From positions 1 through 43,560 of IMG/VR virus record IMGVR_UViG_3300044712_000855: DNA of 43,560 nucleotides, one strand, 5' to 3'. Positions 1 through 43,560 of this stretch are shown piece by piece (the first letter of the stretch is position 1; each line of letters starts with the position of its first letter). Source of the DNA: a virus. The translations under genes and the position numbers were made by a program. Under the pieces are notes generated by a model. It saw nothing but the letters and a program-made list of their open reading frames with translations. It made no database searches and was not told the DNA's origin.

Positions 1-127
1 CGATTCCGATATTAGTATTTGTTCCTGGGAAGAAAACGCCGTTACCTTGCCTGTTGATGTAGAGCGGTTTACTGTTGAATGATTGTATTTCCGCTTTGGA
101 GTTGTCACCGCCGAGTGCGAGTATCTC
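1..127. repeat. Left copy of 127-bp terminal direct repeat
   Basis: These bases are identical to 43434-43560. An exact overlap of 127 bases at contig ends is what de Bruijn assemblers leave when a circular molecule (or a circularly permuted population) is assembled. Joining the ends restores one open reading frame, the fibre gene, across the junction. That supports circularity over a true terminal redundancy. The unique genome is then 43,433 bp. Confidence 0.95.
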
Positions 128-1756
128 TGATGCACCAGTCGTTGCGTTTTTGATGTTGAATTGAAAAGTGTTAGACCCTGCAAGAACTGGAACAGAGCTT
201 GGTGTAATTGTTAGTCCTACTCTTTTAATATCTACTGTGCCTGTTCCTACGATTGTCATGCTTTCCAAATTTGTTAAAGAGTTCGTAGACGTGGTGTAGA
301 ATTCAATGTCTGTTCCTGCTCCTGTGCTGTTGAACGCTTGCGTCGTGACAGCTTGTATGTACGCACCCGTATTGCGGGTGAAACTTCCATTATTGCCATC
401 AAATTGTATTCTACCCAGCACTTGATTGTTTGCAGGTGGAGCATCTTGGCTACTAGTATTGCCAAGTTTGTAAAATTGGATTTGTGGGTATGCTGTGTCC
501 ATAGTATAACGTGACACTCTTATCATAGCGTCAGCTCCCCAAGAACCAACATTATTTCCACCACTATCTTGAATATTGAGAATTGTAGCTGTCTGTCCTG
601 GCGTTGCTCGAATGTTTATCTGCGGTGTTCCAGTGTTGAGTGCTCTGACATCGAGTGTTGCGGTGGGAGCTGTAGTACCTATACCGAGAGCACCGGATTC
701 GTTAAGAGTCATCTTGTCGGTATCTCCTGTTCTGAATCGTACATAGTTATTTGTGTGAGAACCAATATATGTTCCGAGACCACTCACTGCGAAGAATACT
801 CCGCGAATATTACCGTCTGCAGAGAATACGTTTAGTTTTGTACCGCCCGTCATGTTGATTGAACCATTGGTAACAGAGTCTCCGTTTACGTATAGTTTGC
901 TTGTCGGAGTATCTGTTCCAACACCAACATTTGACCCGCCAGTAATGACTATTGCAGATGAAGGTATCCCTGATGGTGCATTTCCTTGTAGACCGATATA
1001 GAGTTTATCTGCGCTTCCTCTACGGGTAATACTGAAATTTGCATTGTTGTTTGACATGAAAGAGAGATAACTGAGTGCGCCGCTGGCGTTTGTCAATAAC
1101 TGTATGCCTTGTCCTGTTCCTGACATAGTACTTATGAGAGGTAATCCAGACGATGAATTGATTTGTAAACTTAAAGGAGTGAATATTTCTGTAGTGGTGT
1201 TCGTCCATCCTGCTGCGCTCGACTGATAGGGCACGCTACTGATGAAGCCGCTAGGGTTGGCACTATAGTTACCCATATTCGCGTTGACTTGTGCGAGTGT
1301 AAGATTGCTTGTGCCGCCACTATTCGTGTCGACAGTCATAGCGACGCATTGTGATCCGCTCGTCGTCACATTCTGAGCAACATAGCCAGCACTGCACGTA
1401 GTGTTCTGCAAGAACTTCGAGTTCGACTGCGCAGCAGTAAGATATGATGACTTGTCAGCGCTCCAATTACCAATGCTAGATACCGCCCCTGTCTCGTTGT
1501 ACCTCTGATCGGTCTTGTTCAAGTACAGCGAATCGGTGAACGTCTGGTTGAACGATGCGTTCCCTGCGGGCCACGTCGTTCGACAATCAGCACCGAAACA
1601 CACCTGCGTCGCGTTCGTGATGTTACGCCCACGCATGTTGATGTTGCCACTAGGAGATAAGTCCGTCAACGCTGAAGCGCTGTAGATCGTCGAGAGCGCG
1701 AGAACTAGCGCGATGACGAACAACGACGACACAACAACAATGGTGCGACAACTCAT
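1..1756 (-). CDS. Tail fibre/adhesin, N-terminal part (gene crosses the window ends)
   Basis: The frame opens with ATG at 1754-1756 and stays open to base 1; the last codon is shared with 43432-43433 and the gene ends at a TAG at 43276-43278. The whole product is 637 residues. Residues about 5-27 are hydrophobic (signal peptide or anchor). The rest is rich in Gly, Ser, Thr, Asn and N-x-S/T sequons. Three copies of the fibre motif (G-x-G-T-x-x-P-T-x-x-L-x-V and relatives) are visible: around SNVGVGTDTPTSKLYVNG, GALGIGTTAPTATLDV, and at the junction NIGIGQSTATQRLDVNG. This motif is common in phage tail fibres and adhesins. The gene starts 5 nt after the holin-like gene. From about base 1250 downward the DNA is clearly AT-richer than upstream, suggesting exchange of the distal, receptor-binding part. 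Role in host recognition is inferred. Confidence 0.85.
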   Translation of the reverse strand, partial: MSCRTIVVVSSLFVIALVLALSTIYSASALTDLSPSGNINMRGRNITNATQVCFGADCRTTWPAGNASFNQTFTDSLYLNKTDQRYNETGAVSSIGNWSADKSSYLTAAQSNSKFLQNTTCSAGYVAQNVTTSGSQCVAMTVDTNSGGTSNLTLAQVNANMGNYSANPSGFISSVPYQSSAAGWTNTTTEIFTPLSLQINSSSGLPLISTMSGTGQGIQLLTNASGALSYLSFMSNNNANFSITRRGSADKLYIGLQGNAPSGIPSSAIVITGGSNVGVGTDTPTSKLYVNGDSVTNGSINMTGGTKLNVFSADGNIRGVFFAVSGLGTYIGSHTNNYVRFRTGDTDKMTLNESGALGIGTTAPTATLDVRALNTGTPQINIRATPGQTATILNIQDSGGNNVGSWGADAMIRVSRYTMDTAYPQIQFYKLGNTSSQDAPPANNQVLGRIQFDGNNGSFTRNTGAYIQAVTTQAFNSTGAGTDIEFYTTSTNSLTNLESMTIVGTGTVDIKRVGLTITPSSVPVLAGSNTFQFNIKNATTGASEILALGGDNSKAEIQSFNSKPLYINRQGNGVFFPGTNTNIGI

Positions 1757-1761
1757 GAGGA

Positions 1762-2082
1762 CTACATCACCCCGTGCGTGAGAATGAGCTTGAAGATTGC
1801 GACGATGATGAGGCCCATGAGCGTACCGACAAGACCGTACACGAGCTTCTCCGTGAGCTTCGTAGCGTACTTCTTGTCGTTCGTCTTCGCCTGATCGCTG
1901 ATCGCCTCATAGAGGCCGTCGATCTTCTTCTCGATCCGTATTGCGTTTTCATCACTCTTTTGCTCGACCCGCGTAACATTCACTGCTAGGTCGTCAAGAC
2001 GTGCCTCGACGCGCGCCATGCGTTCACCGTAGTCTCTGCGTGCAACCATCTTACGAACTCCCATTCGAGTTGCAGTCGTCAC
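1762..2082 (-). CDS. Coiled-coil protein with C-terminal membrane segment, holin-like
   Basis: A 106-residue protein starting at a GTG that overlaps the previous stop (GTGA); ATG at 2064 is an alternative. The middle (about residues 20-75) is charged with heptad character and the end (about 84-102) is one hydrophobic helix (GLVGTLMGLIIVAIFKLIL). This arrangement resembles XhlA-type haemolysin/holin accessory proteins of phages. It lies between the small capsid-module proteins and the fibre, so it could also anchor or assemble the fibre. One of three holin candidates in the genome; the function is unproven. Confidence 0.7.
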   Translation of the reverse strand: MTTATRMGVRKMVARRDYGERMARVEARLDDLAVNVTRVEQKSDENAIRIEKKIDGLYEAISDQAKTNDKKYATKLTEKLVYGLVGTLMGLIIVAIFKLILTHGVM

Positions 2083-2297
2083 TTTCGTTGTCTCTTTTTC
2101 TCAATTCGTTCCGGGACGATCTCCTTCTCGGGAACATCGTCTTTGACGAACGCCACCGGAGCGAACACCTTCGGTTCGTCCTTGACGAACTCGACAGGGC
2201 TCACTTTATACATCTGAGCCCAGGCTTCCGCTTTCTCGTCCGGGACGACGTTACCCTTCTTGAAGACGTCGATGTCTTCGCGTGCGATCCAGGCCAT
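2079..2297 (-). CDS. Small charged protein of unknown function in capsid module
   Basis: A 72-residue protein directly after the last beta-sandwich paralogue. It begins MAWIAREDIDVF and has a repeated tail pattern (VEFVKDEP ... VAFVKDDVPEKE) followed by a basic end. No family recognised. The position suggests a small structural or chaperone role. The stop overlaps the next GTG start by four bases, so the two are probably translationally coupled. Confidence 0.6.
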   Translation of the reverse strand: MAWIAREDIDVFKKGNVVPDEKAEAWAQMYKVSPVEFVKDEPKVFAPVAFVKDDVPEKEIVPERIEKKRQRK

Positions 2298-2299
2298 CG

Positions 2300-2638
2300 C
2301 TACACCCCGTACACGGCGTAGAAGCGCGGCTTGTTCGCTGTCGCTCCACCGACGGTGAGCGTCATGCTCGTCCCGTCGTACGCGGTCGTCGGCGCTTCCT
2401 CAACGATGACGCTGTTCGCGGTCGTGTGGATGAACCCAACGACGGCGAGCGGCTTGAGGATGCCGAACTCGTTGTAGAAGTCGAACGTGACGGTGTCGCC
2501 GTTGTCTGCGGTCGCAGGCAACGTGATATAGCCGACCTTGAAGCGCGGCCTGCCGTCGTCCGCAGCGTCAGGGATTGCCTTGCGGGACGCATACGTGTTC
2601 TGTCGCACCGTGACGGTGCTCATGTCGATTGCTGCCAT
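2300..2638 (-). CDS. Small beta-sandwich structural protein, paralogue 4 (decoration-like)
   Basis: A 112-residue protein, fourth of four tandem relatives behind the capsid gene. It shares with them a core: TADNGDTVTFDF, then VVGFIHTTANSVIVEEAPTT, then GTSMTLTVGGATAN and an aromatic C-terminus (AVYGV). Predicted mostly beta strand, with no cysteines and no signal peptide. Small proteins encoded immediately after the major capsid protein are often capsid decoration (cement) proteins, which is the favoured role. A tail or fibre component is the alternative. Confidence 0.75.
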   Translation of the reverse strand: MAAIDMSTVTVRQNTYASRKAIPDAADDGRPRFKVGYITLPATADNGDTVTFDFYNEFGILKPLAVVGFIHTTANSVIVEEAPTTAYDGTSMTLTVGGATANKPRFYAVYGV

Positions 2639-2647
2639 CGATGCACC

Positions 2648-2962
2648 TCACTGGTAGTAGATGACGAACTGTCGCGGGTCGTTGTCCGTACCTGCGGGGA
2701 CTGTCAGTGTCAATGTTGTGCCTGTCACGCTGCTCGTCGGGTTCTCCGTCACGATGACGCTGTTGTCCGTCGTGTGCTTGAACCCGAGCACGCCCCACAC
2801 CAGAGAACCGCCGTACACAGCGATGTCGATGGAGAACGTATCGGTGGCGTCTGCGGTGTTGTCACTCGCAAGGACGATGGTCTTGATCTGCGAGATGTCC
2901 TCTTGCGTCGTGTAGTTACGCACGCTCGGACCGCGCAGGAATGTTGCTGTCTCGGCTGCCAT
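2648..2962 (-). CDS. Small beta-sandwich structural protein, paralogue 3
   Basis: A 104-residue protein starting MAAETATFLRGPS. Its core aligns with its neighbours: TADATDTFSIDIAVYGG, LGFKHTTDNSVIVTENPTS, GTTLTLTVPAGTDNDP, ending FVIYYQ. The start lies directly at the previous gene's stop. Probable capsid decoration protein by position and duplication pattern; no database family can be named from sequence alone. Confidence 0.75.
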   Translation of the reverse strand: MAAETATFLRGPSVRNYTTQEDISQIKTIVLASDNTADATDTFSIDIAVYGGSLVWGVLGFKHTTDNSVIVTENPTSSVTGTTLTLTVPAGTDNDPRQFVIYYQ

Positions 2963-3247
2963 TTAGTAGCCTCCGATGATGAACGCTCTCTTGAGGTTCG
3001 CGGTCGCGCCGCCGACAGTGATGACGAGCGACGTGCCAGAGAATGTCGTTGTAGGAGCCTCGAGCGCGATCGCGTCGACAGTGTGCTTGAAGCCCTTCAC
3101 GTAGAGGACTTGCGTCATGCCGTACTTCGACACGTCGATCGTGATCGTATCTGCGTTGTCAACGGTGTCGGCCGTCTCCACGAGGAGCTCCTTCACCTGG
3201 AATGGGCTATTGGGAATTGGGCTGGCCCCCGTGTCTTGCTCATACAC
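2963..3247 (-). CDS. Small beta-sandwich structural protein, paralogue 2 (start uncertain)
   Basis: A 94-residue protein from a GTG at 3247. The shared core is TVDNADTITIDVSKYGM, VKGFKHTVDAIALEAPTTT, GTSLVITVGGATAN, ending FIIGGY. The frame stays open upstream; ten codons earlier (3275-3277) it reads ATA-GCA-GCA, exactly where the other three paralogues have ATG-GCA-GCN (MAA...). A GGAG lies about 11 nt before that ATA. Either the ATG mutated to ATA and initiation moved to the GTG, or AUA is used as a weak start. Confidence 0.7.
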   Translation of the reverse strand: MYEQDTGASPIPNSPFQVKELLVETADTVDNADTITIDVSKYGMTQVLYVKGFKHTVDAIALEAPTTTFSGTSLVITVGGATANLKRAFIIGGY

Positions 3248-3319
3248 GAAGATGTCAGCCGCCGCGACTGCTGCTATGGTGACACGTCTCCAGGCCGTTT
3301 ACAGGGGGCCTACACCTTT

Positions 3320-3343
3320 GAAAGAGGAAGAAAAAGAGAAGAC
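3320..3343 (-). terminator. Pyrimidine-tract terminator after paralogue 1
   Basis: Read on the minus strand this is an uninterrupted pyrimidine run (core CTTCTCTTTTTCTTCC) between two coding genes. It is almost identical to the tract after the tail tube gene at 39764-39785. U-rich tracts at RNA 3' ends are sufficient for archaeal RNA polymerase termination. Probably a partial terminator that lowers downstream expression. Confidence 0.6.
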
Positions 3344-3344
3344 C

Positions 3345-3617
3345 CTACTTGAGCAGGACCAGGATGTTGTAGACGTGATCCGTCGTACCACCTGCCGCGT
3401 CGAGCGTGATGGTGCTCGTCGAGAGCGTGCACGTCACAGAGTCGCCCGTGGTACTGTCCCACGCGACGAGACCTCTGATGGTGCGACCCTCAAGAAGACC
3501 GGCGAGATCGATCGTGTCTGCACTGTCAGCCGTTGCGGGCGTGACAATCAGGCACTTCTCGAACTCACCCGCGAAATCGCGGTACTGGGTGCATGCTGTA
3601 AGTGCGATTGCTGCCAT
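3345..3617 (-). CDS. Small beta-sandwich structural protein, paralogue 1
   Basis: A 90-residue protein and the most divergent of the four relatives. It starts MAAIALTACTQYRDF with AAGGAGG seven bases upstream. The conserved pieces are TADSADTIDLAGL, GLVAWDSTTGDSVTCTL and a hydrophobic end (HVYNILVLLK). First gene after the capsid gene, flanked on both sides by pyrimidine tracts, as expected for an abundant, separately tuned product. Likely capsid decoration protein. Confidence 0.7.
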   Translation of the reverse strand: MAAIALTACTQYRDFAGEFEKCLIVTPATADSADTIDLAGLLEGRTIRGLVAWDSTTGDSVTCTLSTSTITLDAAGGTTDHVYNILVLLK

Positions 3618-3650
3618 GAATGTTCCTCCTTAGTGTGTTTTTGACCGGGG

Positions 3651-3673
3651 AATGAAAGAGAGAAAGAAAAGGA
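3651..3673 (-). terminator. Pyrimidine tract before the end of the small-protein leader, downstream of capsid gene region
   Basis: On the minus strand the gap between the capsid gene's stop (3691) and paralogue 1 reads CCTTTTCTTTCTCTCTTTC with no strong hairpin. It is a U-rich archaeal-type termination signal for the capsid transcript, similar in style to 3320-3343 and 39764-39785. Confidence 0.55.
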
Positions 3674-3690
3674 CTAACTCGAGCTCAGAC

Positions 3691-5766
3691 TCACGTCGTG
3701 AGCGTGTCGAGCATGTGGATGCGGCGAGGCTTCTCGTACACAGCAGCAAGGTAGATGCTGATGAACGCTTCCTCTGCTGCACCGACCTTCGCGAGGCCGA
3801 TCATCTGCGGCGGGCGGCTCACGACGATGTAGTAGCTCTCATCGTCGATGACGTACAGCGCGTCCGTGTTGCAGTCCGGGTCGACAACCATCGGGATGCC
3901 GTCCCACATGAGCTGCACAGCGCCGTTCTTGAGGCCGAATCCGAGGTTCGCCATCGCGGGGTCGCCCATGTAGCGGATGTTGCTCTTCTCGAGCTCGAGG
4001 AGCTTGTCGCGCTGGATGGGGTTCACGACGATGCGCAGGCTGCTCCTGCTCGCACCATCGACTTCGACCTTGCGGACTGCACCGCGAGCGAGCGCGGTCG
4101 TGAGCGCACCACCGACTGCCTGGTACGTGTCTGCCGCCGAGTCCGGAGCGAGGCGGTTCGCCGTGCTACGGGTCAGACCGTACATCGACGTGTTGCCTGC
4201 GCTGTCAGCAACCGCTTCGAGACCGAGGATCGCCGTTCCCGTCGTATCCACTACTTCTGCGAAGAGGTCGCCGTTGATGTCCTTCATCAGGTCGCGCATG
4301 CGCTTCTCGACCTCGATCATGAAGAGGTCGCCGATGCTCGCGCGGCTGTGGTGGAGCATGTAGTCCGTCACAGAGACGCCGACGCGGTACTCCTTGATGT
4401 CAGTCTGGAGCTTGATCTTCGCGACCGGGCTCTTCGTGACGCTCGGATCATCCGGGTCCACACTCAGGCCGCTCTTCTGGTCTGCCGCGAGGCGCCAGCC
4501 GTACTTGTTGCCTCCCTCGAGGTGCGGGACCTTGCGCAGCACGCCGAACAGGTTCGTCTGCTGGTTGAAGGTCTCCACGATCGCGGGGAGGAAGATGTCT
4601 GCGAACTCGACAGGCGACTGTGTGTACGTCGTCGTGTTCGAGCTCGTGTCGAGGGTATCTTTGACCTCGAAGTTGCCGACAATGCGCAGCTTCGTGCCGT
4701 CGCACTTGACTTGCAAGGTCGTGTTCAGCGGGATACCCGCACCCTTCATCTCCTTGAAGAGAAGGTCGTTGCGCTCCGAGAAGTACTTGCTCGCAGCCTC
4801 CTTGAACTCGAACATATCCTTCGAGCCAAGTGCTGCGTTCATCTCCTTCACGGACAGGATTGGTTCTGTCGTCATGCTGCCTGCCTCCTTGTCGTGCAGA
4901 AGGACTTTGCGTTCGACCGTCTTTGCGATCTCCGCGTCCACTGCTGTCTGGAACTCCTTGCTCTCGAGGAACTCCTTCACTGCTCGCTCCTTGATCTCAA
5001 GGGCGGCATCGGTTGTGACTTCGGTCTCCTTCACGTCCGGCTGAGCTACCGGCTCTGCGGTCGGGACTTCCTCCGCGACAGGACTCTGTTCTTTCTGTTC
5101 AGGCTCGACGACAGGTTCCACAGGCGCTTCCTGCGGGACAGTCTGTTCAGGCTCTTGAGCGGGTTCTTGCACGATGATCTCCTCCTTGCTCGCGAGGTCT
5201 TCGATTTCCCGGTAGATGATGGCTTGCGGGTTTGCGATCATTCGCGCACGAGCGAAACCGACGCCAGCGAACTCCTCGATTGCGTTCACGAAGCGATACT
5301 CCTGGCCGTGGTAGGAAACCTTGCGAGATTGTGATTCGTCAGGGCGGAACTCGATGCTGAGCCCCGCGATGCTGCCATTCTTGATGCGGTCGTGCACTTC
5401 ATCGGCAGGCATCTGCCCGCGGTAGTGCTCGTTCACGACGAAGTCGACTTTGACGGCGTGGTGGCCGTCCTTGAGCGCGACGATCTCCGCCGTGCCGGGG
5501 ATGATGAACCCGGCCTCGTCGAGCGTCGGGTCCTTCTGTCGCACCCAGTCGTGGTAGAGACTGATACTGCGGTACGCTCCCTGCGTCCCGCCAGCAGCGT
5601 CGCTGTTGATGCGCTCGACCATCTGCTCGAGCGCGGTCTTGCTGAGAATGTCGCCGACGCGATCCGGGTGCGTCGTCGCGATGAGCCCGGTGTAGGTCTT
5701 GCCGTCCTCCTTGAGAGTGATGCCTAATGCGAGGGTAGAACTCATCTCTGTGTCGTCGCTCGGCAT
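3691..5766 (-). CDS. Prohead protease-major capsid protein fusion (HK97 type)
   Basis: A 691-residue protein carrying two capsid functions. Residues about 8-190 are an HK97-family prohead protease (peptidase U35 type): catalytic His72 in ISLYHDW and Ser137 in GSIAGLSIEF. Residues about 195-250 are a Pro/Glu-rich linker and about 255-290 a helical, scaffold-like delta segment. From about 298 to the end is the HK97-fold major capsid protein. Protease-capsid fusions are known in tailed viruses, with the protease and delta parts removed during maturation. Unusually, an exact AAGGAGG sits eight bases before an in-frame ATG at 4875 (Met298), so free capsid protein of 394 residues could also be made directly. 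The gene follows the portal by 7 nt and has its own TATA box at 5875-5882. Start at 5766 or Met8. Confidence 0.9.
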   Translation of the reverse strand: MPSDDTEMSSTLALGITLKEDGKTYTGLIATTHPDRVGDILSKTALEQMVERINSDAAGGTQGAYRSISLYHDWVRQKDPTLDEAGFIIPGTAEIVALKDGHHAVKVDFVVNEHYRGQMPADEVHDRIKNGSIAGLSIEFRPDESQSRKVSYHGQEYRFVNAIEEFAGVGFARARMIANPQAIIYREIEDLASKEEIIVQEPAQEPEQTVPQEAPVEPVVEPEQKEQSPVAEEVPTAEPVAQPDVKETEVTTDAALEIKERAVKEFLESKEFQTAVDAEIAKTVERKVLLHDKEAGSMTTEPILSVKEMNAALGSKDMFEFKEAASKYFSERNDLLFKEMKGAGIPLNTTLQVKCDGTKLRIVGNFEVKDTLDTSSNTTTYTQSPVEFADIFLPAIVETFNQQTNLFGVLRKVPHLEGGNKYGWRLAADQKSGLSVDPDDPSVTKSPVAKIKLQTDIKEYRVGVSVTDYMLHHSRASIGDLFMIEVEKRMRDLMKDINGDLFAEVVDTTGTAILGLEAVADSAGNTSMYGLTRSTANRLAPDSAADTYQAVGGALTTALARGAVRKVEVDGASRSSLRIVVNPIQRDKLLELEKSNIRYMGDPAMANLGFGLKNGAVQLMWDGIPMVVDPDCNTDALYVIDDESYYIVVSRPPQMIGLAKVGAAEEAFISIYLAAVYEKPRRIHMLDTLTT
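4873..4890 (-). promoter_or_regulatory. Internal ribosome-binding site and start codon for stand-alone capsid protein
   Basis: On the minus strand: AAGGAGG (4884-4890), eight-base spacer, then ATG (4873-4875) in frame with the fusion. It falls exactly at the boundary between the delta segment and the capsid fold, which is where maturation cleavage would be expected. A full anti-Shine-Dalgarno match inside a gene at a domain boundary is unlikely to be chance. Confidence 0.6.
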
Positions 5767-5773
5767 TGTGGTC

Positions 5774-7207
5774 CTACGATTGGAAAGCAGACTTCGATGC
5801 TGCCTTTCTCGTCGCTACTTCGCGCTTCGTCTGATCGCGGCGCTGCTTATCTGGCTCCTTCATAACAGTATGATTATTTAAACCATTCTGTCTATCGCCA
5901 GGCAACCCCTCCTCTGGCATCTCCGGAAGCTCGAGCTCCTCGACGTCCTCGTCGGTGATCTGCAGGAGCTCGTACACCTTCTCCGGCTTGAGTTGGAGTT
6001 GGTTCTTCGACAGGATCTCCTGGTACTTCGAGACGGTGTCAGCGTTCATCTGCGCGATCTGCGCCTCGCGGACCTCGTCCTGCTTGTACCGACGATTGAA
6101 CTTGATGTGCCAGCCCTTCGGGCCGAACAATCGATCGTTGAGCAGGTCCTCGATGCTGTCTTGCAGGTCGCTGATGCGGTTCCAGTACCCGGCCTCGGCG
6201 AGGCCGCCGCTGTCGCCCTTGCTGCTCGCGCTACCGATGAGGTACGGGATGCGCGACACCGGGATGCCGTACGCGAACGCGATGTTGCTCGTGATGTAGA
6301 GCGCGAGGTCCTTGTACTCGAGGTCCTTCGGGCTGCCCTGCAGGTCCTCGATGGAGAGGTCGCCGGTGAAGACGAGCGACCCGTGACGGTTCTCGATCGA
6401 CTTGTACTTGCGCAGCGTCTCGATGAGGTACTCGTGGTTCGGGCTGCGCGCGAGCTCCTTCGGCAAGATGAAGACCTTGTCGGGGGCTCCACCGTTGCGC
6501 ATGAAGCTCGTCATGTTGCCCTTCACGAGCCACAAGAGCATGATCTCCGAGATGAGTGCTTCCGCCGGAGCGAAACCCTGGACCTCGCCGTTGATGTTCA
6601 TCAGCTTGAAATGGATGATCTCGTCGGGTTTGAAGTGACTCTCCACGCCACCGGGGGCGACCTGCTCATAATCCACGACGTCATAGTTGTTGTGGTGGAT
6701 ACGCACCGTGCTCGACGCTATGTGCTGGAATACTTCCGCACCACCAGGACTCATCGTCGAGATGGCCTTCGCCTCGAGCTCGCGATGCCACGACGCAGGA
6801 TACCGCTCCTTGAAGTTCGCGAACGCCTTACGGATGGCGTCGTCGCGAGCTTCTTTGTTCGACTCGCCGAGCCACAAGAACCCGTCGCCCGTGAGGAACG
6901 CATCATAGAGGAACGCACGAATCTGGTCCTTCCCACGATTCGTACGCCAGAACTTCTCCGCCTTGATGCGGGTGTTGCGGCCGAGCTGCTTGCCGTCCTC
7001 CTTGATCCACAACGGACGATCGCTCAGAATATCGGTGATGGGGATGTTGATCGTCGCCAGGAGCTCGGGGCTCTTCTTGAGCCGCGCCCACAACTCACGG
7101 TAGCTGATGCCCTGCGCCTGCAACCGGCTCCCGCCGATGCTGATGGGGATCGCGTTGTACGCGGGCCGGTGCTGTTCGCTGTCGCCAGTGTATGCTCGTC
7201 TCGTCAA
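5774..7207 (-). CDS. Portal protein
   Basis: A 477-residue phage portal protein (HK97-like/SPP1-like superfamily) forming the head-vertex dodecamer through which DNA is packaged. Supporting features: FLYDAFLTGDGFLWLG near residue 100, the EIIHFKLMN strand near 205, EALISEIMLLWLVKGNMTSFMRNGGAP (long stem helix) and ALYITSNIAFAYGIPVSRIPYLIG near 310, all typical of portals. It sits between terminase and protease-capsid genes as usual. The track start is a TTG at 7207; a strong AAGGAGGTG lies inside the end of the endonuclease gene, five bases before an in-frame ATT at 7231, so the true start may be upstream. A TATA box for the next gene lies inside its 3' end. Confidence 0.9.
   Translation of the reverse strand: MTRRAYTGDSEQHRPAYNAIPISIGGSRLQAQGISYRELWARLKKSPELLATINIPITDILSDRPLWIKEDGKQLGRNTRIKAEKFWRTNRGKDQIRAFLYDAFLTGDGFLWLGESNKEARDDAIRKAFANFKERYPASWHRELEAKAISTMSPGGAEVFQHIASSTVRIHHNNYDVVDYEQVAPGGVESHFKPDEIIHFKLMNINGEVQGFAPAEALISEIMLLWLVKGNMTSFMRNGGAPDKVFILPKELARSPNHEYLIETLRKYKSIENRHGSLVFTGDLSIEDLQGSPKDLEYKDLALYITSNIAFAYGIPVSRIPYLIGSASSKGDSGGLAEAGYWNRISDLQDSIEDLLNDRLFGPKGWHIKFNRRYKQDEVREAQIAQMNADTVSKYQEILSKNQLQLKPEKVYELLQITDEDVEELELPEMPEEGLPGDRQNGLNNHTVMKEPDKQRRDQTKREVATRKAASKSAFQS
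5875..5882 (-). promoter_or_regulatory. Late promoter TATA box upstream of protease-capsid gene
   Basis: Minus-strand TTTAAATA preceded by GG, within the last part of the portal gene. Predicted transcription start about 5855, leaving an 85-90-nt leader before the ATG at 5766. Same core as the TATA boxes at 12224 and 41478. No GTAYATCC element follows, unlike the early promoters. Confidence 0.55.
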
Positions 7208-7233
7208 GAACTCAAATACGGGGAGCGAAATAA

Positions 7234-7776
7234 CTACACCTCCTTTCGACGGAACCCGTCGGTATTTACGTATTCTTTAGCACGCTCAAGGAGGTGCGGA
7301 TTATCTTTGAACAGTCCGAGTCCGCTATTGCAATTGTAGCACAAAATTCCCCTAACAATTCCTGTCGAATGGTTGTGGTCTACTGAGAAATATCGTTTGA
7401 CCGATTCTCTTATGAGTTTCTTTCCGCACAACTTGCAGCACCCTTGTTGAGAATACAACATGTCATCATATTCTTTCTGAACTATACCGTACGTTTGTAG
7501 AAGGTGGCGACTCCTCTCTTGTTTGTGTCTCTTATCGGGGTTTTCTGCACGCCATTTTTTAGTGTGTTCTATGTGTAATGCTTTTTGCTCCTTAGTTAGC
7601 GATGAGAACGGTTTCGCTCTATACTTCTTTTTGAACTCAATTGAGTCACAACTTTTGCACGAAGACTTGTATCGTCCAGAGTTCTTCACTCGCTCGTAGA
7701 ATTGCGACTTATCTTTGCTCTCACCACACCTCATGCAGAGTTTGGTTGTCTCGTCACCTCTGAACAATGAAGGCAT
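7234..7776 (-). CDS. Recombination endonuclease VII-like HNH nuclease
   Basis: A 180-residue protein from an ATG at 7776 with AGGAG upstream. The C-terminal half is an endonuclease VII-type HNH (beta-beta-alpha metal) fold: C114-x2-C117, the DHNH of YFSVDHNHSTG (D133, H134, H136), and C146-x2-C149 in ILCYNCNSGLGLF. The N-terminus has another zinc pair set (C14, C17, C40, C43). Family members either resolve branched DNA during packaging or act as free-standing homing endonucleases. The gene is visibly AT-richer than the portal and membrane genes around it and sits exactly between late genes, which favours a mobile homing-type origin. Its 3' end contains the ribosome-binding site of the portal gene. 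Confidence 0.85.
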   Translation of the reverse strand: MPSLFRGDETTKLCMRCGESKDKSQFYERVKNSGRYKSSCKSCDSIEFKKKYRAKPFSSLTKEQKALHIEHTKKWRAENPDKRHKQERSRHLLQTYGIVQKEYDDMLYSQQGCCKLCGKKLIRESVKRYFSVDHNHSTGIVRGILCYNCNSGLGLFKDNPHLLERAKEYVNTDGFRRKEV

Positions 7777-7783
7777 AGCGTAA

Positions 7784-8065
7784 TCACTTCTCCTGTTTCC
7801 TTCCGCGGATCGTGTCAACGGCGAATGTGAACCAGTACGTCGCGAGACCGGCAGCGATGCCGTAGCTCACGAAGTTCCTGTACTCAATGACGTACCAGAT
7901 GAGCAATCCGGTGAACAGCGTGTCGATGACGAGGATGAGCAGCGACGACAGCTTCTCGCCTGCTGCGTACTCGTTCTTGAGCAAACTCAGTGTACGAGTC
8001 ACCCAATGGTAACACGACTTTAAAAAAGTATTGGTGCTTCTCACCAATTTCCTAATCAAGGACAT
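7784..8065 (-). CDS. Small membrane protein, two hydrophobic segments (holin candidate)
   Basis: A 93-residue protein with GGGGAG upstream of the ATG at 8065. Hydrophobic helices at about residues 41-59 (LLILVIDTLFTGLLIWYVI) and 64-80, a basic N-terminus and a basic C-terminus (RGRKQEK). This topology fits class II holins, but the position between terminase and portal is unusual for lysis genes. It could also be a membrane protein with an assembly role. Overlaps the upstream gene by 14 nt. Confidence 0.65.
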   Translation of the reverse strand: MSLIRKLVRSTNTFLKSCYHWVTRTLSLLKNEYAAGEKLSSLLILVIDTLFTGLLIWYVIEYRNFVSYGIAAGLATYWFTFAVDTIRGRKQEK

Positions 8066-8540
8066 ACTGCCCCACTCCCCGCAGGTCATCTATCACTCGC
8101 TCGCAGTACTCATCGTATTCGTTCTCTGTCAAGACGACACGACCATCCAGGCGCAAGCGACCGACGTACGCACGCAAGCGATTGAGCTGGAAGAGTGCAT
8201 CGAGCGCCTCGGAGTTCGCGACGTGCTCCTGGTGGCGAATCTCCGTCTTGACCTCGTCCTCATTCATCGTGAGATCGTCACGAATCTGCTCGCGAATCAC
8301 TCCAGCGGCGAGTTGTGCCTTGAGCCTACGTGCGCGATCCATGCACTGTGCGACATTGAGTACCCGCTTCTCGCACGTCATCTTCACTTGCTTGAGTTGC
8401 GTGACGAGTGGGTCGGTGGCCAGCGCGATAGCATACGACATCGTGCCGGGTTTGATACTGTCGAACTCGCGCTGCACCTGGATGCGATCGAGCTCTTCCT
8501 TCGTGATGTCCTTACCTACTTCGAGTTTTGTCTTCTTCAT
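8052..8540 (-). CDS. Helical protein of unknown function, terminase-portal interval
   Basis: A 162-residue, charged, mostly helical protein starting MKKTKLEVGKDITKEELDR with GGAGGG upstream. It has coiled-coil character in the middle (RRLKAQLAAGVIREQIRDD) and an acidic end. No family recognised. It overlaps the end of the upstream cysteine-cluster gene by 29 nt and the start of the membrane protein gene by 14 nt, so it is read in one polycistron with the DNA-packaging genes. Confidence 0.7.
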   Translation of the reverse strand: MKKTKLEVGKDITKEELDRIQVQREFDSIKPGTMSYAIALATDPLVTQLKQVKMTCEKRVLNVAQCMDRARRLKAQLAAGVIREQIRDDLTMNEDEVKTEIRHQEHVANSEALDALFQLNRLRAYVGRLRLDGRVVLTENEYDEYCERVIDDLRGVGQYVLD

Positions 8541-9015
8541 GTTGCGCTCCCTCCAGCTCTTCTTTCTTGAAACGGAAGAGGCAGACGTCGATCGTCCGCG
8601 CTCCGTACGTGGTCGTGCCCTCGAGCACGCTCTTGAGATTGAAATCCCTACACACCGCAGGCTGTCGGTTCGTGCCGTGCGCGATGCACTTGCGATCCTT
8701 GAGGTACTTGCACCGCTCGAGGATGTAGATGCGACCGTCCCTACGCACCGCCTTTCGCGTCGGTATGTGCATGTAAGGCCAGCGATACGTGCACCCGTGC
8801 AGCTCGTAGTACTTGAGCATCGACGGCGTACTGCCACCCTTCATCACGAACGTCTTCTGCGTGAGGTCCTGCCCGATGTCGACGACACTGAACTGCGAAC
8901 AGCACGCAGCGTCGCAGCGGTGCAACCATTGCAGGCACGACGTCTTATCCTTCGCGTCAGCCCGCCACTCCGCGAGCTCTTCGTCCGGCACTGTCGCAAG
9001 CAAGGGCAAGCTCAT
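8512..9015 (-). CDS. YkgJ-like cysteine-cluster protein (Zn/Fe-S chelating)
   Basis: A 167-residue protein with the signature of the YkgJ/UPF0153 family: C34-x3-C38-C39, then C102-x7-C110 and C122 in the context RCKYLKDRKC...RQPAVCRDFN. The family is thought to bind iron-sulfur or zinc and includes relatives of flagellin lysine N-methylases. Members are uncommon in viral late operons. Here it could bind a metal for protein modification of virion parts, or act as a host-directed protein. The start overlaps the previous gene's stop (ATGA). Family assignment is fairly firm; function is open. Confidence 0.75.
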   Translation of the reverse strand: MSLPLLATVPDEELAEWRADAKDKTSCLQWLHRCDAACCSQFSVVDIGQDLTQKTFVMKGGSTPSMLKYYELHGCTYRWPYMHIPTRKAVRRDGRIYILERCKYLKDRKCIAHGTNRQPAVCRDFNLKSVLEGTTTYGARTIDVCLFRFKKEELEGAQHEEDKTRSR

Positions 9016-9179
9016 AGGTTAAACCACTCGTTCGCGATCATCTGCTCGCGAATCTCCCACCGGTGACGTTGTCTATCCCTCAGATGAGAAACCATCATCC
9101 ACATACACCCATACGAACTCGAATTGCAGTATGCTGCAAGCACAAGTAGTGTGTGTTCGCGTTCTCTGTCGTCAATCAT
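9012..9179 (-). CDS. Small protein coupled to terminase large subunit
   Basis: A 55-residue ORF that exactly fills the gap between the terminase and the cysteine-cluster gene. Its ATG overlaps the terminase stop (ATGA at 9176-9179) and its stop overlaps the next ATG (ATGA at 9012-9015). Begins MIDDREREHTLLVLAAYC and ends QMIANEWFNL; several Met and Trp residues, net basic middle. No family recognised. Overlaps at both ends strongly support that it is translated. Confidence 0.7.
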   Translation of the reverse strand: MIDDREREHTLLVLAAYCNSSSYGCMWMMVSHLRDRQRHRWEIREQMIANEWFNL

Positions 9180-10819
9180 ACAATCCCCAAGTACTTATCG
9201 ATGTCGAAATGACAGTGCGGACACTCGTTATCGTCCTCCGCGATGACCTCACGGCACGACGGACAACGGTGCTTATCATCGTGCTCCACAATGTTAAGCG
9301 AAGACGGGAATACGTCAGGGTGCACGAGCAAACCACACATACCTGCCGTAGCGTCAGGAATATCATCAAGGTCCTTCTCATTCAAGTGATGAACCTGCAA
9401 GTGACCGCCAGCGCTACGCTTGAAGCGAAGCGTCGCGAACTGGTCATCAGCACGCTTCGACAGAGGAAGAGAGATACCGACGCGCATGTTACCGAACTCA
9501 TCCTTACGCAAGTTACGCTCGATAAGCATCTTGAGCACCGTGTACATACGACTCTTGTTCTCAAGAGAGAACTTCACAGGAATACACTGCACACCACGAC
9601 CCTCAACACGACGCATGAAATCATCAATACCGGCTCCGACGCCAGTGTTATCCCACCCGACACGATACACCTTTCCCTGCGGGTACGACGAGACGACTTG
9701 CTCGAAATCACTGACGATGTCAGTGTACGACGTACCGAGAGGATACTCCTTGATCTCGTGCACGTAAACACCGCTTGGCGACGTGATGTCACCGATCTCC
9801 TCCGCGCAGATACGAACCGTGTGGTCGTGCACCTTCGCGAAGTCAAAGAAGAAACTCAAACCCTTCTCCGGAGCAAGAGGAAGACAGTTCGGCCGCTTGC
9901 TAAACATAGCAGCACGCTCATCAGTCGTGAGAAAAGAACCCTCTGCATCAGTGAACACTGCGAGCAACGTCGAATCGATCTCCTCACGAGAGAGCCCATG
10001 ACTCAACCGCTCGAACTCCTCCTGCGTGTTACCGGGCTTGTCGAGGTAATTGAAGTTGTACTTCGAGAACCGCGGATCATTCCACAGCTCCCAAAAGATA
10101 CCCATACGACCGTTCGGGTTGCTGAACACAATGATCTGACCCTTCGTCGAGTACGTCCTCGGCTGGATGATCTGCCGATAGAAGTAGTCGCCGTTCTCGT
10201 AGAACGCGAGCTCGTCGATCAAGACGAGGTGCGCAGCGTAACCCAGCGCTGCCTCCGTCGCAGGAACACAGATGATCCTCGACGGCGGAAGGATACGCTT
10301 CGAGCCATCCTCGAGATCGTCCTCGTGCGTGAACGAAATCTCCGTCTTCGTCTCCGTATCGCCGATCGACGTCTTGTACGAGAGCGTGCTGTTCTGCATC
10401 ATGCGCTTTATCTGACGCAGCAAGTCCTTCGACTGCGGCAACGTCTTACTCACCATGAGCACCGTATGGCTTGGGTGCGTGAGTGCGTGGTGCAACGCCT
10501 TCATACACAACGAGTATGACTTCCCGATCTGGTTGCTTGCAGCGAAGATGATACGATCGTTCGGGTCATTGATGATGATGTCCTGGTAGGAGTACGCCTT
10601 GAAACGATTCCCGTTATCATCCTTGAACCACGCATAGAAGTAGATCGTCGGGTCACGAAGCATCCGGTACACGCCGGCTCGCTCCTCATCAGTACCAATC
10701 TCGAGGACGTTGCAGCGCACCACCTCATCCCACGCATCGAACTTCGACTGCGTGATCGCATCCATCCAATCCATACGGTGCTCGACCTTAATCGGCCCAC
10801 TGTACTTAAAGTCCTTCAC
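9176..10819 (-). CDS. terL: Terminase large subunit (packaging ATPase-nuclease) with C-terminal zinc ribbon
   Basis: A 547-residue DNA-packaging motor. ATPase domain: Walker A AASNQIGKS (93-101), Walker B AHLVLIDEL (Asp202, Glu203), coupling motif VFSNPNG (about 231-237). RNase H-like nuclease domain with acidic residues in FFFDFAK (Asp326), VGWDNTG (Asp390) and DDIPDATAG (Asp489). After the nuclease domain, residues 519-536 form a CxxC...CxxC zinc ribbon (C519, C522, C533, C536), which is not usual in this family. It overlaps the presumed small subunit by four bases upstream and a 55-residue gene downstream. Confidence 0.95.
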   Translation of the reverse strand: MKDFKYSGPIKVEHRMDWMDAITQSKFDAWDEVVRCNVLEIGTDEERAGVYRMLRDPTIYFYAWFKDDNGNRFKAYSYQDIIINDPNDRIIFAASNQIGKSYSLCMKALHHALTHPSHTVLMVSKTLPQSKDLLRQIKRMMQNSTLSYKTSIGDTETKTEISFTHEDDLEDGSKRILPPSRIICVPATEAALGYAAHLVLIDELAFYENGDYFYRQIIQPRTYSTKGQIIVFSNPNGRMGIFWELWNDPRFSKYNFNYLDKPGNTQEEFERLSHGLSREEIDSTLLAVFTDAEGSFLTTDERAAMFSKRPNCLPLAPEKGLSFFFDFAKVHDHTVRICAEEIGDITSPSGVYVHEIKEYPLGTSYTDIVSDFEQVVSSYPQGKVYRVGWDNTGVGAGIDDFMRRVEGRGVQCIPVKFSLENKSRMYTVLKMLIERNLRKDEFGNMRVGISLPLSKRADDQFATLRFKRSAGGHLQVHHLNEKDLDDIPDATAGMCGLLVHPDVFPSSLNIVEHDDKHRCPSCREVIAEDDNECPHCHFDIDKYLGIV

Positions 10820-11283
10820 GAGTACTCCTCCTCGTCCTTCGGCACGACCTCGACATCGACGATCTTCACGTCAGGAGGAATCTCCTGCCCCGCGTGCTTG
10901 CGCATCATGCTCGCGACCTGCGCGTGCCCGAGTGTCATATCAGCCGTCACGTTCAAGTTCTTCGTGCCGTACTTGTTCTGGTGCAAGTTCGTCAACACAG
11001 CATCATATTTCATCATCAGTTTCACAGTCTCGTCAGACGGCGGCTTACCATCCATCGTCTCAAGAGCGATCTTCTGATCGAGCGCAGCACGAATCTCGAC
11101 AGCGTTCGCCTTCTGCACCTCAATAGGATTCTCGAGCTTGAGATCAAGAATCTTCGCCCGCTCCGGATCACGCTGCGCAAGAGGACTATTCTTTAAGAGA
11201 ATAGGAAGCGGCGTGTTGATATCGATAGCGTCGAGCTCCTCCTGGCTCACAACCTTCATCTGCTTCGGCGGCTCATCCGTCAT
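10816..11283 (-). CDS. Putative terminase small subunit
   Basis: A 155-residue acidic, mostly helical protein ending in a charged tail (KDEEEYS), immediately upstream of and overlapping the large subunit (ATGA). Central region (residues about 50-100) is predicted helical and may form the oligomerising core. No helix-turn-helix is clear by eye. The call rests mainly on position and size. Confidence 0.6.
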   Translation of the reverse strand: MTDEPPKQMKVVSQEELDAIDINTPLPILLKNSPLAQRDPERAKILDLKLENPIEVQKANAVEIRAALDQKIALETMDGKPPSDETVKLMMKYDAVLTNLHQNKYGTKNLNVTADMTLGHAQVASMMRKHAGQEIPPDVKIVDVEVVPKDEEEYS

Positions 11284-12004
11284 AGTCCACCATGTACTTG
11301 ATGTCGGTGTAGCTCACGTCCTCGTTGAACGCGAACCACATCCGACGATAGATGTTCTGGCCGTTATGCGCGACCACACTCTTCCCCTGCAAGGAGTAGA
11401 GCGTCCTCCCTCTTTCGCCGTCGATATGCTTCGCACTGAAATCATAGCACCAGTCAAGCATCGCGACGTTGAACGGGTAATTGTCCGGAATGTACGCGAG
11501 ACAACAATGACCGACAGTACCTTCTCCGTTCGGGTTGTCGACGTCACCAAGCCACAACAACATCCTGTTCGCAGGGACGCCGAGCGTGCGCAAGAGTGTG
11601 TAGAGGAGGATCGCGCCATCCTCGCAGTCGCCAGTCTTACGGCGCAACGTCTCGGAGGGTTCTTGCCACTTCTCAGCCATCTGCCAAACAGTCATGTCGC
11701 CAACGTACGTCAAGAACCGTTCGACCTCTTGCAATGCGATGACAACTAGTTTGTCGAACTTCTTGTCTCCATACTCATACGTCGCACGATGCATCGTGTT
11801 ACCAACGAGCTGCGCGAGAAGAACGACCTCGGCAGTCTCGATCTTGGCCGGGTTCTTGAGCCAACCCTCTAGGCTCACGATCGTGCGGTACTTGCTGTCA
11901 ACCATCCAGTGCAACATCTTACTGACAGTGTTCGGCTTGATGTAGCGCTGCGGATCACCGATGCGCGCCATGATGGAGTCAGTGACCTTGAACAAGAACG
12001 GCAT
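11273..12004 (-). CDS. Transglutaminase-like cysteine protease/acyltransferase fold protein
   Basis: A 243-residue protein starting MPFLFKVTDS at 12004, with GAGGAG 8 nt upstream; a longer frame would run into the preceding regulator gene. The transglutaminase-like catalytic triad is visible: Cys127 in RKTGDCEDGA, His166 in GTVGHCCLAY and Asp184 in MLDWCYD. Phage members of this fold are known but mostly uncharacterised; possible roles are cleavage or cross-linking of proteins or peptide-linked surface polymers. It precedes the terminase genes and overlaps the small subunit by 11 nt. Catalytic residues appear intact. Confidence 0.8.
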   Translation of the reverse strand: MPFLFKVTDSIMARIGDPQRYIKPNTVSKMLHWMVDSKYRTIVSLEGWLKNPAKIETAEVVLLAQLVGNTMHRATYEYGDKKFDKLVVIALQEVERFLTYVGDMTVWQMAEKWQEPSETLRRKTGDCEDGAILLYTLLRTLGVPANRMLLWLGDVDNPNGEGTVGHCCLAYIPDNYPFNVAMLDWCYDFSAKHIDGERGRTLYSLQGKSVVAHNGQNIYRRMWFAFNEDVSYTDIKYMVDYDG

Positions 12005-12008
12005 AGCG

Positions 12009-12200
12009 TCACTCCTCAGAAGTATCTGATGGCACGATGGTGAGCACGATGTAGCCAGTCCTCGGGCTGGATGCATGCAGGACGGTCCCTTTGACTACTC
12101 CTGCATCCCGCGCCACCTCTCGTGGCAAGTAGATGAACGGTATGTGCTTGTCGCCTGGTTTCTTCATTCCTTGTACGGTGATGGTGTTCTTCAATCGCAT
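12009..12200 (-). CDS. AbrB/SpoVT-type swapped-hairpin DNA-binding regulator
   Basis: A small protein with an AbrB-like fold: basic N-terminus (RLKNTITVQ), then HIPFIYLPREVARDAGVVKG (the loop-hinge helix typical of AbrB/MazE N-termini) and a closing strand (GYIVLTIVP). Two starts are possible. ATG at 12200 (63 residues) lies about 28 nt from the TATA box centre and would be leaderless; ATG at 12215 lies too near the TATA box to be transcribed. The promoter carries a near-palindromic GGATAT...ATATCC element over the predicted transcription start, consistent with autoregulation or with the early-promoter operator. Confidence 0.75.
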   Translation of the reverse strand: MRLKNTITVQGMKKPGDKHIPFIYLPREVARDAGVVKGTVLHASSPRTGYIVLTIVPSDTSEE

Positions 12201-12202
12201 AA

Positions 12203-12231
12203 GGATATACGGCATATCCTAAGTATTTAAA
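12203..12231 (-). promoter_or_regulatory. Promoter and palindromic operator of AbrB-like gene
   Basis: Minus-strand TTTAAATA at 12224-12231, then GGATAT-GCCGT-ATATCC (12203-12219), an inverted repeat spanning the predicted transcription start. Its second half, GTATATCC, is the same word found below four early promoters on the plus strand. Confidence 0.6.
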
Positions 12232-12233
12232 CC

Positions 12234-12470
12234 TTACGTTGCTGTCGGCAGAAGATATCGTGCTCGGTAGACAGGACACTCAAGCACAACATAACCCTGC
12301 TTGCCATCCACAACCCGCAAATAACAACACTTGTCAGTGAGCGCACAAGACCCAGTAACCCGGACACTACCACTCCTAGGGTTGGTAGCGATAGGCTGGC
12401 GCAAGTAACCACAAATCAACGACTCAAGCTGCGTACCACGCACTGCACAGAGCTCATCAAGCTCCTCCAC
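12234..12470 (-). CDS. Small cysteine-containing protein, GTG start
   Basis: A 78-residue ORF beginning at GTG 12470 (MEELDELCAVRG...) and overlapping the previous gene by 14 nt. Cys-rich centre (GSCALTDKCCYLRVVDG) and a beta-like end (GYVVLECPVYRARYLL). Ends just before the next promoter. No family recognised. The start is uncertain because no strong ribosome-binding site is seen. Confidence 0.5.
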   Translation of the reverse strand: MEELDELCAVRGTQLESLICGYLRQPIATNPRSGSVRVTGSCALTDKCCYLRVVDGKQGYVVLECPVYRARYLLPTAT

Positions 12471-12726
12471 CGTCGGCTGCTGACATCGGCAAGAATTTAC
12501 GCTGCGCATACACATCCCTCCAAGACACTCGCATCTGCCGCAGGAAGTACTCGTCGTACCACTGCACAAACGGAAGATAGGTATCTTTGGTCGCGGTGTG
12601 CTTGAGCACATCAAGGACCTCCAAGTAGCGCTCGTCGAAGAAGAGCCGGTCGTTGCAGTCGTGCTGCCCGAGCACTGTCGCAAGAACTTCAAGGTCCTTC
12701 GTCACTCTGCCGATGTCGATCGCCAT
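12457..12726 (-). CDS. Small helical protein of unknown function
   Basis: An 89-residue protein starting MAIDIGRVTKDLEVLATVLG, with GTGAGG upstream of the ATG and 12 nt after the phosphoesterase stop. Mostly helical, with aromatic residues (LPFVQWYDEYFLRQM). Probably cotranscribed with the phosphoesterase. No family recognised. Confidence 0.65.
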   Translation of the reverse strand: MAIDIGRVTKDLEVLATVLGQHDCNDRLFFDERYLEVLDVLKHTATKDTYLPFVQWYDEYFLRQMRVSWRDVYAQRKFLPMSAADGGGA

Positions 12727-12738
12727 GCTGCGCCTCAC

Positions 12739-13731
12739 TCAGAGGTTGAGCCTCCGCTGCAGAGCTGTAGCTCTGCGGTACGCGGTGATCGCGGTGTGCT
12801 CATCGATCGCAAGATTCAGGTCGAGGTACGGCTGCATGACCTTCTTGTCAGGGTAGAGACGCACAGATTGTCCCCCGGGCTCGCCCTTGATGTACCCCTT
12901 CCCTCCCGCCCACAAATCATCCAGCTTGTAGCAACCCGTCCGCAGGTAGCAGACAGGCTTCTGATCATCCTGCTTGTCACAATACGTCTGCATGGCCTCT
13001 GCAGTGTGGTGGTGCGCCGCAGTCACGATGTCGGCGTTCCGGTGCTGGAGCCGTCGCATCCGCTGCGTCCCGTTGTTCTTGTTCAGGTTGCTGTTGAACG
13101 GCCCGAGTTGGTGGTATATTGCAAGGTAGTACTCGATCTGTCCTGTCTTGAGGAGGAGCTTGCTGCCGTTCTCCATGATCGGGAACTTCCTGCCTTCGAC
13201 GTCGTAGATCAGCTTGTGGATGTCCTGCCCTGTTGCGGCATACGTCCACCCTTCGTGGCATGGTGTTTCGAGGACGGCGAGGAGCTTGCCCTGCTCGTTG
13301 AGGTCACACGTTATCTTACGCATGAGGGTGACTTGTTCTTCCGGCGGTATCGCGTTCTGGAGCATCCCATCGGGGAATTTCTTCGGGATCGCGTTATCGA
13401 TCATATTCCCGCCGAAAATCGTGTAGACGCCTGGCGTTGTTGTGATTCTGTGCAGGTCCTTGAAGAAGCGGTCGTGATCCGTGTCGCCAGAACCGAGGTG
13501 CGCATCGCCCAAGAAGACTACCAGGACAGGGTCTTCTGTGTGCAGGTTGATGTGCGCCGCGTACTGACTCAGCTTCGCAGCATCTCTCGTCCGTCGCCTT
13601 GCCCGTATCGCCTGCAAGGTAGACTCGAGATTGGTCGTTGCCACCTTCGTATCGAGGTATTCTGGCGAGAAGTGCGCGACGGGAGTGGACGCTACTTCGT
13701 CGTCGGCGGCGGGCTGTTGTTCGCTCGTCAC
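12739..13731 (-). CDS. Calcineurin-like metallophosphoesterase
   Basis: About 330 residues. In numbering from the longer TTG start (13749): metal motifs FLGDAHLG (D82, H84), FGGNMIDN (N115, D118), PCHEGW (H165) and AAHHHTAEA near 248. The second motif is GGNxxD where most family members have GDxxD. A GTG at 13731 lies about 29 nt from the centre of a TATA box at 13756-13764, matching a leaderless start; the TTG at 13749 would lie upstream of transcription. The family hydrolyses phosphomono- or diesters, including DNA (Mre11/SbcD-type) and cyclic nucleotides. In a virus it could process DNA ends or degrade host signalling nucleotides. Confidence 0.8.
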   Translation of the reverse strand: MTSEQQPAADDEVASTPVAHFSPEYLDTKVATTNLESTLQAIRARRRTRDAAKLSQYAAHINLHTEDPVLVVFLGDAHLGSGDTDHDRFFKDLHRITTTPGVYTIFGGNMIDNAIPKKFPDGMLQNAIPPEEQVTLMRKITCDLNEQGKLLAVLETPCHEGWTYAATGQDIHKLIYDVEGRKFPIMENGSKLLLKTGQIEYYLAIYHQLGPFNSNLNKNNGTQRMRRLQHRNADIVTAAHHHTAEAMQTYCDKQDDQKPVCYLRTGCYKLDDLWAGGKGYIKGEPGGQSVRLYPDKKVMQPYLDLNLAIDEHTAITAYRRATALQRRLNL

Positions 13732-13755
13732 ACTTCTGCTTAACAGCAAACCAGG

Positions 13756-13764
13756 TATATATAT
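13756..13764 (-). promoter_or_regulatory. TATA box of metallophosphoesterase gene
   Basis: ATATATATA inside GGATATATATACC (read on the minus strand). Predicted start about 13734, right at the in-frame GTG at 13731, so the mRNA is probably leaderless. The surrounding word resembles the GTATATCC operator and the TATA palindrome at 21 kb. Confidence 0.55.
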
Positions 13765-13820
13765 CCTTCGGTATCATACTACACACTCATAACCACACAA
13801 TGTATTTTCACAACCACGTG

Positions 13821-13940
13821 AAAAAGCACAAGTATATACCGAAAACTCTAAAATTATCCAGAAAATATCCCGCAAGTACGATACACAACAAGTATATACC
13901 AGAATCTTGAAAAACTCCTAGAAAATATCTGAACGGTACT
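13821..13940. repeat. Two degenerate 60-bp direct repeats, AT-rich
   Basis: CAAGTATATACC occurs at 13829-13840 and 13889-13900, and GAAAATATCY at 13861-13870 and 13921-13930; both pairs are exactly 60 bp apart. The segments between them are also related (AAAACTC, CCTA/CCA). AT-rich, non-coding and next to a strand-asymmetric tract. Candidate initiator-binding or regulator-binding sites. Confidence 0.6.
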
Positions 13941-14162
13941 CACCCCCTCCGACCCCTTTCAAAGTCACCCCTCCCCCGTTTGGTGTTTGGTGCTGTTCGT
14001 GATCTGGTCTTGTTGTGTGTTCCTTTCTTGTTTGCGTGGTTGCTGCTCGGCGGGTGTGTGGTTTGTGGTTTCTGTTGTTTGTGCTCGTGTGCTGCGCTGT
14101 GTGGTGGTGTGTTGGTCTGTCTGCTCGGAAGTGTATAGGCTATTGATGGGTTGGTCCTTCGT
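13941..14162. other. Non-coding strand-asymmetric tract, replication-origin candidate
   Basis: From 13968 to 14128 (161 nt) the plus strand has a single A (14002) and is nearly all G and T, preceded by a C-rich run. The minus strand is therefore almost without T and cannot contain stop codons, so the open frames seen there mean nothing. Together with the adjacent 60-bp repeats and the position between divergently read modules, the tract is a candidate replication origin or an R-loop/G-rich structure site. Confidence 0.45.
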
Positions 14163-14270
14163 TTATAAAGTGATGAATATAGGGAGCGTGAACTCCTGTT
14201 CGCCAAACGTCTGGCTGAGCAAGGCGTATCTTCGCATCATCCACTTCGGGATCGCCTCAGGAGATTCCAT
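14163..14270 (-). CDS. Possible leaderless 35-residue ORF, winged-helix-like fragment
   Basis: ATG at 14268-14270 lies 27 nt from the centre of a minus-strand TATA box (14294-14301), as expected for a leaderless archaeal gene. The product contains IPKWMMRRYALLSQTFGEQEFT, which looks like the first helices of a winged-helix regulator, but a TAA follows soon after. It may be a genuine micro-regulator or a truncated remnant. Confidence 0.4.
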   Translation of the reverse strand: MESPEAIPKWMMRRYALLSQTFGEQEFTLPIFITL

Positions 14271-14293
14271 AACCAGATAGATTACCTAACTCA

Positions 14294-14301
14294 TTTATAT
14301 A
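14294..14301 (-). promoter_or_regulatory. TATA box directed into the 13.8-14.3 kb region
   Basis: Minus-strand TATATAAA core just downstream of the stop of the next gene. It would start transcription near 14271, either for the 35-residue ORF or for an untranslated RNA through the asymmetric tract. Confidence 0.5.
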
Positions 14302-14558
14302 TCTTTCTGCTTGACGCCGATAGCGTCGAGATGCAGCACCCAAACTTGATTCCCTTCTTCCCGATGCTTAGCATTCGCATACCGTCGCGCCGCAATATCG
14401 AGATCTTGCTCCGACGGGTATTTTTTGGCATTTCGTCGCTTGAACTCCTCAGCACTCTCGAAGAGCTGCATCCGAAGTAGCTGCATATTATCGAACGCAG
14501 CTTCGAGGTCCTCACCGACTTCCACTTTGCGCACCCCGTCGAGCCTTGATGCGATCAT
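14295..14558 (-). CDS. Small charged helical protein paired with AbrB-like gene
   Basis: An 87-residue protein of alternating charge (EDLEAAFDNMQLLRMQLFESAEEFKRR...). It overlaps the upstream AbrB/DUF2080-like gene by 47 nt from its ATG; a GTG at 14534 would shorten this. The two-gene arrangement resembles an antitoxin followed by a partner, but no toxin family can be recognised. Uncertain function. Confidence 0.55.
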   Translation of the reverse strand: MIASRLDGVRKVEVGEDLEAAFDNMQLLRMQLFESAEEFKRRNAKKYPSEQDLDIAARRYANAKHREEGNQVWVLHLDAIGVKQKDI

Positions 14559-14724
14559 GCACGGCCTTCGGAATCAGAATCACGAGCTCCTCGCCGATGT
14601 AGTCAGCAGGCACCCTGATTTTGCCATACTTGCCAATCACCTCAACACCGACCTTCTCGCGAAGCGCCTTGTGATAGTCTTCCGAGTAATTCAGCGTCAG
14701 ATTTTCTGCACCAGCCGGAATCAT
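14512..14724 (-). CDS. DUF2080/AbrB-like small DNA-binding protein
   Basis: A 70-residue protein: MIPAGAENLTLNYSEDYHKA, then GKYGKIRVPADYIGEELVILIP, the small beta-hairpin DNA-binding pattern of the archaeal DUF2080/AbrB-like group. The ATG overlaps the first of three TTAGCTA repeats and lies about 30 nt from a TATA-like AATAAATA, so translation is probably leaderless and self-repressed. The first gene of the minus-strand module and a good candidate switch between modules. Confidence 0.7.
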   Translation of the reverse strand: MIPAGAENLTLNYSEDYHKALREKVGVEVIGKYGKIRVPADYIGEELVILIPKAVHDRIKARRGAQSGSR

Positions 14725-14757
14725 TAGCTATAATTAGCTAATATTAGCTATTTATTT
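14723..14757 (-). promoter_or_regulatory. Operator of three TTAGCTA repeats at 10-bp spacing plus TATA box
   Basis: ATTAGCTA occurs at 14723-14730, 14733-14740 and 14743-14750, exactly one helical turn apart. The last two form the palindrome TAGCTAATATTAGCTA. They fill the interval between the AATAAA TATA box (14751-14757) and the start codon. Binding here would block transcription start. The downstream AbrB-like protein is the obvious candidate ligand. Confidence 0.65.
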
Positions 14758-14875
14758 CTTCCGGTACTGAACAAGGTTTGCCAACGACGATGTCCTGCCG
14801 AGAAGGAATTTACACGGGATCAGGTAGTTTTTACACAAGAAGGAGTTCTTACACAAAGCCATGAATATAGCAACA

Positions 14876-14895
14876 TTTATATATAAGTACATCCT
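14876..14895 (+). promoter_or_regulatory. First early promoter of the plus-strand module
   Basis: TTTATATA at 14876-14883 followed by GTACATCC at 14887-14894. Predicted start about 14905, followed by GGTGAT and the ATG at 14917. The spacing of the GTAYATCC word from the TATA box (11 nt) matches that of the promoters at 15467 and 21454. Upstream, TTACAC occurs three times (14810, 14831, 14849). Confidence 0.6.
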
Positions 14896-14916
14896 AATAA
14901 GGAGTAGGTGATAAAC

Positions 14917-15075
14917 ATGAGTACCACATGGACCCACAACTTCAACCCCGCAGGATACCTCGCAGACGAGATACGAGAGAACCTCAAGCGCTGCACATGC
15001 GAACAGTGCGCAGCAAAAAGAAACCTAGAGCGCATTGCAAGACAAAACAGCGGCCTCACAGGGGCGAGAGCATGA
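14917..15075 (+). CDS. Early small protein with Cys cluster
   Basis: A 52-residue protein starting MSTTWTHNFNPAG with AGGAGTAGGTGAT upstream. A CTCEQC motif (C26, C28, C31) could bind metal alone or as half of a site with the next protein. First gene of the plus-strand module; its stop overlaps the next ATG (ATGA). No family recognised. Confidence 0.65.
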   Translation: MSTTWTHNFNPAGYLADEIRENLKRCTCEQCAAKRNLERIARQNSGLTGARA

Positions 15076-15188
15076 GCCACTACGAAGACAAGTGCGCAGA
15101 CAGAGAATGCGAGACGTGCTGGCCAAGAAACGAAGAAGAACACAACCAGGCGCCAGCGATCGAGCGCAAGGTACGAACGAGCAAATGA
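15072..15188 (+). CDS. Early small Cys-rich protein
   Basis: A 38-residue ORF coupled by ATGA to the preceding gene. MSHYEDKCADRECETCWPRN carries C8, C13 and C16; the end is basic. Too small to classify. The two adjacent Cys-cluster proteins could act together. Confidence 0.5.
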   Translation: MSHYEDKCADRECETCWPRNEEEHNQAPAIERKVRTSK

Positions 15189-15466
15189 CTGGCCAAATCA
15201 AGCACCAAAAACAGCGAAAAAAGACCGGTTCACCACTCTCCAGGGGCCGGTTCCTTGTTTCCCGATACATACGAAAAAGAGGAAAAAAAACTAGTCCTAT
15301 AAAATTTGTATTACTCTATAGCTATTATATCAAATTATATATATATACTTTATGTTTATGTATTGTAGAGGGACAGGTTGTCACTATCTCCTTATTACGT
15401 TGTATTATGCCGATTCCGCAAAACCTATATGCTCCACAACACGCGTAGAATATCCATTTCAAAGCA
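15189..15466. other. Intergenic region, AT-rich, no gene seen
   Basis: About 280 nt between the first two early transcripts. It begins with two partial CCGGTT repeats, then a purine run, then a very AT-rich stretch with TATATATATACTTTATG near 15340, which might be another start site. No convincing ORF with a ribosome-binding site was found; an untranslated leader is possible. Confidence 0.4.
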
Positions 15467-15486
15467 TTTATATACTAGTATATCCA
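15467..15486 (+). promoter_or_regulatory. Early promoter with GTATATCC element
   Basis: TTTATATA at 15467-15474 and GTATATCCA at 15478-15486. The predicted start near 15496 gives a 30-nt leader with GAGGT before the ATG at 15526. Confidence 0.6.
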
Positions 15487-15525
15487 TTCACACCGTTAAA
15501 CACACGAATTCAAGAGGTACAACCC

Positions 15526-16131
15526 ATGACACAAACCACAACAACCCTGCAAGAACCAGAGCACCATGCACCGACAGCCGAACACCCGGAGCACATAGGA
15601 ACAGTCAAAGATACAGCGGTGCACATCTACACAAAGCAATCATTCACGAACCCATCGCGCTCCTACTGGGTCGTGCAAGTGCACAGCCCGCGCATGAAAG
15701 ACGCTAGGCGAGAAGCATATAACAGAGAAGACGACGCTCGACACGTCGCAGTGAGCAAGCTCGAGAGCCTACAGGCGCACGAAGACAGAAAAGCCAACTG
15801 GAAGGCAGAAGCACAGCGCAAAGCGCAAGAGTTCCGCCAGAACCTCAAAGTCGGCGACATCTTGACCGCATCGTGGGGCTACGAACAAACCAATATCGAG
15901 TTCTACGAAGTCCTGCGCATCAAAGGCGGCATGGTGACGGTGCGCGAGCTCATGCACGCGAGCAGAGAGACGGGCTTCATGTCCGGCGAATGCGTGCCGA
16001 TCCCTGGGCGCTACCTCGAACGCGAGCCAGAGCTAACGCGCCGCATCGGGCCCGGATATGTCAAGATCAACGACTGCATCACCGCGCACGCATGGGACGG
16101 CCAGGCGGAGCACTGGAGCAGCTACGCATAA
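15526..16131 (+). CDS. Phage-type protein with WGYEQTN motif
   Basis: A 201-residue protein. The N-terminal half is a charged helical segment (DARREAYNREDDARHVAVSKLES...). The second half has the pattern VGDILTASWGYEQTNIEFYEVLRI, which recurs in uncharacterised phage and plasmid proteins of many hosts, followed by a beta-rich end with TRRIGPGYVKI. Start at ATG 15526 rather than any upstream start because the TATA box and leader end there. Function unknown; early expression suggests host take-over or replication support. Confidence 0.75.
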   Translation: MTQTTTTLQEPEHHAPTAEHPEHIGTVKDTAVHIYTKQSFTNPSRSYWVVQVHSPRMKDARREAYNREDDARHVAVSKLESLQAHEDRKANWKAEAQRKAQEFRQNLKVGDILTASWGYEQTNIEFYEVLRIKGGMVTVRELMHASRETGFMSGECVPIPGRYLEREPELTRRIGPGYVKINDCITAHAWDGQAEHWSSYA

Positions 16132-16143
16132 GGAGGCGACAAC

Positions 16144-16404
16144 ATGAAACTACCACCCGCGAAAACGTACACAGAACTACGCGAATACATAAGAAACATC
16201 GGTTGGAGAGCGATGAACACGTTCGACACCATCACCGCCATGACACAACAAGAAGAGGGCTGCAGCAAACGACAGGCAGAAGCCGCCATCCTGTCGTGGT
16301 GGAACATGAGCGACAAGTACGATATCCGTATGAACTGCCTCGGCAGCGTGCTCCTCAGCGAGTTCAAGAAGTCATTACGCAAGCACGGCCGCGAAGGGTG
16401 GTGA
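16144..16404 (+). CDS. Small early protein of unknown function
   Basis: An 86-residue protein with AAGGAGGCGAC upstream, starting MKLPPAKTYTELREY. Helical, with CSKRQAEAAILSWWNMSDKYD in the middle, which has a helix-turn-helix-like feel but no clear match. Stop is 2 nt before the next ATG. Confidence 0.65.
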   Translation: MKLPPAKTYTELREYIRNIGWRAMNTFDTITAMTQQEEGCSKRQAEAAILSWWNMSDKYDIRMNCLGSVLLSEFKKSLRKHGREGW

Positions 16405-16406
16405 TA

Positions 16407-17093
16407 ATGGGATTCTCACACTATTGGGAATACCACACCATACCGAGGTCGACGCTGCGCGACATCGCGCAGGACTTCGCGCTCCTGGTCCCGGTGCTCC
16501 GGGACGCAGGGGTCCCGCTCGCCGGGCCGGACGGCACGGGCTCGCCAGAGGTCAAAGATACCATCCTTGCCTTCAACGGCTGCGAGCAATGCGGCCACGT
16601 CAAGACGGAAGGGCTCGGCATCGCGTGGCCTGCAGACGACGCGGGCGACGTGCACACGTTCGAGGACAACAGAGGCACGGGGACGCAGGAGACAGCCGAC
16701 AGCGTACGATCCGGCGCCTGGTTCGCGGGTGCGCTCCTCAGCGCGAGGACGTGCGGCGGGGATTGCTCGCATGAGTCCTTTATCCTGCAGGCAGACGAAC
16801 CGCCGAAGACGTGCCCGTATCCTGGACCGTACGGCCACCTACTGATGAAGCCAGAGGACGCGCTACGCTTCGATTGCACGAAGACCGCATTTAAGCCGTA
16901 CGACCTCGCCGTACAGTGCGCGTTAATCATCGCACGCCACCACATGCGCAAGGACGCGCAGGTCTTCAAGGTCAAGAGCGACGGCACGCGCCGACAGTGG
17001 GGCGAGGCCGTCCTACTGTGCGCGACAGAGCTCGGCATAACGGATTTCGATCTCGACACTGAACCAGAACAAAAACAGCAGGTGAACGCATGA
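16407..17093 (+). CDS. Phage-type hypothetical protein (GFSHYWEY N-terminus)
   Basis: A 228-residue protein. The opening MGFSHYWEYHTIP and internal NGCEQCGHVKTEGLGI, FDCTKTAFKPYDLAVQCALIIARHH are typical of a widespread, uncharacterised phage/microbial family whose members begin G-x-S-H-Y-W. Several Cys/His residues (CEQCGH) could bind metal. The predicted core is mixed alpha/beta. Strong coupling: 2 nt after the previous stop, ATGA overlap with the next gene. Confidence 0.75.
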   Translation: MGFSHYWEYHTIPRSTLRDIAQDFALLVPVLRDAGVPLAGPDGTGSPEVKDTILAFNGCEQCGHVKTEGLGIAWPADDAGDVHTFEDNRGTGTQETADSVRSGAWFAGALLSARTCGGDCSHESFILQADEPPKTCPYPGPYGHLLMKPEDALRFDCTKTAFKPYDLAVQCALIIARHHMRKDAQVFKVKSDGTRRQWGEAVLLCATELGITDFDLDTEPEQKQQVNA

Positions 17094-17314
17094 ACCAACC
17101 ACAGAAGACTATAATGCAACACAACATCGAGACAGGGCTAAATCTGAACTGTGCCTGGTCCATTGTCGCGGGCGAAGCGAGCGACGGAGCGATTCAGCAA
17201 CCCGAATGGTACGCTTCCCGCTTCCGCGAGGTGCTCGCCATGGTAGAACGCGAGAACGAACGCGCACGAACAGAATCATGGGATAGATTCAACAAATACA
17301 ATCAATACGAGTGA
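17090..17314 (+). CDS. Small early protein of unknown function
   Basis: A 74-residue protein with an ATGA overlap upstream. It has a short hydrophobic segment (LNLNCAWSIVAGEASDG) followed by a charged helix (REVLAMVERENERARTE). No family recognised. Confidence 0.6.
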   Translation: MNQPQKTIMQHNIETGLNLNCAWSIVAGEASDGAIQQPEWYASRFREVLAMVERENERARTESWDRFNKYNQYE

Positions 17315-17379
17315 TGAGACCATGAACGATAGCACAGTCCGAGACATCATACGCGCCAGACTACAACGGGAGGATACCT

Positions 17380-17571
17380 ATGCCGAAGTACTTTGTGTTC
17401 ATAGAGACGGAGAAACTCAACGAGGAGCAGTTGCGGACGTTCAACTGGGCGATATCGAACCTCGCACTGCTGACGGACAAGAACAGGAAACCACTCCTTA
17501 GACGTGTGGAACTAGCCGAAAGCGTCGACCTGCGGTTCCTAGAGAACCACATAACGGAGCGTGTCCGGTGA
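17380..17571 (+). CDS. Small early protein of unknown function
   Basis: A 63-residue protein, MPKYFVFIETEKLNEEQLRTF..., with GGGAGG seven bases upstream. A different frame starting at 17322 overlaps most of it, but this frame has the better composition and ribosome-binding site. GTG of the next gene overlaps its stop. Confidence 0.6.
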   Translation: MPKYFVFIETEKLNEEQLRTFNWAISNLALLTDKNRKPLLRRVELAESVDLRFLENHITERVR

Positions 17572-17696
17572 CGCTCGGGACCTGCAGGCGGTGCGGCGCA
17601 GACTTCGAGGGGCTCATCCTCAAGGATGGCGACGATCTGTGCGCTGAGTGTCAATGGCTCGAGAAGCTCGAGAAGTACGAAGAGGGCCAACGATGA
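17568..17696 (+). CDS. Zinc-ribbon microprotein
   Basis: A 42-residue protein from a GTG overlapping the previous stop (GTGA). C6-x2-C9 and C25-x2-C28 form a compact zinc ribbon, followed by a charged tail (EKLEKYEEGQR). The next gene's ATG overlaps its stop. Role unknown; zinc ribbons of this size act in nucleic-acid or protein binding. Confidence 0.65.
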   Translation: MTLGTCRRCGADFEGLILKDGDDLCAECQWLEKLEKYEEGQR

Positions 17697-17809
17697 AACA
17701 CAACCTCTCACACACCTGTAGGTCTTGCGGTCTTCCCATCAGTCAACGCGACGCGATCCGGTGCGGTGGACAGTGCGTACAGTGCTACATGGAGGATGCG
17801 AGAAAATGA
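17693..17809 (+). CDS. Zinc-ribbon microprotein
   Basis: A 38-residue protein with C9-x2-C12 and C28-x2-C31 plus C24, starting in an ATGA overlap and ending in another (17806). Part of a run of four consecutive coupled zinc-ribbon genes. Confidence 0.65.
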   Translation: MKHNLSHTCRSCGLPISQRDAIRCGGQCVQCYMEDARK

Positions 17810-18075
17810 CACCCGACCTTGTCCCGATCGACGCGGAGCTCTTGCGCAAGATGCGCAGCGAAGGACGCGGGAGAGAAGCAGACGCACTCCTGCGAGCGTA
17901 CCACCAGGGCTGCGCCCGACAGCGAGCGCAGGATAAGCGCGAGGCGCGGACGCTTCAAAAGCGCAAGCTCAGAGCGTACGGTATCTGCCCGAGTTGTACA
18001 ATCCGCGAGACGCGACCAGGCCGCAGACTGTGCGAGGTCTGCGGGAAGGTACGCAAGCAAAGCGGTGACGCATGA
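17806..18075 (+). CDS. Basic helical protein with C-terminal zinc ribbon
   Basis: An 89-residue protein. Residues 10-58 form a basic helical segment (RQRAQDKREARTLQKRKLR), and C61-x2-C64 with C76-x2-C79 form a zinc ribbon. The basic helix plus ribbon suggests nucleic-acid binding. ATGA overlaps at both ends. Confidence 0.7.
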   Translation: MTPDLVPIDAELLRKMRSEGRGREADALLRAYHQGCARQRAQDKREARTLQKRKLRAYGICPSCTIRETRPGRRLCEVCGKVRKQSGDA

Positions 18076-18221
18076 CGGAGCCACGCGACGAGGTAGGGTT
18101 CGATCCCCTCACGCGATCCTTTTATTGCTTGATCTGCAAGCGCCAACGCGACACGATCGACGAAGTAAAACAATGCTGTGACCAACTCAAGACCCCAATA
18201 CCAAACAAGGTGATACCATGA
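18072..18221 (+). CDS. Small Cys-pair protein
   Basis: A 49-residue protein with C19-x2-C22 and C35-C36, in a chain of ATGA overlaps (18072 and 18218). It resembles a degenerate zinc ribbon. No family recognised. Confidence 0.6.
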   Translation: MTEPRDEVGFDPLTRSFYCLICKRQRDTIDEVKQCCDQLKTPIPNKVIP

Positions 18222-18475
18222 AGGACAAGACCACGCAGGCCATCCTGGCAAAGATACGCCAGCTCAAGGCGGACGCGGACTGGTACGCCAACCGCGCATC
18301 AGAGCTACGGCAGCGAGCCGTAGCACATGAAGCGAAGGCGAACATGATACGAGACGAGATACGCAATCTCAGCGATCAACCCGCGGACCTCGCTGCCGCA
18401 GCCGAGGCGCAGCGCGAGCACGACGAAGAGCAACAGCGAGAACGCGCAGAAGCCATGCGGAGCGTGGACGAATGA
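18218..18475 (+). CDS. Small coiled-coil protein
   Basis: An 85-residue protein almost entirely of predicted coiled coil (AILAKIRQLKADADWYANRA...EHDEEQQRERAEAMRSVDE), with AAGGTGAT upstream and ATGA overlaps on both sides. Unknown function. Confidence 0.65.
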   Translation: MKDKTTQAILAKIRQLKADADWYANRASELRQRAVAHEAKANMIRDEIRNLSDQPADLAAAAEAQREHDEEQQRERAEAMRSVDE

Positions 18476-18747
18476 GCACATTTGAAGATAATTTTCCATC
18501 ATTGCTCGGACTTCCGTGCATAACATGTTCAGAACGTGAGTTAATCCACCGAGGACTCGTTGTTCAACATCTAGAACAATACGGAGATAGAATAGAGCTA
18601 GCGATACCTGCGTCAACCATAAACACTCATTGTGTTGATAAGCAGAGAGTACGGGATGCGTTGCGATTCTGGTTCAGCGAAGATCGACATACCGTACACA
18701 GTACACAACAACGAATAGCAGAAATAAAAAAGGAGCTGGGATTATGA
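18472..18747 (+). CDS. FPSL/DKQRV family protein, copy 1
   Basis: A 91-residue protein with the three anchors shared by the three copies in this genome: N-terminal MSTFEDNFPSL, central THCVDKQRVRDAL, C-terminal IKKELGL. The stretch between the N-terminal and central anchors varies. Small proteins with FP-x-L near the start, C-[LV]-DKQRV and a terminal ELGL recur in phage genomes. The DNA is AT-richer than the neighbours. Coupled to the next gene (ATGA-type overlap at 18744). Function unknown. Confidence 0.7.
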   Translation: MSTFEDNFPSLLGLPCITCSERELIHRGLVVQHLEQYGDRIELAIPASTINTHCVDKQRVRDALRFWFSEDRHTVHSTQQRIAEIKKELGL

Positions 18748-19574
18748 GCGCTCCAAAACAGTTCTGGAATTGGGCCTATAACACGTACGGCGACGACACA
18801 GACAAGCTCGACATCATGGCGCACTACGACCCGAGCATCACGGAAGAGGAGAACCGGACGGAGATGCTTGAGCGCTTCCCGCCGACCGGATCATGGCGAC
18901 AGCAACTATCACACCCAGAAAAGGCGGAGATCGTCGCGCTCGAGCGCAGCAGAGCGTCAAGCCTCACGAGTGACGCGCCATTCAACCTCATGCTGCAAGG
19001 CGTGAAGGTCGTAGTAGTCCTCGGAGCGACAGGCAGCGGAAAGACTGCACTCATGCACCGTACCGCCGACTCGCTGCACGAGACGACGAGCCGCAAGGTG
19101 TACGTGTACCGTCACCCAACACCGCAGATTCTCCCGAAGCACTACGCGCAACTCTATCGTTTCGGTGACGTCGAGCACCTACGCGACTGTATACTGTGGC
19201 TGGACGAACCACAACTGAGCCTGCCGAAGTACGACAAGCACCAGAACGACACGATGCTGCGCCTCTTCTCTTTGTGCAGGCAACGTAACATCACTGTTAT
19301 CATCGGGACGAGTGATACGCGGTACGTGACGCGCGGCATGGAGGCGTACGTGGACGAGTGGATGCTCAAGGACCTCGAGCCGTCGATGGTCAAGAACGGC
19401 AGTATGGCGAAGAAGATCATCAAGGACAGCGTGCTCCTCGACATCGACGGCTATAGCTGCGCGGTTGACGAGTTCGTGCGCTACAACCGATCGTCTCCGC
19501 AGCACAACGGCCGCCACTGCTTCGCGCTTCCATCGTACTGGACCAACGCGCATTCAACGCCATACGGCGCATAA
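18744..19574 (+). CDS. P-loop NTPase (packaging/Zot-like or AAA-type ATPase)
   Basis: A 276-residue protein with Walker A GATGSGKT (94-101), Walker B CILWLDEPQ (149-157, Asp154, Glu155) and a strand-loop TVIIGTSDTRYVTRG (185-198) in the place of a sensor. The overall order resembles the small Zot/pI-type and HerA-related viral ATPases: P-loop, DE-x-Q, then a short C-terminal region. It also resembles helicase loaders. It lies in the early module well away from the terminase. This argues for a replication or DNA-handling role rather than packaging. Confidence 0.7.
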   Translation: MSAPKQFWNWAYNTYGDDTDKLDIMAHYDPSITEEENRTEMLERFPPTGSWRQQLSHPEKAEIVALERSRASSLTSDAPFNLMLQGVKVVVVLGATGSGKTALMHRTADSLHETTSRKVYVYRHPTPQILPKHYAQLYRFGDVEHLRDCILWLDEPQLSLPKYDKHQNDTMLRLFSLCRQRNITVIIGTSDTRYVTRGMEAYVDEWMLKDLEPSMVKNGSMAKKIIKDSVLLDIDGYSCAVDEFVRYNRSSPQHNGRHCFALPSYWTNAHSTPYGA

Positions 19575-19640
19575 AACAGCACCAAGAATTGCCAAAAAAA
19601 TACAATTCAGATAATAAGTATTATACGAACAGGTGATAAA

Positions 19641-19787
19641 ATGACAAGAATAAACGAAATTTACTTGTGGGAATGTAGCACGTGTGGCAGAACAGAATTC
19701 GTCGCTTTCGCTACCCACTATTGGCAAGGTGCTAAATGCCAAGGAGTAGTACTACAAAGGAAATTCATCGCAGAAAAGTTCGCATAA
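19641..19787 (+). CDS. Small Cys-pair protein
   Basis: A 48-residue protein with AGGTGATAAA upstream and its own AT-rich leader. C12-x2-C15 and C33 suggest a partial zinc site. The stop lies in the left arm of a 10-bp hairpin. Confidence 0.6.
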   Translation: MTRINEIYLWECSTCGRTEFVAFATHYWQGAKCQGVVLQRKFIAEKFA

Positions 19788-19803
19788 GATAAATTATGCG
19801 AAC
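19778..19803 (+). terminator. Hairpin at the end of the 48-residue gene
   Basis: GTTCGCATAA (19778-19787), loop GATAAA, TTATGCGAAC (19794-19803): a perfect 10-bp stem covering the stop codon. Followed by an A-rich rather than T-rich tract. It may act as a processing or attenuation signal, or as an operator for the next gene. Confidence 0.5.
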
Positions 19804-19860
19804 ACAACGAACAAAACTCCCAAAAAAACAGCCAACGAAACAACACAAAAAGGTGCTAAC

Positions 19861-20184
19861 GTGACAACCTTTGAAGAACAATTCCCCCCCCTTAAACCAT
19901 TCGTTCATACAACAACTATTGAACCAAATACTATATACTTTATTCCTATATCAGCAGTAGAAACGCATTGTGTAGATAAACAACGCGTGATAAATACACA
20001 CGAACAATTCAATAGTGTTTGTCTTCTCTGTGGTTTGTTGATTAAAAAAGCTCCCTATTGCTGGGAGAAACATCTCGAAGAAAAACACAAAGAACGTTAC
20101 GAAGACGATCTGCGCTTTGGAACTATAGAGACAAACTTCTTGTTCATCAATAGAGAGGATGAAACTAAGGAGCTGGGACTATGA
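19861..20184 (+). CDS. FPSL/DKQRV family protein with inserted zinc finger, copy 2
   Basis: A 107-residue protein from a GTG with AAAGGTGCTAAC upstream. It carries the family anchors MTTFEEQFPPL, THCVDKQRV and ETKELGL. Between the last two it has an insertion, CLLCGLLIKKAPYCWEKHLEEKH, which looks like a C2H2-type finger. The next copy follows at a four-base overlap. Confidence 0.7.
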   Translation: MTTFEEQFPPLKPFVHTTTIEPNTIYFIPISAVETHCVDKQRVINTHEQFNSVCLLCGLLIKKAPYCWEKHLEEKHKERYEDDLRFGTIETNFLFINREDETKELGL

Positions 20185-20435
20185 CAACGTTCGAAGAACA
20201 ATTCCCGAGTTTGGTTGGTAGGCGTATCCACATAGATGTGTGTGGGGATGAGTTGTATGTACCGAACGGAGACTACTTATCCTACACATCCATTGAGGAG
20301 TGCTGTCTCGACAAGCAGCGCGTTCGTGAGGCAGTCGGAGAGCTGACACGTCTGAGAGGGATAACTGTTGAGTGTCAGATTCACAATTCCATCACCACCG
20401 ACAGAGAACGCATCTTGAAGGAGTTGGGATTATGA
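20181..20435 (+). CDS. FPSL/DKQRV family protein, copy 3
   Basis: An 84-residue protein: MTTFEEQFPSL, EECCLDKQRVREAV, LKELGL. N-terminus almost identical to copy 2, so tandem duplication is likely. The middle differs in sequence and length. Coupled through ATGA overlaps with both neighbours. Confidence 0.7.
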   Translation: MTTFEEQFPSLVGRRIHIDVCGDELYVPNGDYLSYTSIEECCLDKQRVREAVGELTRLRGITVECQIHNSITTDRERILKELGL

Positions 20436-20611
20436 CCTACATGACGTACGACTACGGCTTCAACCGCCAGGAGATCAAGGCGAAGATGCGCGAGAGAGAA
20501 GCTATCCGACAAAACATCTGGCGGCTCAACAAGAAAGCCGATTTGCTCAGCGGGAAACTCGCGGCGATCGACGCGGAGCTCGCGCAGCACCGAGTCGACG
20601 TGCGCGTCTGA
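20432..20611 (+). CDS. Small helical protein
   Basis: A 59-residue, charged, helical protein (MTYMTYDYGFNRQEIKAKMRERE...) starting within the previous stop. Last gene before a pyrimidine-tract terminator. Its end overlaps the convergent membrane-protein frame. Confidence 0.6.
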   Translation: MTYMTYDYGFNRQEIKAKMREREAIRQNIWRLNKKADLLSGKLAAIDAELAQHRVDVRV

Positions 20612-21041
20612 CGATACTCTCTTTTTCTCTTCGATTCTCCAGCTCTTGCGACATCAAGCTGTCATCCGTTCGATCAACGTCGCGCACGAGTAAGTCCGGC
20701 GTCGGAGGACGATCGCGAGCGTCCAGGCGCGACCACGTCGCACCGCCAGCGAAGATACCGATGACGCCGCCAGCGAAGAGCGTGACAGCAGCGATAAACG
20801 ACAACTCACCGATACTGAACGACCCGTACGCGAGCCACGCCGCCGTGGTGCACAGCACGCCGACCACACAAGTATAGATGACGCTTCGACGGAAGGAGAC
20901 AGCGCTCTCGATCGCCAGCCAGTCTTCGTACTTTGGGTCGCTCGGGAGGGGCGGCCAGATCGTGCCTTGCGGATCATCGACGTGCGTCATGAAGAGGGTG
21001 GCGCAAGAGAAAACGCGCTGCGCCATCGCAGTTGGGTGCAT
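20547..21041 (-). CDS. Membrane protein under the palindromic divergent promoter
   Basis: A 164-residue protein and the only minus-strand gene within the early module. Start at ATG 21041 (MHPTAMAQ), about 42 nt from the centre of the shared TATA palindrome; ATG 21026 and later Met are alternatives. Two hydrophobic helices (about residues 51-70 and 76-98, rich in Gly and Ala), then an Arg/Asp-rich tail, of which the last part overlaps the convergent gene. Possible roles include superinfection exclusion or lysis control in the manner of a lysogeny-type switch, but there is no direct evidence. Confidence 0.55.
   Translation of the reverse strand: MHPTAMAQRVFSCATLFMTHVDDPQGTIWPPLPSDPKYEDWLAIESAVSFRRSVIYTCVVGVLCTTAAWLAYGSFSIGELSFIAAVTLFAGGVIGIFAGGATWSRLDARDRPPTPDLLVRDVDRTDDSLMSQELENRREKESIVRRARRLGAARAPRRSPRVSR
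20618..20632 (+). terminator. Pyrimidine-tract terminator
   Basis: TCTCTTTTTCTCTTC directly after the stop of the 59-residue gene. Similar to the tracts after late structural genes. Also lies inside the convergent minus-strand frame. Confidence 0.5.
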
Positions 21042-21072
21042 TGGACCCCGATCTTGGTACTAACACCAACCA

Positions 21073-21094
21073 CGCAAGGTATATATACCTTGCG
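21073..21094. promoter_or_regulatory. Perfect 22-bp palindrome containing a TATA box, divergent promoter
   Basis: CGCAAGGTATA joined to its exact reverse complement. The central GGTATATATACC is a TATA box on both strands, and CGCAAG on each side fills the BRE position. Plus-strand start predicted about 21108-21111, minus-strand about 21057. Any dimeric repressor binding the palindrome would compete with TBP/TFB for both directions at once. Confidence 0.7.
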
Positions 21095-21110
21095 TGAGCG
21101 AAATGACCTT

Positions 21111-21458
21111 GTGTCATACAACGACGTCCTACAACGCGCAGACTGGCTCTCAAGCACACAAATGTACAAACGCCTGCCTGCACTCGTGCACCTCATCAAC
21201 GACAGAAACGCTTGGTCAAGCGGGGTACTCTACGACGCCGCGGTCGATCAAGGATATCGGATGTCATACAGCACCTTCCAACGCGACATCGACCTCTGTG
21301 AGTCGATGAACTTCGTGAGCGCAGATCAAGGAGCGTGGGGCGCCGGACGCAGCACGCTCATCGCGATCAATAAGGGCGCGATCGAGCTTTTGACAACAGC
21401 GAAAATACCTTGCCTACCATCAAGACCGCTCAAGAAAACTCAGCCACGCAAGATTTAA
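21111..21458 (+). CDS. Winged-helix regulator, leaderless GTG start
   Basis: A 115-residue protein. The frame is open upstream, but the GTG at 21111 (MSYNDVLQRADWL...) lies 28 nt from the TATA centre, which marks it as the leaderless start. Helices LPALVHLINDRN and YSTFQRDIDLCESMNFVSADQG followed by RSTLIAINKGAIELL fit a winged-helix DNA-binding domain. It is the natural candidate for binding the 22-bp palindrome in its own promoter. Its stop overlaps the TATA box of the next gene. Confidence 0.65.
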   Translation: MSYNDVLQRADWLSSTQMYKRLPALVHLINDRNAWSSGVLYDAAVDQGYRMSYSTFQRDIDLCESMNFVSADQGAWGAGRSTLIAINKGAIELLTTAKIPCLPSRPLKKTQPRKI

Positions 21459-21474
21459 ATACCAGGTATATCCA
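21454..21474 (+). promoter_or_regulatory. Early promoter with GTATATCC element
   Basis: TTTAAATA at 21454-21461 preceded by ACGCAAGA, followed by GTATATCCA at 21466-21474. The upstream ACGCAAG is shared with the promoters at 21073 and 28116. Predicted start near 21484 and ATG at 21521. Confidence 0.6.
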
Positions 21475-21520
21475 AAAAGGAGACAGCGACGCAACACAAC
21501 GTCGCGGAGACCGTGACCGA

Positions 21521-21706
21521 ATGACCGAAAACACTGTGATTCTGAACCGCACCGAAAATCCAGATTCTCTGGAGCTATCAACACCTGCTCGCGGGGGAGC
21601 TATAAAAATATACGGAGACTTCTCGAATAAAGAAGAGTTCCAAAAGAAAATAGAAAACGCGATTGAACTCCGCAAGTATGCAGGGACACTCATCGAGGTA
21701 GCATGA
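21521..21706 (+). CDS. Small protein of unknown function
   Basis: A 61-residue protein, MTENTVILNRTENPDSLEL..., with mixed alpha/beta pattern ending in an amphipathic helix (NKEEFQKKIENAIELRKYAG). Start chosen downstream of the promoter. The stop overlaps a 15-codon ORF (ATGATGA at 21703) that runs to 21750 and may be a coupling peptide. Confidence 0.6.
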   Translation: MTENTVILNRTENPDSLELSTPARGGAIKIYGDFSNKEEFQKKIENAIELRKYAGTLIEVA

Positions 21707-21762
21707 TGACGGACCTCGCCGAAGCCAACATCAGACGACCGAATCAGTAGGGGGTGGTATCA

Positions 21763-22044
21763 ATGTCGCTGCGCCAAAGCAAAAAACAAGCAACTCGAGT
21801 GGTACGCAAAACCGACGAGATGTCTGTGGTATCAAAAAACTCACTCGCCTGCATCGGGAGAGCTCGGCCGCAGAGAATCTCGACAGTGAAGCACGATAAG
21901 GCCCACGCCGAGGCGCAGCGACCCTCTCTCCTCAGACGCGCGTGGTGCTTCATCACCACAGGCCACAACCCGCAAGAGTGGACGCACACGAAGATCAGCA
22001 GATGCAAGCGCTGCGGTCTCGAGGGGGGACGTGGATTCGGATGA
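21763..22044 (+). CDS. Small basic protein with CKRCG motif
   Basis: A 93-residue protein with GGGGGTGG upstream of the ATG. Strongly basic N-terminal half, then WCFITTGHNPQEWTHTKISRCKRCG, which could form a metal site from one CxxC with nearby His. ATGA overlap with the next gene. No family recognised. Confidence 0.6.
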   Translation: MSLRQSKKQATRVVRKTDEMSVVSKNSLACIGRARPQRISTVKHDKAHAEAQRPSLLRRAWCFITTGHNPQEWTHTKISRCKRCGLEGGRGFG

Positions 22045-22280
22045 CTGTTAAGCGCAATGACTACACCATCGAACGATGCCTGAACCAAGTGTTCCGGCCA
22101 AAACATCACTTCCCGTTTTTGAACCATGCAGGAAAAGGAAACTGCACGATTTGCAGTTACGACCCAGACAACAATCGCAGATGCACCAGTTACTCACCGA
22201 TCTCCGTGAGACTGTCGAGCTGCGCATCAGAAGACCAAAAGACAGAGGGTGGCGGATGGAAGAGCGACTATACAAGATAA
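22041..22280 (+). CDS. Small Cys-containing protein
   Basis: A 79-residue protein with C35-x2-C38 and C48, preceded by a His-rich stretch (RPKHHFPFLNHAGKGN). Coupled to the previous gene by ATGA and overlaps the next by 25 nt. A degenerate zinc finger is possible. Confidence 0.55.
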   Translation: MTVKRNDYTIERCLNQVFRPKHHFPFLNHAGKGNCTICSYDPDNNRRCTSYSPISVRLSSCASEDQKTEGGGWKSDYTR

Positions 22281-22444
22281 GCGTCAAGACGATCACGGAC
22301 AAGATATACACGTACACCGTACGCGAGTACCGGACGACAGACGACGGCATCTTCATCGAGTTCTACGACGACCACAGCGACGTCACCAGACGCTACCCAG
22401 TCAAGAACTGCCAGATCATAGTGACGGGTGGGGCCGATGAGTGA
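22256..22444 (+). CDS. Small beta-rich protein upstream of helicase
   Basis: A 62-residue protein with GGGTGGCGG upstream: MEERLYKISVKTITDKIYTYTVREY... Alternating pattern predicts a small beta barrel or sandwich. The stop lies within the helicase start region, so it is coupled to helicase synthesis. Possible helicase cofactor; unknown. Confidence 0.6.
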   Translation: MEERLYKISVKTITDKIYTYTVREYRTTDDGIFIEFYDDHSDVTRRYPVKNCQIIVTGGADE

Positions 22445-24554
22445 CGACGTGAACCCGCGAGAGCAGATATTCACGCTCTGCAAGGACCGACTCTACACGC
22501 TACCGATATGGACGACAATAGAACCGAACCTGGCGATATACTGCTCGAACATATCCAACACAGGAAAAGACAAAGACAAAGAATCGATCATCGTAGCACT
22601 CCTCAACATAAAAAAACTCCTCAACGCGAACAACGTAGCGCAAGAGTACGTGCGATTCATCGACGAAGAGATAGAACTGACACAGCAAAGCAGACAGATG
22701 AGCACATACTGTGAGAAGGACGATTATATCGACGACGCGACGATCAAGCGTCACATTCACATCAGCATGACGAACGAAGGAATCATCGGCATCCCCGGGA
22801 AGTGGACGTACGAGCAGTGCCGCAAGCTCACGAACGGAGTCTACAGGAACACCGGACTCGTCAAGTTCTTCATCAGCAAAGAGCAGACGATCAAAGGACG
22901 CATCGTCGCGGAGTTCTTCTCGACAATGCAAGAAATACCTGTATGCGCAGTCCTGCGGCCAAAGAAAGAGGACCAAGCACACATCAACGTCATCTCACTC
23001 TTCGGAGAGACAATCGACGCGAAGAAATTCCACAAGCTACGAGAGATCACTGCTTCAATGTACGTCTACCGCTTCCTGCGCAGCAACGGCGCAGAGTACG
23101 TGCTCCTATCAACGTCGAAACTCGACATCGGAGAGTACGAGATCGACGGGACAGTCACAACGAAGAACGACAACAAGAGTCTCACGGACAGCGCGAAGAT
23201 GCTCACGAAGATGCCGTTCCTCTTCTGCAACGAAGCGCGGTCGATCATCACGAAGTTCCACACAGTGCAAGAGTACGCCGAACACGTTAAGCTCCTAAAT
23301 CTCTCGAAGGACAACCTTTTCAACTTCCCGTTCACGTTCACCACCGTATCAGATGGTGTCGAGCGGCAGCACGTCCAGCGCCACCCGTCATGGTTCAAGT
23401 GGCTCATGTGGTCGTGGCTCACGCACAAAGAGAAGGGCGACAGCAGCAAGTACCCGTTGCACATCGTCATCGTGGCGCCAGCGAACAGCGGCAAGACGCT
23501 CCTATCGAACGGCCTGCACCACCGCACGCTCGAGCACCAACCCGTCTTCACCGGCTCCGGCAGCACCGTCAAGGAGATCGTGCCGTCCTTCCACGCGACG
23601 CCACCGAAGGCAGGATACTTCGCGCTCTCGCATCGCTTTGCGTTCTTCGACGAGTTTTTCCGCTGTGTGCAGAACGTGTCGGACGACGACCGACGATCAG
23701 AAGCGCTCGCACGCATGAATGACCTGCTCGAGCACCAGAAGAGAACGTACGGCAGCGGCAAAGGGAACATCACTGTGCAGGGCACTGCGAGGGCGCTGAT
23801 GACGAACAACCCCCCGCGTGGAGTGCGCAGCATGGAGGACTTGCTATCGACGTTCGACCAGAGCTTCCTGTCGCGCAGCCTCATCTACTTCCAAGACGAC
23901 AAAAACGAGCACTTCCGCATGGTGCGCGAATCATCCATCACTGACTGCGAGACGTACGAGGACTGCATAACGTCGGAAGAGTTCGTCGGTCTCCTCGACT
24001 TCTTCCACAGCTTCCACGCGAAGTACGACTTGCAGCGCGTGCACGAGATTTACAAGCGCTCGATCCCTCTGCTCACGTCGACGCAGCTCGGCCACTACGA
24101 AGCGCGACACCGCCACCACATCGAGTGCCTCATCGACGGACTCATCAAGACGCGAGCGATCATGTCGTGCAGCGCAGACTTCACTGCTGCCGAGGAAGAC
24201 TACGATCGCCTCGAGACGGTGTGGGTGCATATCATCAAGAGCTGGGTGCGCAGCGAGCAAGTCAAGAGCGTCCCGCTCCGCTTCCGGATCAAGTACTTAC
24301 CAGAGATGTGTCAGTGGGTCTACAAACTCATCAAGGACAACACGACAGATGACCACCCGACGATAGATAGATCGACGCTCACGGAGCTCGCGCTCAAGGG
24401 GCTCGACCGCTCGAGCTTCTATGCGTCATTCACCATCCTGCGAGAGAACAAACTCGTCGACGACACGGACGGAATACGATTGTACTTCCGAGTCGTAGGG
24501 TACACGCACGAGGAAGAAGTGCGAAAACTGCCGTCGATCGTGATGGAGGAGTGA
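22437..24554 (+). CDS. MCM-like AAA+ replicative helicase
   Basis: A 705-residue protein. The N-terminal 330 residues show no recognised domain. An AAA+ module follows: Walker A VAPANSGKTLL (about 345-355), Walker B FAFFDEFFR (about 401-409), LLEHQKRTYGSGKGNITVQGTARALMTNNPP (about 430-460) matching the MCM helix-2/pre-sensor region and sensor 1 Asn, and SFLSRSLIYF with a candidate arginine finger (about 478). The C-terminus (about 640-705) looks like a winged helix, as in archaeal MCMs. Viral MCM-like helicases are known in archaeal viruses. Its N-terminus differs from cellular MCM and lacks an obvious zinc finger. Works with the primase 2 kb downstream. Alternative: an SF3-type helicase. Confidence 0.7.
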   Translation: MSDDVNPREQIFTLCKDRLYTLPIWTTIEPNLAIYCSNISNTGKDKDKESIIVALLNIKKLLNANNVAQEYVRFIDEEIELTQQSRQMSTYCEKDDYIDDATIKRHIHISMTNEGIIGIPGKWTYEQCRKLTNGVYRNTGLVKFFISKEQTIKGRIVAEFFSTMQEIPVCAVLRPKKEDQAHINVISLFGETIDAKKFHKLREITASMYVYRFLRSNGAEYVLLSTSKLDIGEYEIDGTVTTKNDNKSLTDSAKMLTKMPFLFCNEARSIITKFHTVQEYAEHVKLLNLSKDNLFNFPFTFTTVSDGVERQHVQRHPSWFKWLMWSWLTHKEKGDSSKYPLHIVIVAPANSGKTLLSNGLHHRTLEHQPVFTGSGSTVKEIVPSFHATPPKAGYFALSHRFAFFDEFFRCVQNVSDDDRRSEALARMNDLLEHQKRTYGSGKGNITVQGTARALMTNNPPRGVRSMEDLLSTFDQSFLSRSLIYFQDDKNEHFRMVRESSITDCETYEDCITSEEFVGLLDFFHSFHAKYDLQRVHEIYKRSIPLLTSTQLGHYEARHRHHIECLIDGLIKTRAIMSCSADFTAAEEDYDRLETVWVHIIKSWVRSEQVKSVPLRFRIKYLPEMCQWVYKLIKDNTTDDHPTIDRSTLTELALKGLDRSSFYASFTILRENKLVDDTDGIRLYFRVVGYTHEEEVRKLPSIVMEE

Positions 24555-24559
24555 TTGCT

Positions 24560-24667
24560 GTGCAAATACACATCCGTTGGCAGAACATAATCGTCACCGC
24601 TACGTTTGTTGCAGTCATAATTATTGCGTGGAGACTTGCGCACTGTTCGTTGGGGGTGGGATTTTGA
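24560..24667 (+). CDS. Micro membrane protein
   Basis: A 35-residue ORF from GTG 24560 directly after the helicase stop. It has one hydrophobic helix (NIIVTATFVAVIIIAW) between polar ends. The stop overlaps the TTG start of the next gene. Short, so evidence is limited to coupling and the clear helix. Confidence 0.5.
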   Translation: MQIHIRWQNIIVTATFVAVIIIAWRLAHCSLGVGF

Positions 24668-24891
24668 ATCAAACATCGAAGCTATTATCTGATACTGAAC
24701 GAGAGCAACGCAGGAAGGTCTTTGAACGCTTCGTATGTCCCAAGTGCGGACAGCGCGTTGAGGTGTGGAGCTGGAAGAATGACTATTCGGAAATGGGTGG
24801 TATCTGTCGGCGATGCTTGAGCAACGTGGATTTGAAAGTCACACCAATGCAGCAAGACGAAATTAAGGAGTTAGCGAGGGAGGGAATATGA
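24664..24891 (+). CDS. Zinc-ribbon protein, TTG start
   Basis: A 75-residue protein from TTG 24664 with GGGGGTGGGA upstream; the same ribosome-binding site type as the gene at 21763. C25-x2-C28 (FVCPKCGQRVEVW) and C48-x2-C51 (GICRRC) form a classical zinc ribbon. ATGA overlap with the next gene. The AT-rich composition of this block starts here. Confidence 0.65.
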   Translation: MNQTSKLLSDTEREQRRKVFERFVCPKCGQRVEVWSWKNDYSEMGGICRRCLSNVDLKVTPMQQDEIKELAREGI

Positions 24892-25007
24892 AGTGCTACT
24901 TCTGTTCTGAAAAGGCAGTATATCATTACAGCCCTTTACGGAGCACCAAGTATCTACATCTATGCGACTTCCATGTCGAAAGTATAAAAAAAAGAGGTGC
25001 TCAATGA
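24888..25007 (+). CDS. Zinc-finger microprotein
   Basis: A 39-residue protein with C3-x2-C6 and C26-x2-H29, a compact treble-clef-like or ribbon zinc site. ATGA overlaps at both ends. Confidence 0.6.
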   Translation: MKCYFCSEKAVYHYSPLRSTKYLHLCDFHVESIKKRGAQ

Positions 25008-25273
25008 ATAACAAGTGGATTTTACTTTTCGGAATCGTTGGTCTGCTATTGACTGGTTGTACAAGAACCGCTATAATTGTTGCTCAAGCACCTGCCGCAT
25101 CAGCATTAGAACAGGCACCTGATAATGTGACAATAGATGATTGTGGTGTATTCGCAACGAACCTGTGTGATAATGGCGGGTGCGCGATGTGTAAAGGAAA
25201 ATTGGTCCATGCTCGTTCCCTGCTCTATGTCCTTGAGCAATGCAACAAGACCTATGATGAGGCGTGTCAATGA
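25004..25273 (+). CDS. Small secreted/lipoprotein-like protein
   Basis: An 89-residue protein with AGAGGTGCTC upstream. Signal peptide at residues 1-18 ending in a lipobox-like LLTGC (Cys18). The mature part contains six or more Cys (DDCGVFATNLCDNGGCAMCKG...LEQC...EACQ), so it is either disulfide-bonded outside the cell or metal binding. One N-glycosylation sequon (NVT). Possibly a surface-exposed exclusion factor; unproven. Confidence 0.65.
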   Translation: MNNKWILLFGIVGLLLTGCTRTAIIVAQAPAASALEQAPDNVTIDDCGVFATNLCDNGGCAMCKGKLVHARSLLYVLEQCNKTYDEACQ

Positions 25274-25554
25274 AGCCAATGAACGTCTGGAAAATCATCG
25301 CTGTGGTGGCAGTTCTGTTCGGAGTAGGCGTCTGCGTTGGTGCATGGGGGCAGCACATCTACCAAGAGCAGCACAATCGCGTATGCTACAAAGAGAACCT
25401 TGCAGGGTTATTGTGGGTTGATTGCGCAGCGTTCAAGTATGGTGCAAATACTACCATCATCACACAGGAGACGGCAAACTACTGCGCGAAGCACATAGAG
25501 CGATTCATGGAAGACTACGAGAACGTGAGCCTAACGATCAAGGTGACGACATGA
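25270..25554 (+). CDS. Membrane-anchored small extracellular protein
   Basis: A 94-residue protein, start at ATG 25270 overlapping the previous stop. Hydrophobic anchor IIAVVAVLFGVGVCVGAWG (about 8-26), then an extracellular part with three Cys (VCYKENL, VDCAAF, NYCAKH) and two sequons (NTT, NVS). It pairs with the preceding lipoprotein-like gene. Confidence 0.65.
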   Translation: MKPMNVWKIIAVVAVLFGVGVCVGAWGQHIYQEQHNRVCYKENLAGLLWVDCAAFKYGANTTIITQETANYCAKHIERFMEDYENVSLTIKVTT

Positions 25555-25643
25555 CAACCAAGGCAAAGTTCAGCGTTCACGGAGGCGACGATTTCGAACC
25601 CACTATCTCAATCGACTTGGAGGACTGGCTCAATGACAAATGA
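25551..25643 (+). CDS. 30-residue ORF in coupled chain
   Basis: MTTKAKFSVHGGDDFEPTI... acidic end. Its ATG overlaps the previous stop and its end overlaps the next start. Too short to classify; supported by the gapless chain. Confidence 0.45.
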   Translation: MTTKAKFSVHGGDDFEPTISIDLEDWLNDK

Positions 25644-25761
25644 GAAAAACATCTTATGTCCGAAGTGCACCCGACCAATGAGAAAGAAGGCTTGGCACAG
25701 TCACGATATACTGTACTGTGACCCTTGCGACTACAAATGTGGTGTTCCTGATGACTACTAA
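25633..25761 (+). CDS. Zinc-ribbon microprotein
   Basis: A 42-residue protein with C9-x2-C12 and C29-x2-C32 (plus C36): ILCPKCTRPM...YCDPCDYKC. A classical zinc ribbon. Overlaps neighbours on both sides. Confidence 0.65.
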   Translation: MTNEKNILCPKCTRPMRKKAWHSHDILYCDPCDYKCGVPDDY

Positions 25762-25882
25762 ATCCAAGTCATTAATCGACTGCTGGAACTGCAAGCACCA
25801 GTACTCACTAACAAGATTTGACACTTGCCCTTTCTGTGGCAACCTACCAACAATACAAAAGAGGATGAACCATGCCAAGTAG
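25751..25882 (+). CDS. Zinc-ribbon microprotein
   Basis: A 43-residue protein with C11-x2-C14 and C26-x2-C29 (DCWNCKHQYSL...DTCPFCGN), resembling rubredoxin-like zinc ribbons. Overlaps the previous gene by 11 nt and the next by 11 nt. Confidence 0.65.
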   Translation: MTTKSKSLIDCWNCKHQYSLTRFDTCPFCGNLPTIQKRMNHAK

Positions 25883-26039
25883 CAAGTGCTTATTCACATT
25901 TGGAACAGCACCATCCGTACCCTGTCAACTTGAAGCAGGGCACGTTTGCAAACATCATTATGAATGGTCATCCGGTGTTACCGTCGATTGGCCTACACAG
26001 GAAATGCTTGAGGAGGCGATGCGCAATGCTAGAAAGTAA
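25872..26039 (+). CDS. Small Cys/His protein
   Basis: A 55-residue protein. C6, C18, H24, C26, H28 and H29 (PCQLEAGHVCKHHYEW) are arranged like a zinc site often seen in phage small proteins (C-x-L-x-x-GH-x-C-x-x-H). Overlaps both neighbours. Confidence 0.6.
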   Translation: MPSSKCLFTFGTAPSVPCQLEAGHVCKHHYEWSSGVTVDWPTQEMLEEAMRNARK

Positions 26040-26196
26040 GAAGTCATTGTCCTTTAAGCCAATACGTGCGTTTGCAGCATTCTCTCTGTTGGGGGTGCTT
26101 TGCGGCATGGCACAGCCTTGGAATCACTGGTGGTTGCCTTACACAACAGCAATTTGTATGCTTTCGTTCATCATATCCTGCGGGGTGTCAGAATGA
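26026..26196 (+). CDS. Micro membrane protein, two helices
   Basis: A 56-residue protein with hydrophobic segments at about residues 13-32 and 38-53 and a basic N-terminus. Overlaps the previous and next genes (ATGA at 26193). Unknown role. Confidence 0.55.
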   Translation: MLESKKSLSFKPIRAFAAFSLLGVLCGMAQPWNHWWLPYTTAICMLSFIISCGVSE

Positions 26197-26336
26197 AGCC
26201 ATTATTCAAAGCGAACATGGAACTGGAGAATGCTGGAGGAGATCAAATCATCATCAAAGGTAAGAAGCTAAGTTGCCGATGGATCGATAGCTATCTCCTC
26301 GTCTGGAGTCAAGAGGACCATCCATACGACAAGTAA
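26193..26336 (+). CDS. Small protein of unknown function
   Basis: A 47-residue protein, MKPLFKANMELENAGG..., with a beta pattern (QIIIKGKKLSCRWIDSYLLVW). Coupled by ATGA. Last gene of the AT-rich block. Confidence 0.55.
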   Translation: MKPLFKANMELENAGGDQIIIKGKKLSCRWIDSYLLVWSQEDHPYDK

Positions 26337-26356
26337 AAGAATCGGAGTGTGAATCT

Positions 26357-26671
26357 ATGAGAACAAGTTTTTGGTTACGAGTAAACGACAGAGGAAAGGT
26401 GGCGATCAGCAAAGGACCGCCGAAGAAGGATTTGAGCCGCGAGATCGCATTTAAACTGAATCTCCAAATCCCTGACGGCCTCTTTAAGAAACCGCATCTT
26501 GAGGCGACAATGGCGATTCCTGAAACGGCGGTCCAGAAGGACGTCCTGAACGCTCAGGTAACGGAAAGCATCGCTCAGGCCATCAAGAGCAGTACAGGCT
26601 TGGAGATGGTGGTCAAGATCGTGGAACCCGATCTTAAGGATCGCATCTTGGATGAGATGGTCAAACCTTGA
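26357..26671 (+). CDS. Small protein of unknown function before primase
   Basis: A 104-residue protein with GGAGTG upstream. MRTSFWLRVNDRGKVAISKGPP suggests an N-terminal beta hairpin with basic residues. The rest is amphipathic (FKLNLQIPDGLF, ESIAQAIKSSTGLEMVVKIVEP). No family recognised. Confidence 0.65.
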   Translation: MRTSFWLRVNDRGKVAISKGPPKKDLSREIAFKLNLQIPDGLFKKPHLEATMAIPETAVQKDVLNAQVTESIAQAIKSSTGLEMVVKIVEPDLKDRILDEMVKP

Positions 26672-26694
26672 GCCTAAAATGTGGACTCGAACTG

Positions 26695-26741
26695 CTCCTT
26701 TCTTTTTGAACGTACATAACGACCCCTCAAACCACAGGGGT
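26695..26741 (+). terminator. Pyrimidine tract and small hairpin before primase
   Basis: CTCCTTTCTTTTT at 26695-26707, then a 6-bp hairpin ACCCCT/AGGGGT (26722-26727, 26736-26741). The U-tract probably ends the upstream transcript. The hairpin lies 20 nt before the primase ATG and may regulate its translation. Confidence 0.45.
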
Positions 26742-26761
26742 GTGATATTCGAGATGACCAC

Positions 26762-27925
26762 ATGCAACTGATCGCTACACGATACGACGACGAGAAGACA
26801 TGGGACTACCTCATCGGAGACTACCACCACACACGCAGCTTAAGCGTCGACAGACTACAACATATCAGAACACTCCTCGCGCTCAACCACAACGAGCTCA
26901 AGCTCTGCCTCAAAGGAATCGGCACAGACGAGTGGACGAAGTGGCACGACTTTTATGGCTTCCCGCACGACCTGGCGCTTGCGTACGACATCCAGCGAGG
27001 CATCATCGAAAACGAAGTCGTGATCGAGAGCGACTATCCAACGTACGAAGAGAACTCCAATGCTGCACGCATCATCGGCGCGATCATCGAAGGCAAAGGA
27101 TTCATACCGCACTACTACTACAGCGGCAGCAAGAGCATCCACATCCACATCTACTTCGACTGGACGTGCATGCGGAACATCGACGAGTACGTCGCGCATC
27201 AACTCCTCGCGTCACACAGCAGCGCGAACGTCTTCAAGAAGAAGTTCATGGAGTGGCTGCGGACGCTCATGGTCGGCTGCTGGGGCATCAAGGCGCGGCA
27301 GTTCGACGAGCAACTCATCAAGGCGAGCCACCTGATCCGGTGCGAGGGGAGCAAGAACAAACGAGGGTTCAAGACGTTCATCGGGTACACGTACCGTGAC
27401 CTGCCGCCGTTCCCCATCATCTGCTCGCCGCAGACTGGGATTGTCGCGGAGATAGGCGAGCTGCAGCTCTCGCGACCGCCGTGCGTGCAGGAGACGATCG
27501 AGGAGTACCTGCACAGCCTTGACAAGAAGGCGGCGAAACTCAAGGAGAAGCGCAAGGAGCGAGCGCTCGACTTCTTCATGTACGGCCCCGAGGATGGTGG
27601 TGCGGTGAAGGGGTGCTGTCAGTTCATGCTCAGCGACGAGTTCAAGACCGCAGGGGATGGCTTCCAGCGGGCGATGTTCCTCTTGAGCAACGAGCTCAAG
27701 CGTAAGACGCCCGACCAGGCTCCTGCGGTCTTGCTGGATTGGAACGCTCGGATGGGGGAGAAGGTGTCGGAGCTCGACATCATGTACCGTTTGGCGCGGA
27801 GCGGCACGTACGACGTCTCGCACGAGACGATCCACACGTTCCTGCGTCAGCTCGGATTTAAAGATATTGATGGCCTGTGCGAGAAGAAGCAGGCGGAGAT
27901 GAGGACGAATGGCAAGACAAAATGA
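26762..27925 (+). CDS. Archaeo-eukaryotic primase (AEP, PriS-like)
   Basis: A 387-residue protein. AEP motifs: I, VVIESDYPTY with Glu89 and Asp91 as metal ligands; II, SGSKSIHIHIYF (121-132) with the conserved Ser and His; III region, FDEQLIKASHLIRCEGSKNKRGFKT (181-205), like the R-x-P-x-S-x-x-x-K-T-G element of other viral primases. A C-terminal helical domain (about 240-387) follows, probably regulatory. The enzyme makes RNA/DNA primers and some relatives also act as polymerases. As no DNA polymerase is encoded, this protein may have extended activity or recruit the host replisome. Confidence 0.75.
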   Translation: MQLIATRYDDEKTWDYLIGDYHHTRSLSVDRLQHIRTLLALNHNELKLCLKGIGTDEWTKWHDFYGFPHDLALAYDIQRGIIENEVVIESDYPTYEENSNAARIIGAIIEGKGFIPHYYYSGSKSIHIHIYFDWTCMRNIDEYVAHQLLASHSSANVFKKKFMEWLRTLMVGCWGIKARQFDEQLIKASHLIRCEGSKNKRGFKTFIGYTYRDLPPFPIICSPQTGIVAEIGELQLSRPPCVQETIEEYLHSLDKKAAKLKEKRKERALDFFMYGPEDGGAVKGCCQFMLSDEFKTAGDGFQRAMFLLSNELKRKTPDQAPAVLLDWNARMGEKVSELDIMYRLARSGTYDVSHETIHTFLRQLGFKDIDGLCEKKQAEMRTNGKTK

Positions 27926-28091
27926 GAACTTATCGTGTGCGCACTGCGGACAGACTCCATGTGAGGGAGTATCGAAGCACCGAGTCTGCATCTCGTGCGG
28001 AAAGAACCTTGGAGAGTTCCCACCAGGAGTAGCTGGAACTCTCGAGGCGTGTCAGAACGGCGTGTGCAACGTCTACAAGGTGTTCGAGTAG
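27909..28091 (+). CDS. Zinc-ribbon protein overlapping primase end
   Basis: A 60-residue protein starting 17 nt inside the primase 3' end. C10-x2-C13 and C27-x2-C30 form a zinc ribbon (LSCAHCGQTPCEG...VCISCGKNLG). Translation is probably coupled to the primase. It could supply a DNA-contacting zinc module to the primase, as zinc ribbons do in other primases. Confidence 0.65.
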   Translation: MARQNENLSCAHCGQTPCEGVSKHRVCISCGKNLGEFPPGVAGTLEACQNGVCNVYKVFE

Positions 28092-28115
28092 CACAGGCCA
28101 ATCAGCAACGCAAGA

Positions 28116-28147
28116 TATAAATAGTTGCCTCAGAATCAGTATATCCA
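28116..28147 (+). promoter_or_regulatory. Early promoter with GTATATCC element
   Basis: TATAAATA at 28116-28123 preceded by ACGCAAGA; GTATATCCA at 28139-28147, over the predicted start. ATG follows at 28188 after GGGTGGAG. Confidence 0.6.
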
Positions 28148-28187
28148 TACCCAAAACGCGACAGAGCGAAGAGGGTGGAGATGCAGC

Positions 28188-28928
28188 ATGGAAAATGAGT
28201 TTGTCGTACCGACGAGCAACAAAGTAGCGACGTTCACGAAGCCGAAGATCAGGCCAGGATTCTACGCCGCGCAACTCATCGACATCAAGATCAAGGACAA
28301 GGAAGGCAAGTTCTTCGAGAAGGTGAACGTGCAATCACAGACGCGATCGAACTACGCCATCCTTGAGTTCGCCATCTACAAGGCAGTGGAAGACGACTCG
28401 AACCCGGAGAGCTACACTGTCGGAGACCCAGTTGTCGTGAAGATCGACCACGGAACGCAAGAAGTGACGCTGTCGCAGTTCATCAACTGGCGGTACATCA
28501 AGACGGATGCGAAGGGAAACGTCGAGTACCGCAGCGGTATCTCGCCAGGACGTGACGGGAGCGGCAGCATGGCGGCGAAGACCTTCCAGGCGCTCGGCTG
28601 GGCCGGGCCTGATGGCGCAGCTCTCAACATGCAGTCGTTCATCGGCGCGTGGGCCGGAGCGCTCGTGGTCGACTACAAGGACAAGCAGAACGTCGAGTTC
28701 AGCGTGATCCAGAACCTCGTACAGTGGAAGGGACCGACCCCACAGAGCGCCACTGGAACCCCGTCAGCTGTTAAGGAGGACGTTATCTCTCCCGCCCCTA
28801 GTGCTGCTCCGACTGCGTTCACGCAGCGCGTGGAGGCCCTCAAGAAGCAGCTCGATGAGGGTATCATCACGCAGCGAGGCTACGACATCGCTGTCGCGAG
28901 CCTACGCAGCGAGTACGGTGTGAACTGA
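28188..28928 (+). CDS. OB-like single-stranded DNA-binding candidate with SHOCT-like tail
   Basis: A 246-residue protein. Residues about 20-170 are beta-rich with alternating charge (GFYAAQLIDIKIKDKEGKF, AILEFAIYKA, DPVVVKIDHG), like OB-fold single-stranded DNA-binding proteins of phages. Next come a Pro/Ala linker (about 185-212) and a short helical hairpin, RVEALKKQLDEGIITQRGYD, that resembles a SHOCT domain. It has its own promoter, as expected for a product needed in quantity, and follows the primase. Function inferred from pattern and context. Confidence 0.6.
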   Translation: MENEFVVPTSNKVATFTKPKIRPGFYAAQLIDIKIKDKEGKFFEKVNVQSQTRSNYAILEFAIYKAVEDDSNPESYTVGDPVVVKIDHGTQEVTLSQFINWRYIKTDAKGNVEYRSGISPGRDGSGSMAAKTFQALGWAGPDGAALNMQSFIGAWAGALVVDYKDKQNVEFSVIQNLVQWKGPTPQSATGTPSAVKEDVISPAPSAAPTAFTQRVEALKKQLDEGIITQRGYDIAVASLRSEYGVN

Positions 28929-28955
28929 TCGCGGGAATCACCTCTAAAACATCGT

Positions 28956-29018
28956 GGGGCGTCGTCCCGCGACGGTTCGTGGTTGTACCGCTCATTAACG
29001 ACGCCCCGCTCCTCTTCT
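28956..29018 (+). terminator. Terminator hairpin of the early (plus) module
   Basis: GGGGCGTCGT (28956-28965) pairs with ACGACGCCCC (28998-29007), followed by GCTCCTCTTCT. An alternative stem, CGCGGGA (28930-28936) with TCCCGCG (28965-28971), overlaps the left arm. The two stems are mutually exclusive. Confidence 0.55.
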
Positions 29019-29020
29019 AT

Positions 29021-29070
29021 GAGTAGAACTGGGTAGAAGTAGGTAGAAATAGGTAGAAATAGGTAGAAAA
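29021..29070. repeat. Five tandem 10-bp repeats (GGTAGAAAT-type)
   Basis: GAGTAGAACT, GGGTAGAAGT, AGGTAGAAAT, AGGTAGAAAT, AGGTAGAAAA lie end to end at exactly one helical turn, between the two convergent terminators. They look like iterons or protein-binding sites; on the minus strand they are pyrimidine-rich and may support termination. Confidence 0.65.
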
Positions 29071-29131
29071 AAAGCCCTGGCCGACGACACAGGAAGTGAG
29101 GGGGCGATACGATGGTCAGGTCGGCCAGGGC
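29067..29131 (-). terminator. Terminator hairpin with T7 tail for the late (minus) module
   Basis: Minus strand: GCCCTGGCCGAC (from 29131) pairs with GTCGGCCAGGGC (to 29074) around a 34-nt loop and is followed at once by seven T (29073-29067). A strong stem plus T tract just after the last late gene. The long loop may be an RNA element. Confidence 0.65.
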
Positions 29132-29165
29132 CATCACGCAGGCAAAAGACGTCCTGCAGTGAGCA

Positions 29166-29480
29166 TCATTTCTTCTTGACAGGCTTCGCCACGCCAGTGA
29201 CCGCACTCGCCACGCTCGCAGCCTTCATACGCTGCAAGATCATATCGAGCAGGATACCGAAGCCAGCAGCCGCGATCTCCGCGTTCTCAGGGTTGAGCCA
29301 ATCGATGACGAAGAAGCTACCAACCGTCAAAAAGCCGACACGAACCACCGTCTGCGCGAGCTGCTTCCACTCGAAGCCATCGATCTTGCCGTCCGCGATC
29401 GCTCCACCGAGCCAACCGAACACACTACGGGCGATACCCGCGCCGATCGCCGCACCAAACGCTACAAAGTTTATATCCAT
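29166..29480 (-). CDS. Small membrane protein ending the late operon (holin candidate)
   Basis: A 104-residue protein: Gly/Ala-rich hydrophobic N-terminus (FVAFGAAIGAGIARSVFGWLGGAIA), a polar turn, a second segment (VVRVGFLTVGSFFVIDWL), a third weaker one (IAAAGFGILLDMIL) and a basic tail ending PVKKK. Size, three segments and last-in-operon position suit a holin. No endolysin gene was recognised next to it. Confidence 0.65.
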   Translation of the reverse strand: MDINFVAFGAAIGAGIARSVFGWLGGAIADGKIDGFEWKQLAQTVVRVGFLTVGSFFVIDWLNPENAEIAAAGFGILLDMILQRMKAASVASAVTGVAKPVKKK

Positions 29481-29494
29481 GTTGCATCTCCTCC

Positions 29495-30967
29495 TTATGT
29501 CGTGTTATAGAGGAGCGATATGCCGCTAACTTGCGACGCCGCCCCCGTCATTGTGATCCGGACCATGAGGTTCGTTCCTGCTGCTGACGTGACTGTCTGC
29601 AGCGTCCGCACCTGGACGATCTCCCACGTCACCCCGCTGTTCCCGCTGACCTCGACGATGATCCCTGAGTTGTTCTCCGCATCCATGTTGAGGTACACCT
29701 GGTTGACAGGTGTGTCGAGGAGGCGCACCGGGGAAGTCCAGAGCCCGACATCGTGGCCTGGTTCGACCGACAGCACCCCGTTCGATACGACGGCGTTCGC
29801 CAGCGACCCGCCGCCCGCATCGTCGAACGTGAAGTGGTACGAGAAGTCCAGGTCGTTCGGGTTCGGCGAGGCGTCCTGCAGGCCATTGCTCGTCTCCATG
29901 AGGCGCTTGAGCGCTGACTTGTAGCTGCGAGGCTCCTTGTTGACGACGACTGTCGTGTAGACGATGCTGTCCCCGAACTCGTGCTCGACCTGCCGCACCG
30001 GGTAGCGACCCTCAGACAGGCCATCATAGACGGCTGAGATCGTCAAGAACTGCCCCGGCAACGCGGTACAGAGGTGCACGGACTTCACATCCCCCACCTT
30101 CGGAGGAGTGATTCCCTCCGTCTTGCGCAGCTCAGCGAGGTCCCTGGCCGCCTCGAACGTCGTGATGCTCTCGTCCTGGATGATGAGCTCCTTGAGACCG
30201 TACGCAGCAATGCTCGCGTCGTCCTGCGCAGTATAGAGAACCTGGACGCCGTTCGAGTTCTTCCCGTACACCTTGATCCGGTTCTTGACGAGGGACAGGT
30301 CGTCCGCGAACTCCCCAACATTCACGAGGTTGAAGTCATCAACGACAGCATCATCGTCATTTATATTCTCAGACGTGATGAAGAGCGAGACGTCCTTCGC
30401 CGCGCTCACGTACCAGTCGTAACCGATGGCGATGCAGAGGTCCTTCGCGCAGTCGATGAAGCTCTTCTGAATCCAATCGAACGTCAGAGCGATACCAACC
30501 GTCGCAGGGATACCATTCATCGTGAACCGGCCGCCACCGTACGTCGTGATGAGGTCGCGGAAGATGTCCGCAGAGTCCACGGAGACATACTTCTTCGTCA
30601 CAGTGCGCTCGATCAGGTGCAGGCCGTGCGACCGGCCGCTGATGACGAGCTCGTGGTTGTTGAAGTTCGGCTTCTCGACGACACCAGAGAACCGCAAGGT
30701 CGTCGCGTCCGGAGCGTAGTCGCAGTAGTAGTTCATCACTTCCCCACCGCGGAAGACGCCCGTGAACGCCTCGTCGCCGTTCGGCAACTTCAAGCTGAAC
30801 CCGCCGATCTCATCCGTGCAAGCATCCGTGATCCGCCCCTCGAGGATGATGCCGGTGACGTCCATCACCGAACCATCGTTGAAGACGATCTCGATCTTCC
30901 ACTCCGGCGTGTACGCTGGGGGAATCCAGACGGTCGGTTGCAGGCTCGTGAGGTTGACGACCGCCAT
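29495..30967 (-). CDS. Tail baseplate hub/tip protein with C-terminal beta-sandwich
   Basis: A 490-residue protein starting right after the adhesin stop. Residues about 25-340 have the hub pattern of phage tail proteins of the gp27/D-protein class: IILEGRITDACTDEIGGFSLKLPNGD (first beta barrel), HELVISGRSHGLHLIERTVTKKYV, then SADIFRDLITTYGGGRF and VKNRIKVYGKNSNG. A linker leads to a C-terminal jelly-roll-like domain (about 375-490) that may bind carbohydrate. It should sit at the tail tip where the tube meets the adhesin. Confidence 0.75.
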   Translation of the reverse strand: MAVVNLTSLQPTVWIPPAYTPEWKIEIVFNDGSVMDVTGIILEGRITDACTDEIGGFSLKLPNGDEAFTGVFRGGEVMNYYCDYAPDATTLRFSGVVEKPNFNNHELVISGRSHGLHLIERTVTKKYVSVDSADIFRDLITTYGGGRFTMNGIPATVGIALTFDWIQKSFIDCAKDLCIAIGYDWYVSAAKDVSLFITSENINDDDAVVDDFNLVNVGEFADDLSLVKNRIKVYGKNSNGVQVLYTAQDDASIAAYGLKELIIQDESITTFEAARDLAELRKTEGITPPKVGDVKSVHLCTALPGQFLTISAVYDGLSEGRYPVRQVEHEFGDSIVYTTVVVNKEPRSYKSALKRLMETSNGLQDASPNPNDLDFSYHFTFDDAGGGSLANAVVSNGVLSVEPGHDVGLWTSPVRLLDTPVNQVYLNMDAENNSGIIVEVSGNSGVTWEIVQVRTLQTVTSAAGTNLMVRITMTGAASQVSGISLLYNTT

Positions 30968-30968
30968 C

Positions 30969-33900
30969 TTATCTTCCCTCGTCGCAGCGCGATCCGACCG
31001 CGCACGCCCGCAGGCTAACGTTCGGACGCCACGCTCTCCACGTCGTGAAGTTGCAAGCGTAGTCCGCCCACACCCAGATACCGCTGCTGTTGCGCAACGA
31101 TAGGTTCGTGATGAAGGACGTCCACGTTCCGTTCGTCGGCACAGCAGTCGAGTAGTTCCCTACGCCGGACCACGACAAGTTCACGCACGAGTACGACTCG
31201 TTCACGAACACCGAGAAGTTGAACGGCTGCGAGTACGCGAGACTCGTGATGTTGAGGAACGGCTTCGTGCTGCTCTGTCCTCGCGGCGGCACTTGCTTGC
31301 TCGAAGGAGTCTGCGGAACGAACTCGAAGCTACGCACGTTCTGCGGCAACGAGTAGTTCCAGCGAGAGTGGTGCGCAATGATGCTCACGTTCCTCGTGCT
31401 CGTGTACGCATCGTTGTGTGCCGTCACGTTGATCGTGCTGTTCCCACCGACGTAGTCGAGCTTGATGTCGTTCACCTGGATGATGCCTGCCTGTGCGCTG
31501 TAGAACGTCAATGGCACGTCGACGAAGCCAGTCGTGTTGTTCGACGACACGTACGCTTCGAGGCCAGGCACGCTCACGTTCACAGGGTTCACGTCGTACG
31601 TGAAGTTCACCGACACGTTGAAGATCGACAGTCTTCCTCCTTGTGAGTACACATAAATCGGAACAAGACAATACCCTTGACTGTCCGCAGTGCACGCATC
31701 GAGGAACGTGTTAATCTTCCCGCTCGCGTTGCTGCTCACCGCCGACGTGTTGAAGTACCCCGAGTAGTTCCAGTCGCGAGAACCGTTGATGAAGCCCGCC
31801 TCCATGAACGGACTCGTCGGAGCGAGCGACCAGAACATCCCCTCCTCATACAGGAGACCGATGCTGCCAATGCTAGGCAACCCAAGACCCGCCTTACGGT
31901 AGCACCACCCTGCAGGGATCGGATCATCAGTCGACGGATACGAGTAGAAGGCATACGTCAAGTAGTTACCATCGATCGCGAAGACGTTGTACTCGTACCC
32001 GAGATAGTTTTGGTACGGCGGATCATACAAGCACGCATCATAGCCAGGTCCGTACGGGTTCGTAGCGGACGGGTTCGCAACAGTGGTGTTCGTCAAGTTC
32101 TGCCAAGCAGAACCGTCGTAACACTGGAGCATCGCCTGCCTAGTGAGCGCGGTGTAGCCCTGATATGCAGTGACGGTTCGCACTGCGAAACGGAACTGCA
32201 GGACGTTCGCGTCCGCCCCCCAGCACGAAACGGACAGGTTCGTCATATTCGTCGCGGTGGTGGTGGCCCCTGTTCCGTACTTGACTTGCCACAAGCTATT
32301 ATTGCTCGTTCCGGACACCTTCGAGTAGTTGATGTATAGGTAGGACTCATTCGTCGTCGTGTTGAACGTCGGAGCAGCGTACGTGCTGTTCGCGTTCTCC
32401 TGGTACGTGAAGTCGTCAGTCCCGCGGAAGCTGAACGTCGCCGACGTGACGTCCGCCTGCTTCGGCAAGTACAAGTACCCTGCGACCTGCGTGCTCGCCG
32501 TTGTGAACGTCACGTTCTTCTCCGTGCTCGCGTCGCTGAACGCTGTGACGCTGCCGCGCGTCGAGTTGAGGAGGAGGCCGATCGTGTTCGAGGCGTTGCG
32601 GCCAGCGTACAGGACGACGCCGTTCGGGTATAGTCCGCCGTTCGAGAAGCCCGTCACGTTGAGGAGCAGGCCGCGCAGCTCATCGAGGACGTGCAAGCGC
32701 ACGTACACCGTCTGGTTCCCAGCGCCAGCGAACGTGAGGTTCTTCGCGACGGTGCTGTCGTTGAGCTTCGTCTTGCGGAAGTACGTCGGCGTGATGTTCA
32801 CCGTCACACTGCCACTACCGCACGCATAGTTCGTTCCGTACGACGGGTGGTCGATGTCGATGCAGACGCTCGCACCGGCAGAGTTGTTCGCCATCACCGA
32901 CGTCACCGTTCCAAGCTCAACGATCTGTGTTGTTGATATATTCATAGTGACATTAGATGCTGAACCAAGCGTAGTGAAGTTGTACGGTCCCGTCGTGTTG
33001 CAGTTCTTCGCTCCGAACGTGCTGTTGTCGCAACTCGTGACGTTGTAGTAGTACGTCGTGTTCGCCGCGAGACCGGACAACGTGATCTGGCGCCAGAGCG
33101 CGAGCGAAGACGATCCGGATAAGTTCTTCAAGACAGTGCTGCTCGTGTTGTAAGCAACCGTCGCGTTCGCCAGCTCATCAGTATTCCACGCGATGACAAC
33201 GCTGCTCGACGTGATGCTGCGGTTCGTGACGTTCGTGATGATCGGCGCAGTAGCATCTCGGATGCTGATATTCTGCGTCGTACCCTCACGAGCGACCGTG
33301 GAGTTCACCGTGCTCACCGCGTACGCGAAGAAGTTCCATGACGTCCCCGCCGTGCCTGTCGCATTCACGTACCACGTCACGTTACAAGACGTGTTCCCAA
33401 CCATGTTGTAGAGGCAGGACACGTTCGCACCAGTCTGCGGGTTGCTCCTGTTTGTGTAGAACGGCGTGGCGCCAACCACAGTCGAAACAAGCCCCTTCGC
33501 GCCGACTTCCGTCTGACACGTCGCGCTGCAACCGTCACCAGACAGCGTATTTCCGTCATCACATTGTTCTCCGCTCTCGATGTTACCATTCCCACACACT
33601 GCCGTCGCGTTACTACTTCCGTTGCCGAGCGACAAATTGAACGTACTGTCTGCGTAGCCGATGCCGTAGCCGTGCGCAGTCACGATGAACTCTCCCCAGT
33701 AGATACCAAAGCACGGAGTACCTCCTGCCTGACCGGTATTGTCGTTGTACCACAGATTGCTCGTACTCCACTTAGCATTACCTGTAGCAACCATTCTCGT
33801 GAGCCAGTTCGACGTCTCGCTCGAGAAGTCACCGTACGCACAGAGACCGTTCTGCTTGTAGCCGAGACCGACGCTGCTGAGCGCTCCACCTGCGGTGCTC

Positions 33901-36900
33901 CACTGCACCGGGCAGGAAGTCGATTGGTGAGCGCTCGCGTTCACGTAATCTCCGCAGTACTCTGCGACGTGCGGGTTGATCGTGATGCCGTTCTGAGCAG
34001 CGAAACCGTACGCGGTGCAGAGCTTCGGCCACCGGATACTGTCTGCGTCCTCGTTACCACCGACGCACGCCTGCTGGCAGATGTACTGCGGCAGATCAGA
34101 ACTCGTCCCCGTGGTGATGTTCGACCACTTCCCCTGGCGACCATCAGGCTGGCGCGGAGCGTTGCTGCTCGTCGTCCAGTCAGCGGCTGACAGGAACGCT
34201 TCGATGCTGTCGTTCGCGTACGCGAAGTAGACGCTCTGGTTCGTCGCGTTCGGGTTGTTCATGCCGCACGCAGTCATGGCGAGGGCGAAGTCTCCCCAGT
34301 AACCAGGGAAGGCGTAGCTGTCGTACCCTCGCGCAGGACCGCCGTTCTTCGTGATGCTCGCAGCCACCGCAGGCCAGCGATTGATAATGGTCGTACCATC
34401 TACACGACTCTTGCCTTGCGCAGTGACGAAGGAGTAATCCTTGAAGTCGCTGCACATCTTCTGGACGTGATTGTACGCGATCGTCTTCGTCGCCGTGTCA
34501 GTGTAGACGGGGTTGTTGTAGATGTTGAAGAGCGCGATGATGTTCCTCGCATCAGCATCCGGAGCAGTGTCTTGCGTCGGGGTAAGCGTACAGACCTGCG
34601 GCGTGCCACTGCACGTCACGCGCCAACGCCACTTCGTATTATAGCCCCAGTTGCAGCCAGCAGCTCCGCAGACTGCATGCGTCGTGTTCGTCGCGTTCAT
34701 CACGCGAATCATGTCGACGATCGGGCGGAAGTAGAGGTTCGCTACCGATGCGTTCCTCGTCATGCTCAGCGCGAGGTACGCCTGGCTCGCCTCGTCAGTC
34801 ACCTGGCAATAATCGGAGAACGTCCCTGCTGCACCGCACGACGTCTTCAAGTTCCCTGCGTGACAGTAGTCGCCCCAGTACGGGCTCGTGCCGAACCACG
34901 GAACAGTCGCGACAGTGACGCCACCCGTCAAGTTCACGAGCTTGACTTGCCCGTAGCGCAGGAAGCCATTGATGTAGTCCTCGTAGTTCGCCGCGAGCGT
35001 CTTCCCTCCGAACCCGGTGGTTGACGGTGTGATGCCTGGAACCGGGTCGAGGTACGCTGTGACGTTGCCGCACGTCGTCGAACTGTTGCCGACACACTTC
35101 ACCGTTGTCGTGTAGTTGAACATCGACAACCGCGACGCATTGAGCGCACCAGGATAGACATTCGTGAGGTTCAATGATCCGTACGCCGTCGGCGTACTCG
35201 CGTCTCCGACGCGGTAGTAGCAGAAGTTCTCGATCTTGTTGTACGCGCTCTCGTTCTGTCCCTCGAGGTACGTCACGTAATCACCGTTCTCGGTGACGAC
35301 GTACGGCCCCCAGGAGACGATCGTCGCGTTGCCATTGTACGAGACGCTGCCGTTCGCTGTCAGCGCATTGAGGTTGACTTCTGCAGTGATAGTGATCTCC
35401 GTATCGTACGGGATGCCATTCATCACAGTGTTGTAGCCACTTCCCGCACTATAGAACTTGAGCACGTACGTCGCCGCTCCCGCCCCGGTCGCGTTGTTGT
35501 CTTCGAGGTAGAAGTGCGCATCATCTGTGTTGTACTGCTTCGTGTTCAAGTAGAACTTCGCGTTGTGCGTACGCTTCGGCTTGAGGATAACATCGAACTG
35601 GTATCTGTCGAGCTGCGACAGGCTCAAGTTAGGGCTGTTGATGAGGCTCGCACTCGGCGTCTCGTGGCCGATCCAGCCAGCAACGAGATCGCTCGCCGTG
35701 TACCCAGTCCATCCGCCGTCACTGCCGGAGAACGTGTAGCACTGGATGAGCGTCAGCGTTCCACCACCTGCGGACGTCGTGAAGTTGTACGGGCCGGTTG
35801 TGTTGCAGTTCGCGCTCGCGTCACAGCTCGTGACGTTGTAGTAGTACGTCGTGTTCTGCGATAGCCCTGTCGCTGCGCGACTGTGGCTCGTCCCGAGCGT
35901 GTTCGTACCATTGCTGCCGCCAGACAAGGCAGTCGTCGTGCCCCACTTGATGCTCTCGTTCGCGCTCTCGTCCGTCGTCCAGGTGATGATAGCACTCTGG
36001 TTCGTGATCGACGTCGCCGACACCGCAGAGATGACTGGCTTCGTCGTATCTCCCGCGGGCGCCTCGCTCGACAGGATGTAGATGCTGATGTTCGAGACCA
36101 TGAAGTAGCTCGCGACAGGAGTGTAGTTCTCCCCAGTCTCGATCCGTATATGTGAGTAGTTCGCCTCGGGTGTGGCAGTCTTGTTGAGCCAGTTGCATGA
36201 GTCGATGCTGAAATTGTAGCGCGACAATGAGCTATTGCGGGAGAAGTTCAAGTAGTGTGTGCCGTTAGCGACTCCTGTGCACTGGTGGTTGTAGCCAGGC
36301 TCGTTCTGGAACGTCATTCCTGCATCAGTGACGATGTGCATATTGTCTGCAGAACCTGGTCGTGTGTTCGTGAGCCACTTCCAGTAACGAGAAGCGTTGT
36401 GATACGACTTCATCGACACGAGGTAGTATGAGTAGTTCGACAAGTTAATCGGAATCTCCCAGTACTGATATGTACTCGTCGCGTTGATCCACCCATCGCC
36501 GCTAATGTTCACCTGCGCACCAGAGCCGAGGCCAGTCATCCCACAAGTGCTTCCGTTATCGAAGTTGCACTCCCACAATCGGTACGTCGCAGGATCGGGG
36601 TCGACCATGCGGATGTTCAAGCGCTCGTAGTCGCGCGGGACCCACCACTTCGCGGTGAGCGTCCCGCTCTTCGTGACCTTCGTCGACGACACTTGGTTGT
36701 CGAGGAAGAACTTGACGCGACCGAACTGCAACACGCGCTCGCGGACGTACGTGGTGGTGGGGACTCCTTTGAGATCGGTGGCGCGATAGCGATACTGCAG
36801 CCCGGTCGCGTTGAATAGCTCGATGGTGTGAGAGAGCGGGAAGAGTTGGATGTCGTTCACGTCGCCCTGGAAGAAGTAGTGATCGCGCAGTACGACGCCA

Positions 36901-37175
36901 CCTGTGTAGTGGTACTCGCGGATGATATTGAGGCTGTGATCTGTGTCGTGCGTGCTGATGCGCACGAACTCCGGTGTGAGCTTGCGGGAACCATTGTAGA
37001 GCTCGCTGTACTCGCGAGCAAGGAGCTTGAAATCACCGCTCTCATTGTAGAAGAGTTGCATCCTCGTCGGCTCTACGCTCACGCGGACCTCGCTGCCGAA
37101 CTGCAGCAGGATGATTCCTGCGATGAGAGTTGCCATGATTCCTGCCCCGATGCTAATGGTCCGCGTTGCGCTCAT
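30969..37175 (-). CDS. Giant tail adhesin with Fn3 domains, Cys-rich repeat and GH8-like domain
   Basis: A 2,068-residue protein from ATG 37175 (ATGA overlap with the previous gene; GAGAGGGGG upstream). Residues about 5-22 are a hydrophobic anchor. Visible parts: an Fn3 domain (about 378-470, ...TTYYYNVTSCDASANCNTTGPYNFTT); a region about 780-1180 with DEASQAYLALSM (Glu near 794) and DTAPDADARNIIALF (Asp near 872), matching the catalytic pattern of glycoside hydrolase family 8-type (alpha/alpha)6 enzymes; a Cys-rich repeat CGNGNIESGEQCDDGN (about 1191-1228); a second Fn3 (about 1310-1402); beta-rich C-terminus. Dozens of N-x-S/T sequons imply exposure to archaeal glycosylation. Likely binds and cuts the host surface glycan. 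The hydrolase call is tentative. Confidence 0.8.
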   Translation of the reverse strand: MSATRTISIGAGIMATLIAGIILLQFGSEVRVSVEPTRMQLFYNESGDFKLLAREYSELYNGSRKLTPEFVRISTHDTDHSLNIIREYHYTGGVVLRDHYFFQGDVNDIQLFPLSHTIELFNATGLQYRYRATDLKGVPTTTYVRERVLQFGRVKFFLDNQVSSTKVTKSGTLTAKWWVPRDYERLNIRMVDPDPATYRLWECNFDNGSTCGMTGLGSGAQVNISGDGWINATSTYQYWEIPINLSNYSYYLVSMKSYHNASRYWKWLTNTRPGSADNMHIVTDAGMTFQNEPGYNHQCTGVANGTHYLNFSRNSSLSRYNFSIDSCNWLNKTATPEANYSHIRIETGENYTPVASYFMVSNISIYILSSEAPAGDTTKPVISAVSATSITNQSAIITWTTDESANESIKWGTTTALSGGSNGTNTLGTSHSRAATGLSQNTTYYYNVTSCDASANCNTTGPYNFTTSAGGGTLTLIQCYTFSGSDGGWTGYTASDLVAGWIGHETPSASLINSPNLSLSQLDRYQFDVILKPKRTHNAKFYLNTKQYNTDDAHFYLEDNNATGAGAATYVLKFYSAGSGYNTVMNGIPYDTEITITAEVNLNALTANGSVSYNGNATIVSWGPYVVTENGDYVTYLEGQNESAYNKIENFCYYRVGDASTPTAYGSLNLTNVYPGALNASRLSMFNYTTTVKCVGNSSTTCGNVTAYLDPVPGITPSTTGFGGKTLAANYEDYINGFLRYGQVKLVNLTGGVTVATVPWFGTSPYWGDYCHAGNLKTSCGAAGTFSDYCQVTDEASQAYLALSMTRNASVANLYFRPIVDMIRVMNATNTTHAVCGAAGCNWGYNTKWRWRVTCSGTPQVCTLTPTQDTAPDADARNIIALFNIYNNPVYTDTATKTIAYNHVQKMCSDFKDYSFVTAQGKSRVDGTTIINRWPAVAASITKNGGPARGYDSYAFPGYWGDFALAMTACGMNNPNATNQSVYFAYANDSIEAFLSAADWTTSSNAPRQPDGRQGKWSNITTGTSSDLPQYICQQACVGGNEDADSIRWPKLCTAYGFAAQNGITINPHVAEYCGDYVNASAHQSTSCPVQWSTAGGALSSVGLGYKQNGLCAYGDFSSETSNWLTRMVATGNAKWSTSNLWYNDNTGQAGGTPCFGIYWGEFIVTAHGYGIGYADSTFNLSLGNGSSNATAVCGNGNIESGEQCDDGNTLSGDGCSATCQTEVGAKGLVSTVVGATPFYTNRSNPQTGANVSCLYNMVGNTSCNVTWYVNATGTAGTSWNFFAYAVSTVNSTVAREGTTQNISIRDATAPIITNVTNRSITSSSVVIAWNTDELANATVAYNTSSTVLKNLSGSSSLALWRQITLSGLAANTTYYYNVTSCDNSTFGAKNCNTTGPYNFTTLGSASNVTMNISTTQIVELGTVTSVMANNSAGASVCIDIDHPSYGTNYACGSGSVTVNITPTYFRKTKLNDSTVAKNLTFAGAGNQTVYVRLHVLDELRGLLLNVTGFSNGGLYPNGVVLYAGRNASNTIGLLLNSTRGSVTAFSDASTEKNVTFTTASTQVAGYLYLPKQADVTSATFSFRGTDDFTYQENANSTYAAPTFNTTTNESYLYINYSKVSGTSNNSLWQVKYGTGATTTATNMTNLSVSCWGADANVLQFRFAVRTVTAYQGYTALTRQAMLQCYDGSAWQNLTNTTVANPSATNPYGPGYDACLYDPPYQNYLGYEYNVFAIDGNYLTYAFYSYPSTDDPIPAGWCYRKAGLGLPSIGSIGLLYEEGMFWSLAPTSPFMEAGFINGSRDWNYSGYFNTSAVSSNASGKINTFLDACTADSQGYCLVPIYVYSQGGRLSIFNVSVNFTYDVNPVNVSVPGLEAYVSSNNTTGFVDVPLTFYSAQAGIIQVNDIKLDYVGGNSTINVTAHNDAYTSTRNVSIIAHHSRWNYSLPQNVRSFEFVPQTPSSKQVPPRGQSSTKPFLNITSLAYSQPFNFSVFVNESYSCVNLSWSGVGNYSTAVPTNGTWTSFITNLSLRNSSGIWVWADYACNFTTWRAWRPNVSLRACAVGSRCDEGR

Positions 37176-37600
37176 TGTGCTGTCCCCCTCTCGAAGTCGA
37201 ACTCGATACTCCACTCGTCCTGCTCCTCAGTGCCTTTGCGTCGTAGCTTGAGGTCAGTCATCACGCCCTCGAACGTCTTCGCTGTCGTCGACCCGTCGAA
37301 ATAATCCCACTTCAAGACGAGCGGGTAGTTCACGTTGTTGCCTGCAAGGAACCAGGAACGGATCGTTGCAACATCCGCGCTATTGACGTGTCCAGAGACA
37401 TTGATGTTCTGCTTGACACGCAGGAGATTGATGATGCGTGGCGTGTACGCGCCATCCTCTTGCTTCCCTGTACTCTTCGGGCGGGTGAAAGAGAAGATCG
37501 GGTTCGTGTAACGCTCGACGACGTCAGCAGCGTGAATCTCGATGGCTGTACCGCCGCGATTGAGTGTCGGGTTCGTGACGCTGTACGGTGTATCAGCCAT
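37172..37600 (-). CDS. Distal tail-like protein
   Basis: A 142-residue protein following the tape measure with an 8-nt overlap. TPRIINLLRVKQNINVSGHV and YPLVLKWDYFDGSTTAKTFEGVMTDLKLRRKGTEEQDEWSIEFDFERG resemble phage distal tail or baseplate ring proteins (beta-sandwich with a final DEW-x-I-x-F-x-F strand). The position between tape measure and adhesin/hub agrees. Confidence 0.7.
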   Translation of the reverse strand: MADTPYSVTNPTLNRGGTAIEIHAADVVERYTNPIFSFTRPKSTGKQEDGAYTPRIINLLRVKQNINVSGHVNSADVATIRSWFLAGNNVNYPLVLKWDYFDGSTTAKTFEGVMTDLKLRRKGTEEQDEWSIEFDFERGTAQ

Positions 37601-38816
37601 ATCCTAAACCTCCAGATGAACGCTGCAGCCCGAGGAGGGCGTCGTCCTGTGCACGGCGGAGACTATCCTTGAACGAGTTCGGGTCGTTGCTGTTGATGAT
37701 GTACGTGCTGTTCACGTTGATCGACCCGTCACCACGCATCCCCGCGATCTGGTTGATGATGTCGGCATTTGACATCCCTGCTGACTGCATCCCCGCAACC
37801 ACGCTAGCACCTTGTGTCGTCGGAGAATAAGGAGAATCACTTGCTGCGGAAGATACGGCTGGCGAGTTAGCAGCAAGGAAACTCCCATTCATCATTTTCT
37901 CAAGATACTCGGGAGCAGTCATCCCGTTACCGAAGATCGCTCCTTGCTTCATCGCACTCGAAAGGGACGCCCAACTCGCAGTCGCACTGTTCAGCTTATC
38001 AGCGATACCTCCTGCACCAGGAATGACTGATGCGAGCTTCGCAATCCAACTTACGAGGCCGGCCATCTTATCTCCGACCCACGCAATCATGTTGCCGAAG
38101 ATGACGATCCCGACGTGCGCAAGGAGTCCAAACACGCGAACGATGCCACGGATAACGCTCTTCGTGAACTCCCCCCAACCACCCATCTCGTCTTTCATCT
38201 TGAGAATCCACCCTACAACAACAGCGAATCCTGCGATGAGTGCAGCACCACCAATGACTGCGAGCGCAGTTCCTACCCCTACAGCCGCCGTACCGAGCGC
38301 CCACATAGCTAACTTCACGCCAACGAGCGCAGCGACGACTGATGTAGCGGCAGCAGTGATGAGCACGAAGTACCCGATGAATTTCTTCACCGGCTCCGGC
38401 AGGCCCATGATGACACCCATGAGCGCATCGAACGCACCATACATGTCGTCGATGACAGGGATAAAGAGGTCGGTGAGCATGATCTGCCAGTAATCGAAGA
38501 TACCGTACGCATCCATCGCAGGCTGCAAGAGCCCCCACATGCCTTGTGAGATGCGACCCAGCGCGAAGTAGAGCCCGAACAGCTTCATGTTGCTGTTGCC
38601 GATCGTCTTGTTGAACGCCTTGAAACCGCGCTCAACCATCGTGAGCTTGCGTCCAGCATCCTCGCTACGCTTCGAGACGCGACCGATCCGGTCGTGGAAC
38701 TTATTGAGGCGGTCCTGCACCTGATTCAATCGCTGGCCGAACGCCTCGATCGACTTCGACGAGTTCGCATCGACGATGCTATACGTGACCACTACGTCGT
38801 GTCGTTCAAAGGACAT
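37593..38816 (-). CDS. Tape measure protein
   Basis: A 407-residue protein with GGTGAT upstream. N-terminal coiled coil (about 20-75, QRLNQVQDRLNKFHDRIGRVSKR), central hydrophobic segments (about 145-215, rich in Ala, Val, Gly), and a Gly/Ser-rich end containing INVNSTYIINSNDPNSFKDSLRRAQDDAL, a common tape-measure C-terminal motif. At roughly 0.15 nm per residue, it predicts a short siphovirus tail of about 60 nm. Located after the tail tube and chaperone-like genes, as expected. Confidence 0.85.
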   Translation of the reverse strand: MSFERHDVVVTYSIVDANSSKSIEAFGQRLNQVQDRLNKFHDRIGRVSKRSEDAGRKLTMVERGFKAFNKTIGNSNMKLFGLYFALGRISQGMWGLLQPAMDAYGIFDYWQIMLTDLFIPVIDDMYGAFDALMGVIMGLPEPVKKFIGYFVLITAAATSVVAALVGVKLAMWALGTAAVGVGTALAVIGGAALIAGFAVVVGWILKMKDEMGGWGEFTKSVIRGIVRVFGLLAHVGIVIFGNMIAWVGDKMAGLVSWIAKLASVIPGAGGIADKLNSATASWASLSSAMKQGAIFGNGMTAPEYLEKMMNGSFLAANSPAVSSAASDSPYSPTTQGASVVAGMQSAGMSNADIINQIAGMRGDGSINVNSTYIINSNDPNSFKDSLRRAQDDALLGLQRSSGGLGYG

Positions 38817-38822
38817 CTGTCA

Positions 38823-39083
38823 TCACCGTTTGCTTGTTTTCTCTTTCTCCTTCGTCTTCTTGAGTATCTGGATCAACTGGAGGATCTGCTCCGTCGCGAG
38901 CGGCTTGCGCCGGATACGGTATGCGAGCTTGCCTGTGCGGTCGTACACCTCATAGTCGACCCCGGTGAGGGAGTCGGCGACGCCGAACTCCTTCATCAAT
39001 GAGCCGATGTAAGGGTCAAGGGTCTTGTCGCTCAGCTTGTTCTTGAGCGCCAGGACCTCTGTGATTCCTCCGTCACTCTTCAT
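38823..39083 (-). CDS. Tail assembly chaperone candidate, second
   Basis: An 86-residue protein between tail tube and tape measure, overlapping the upstream gene by 11 nt. Pattern LKNKLSDKTLDPYIGSLMKEFG and KPLATEQILQLIQILKKTKEKEK. In many siphoviruses this slot holds a G/GT frameshift pair. Here the frame offset is +1 (or -2) and no slippery heptamer is seen, but an independent ATG overlaps the first gene's end, so separate translation is preferred. Confidence 0.6.
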   Translation of the reverse strand: MKSDGGITEVLALKNKLSDKTLDPYIGSLMKEFGVADSLTGVDYEVYDRTGKLAYRIRRKPLATEQILQLIQILKKTKEKEKTSKR

Positions 39084-39423
39084 TCTTCATCGCGCGAGCC
39101 TTCATCAGCTCGAGCCCCTGCTGGCGACGCTTGTCCGTCACGTTGAGGCGGTCCTCGAACGCATCAGTGAAGTCATCGATGAACTCCAAGCTGAACTTCG
39201 TCTCGACGAACTGCTTCGCCTCGTCTTCCGGCAGGCGCATCATGTACGCGAGCAACTCCTTGAGGGACTGCAGTTTTTCAGCAGCAGTCTTGCCTTTGAG
39301 TTGTGCCCGGTCAGCGTCTTCATCGCTCAGCGGGTACAGTTTGATGGTGATCCGTTCGTCTTCCGGCAAGCTCTTGCCGATGACGTACTCTTTCGGTTTC
39401 CCTTGCAATTTCGACCAATCCAT
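39073..39423 (-). CDS. Tail assembly chaperone candidate, first
   Basis: A 116-residue acidic protein: N-terminal beta part (YVIGKSLPEDERITIKLYPLSDEDADRAQLKG), then helices (EKLQSLKELLAYMMRLPEDEAKQFVETKF). Fits gpG-like chaperones that load the tape measure. Assigned by position and size. Confidence 0.6.
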   Translation of the reverse strand: MDWSKLQGKPKEYVIGKSLPEDERITIKLYPLSDEDADRAQLKGKTAAEKLQSLKELLAYMMRLPEDEAKQFVETKFSLEFIDDFTDAFEDRLNVTDKRRQQGLELMKARAMKNEE

Positions 39424-39429
39424 AGCTCT

Positions 39430-39750
39430 TCACCGTTCCAGTGCCTTCACCGTGCCGTCCGCCATCCGAACGACCTTCCGTTTGGGCTTCTCTTCTGCCT
39501 TCTGCCGCTCGAGCGCCTCGATGCGCAGCGAAAGCTCTTCGATCCTTGCGTTGAGCCTCACCGTGTCTAGGTGGGCCTCCCACAGCCATTTGAGCGCCAT
39601 GCCACGGTCAGAGCAGAACTCCGCGTCCGCCCACTCGGCGAACTCCTTGAATATCCGCTCCGGGATACGGCTGATATGCATCCCGCGGCCGTTGCGCTCC
39701 CGCATCTCGCGGAGCTGCTGTACTGCGTCCTTTTGTTCCGTCTGTTCCAT
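39430..39750 (-). CDS. Ribbon-helix-helix-like protein with coiled coil
   Basis: A 106-residue protein; ATG 39750 has GGTGA at good spacing, whereas an ATG 12 nt upstream has none. GMHISRIPERIFKEFAEWADAEFCSDRGMALKWLWE fits a ribbon-helix-helix DNA-binding fold, and residues 60-95 form a coiled coil (RLNARIEELSLRIEALERQKAEE). An unusual presence within the tail genes. Could be an inserted regulator or a specialised tail-assembly factor. Confidence 0.6.
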   Translation of the reverse strand: MEQTEQKDAVQQLREMRERNGRGMHISRIPERIFKEFAEWADAEFCSDRGMALKWLWEAHLDTVRLNARIEELSLRIEALERQKAEEKPKRKVVRMADGTVKALER

Positions 39751-39763
39751 GCTGTTCACCATT

Positions 39764-39785
39764 GAAAAGGAAGAAAAAGAGAAGG
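39764..39785 (-). terminator. Pyrimidine-tract terminator after the tail tube gene
   Basis: Minus strand CTTCTCTTTTTCTTCCTTTTC in the gap after the tail tube stop. It differs from the tract at 3320-3343 by one deleted base and an end change, although these loci are far apart in the genome. Confidence 0.6.
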
Positions 39786-39786
39786 C

Positions 39787-40398
39787 TCAACTGAACTTGT
39801 TCGAGGTCGTGTACGCCGCGACAGCCGCGAGCTGCGAAGTACCGTCCGTCGACATGAAGGAGAGGTTCGCTGCGCCTGCCTTGTCGTACGCACTCGTCTT
39901 GTACTTGACGTCGAACACAAGCACTCCGTCGGAGAAGCTCGGGCGGACGCTCACGAAGTAGCCATCTGCGAAGCCCAAGCGAAGCGCCGGGTAGTTCGCT
40001 GCGGTCGTCTGGTGCGCGTTCACGCACGCCGGGTCGTTCGTCCAGAGGAAGAGGACACGGTACTTCGTGCGGCTCCTGCTGTTGACCATCGCGATCGGTT
40101 GCGTCGTGTCTGCGTTCGGGTGCAGGAGGTCGAAGAACCCCTTGCCCGTCGTTCCGGTGTCCGTGGAGACTGCGAGCGGGTACGCCTTGAAGCTCACCGT
40201 CGTATCGCCTTCGGGCGTCCACTTCTTGAGGCGGCCACCGTTCACGAGCGGCTGGCTCTCGAAGTCCTTCTCGCCGATCTCGAAGTCGAGCGTCTCCAGG
40301 CTCACGAGCCCGTGGAAGAGAACGTCGGAAGCTCCGATTGCTGAAATTGAGATGAAGCACGTCTCCATCCACGCGTCTTCTGTTGCTACGGCGGCCAT
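39787..40398 (-). CDS. Major tail tube protein
   Basis: A 203-residue protein. LETLDFEIGEKDFESQPLVNGGRLKKWTPEGDTTVSFKAYPL is the typical tail tube hairpin-sandwich pattern (GGRL-x-K-x-TP-x-x-D-T-x-V-S), followed by PSFSDGVLVFDVKYKTSAYDKAGAANL. Starts right after the neck protein and ends at a terminator-like tract, as for a highly expressed product. Confidence 0.8.
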   Translation of the reverse strand: MAAVATEDAWMETCFISISAIGASDVLFHGLVSLETLDFEIGEKDFESQPLVNGGRLKKWTPEGDTTVSFKAYPLAVSTDTGTTGKGFFDLLHPNADTTQPIAMVNSRSRTKYRVLFLWTNDPACVNAHQTTAANYPALRLGFADGYFVSVRPSFSDGVLVFDVKYKTSAYDKAGAANLSFMSTDGTSQLAAVAAYTTSNKFS

Positions 40399-40400
40399 AA

Positions 40401-40898
40401 TTATTCACTTGCTCCAATGCCTATAGTTCTGAGTTGGTTGCGCAGTAGGGCGGCATTCTTCCCCCGCGATCTGTTCACGCCGTTCTGAATGAATGGATGA
40501 GGAGAAACGTGCAAGGAGAACTTTTTACGAGACCCCTGCTCGACCGAGTTCCCGAGCGCCCGCAAGTTATTGTTGCGGGCCTGCGTCGCCCAGCGGACGA
40601 GCTCCGGCCTGGTGGCGTCTACACGGACCCAGTGCGGGCGCATTCCGTCAAGCATGATGCCGTGCTCCACGACCTCGACATCGAGGTTCTGGCTGCGCTG
40701 GACGGCACGGATACCGTCACCGTACAACTCGCCGTTGTAGGATTCGACGTTCGCAGCCGTGAGGGACGCCTTGAGGTCTCCGACAGCTCCGTCACCCATG
40801 CTGCGCTGCGCCTGGCGGACGACCTTCGGCAGCTCAGTGTTGATCTGCTTGATCCGGGTGATCGTCTCCTTGAGGCCGATGACGCGGACCGCAGTCAA
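40401..40898 (-). CDS. HK97 gp10-like neck/tail component
   Basis: A 165-residue protein starting at a TTG that overlaps the previous stop (TTGA). Fits the HK97-gp10-like family: VIGLKETITRIKQINTELPKVVRQA, basic middle, and the late motif SPHPFIQNGVNRSRG (HPFI). These proteins join head to tail. Confidence 0.75.
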   Translation of the reverse strand: MTAVRVIGLKETITRIKQINTELPKVVRQAQRSMGDGAVGDLKASLTAANVESYNGELYGDGIRAVQRSQNLDVEVVEHGIMLDGMRPHWVRVDATRPELVRWATQARNNNLRALGNSVEQGSRKKFSLHVSPHPFIQNGVNRSRGKNAALLRNQLRTIGIGASE

Positions 40899-41399
40899 GT
40901 GCTCACCTGCATCCGGCTCTTGAAGTTCAAGAAGAACGTGCGGCGGTACGTCAAGGTGTTGTGGATGGGCTCCACGACGACGTCGGACGTGTCCGGCCGG
41001 GAGAACGCGAGGTTATTGTTCGCGAGCGTCTTGCGGTTCGATACTTTGTTGAACGTCTCTACAAGGTCGTCGCTGATAGCGTCGAGTTGCGTGAGCCCCT
41101 GGCCGTCGCTCGCCCCAAAACCACGATCGCACGTCACGACCTCGACGCGACAGGTGAACGATACCTCGCCACCCTTCATGTCGACCGTGACGCCCTTGAA
41201 CGCGCTCGAGACCCCGTGCACGATGATGTACGGGAACCCAGCAAATCCAGCGCTCTTGACGTCCGGATCACGGCTGTACACGAACTTGCGTGTCGTCTGC
41301 CCGGACGGGTCGGAGATGTTCGAGCGGTTGTTTACGAGCTCATAGACATTCTGCCACGCGGCGGAGAAGATGGTACTCGAAGTAACTCTGTTAGCCATC
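40895..41399 (-). CDS. Tail terminator/completion protein
   Basis: A 167-residue protein (MANRVTSSTIFSAAWQNVYELVNNR...), with GFPYIIVHGVSSAFKGVTVDMKGGEVSFTCRVEVVT and the late pattern HNTLTYRRTFFLNFKSRM. Fits the alpha/beta tail-terminator group located between neck protein and connector. A promoter lies 80 nt upstream. Start at ATG 41399; the longer frame overlaps the connector gene's end. Confidence 0.65.
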
Positions 41400-41477
41400 G
41401 CTGTTGCCCTCGGGCAGTCGACGATCGTCCTCGGACGTCTCGTCGGTAGGTATTGCGTTGTACGCTGGGGAATCGAG

Positions 41478-41485
41478 TATTTAAA
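41478..41485 (-). promoter_or_regulatory. Late promoter TATA box for neck and tail genes
   Basis: Minus-strand TTTAAATA preceded by AAG, directly after the connector gene stop. Predicted start about 41455 with a 55-nt leader. No GTAYATCC follows. Confidence 0.55.
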
Positions 41486-41486
41486 C

Positions 41487-42884
41487 TTACGTGTTCCCCA
41501 TCGGTAGCTGGCGGTAGCGAGCAAGGATACGCTCGACCTCGCTCTTCCCGTAATCGAACATGCCAGGATTGAACTCGTTGCGGCCAGCAATGATGCTGCG
41601 GCCGACAGTATCAGTCATCAGGCTCTTCTTCGCGAAGAGGATCGCCAAACGCTCGATGTCGCGCGGGATAGTGCCGTACCCGTAATAGTATGTGATCCGG
41701 AACCGACTCGCGACGTTCTGGTCACGGTGCAGGTTGCTCGCGATGTAGTCCGGAGCAATCATGCTGTTCTCGTAGACCTGGACCGCGCCAGTCGTCTCCC
41801 TGGCGAACATCTCATCGTTCCAGGAGAGGACCGTCCATACGGGCGCCTGGCCTTCTGGTGTTGCAGAGACCTCGGCAATCGTCGTGTGGACCTCGGCATT
41901 GTCGAGGTGCACGGACGCAGCCGTATCAAACGATCCACGCACGAGCCCTGTTAAGGTGTTCGTCGAGATGCCTGTGTACCGGATGACCTCGCCATCGATA
42001 ATGATGTAGCCCTGACTCGGGAAACTGCTCGCGTCGTCGAGCACGAGCGTCACCTGTGAGGAGTCGATCGCGCCGTTGAGTGCGCTCACGCAGTCGATGA
42101 TAGGGCGGTGGCGCGTGAAGTACGTCCGGTCGTGCCAACCCTTGCTCGCCCGCTCCTCGCGCAGCGCATACGGAAGCGACGGGTTCGTCGCGGCAGCGTT
42201 GTTGAACGTCGTCCCTACCTCTCCGTCGATCTCCTCCTCGCAGCGCACGAGCACGTCAGCAAGATACTCGCTCGAGAGGTTGTATTGCGTGTCGACGTAG
42301 CTGTACGAGGCGTAGAGCTTGTGCGTCGACAACACCACGAGCCCTGCAGCAGTGAATGTCAACTTTCCAGTCGACAGGTCCACGACGTAGTGCGTCGTCT
42401 CCGTGAGCAGCGTCGTACAGAGCGCTTCCGTCGCTCCGCCAGTATAGAGCTGCACAGTTCCGTACAAGACGTTCTTGTAGTCCAGGTAGAAGACGCTCGT
42501 AGAACTGTCACCAGTGCCAACAAGCTCCTTCACCGGACTGCTGCCGGCAGCCCACTCCGGAACGTCGCGCTTGATTCCGAGCGCTGTCGCGAACTGCACC
42601 ACACTGGCGTAGCGAGGCTGAGAGACTTCTTGCGCAGTAGCTCCATGTGAGGTGTAGTAGAAAAACGCGATAGGCTCGTCGTCGTACACCTCACCTAGAA
42701 ACGTCACAGTATTTCCTGCAAGCGTGTAATCTGTGGTTTTGTACAAACCTGATCCACTCTTGTTGACGGCGAGCGTGTCTGTGATGAGTCCGGAGTACGT
42801 CAGCGTGAACGTACGGCCAGTGTCTCCGTTCGTTCCGGTGCAGTCTGCGCCATTCTTGAACTCTTGCCGCGGGATTGTTATCAT
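41487..42884 (-). CDS. Head-tail connector/adaptor protein with N-terminal extension
   Basis: A 465-residue protein. The N-terminal 330 residues are beta-rich with phage structural motifs (GYIIIDGEVIRYTGISTNTLTGLVRGSFDT, typical of tail and baseplate proteins). The C-terminal part DIERLAILFAKKSLMTDTVGRSI...GKSEVERILARYRQL matches the helical head-tail adaptor (gp6-like) fold. The combined protein could close the head and decorate the neck. Promoter with two inverted repeats just upstream. Confidence 0.65.
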   Translation of the reverse strand: MITIPRQEFKNGADCTGTNGDTGRTFTLTYSGLITDTLAVNKSGSGLYKTTDYTLAGNTVTFLGEVYDDEPIAFFYYTSHGATAQEVSQPRYASVVQFATALGIKRDVPEWAAGSSPVKELVGTGDSSTSVFYLDYKNVLYGTVQLYTGGATEALCTTLLTETTHYVVDLSTGKLTFTAAGLVVLSTHKLYASYSYVDTQYNLSSEYLADVLVRCEEEIDGEVGTTFNNAAATNPSLPYALREERASKGWHDRTYFTRHRPIIDCVSALNGAIDSSQVTLVLDDASSFPSQGYIIIDGEVIRYTGISTNTLTGLVRGSFDTAASVHLDNAEVHTTIAEVSATPEGQAPVWTVLSWNDEMFARETTGAVQVYENSMIAPDYIASNLHRDQNVASRFRITYYYGYGTIPRDIERLAILFAKKSLMTDTVGRSIIAGRNEFNPGMFDYGKSEVERILARYRQLPMGNT

Positions 42885-42923
42885 AGTATGATACTCTCAC
42901 AGACTTTTCACATTATTAATGTG
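42880..42923 (-). promoter_or_regulatory. Promoter with two inverted repeats for connector gene
   Basis: CACATTA-T-TAATGTG (42909-42923) overlaps a weak TATA (TTAATAAT on the minus strand). ATCATA-G-TATGAT (42880-42892) overlaps the ATG at 42884. Two different palindromes flank the predicted start of transcription, suggesting control by a dimeric regulator. Confidence 0.5.
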
Positions 42924-42932
42924 TCGGTGCAT

Positions 42933-43265
42933 TCACTCGCTCGAATCCACAACCACAGGTACTACTACTGCTTTGAACGCCTTCTGTGCTTCGTAATTCT
43001 GTCGTACCTCTTGGATGTAACCCTTGACCTTCATATTCACGAACGAATTGTCGCTACGATTGTCGGCCTTCCACGCCTCGTATTCGTTCGGGTACATCGC
43101 TGCGAACGCTTCTTGCATCTGCTGTTTCTCAGCGTCAGTGTACTTATAACTCAGCGTGTACGTCCCATCGCCATTGTTCGTCCACTTCGCCTCGGACATG
43201 TACGATCCGCCAAGTAGGAGTGCCACAGCAAACAGTACAAGTAATGCGATTGATAATTTATTCAT
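42933..43265 (-). CDS. Small secreted protein after fibre gene
   Basis: A 110-residue protein with GGTGAG upstream. Signal peptide or anchor (residues 1-20, LSIALLVLFAVALLLGGSY), then a soluble part: WTNNGDGTYTLSYKYTDAEKQQMQEAFAAMYPNEYEAWKADNRS. 10 nt after the fibre stop. Could be a fibre chaperone, a surface protein or a lysis factor. Codon use is AT-richer, like the distal fibre. Confidence 0.65.
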   Translation of the reverse strand: MNKLSIALLVLFAVALLLGGSYMSEAKWTNNGDGTYTLSYKYTDAEKQQMQEAFAAMYPNEYEAWKADNRSDNSFVNMKVKGYIQEVRQNYEAQKAFKAVVVPVVVDSSE

Positions 43266-43275
43266 AATGACTCAC

Positions 43276-43560
43276 CTACGGACAAGTTGTGTTACGGAAA
43301 AGACTGAAATCAGTAGCGTTGATGCACACATAGTTACCAGTGCCGGGGATATTGGGAAGATAGAGCTTACCACTAGTACCGCTGATATTAATGCTACCGT
43401 TGACATCAAGTCTTTGCGTTGCTGTGGATTGCCCGATTCCGATATTAGTATTTGTTCCTGGGAAGAAAACGCCGTTACCTTGCCTGTTGATGTAGAGCGG
43501 TTTACTGTTGAATGATTGTATTTCCGCTTTGGAGTTGTCACCGCCGAGTGCGAGTATCTC
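43276..43560 (-). CDS. Tail fibre/adhesin, C-terminal part (continues at base 1756-1)
   Basis: C-terminal end of the gene that begins at 1756. The frame continues from base 1 to 43433 and ends at TAG 43276-43278. It encodes the last motif copy (NIGIGQSTATQRLDVNG) and ...LPNIPGTGNYVCINATDF with a final Cys-containing tail. 43434-43560 is the duplicated overlap and should be counted once. A shorter ORF in another frame here is a shadow. Confidence 0.85.
   Translation of the reverse strand, partial: EILALGGDNSKAEIQSFNSKPLYINRQGNGVFFPGTNTNIGIGQSTATQRLDVNGSINISGTSGKLYLPNIPGTGNYVCINATDFSLFRNTTCP
43434..43560. repeat. Right copy of 127-bp terminal direct repeat
   Basis: Identical to bases 1-127. 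See the left copy. Trimming it leaves an intact fibre gene over the joined ends. Confidence 0.95.

Follow-up and report, generated by a model that had tools for sequence, protein, structure and literature searches.

A perfect 26-bp palindrome in a tailed virus, probably a bidirectional archaeal promoter, next to a gene for a stand-alone Orc1/Cdc6-type winged helix

The locus considered here raises a simple question: does a perfect palindrome lying between two divergent open reading frames of a virus act as a promoter for both of them, as a promoter for one, as an operator, or as an element of a replication origin? The DNA analysed (the window) is a 43,560-base IMG/VR record with a G+C content of 55%. 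Matches to PHROGs and Pfam identify a portal, a terminase and an SU10-type capsid protein, and because of these predicted products the virus is classed as tailed. Terminase or portal relatives with 51-53% identity are present in L006, L092 and L089. The last of these (JAFCFZ010000016.1), a contig of 13.6 kb from a Candidatus Parvarchaeota bin, carries a terminase 53% identical to that of the window and is a lead to the host lineage; owing to these terminase relatives the host is likely, although not proven, to be a DPANN archaeon. Distant kin (30-38% identity) are mostly AT-rich contigs, and the G+C content of the window exceeds that of all these relatives.

The first-pass annotation had described a perfect 22-bp palindrome at 21073-21094 with CGCAAG on each arm. 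That palindrome is exact and forms the inner portion of a 26-bp one (CACGCAAGGTATATATACCTTGCGTG), and CGCAAG is indeed found on both arms, with TATATATA in between. The features of the region, together with the other promoters of the same class, are as follows:

21071-21096, both strands: perfect 26-bp palindrome, putative BRE-TATA-BRE element
21073-21087, plus strand: predicted rightward promoter, with BRE-like CGCAAG at 21073-21078 and TATA element at 21080-21087; 0 mismatches, GTG at offset 38
21080-21094, minus strand: predicted leftward promoter, with BRE at 21089-21094; 0 mismatches, without the CARCM 5' extension that the plus side and the sites at 21441, 28103 and 12244 have
21111-21458, plus strand: 115-aa winged-helix protein, predicted leaderless GTG, Orc1/Cdc6-type domain at residues ~22-90
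20547-21041, minus strand: ORF of 164 aa, two membrane helices predicted, start at ATG 21041 or alternatively at ATG 20990
21445-21463, plus strand: second member of the promoter class, CACGCAAGATTTAAATACC; it overlaps the winged-helix gene at the gene's 3' end and precedes the ORF at 21521-21706; not palindromic
28103-28123, plus strand: third promoter of the class, CAGCAACGCAAGATATAAATA, preceding the ORF at 28188-28928
12224-12244, minus strand: fourth promoter of the class, CAGCAACGTAAGGTTTAAATA, with a leaderless ATG at offset 38
13749-13770, both strands: imperfect divergent TATA, AACCAGGTATATATATCCTTCG, with a leaderless GTG at 13731 (minus strand) for an exonuclease-like gene

The palindrome is the longest of the window, the runner-up measuring 16 bp. 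None of at least 26 bp arose in 600 sequences drawn from Markov models of orders 1-3, where the longest measured 24 bp, and a separate set of 100 sequences gave one of 28 bp, which puts its chance probability at ~1% or less per window. An inversion made by the assembly was discarded as its source: the flanks diverge directly outside the 26 bp, a pattern that does not point to one. A cluster of the words CGCAAG/CTTGCG at ~20.6-21.5 kb is not significant, by our own estimate, over a scan of the whole window. The runner-up of 16 bp is part of an iterated TAGCTAATATTAGCTAATTATAGCTAATG at 14735-14763, which runs across the site where a leaderless leftward ORF is predicted to start.

The reading of the arms as BRE plus TATA, proposed on first inspection, is supported by the behaviour of the same motif elsewhere as a putative promoter, in the window and in relatives. 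The arms hold the upstream half of a motif made of CGCAAG and an AT-rich TATA element, which recurs at 21447(+), 28109(+) and 12238(-). Its form CGCAAGRTWTAWATA is found with 0 mismatches at 21447(+), at 28109(+) and on each strand of the palindrome, and with up to 3 mismatches at 12 sites, against 2.2 expected and a maximum of 6 in 100 shuffles. Several members (21067, 21441, 28103, 12244) also have in common a longer 5' part, CARCMACGYAAG, which is absent from the leftward arm of the palindrome. When offsets are counted from the first C of the motif, an ATG or GTG lies at 37-39 nt in 6 of the 12 sites that match the core AAGRTWTAWATA with no more than one mismatch (21073+, 12238-, 13770-, 14308-, 14763- and 14869+), where ~1.1 would be expected by chance; this spacing is the distance expected for leaderless genes. 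The GTG at 39 of 14869+ is probably not a true start, because an ATG led by a Shine-Dalgarno sequence lies at 48, and the genes following 21447 and 28109 have instead leaders with a Shine-Dalgarno-like GGAG. The related virus L092 displays the same promoter anatomy (CGAAAGGTTTATATA, with an ATG at 37), and among relatives the motif is followed by an ATG at 37 in 3/16 sites, compared with 0.31 expected per offset. Since the motif recurs, its spacing to start codons fits and relatives show a like anatomy, the best interpretation of CGCAAG is the BRE of an ordinary promoter of this virus group. A second divergent TATA, an imperfect one, lies within 13744-13800, between the leaderless GTG at 13731 (minus strand) of a gene with a match to the DNA repair exonuclease family phrog_7339 and an ATG at 13800 on the opposite side.

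On the right of the palindrome, the claim of a leaderless GTG is supported for the codon at 21111, which stands at offset 38 from the motif, and not for the codon at 21094 within the palindrome. The former is a good predicted start and fits leaderless transcription because starts cluster 37-39 nt past the motif; no in-frame start lies between it and the palindrome. The latter, in the right arm, was rejected: it opens a non-coding frame of 71 aa (-15 bits) and is ~10 bp from the TATA centre.

Taken together, a bidirectional archaeal core promoter of the BRE-TATA-BRE type is the explanation that we consider the most probable, with appreciable room for others. The site has the layout of such promoters, a symmetrical TATA with a BRE on either side, and both the recurrence of the motif and its start-codon spacing, as read from sequence, mark it as a promoter in this genome. 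TBP would sit on the symmetrical TATA element, TFB would dock at either of the two identical BREs, and RNA polymerase would start on either strand, ~27 bp away from the centre. A rightward start at or next to 21111 would give the Orc1-type winged-helix protein a leaderless mRNA; a leftward one at ~21056 would give a short leader followed by the membrane ORF at 21041; two complexes on a single TATA box would be mutually exclusive. Two-way transcription, mutual exclusion and expression of the leftward ORF are what we infer from this arrangement.

Promoters of this kind are already known, and the palindrome is a strikingly perfect member of the group. In Pyrococcus furiosus, the starts of BRE-TATA-BRE bidirectional promoters have been mapped 49-50 bp apart and reproduced in vitro (PMC6640164), and bidirectionality is described as following in general from the symmetry of promoters (Warman et al. 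2021, as cited in PMC10268837). The viral site likewise has one symmetrical TATA and two BREs, with divergent starts expected ~50-56 bp apart; it differs in being perfectly symmetrical over 26 bp and in having a candidate gene on each side, whereas in P. furiosus the second of the BREs is the weaker one and its RNA is mostly antisense. The palindrome constitutes a clean natural test of archaeal promoter directionality, as its two directions share the same BRE and TATA and differ in their flanks only.

The leftward half is where a one-way promoter has to be weighed, in which only the rightward gene would be expressed and the second BRE would be due to chance or to an inverted duplication, or would yield a non-functional antisense RNA. 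The ATG at 21041, the first on that side, lies ~15 nt beyond the mirror start site (~21056); no start codon at leaderless distance and no clear Shine-Dalgarno sequence were found on the leftward side and, since the 5' CARCM is missing as well, this side may be weak or mere noise. Archaeal bidirectional starts are commonly taken as noise (PMC6640164). The ORF itself is weak: its coding score is +11.6 bits over 164 codons, it shares 65 nt with the end of a rightward gene, and searches turned up no homologues, the only Pfam match being a sub-threshold one to DUF3180. Against a one-way promoter, eight identical arm bases have a random probability of 1.5e-5, and an open frame of 164 codons has a probability of ~0.005 per start in this DNA and here carries two strong hydrophobic segments (mean hydropathy 2.2 and 1.8). 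We take the ORF for a probable, not a certain, gene, leftward transcription of a membrane protein is plausible, and we give the one-way promoter roughly one chance in four.

Not supported, and somewhat less probable still, is the switch proposed in the first-pass annotation, where the palindrome would be promoter and operator at once; on this reading a dimer of the winged-helix protein would bind all 26 bp and shut off both genes. The winged-helix gene adjoins the palindrome, the half-site CACGCAAG is found again at 21445, and the 8-bp arm symmetry is above what two independent promoters would predict: a second arm identical at 8/8 positions has a probability of 0.4% if drawn independently from eight promoter sites of the virus and of 2% if drawn from three sites of the same class. 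Because full identity is this improbable, an added constraint, of which an operator would be one, or a recent inverted duplication could conceivably lie behind it. Promoter arms by themselves nevertheless explain much of the symmetry; the palindrome's arms match BREs employed at other sites of the genome, and the symmetrical core TATATATA supplies part of the palindrome length. No match to the palindrome pattern CGCAAGRTWTAWAYCTTGCG was found in IMG/VR, nor to the looser CGNAAGNTWTAWANCTTNCG in 371 genomes of the phylum of the Parvarchaeota contig, and among the virus relatives, many of them fragments, none was found to carry either the gene pair or the palindrome. In a related virus (L096 2825-2842, L097 2955-2972), an 18-bp palindrome, TCATAGATATATCTATGA, lies over a predicted leaderless start just before the portal gene and is by its position a good operator candidate.

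What weighs further on the operator idea is the nature of the protein, annotated at first simply as a winged helix. A profile of ten DPANN Orc1/Cdc6 winged helices bears out that fold and matches the viral protein with an E-value of 9.9e-11, compared with 0.16 for the top-scoring one among 1,845 shuffled sequences; standard searches give only a weak match (E 0.01), to an ORC1-type model at its C-terminal end. When the 371 genomes from the phylum of the Parvarchaeota contig were searched with the viral protein, 111 matched with one ORF each, mostly of ~360 aa, and the match fell nearly always within the same 60-75 residues; all three of the ORFs scanned are Orc1/Cdc6 (E down to 1e-67; Pfam AAA_22 and Cdc6_lid). 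By these profile matches, the 115-aa protein is homologous to the winged helix at the C terminus of DPANN Orc1/Cdc6 and forms a stand-alone version of it. Over 60-88 residues, among them the SYxxFQR helix, it is ~25-37% identical to the initiators (NCBIfam NF001624, TIGR02928), whose ATPase (AAA+) and lid domains it lacks; no relation to Orc1 was seen for the AAA-like gene at 18744-19574. This identity of the supposed regulator is a new point, and a more unexpected one than the two-way promoter.

The Orc1/Cdc6 winged helix binds origin DNA jointly with its AAA+ part, which sits poorly with a lone repressor. Helix 3 of the viral protein (SYSTFQRDIDLCES), which from winged-helix topology would be the recognition helix, has a charge of -2 and has lost the conserved K and [KR], whereas that of the ten host proteins (SYKSFQRRIxKLEE) has a charge of +2 to +4; in the viral protein a basic tail (+6) follows. 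This acidic charge, which argues weakly against an operator, and the loss of basic residues make canonical DNA reading doubtful; the operator idea is therefore weakened, and a role on host Orc1 or helicase is conceivable. We find a role in replication or host takeover more likely for the protein than repression of this site. A lone Orc1/Cdc6 winged helix that could affect replication of the virus or of its host offers a handle on viruses of DPANN archaea.

No relatives of the protein were detected by single-sequence and profile scans of IMG/VR or by a PDB sequence search, and none of the virus relatives compared, many of which are fragments, encodes it. AlphaFold2 run without an alignment gave a pLDDT of 46, too poor for use, and no convincing k-mers or palindromes were shared upstream of host orc1 genes. 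A limited literature search found no lone Orc1/Cdc6 winged helix among archaeal-virus replication proteins; Thermococcales viral MCMs have an N-terminal Orc1-like winged helix (PMC12934983, preprint), which resembles the present case in placing such a domain in a virus near a replication module and differs from it in being fused to MCM instead of forming a separate 115-aa protein. A speculative scenario, to which we attach little probability, is that the virus freed a host Orc1/Cdc6 winged helix and remodelled its DNA-binding face, the symmetrical promoter being also its target and coupling transcription direction to replication or to the shut-off of host initiation.

Cellular Orc1 genes often adjoin their origin. 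The least probable reading, and a distinctly unlikely one, is a viral origin element at which the Orc1-type winged helix would read inverted repeats at an AT-rich core and recruit a helicase (candidate at 22428-24554): the Orc1/Cdc6 homology, the nearby P-loop ATPase genes (18744-19574 and 22428-24554) and the proposal of Orc1-like winged helices on viral MCM as origin binders (PMC12934983, preprint) speak for it, but helix 3 is not basic, the 708-aa helicase candidate has no MCM match, an array of iterated sites is absent, GC skew has no turn at 21 kb and is uninformative on the origin, and better candidates are found in the larger intergenic stretches at 13.8-15.4 kb.

The product of 22428-24554, a 708-aa protein, carries a Walker A (APANSGKT) and a Walker B (FFDEFF) motif, is winged-helix-like at its C-terminal end and is a possible viral replicative helicase. 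An MCM-like identity was dropped after a PF00493 search gave no match; no family match was obtained, and IMG/VR scans returned nothing. At 19861-20206, two neighbouring small genes are nearly alike over their first 25 nt (TGACAACSTTYGAAGAACAATTCCC), which suggests a gene duplication.
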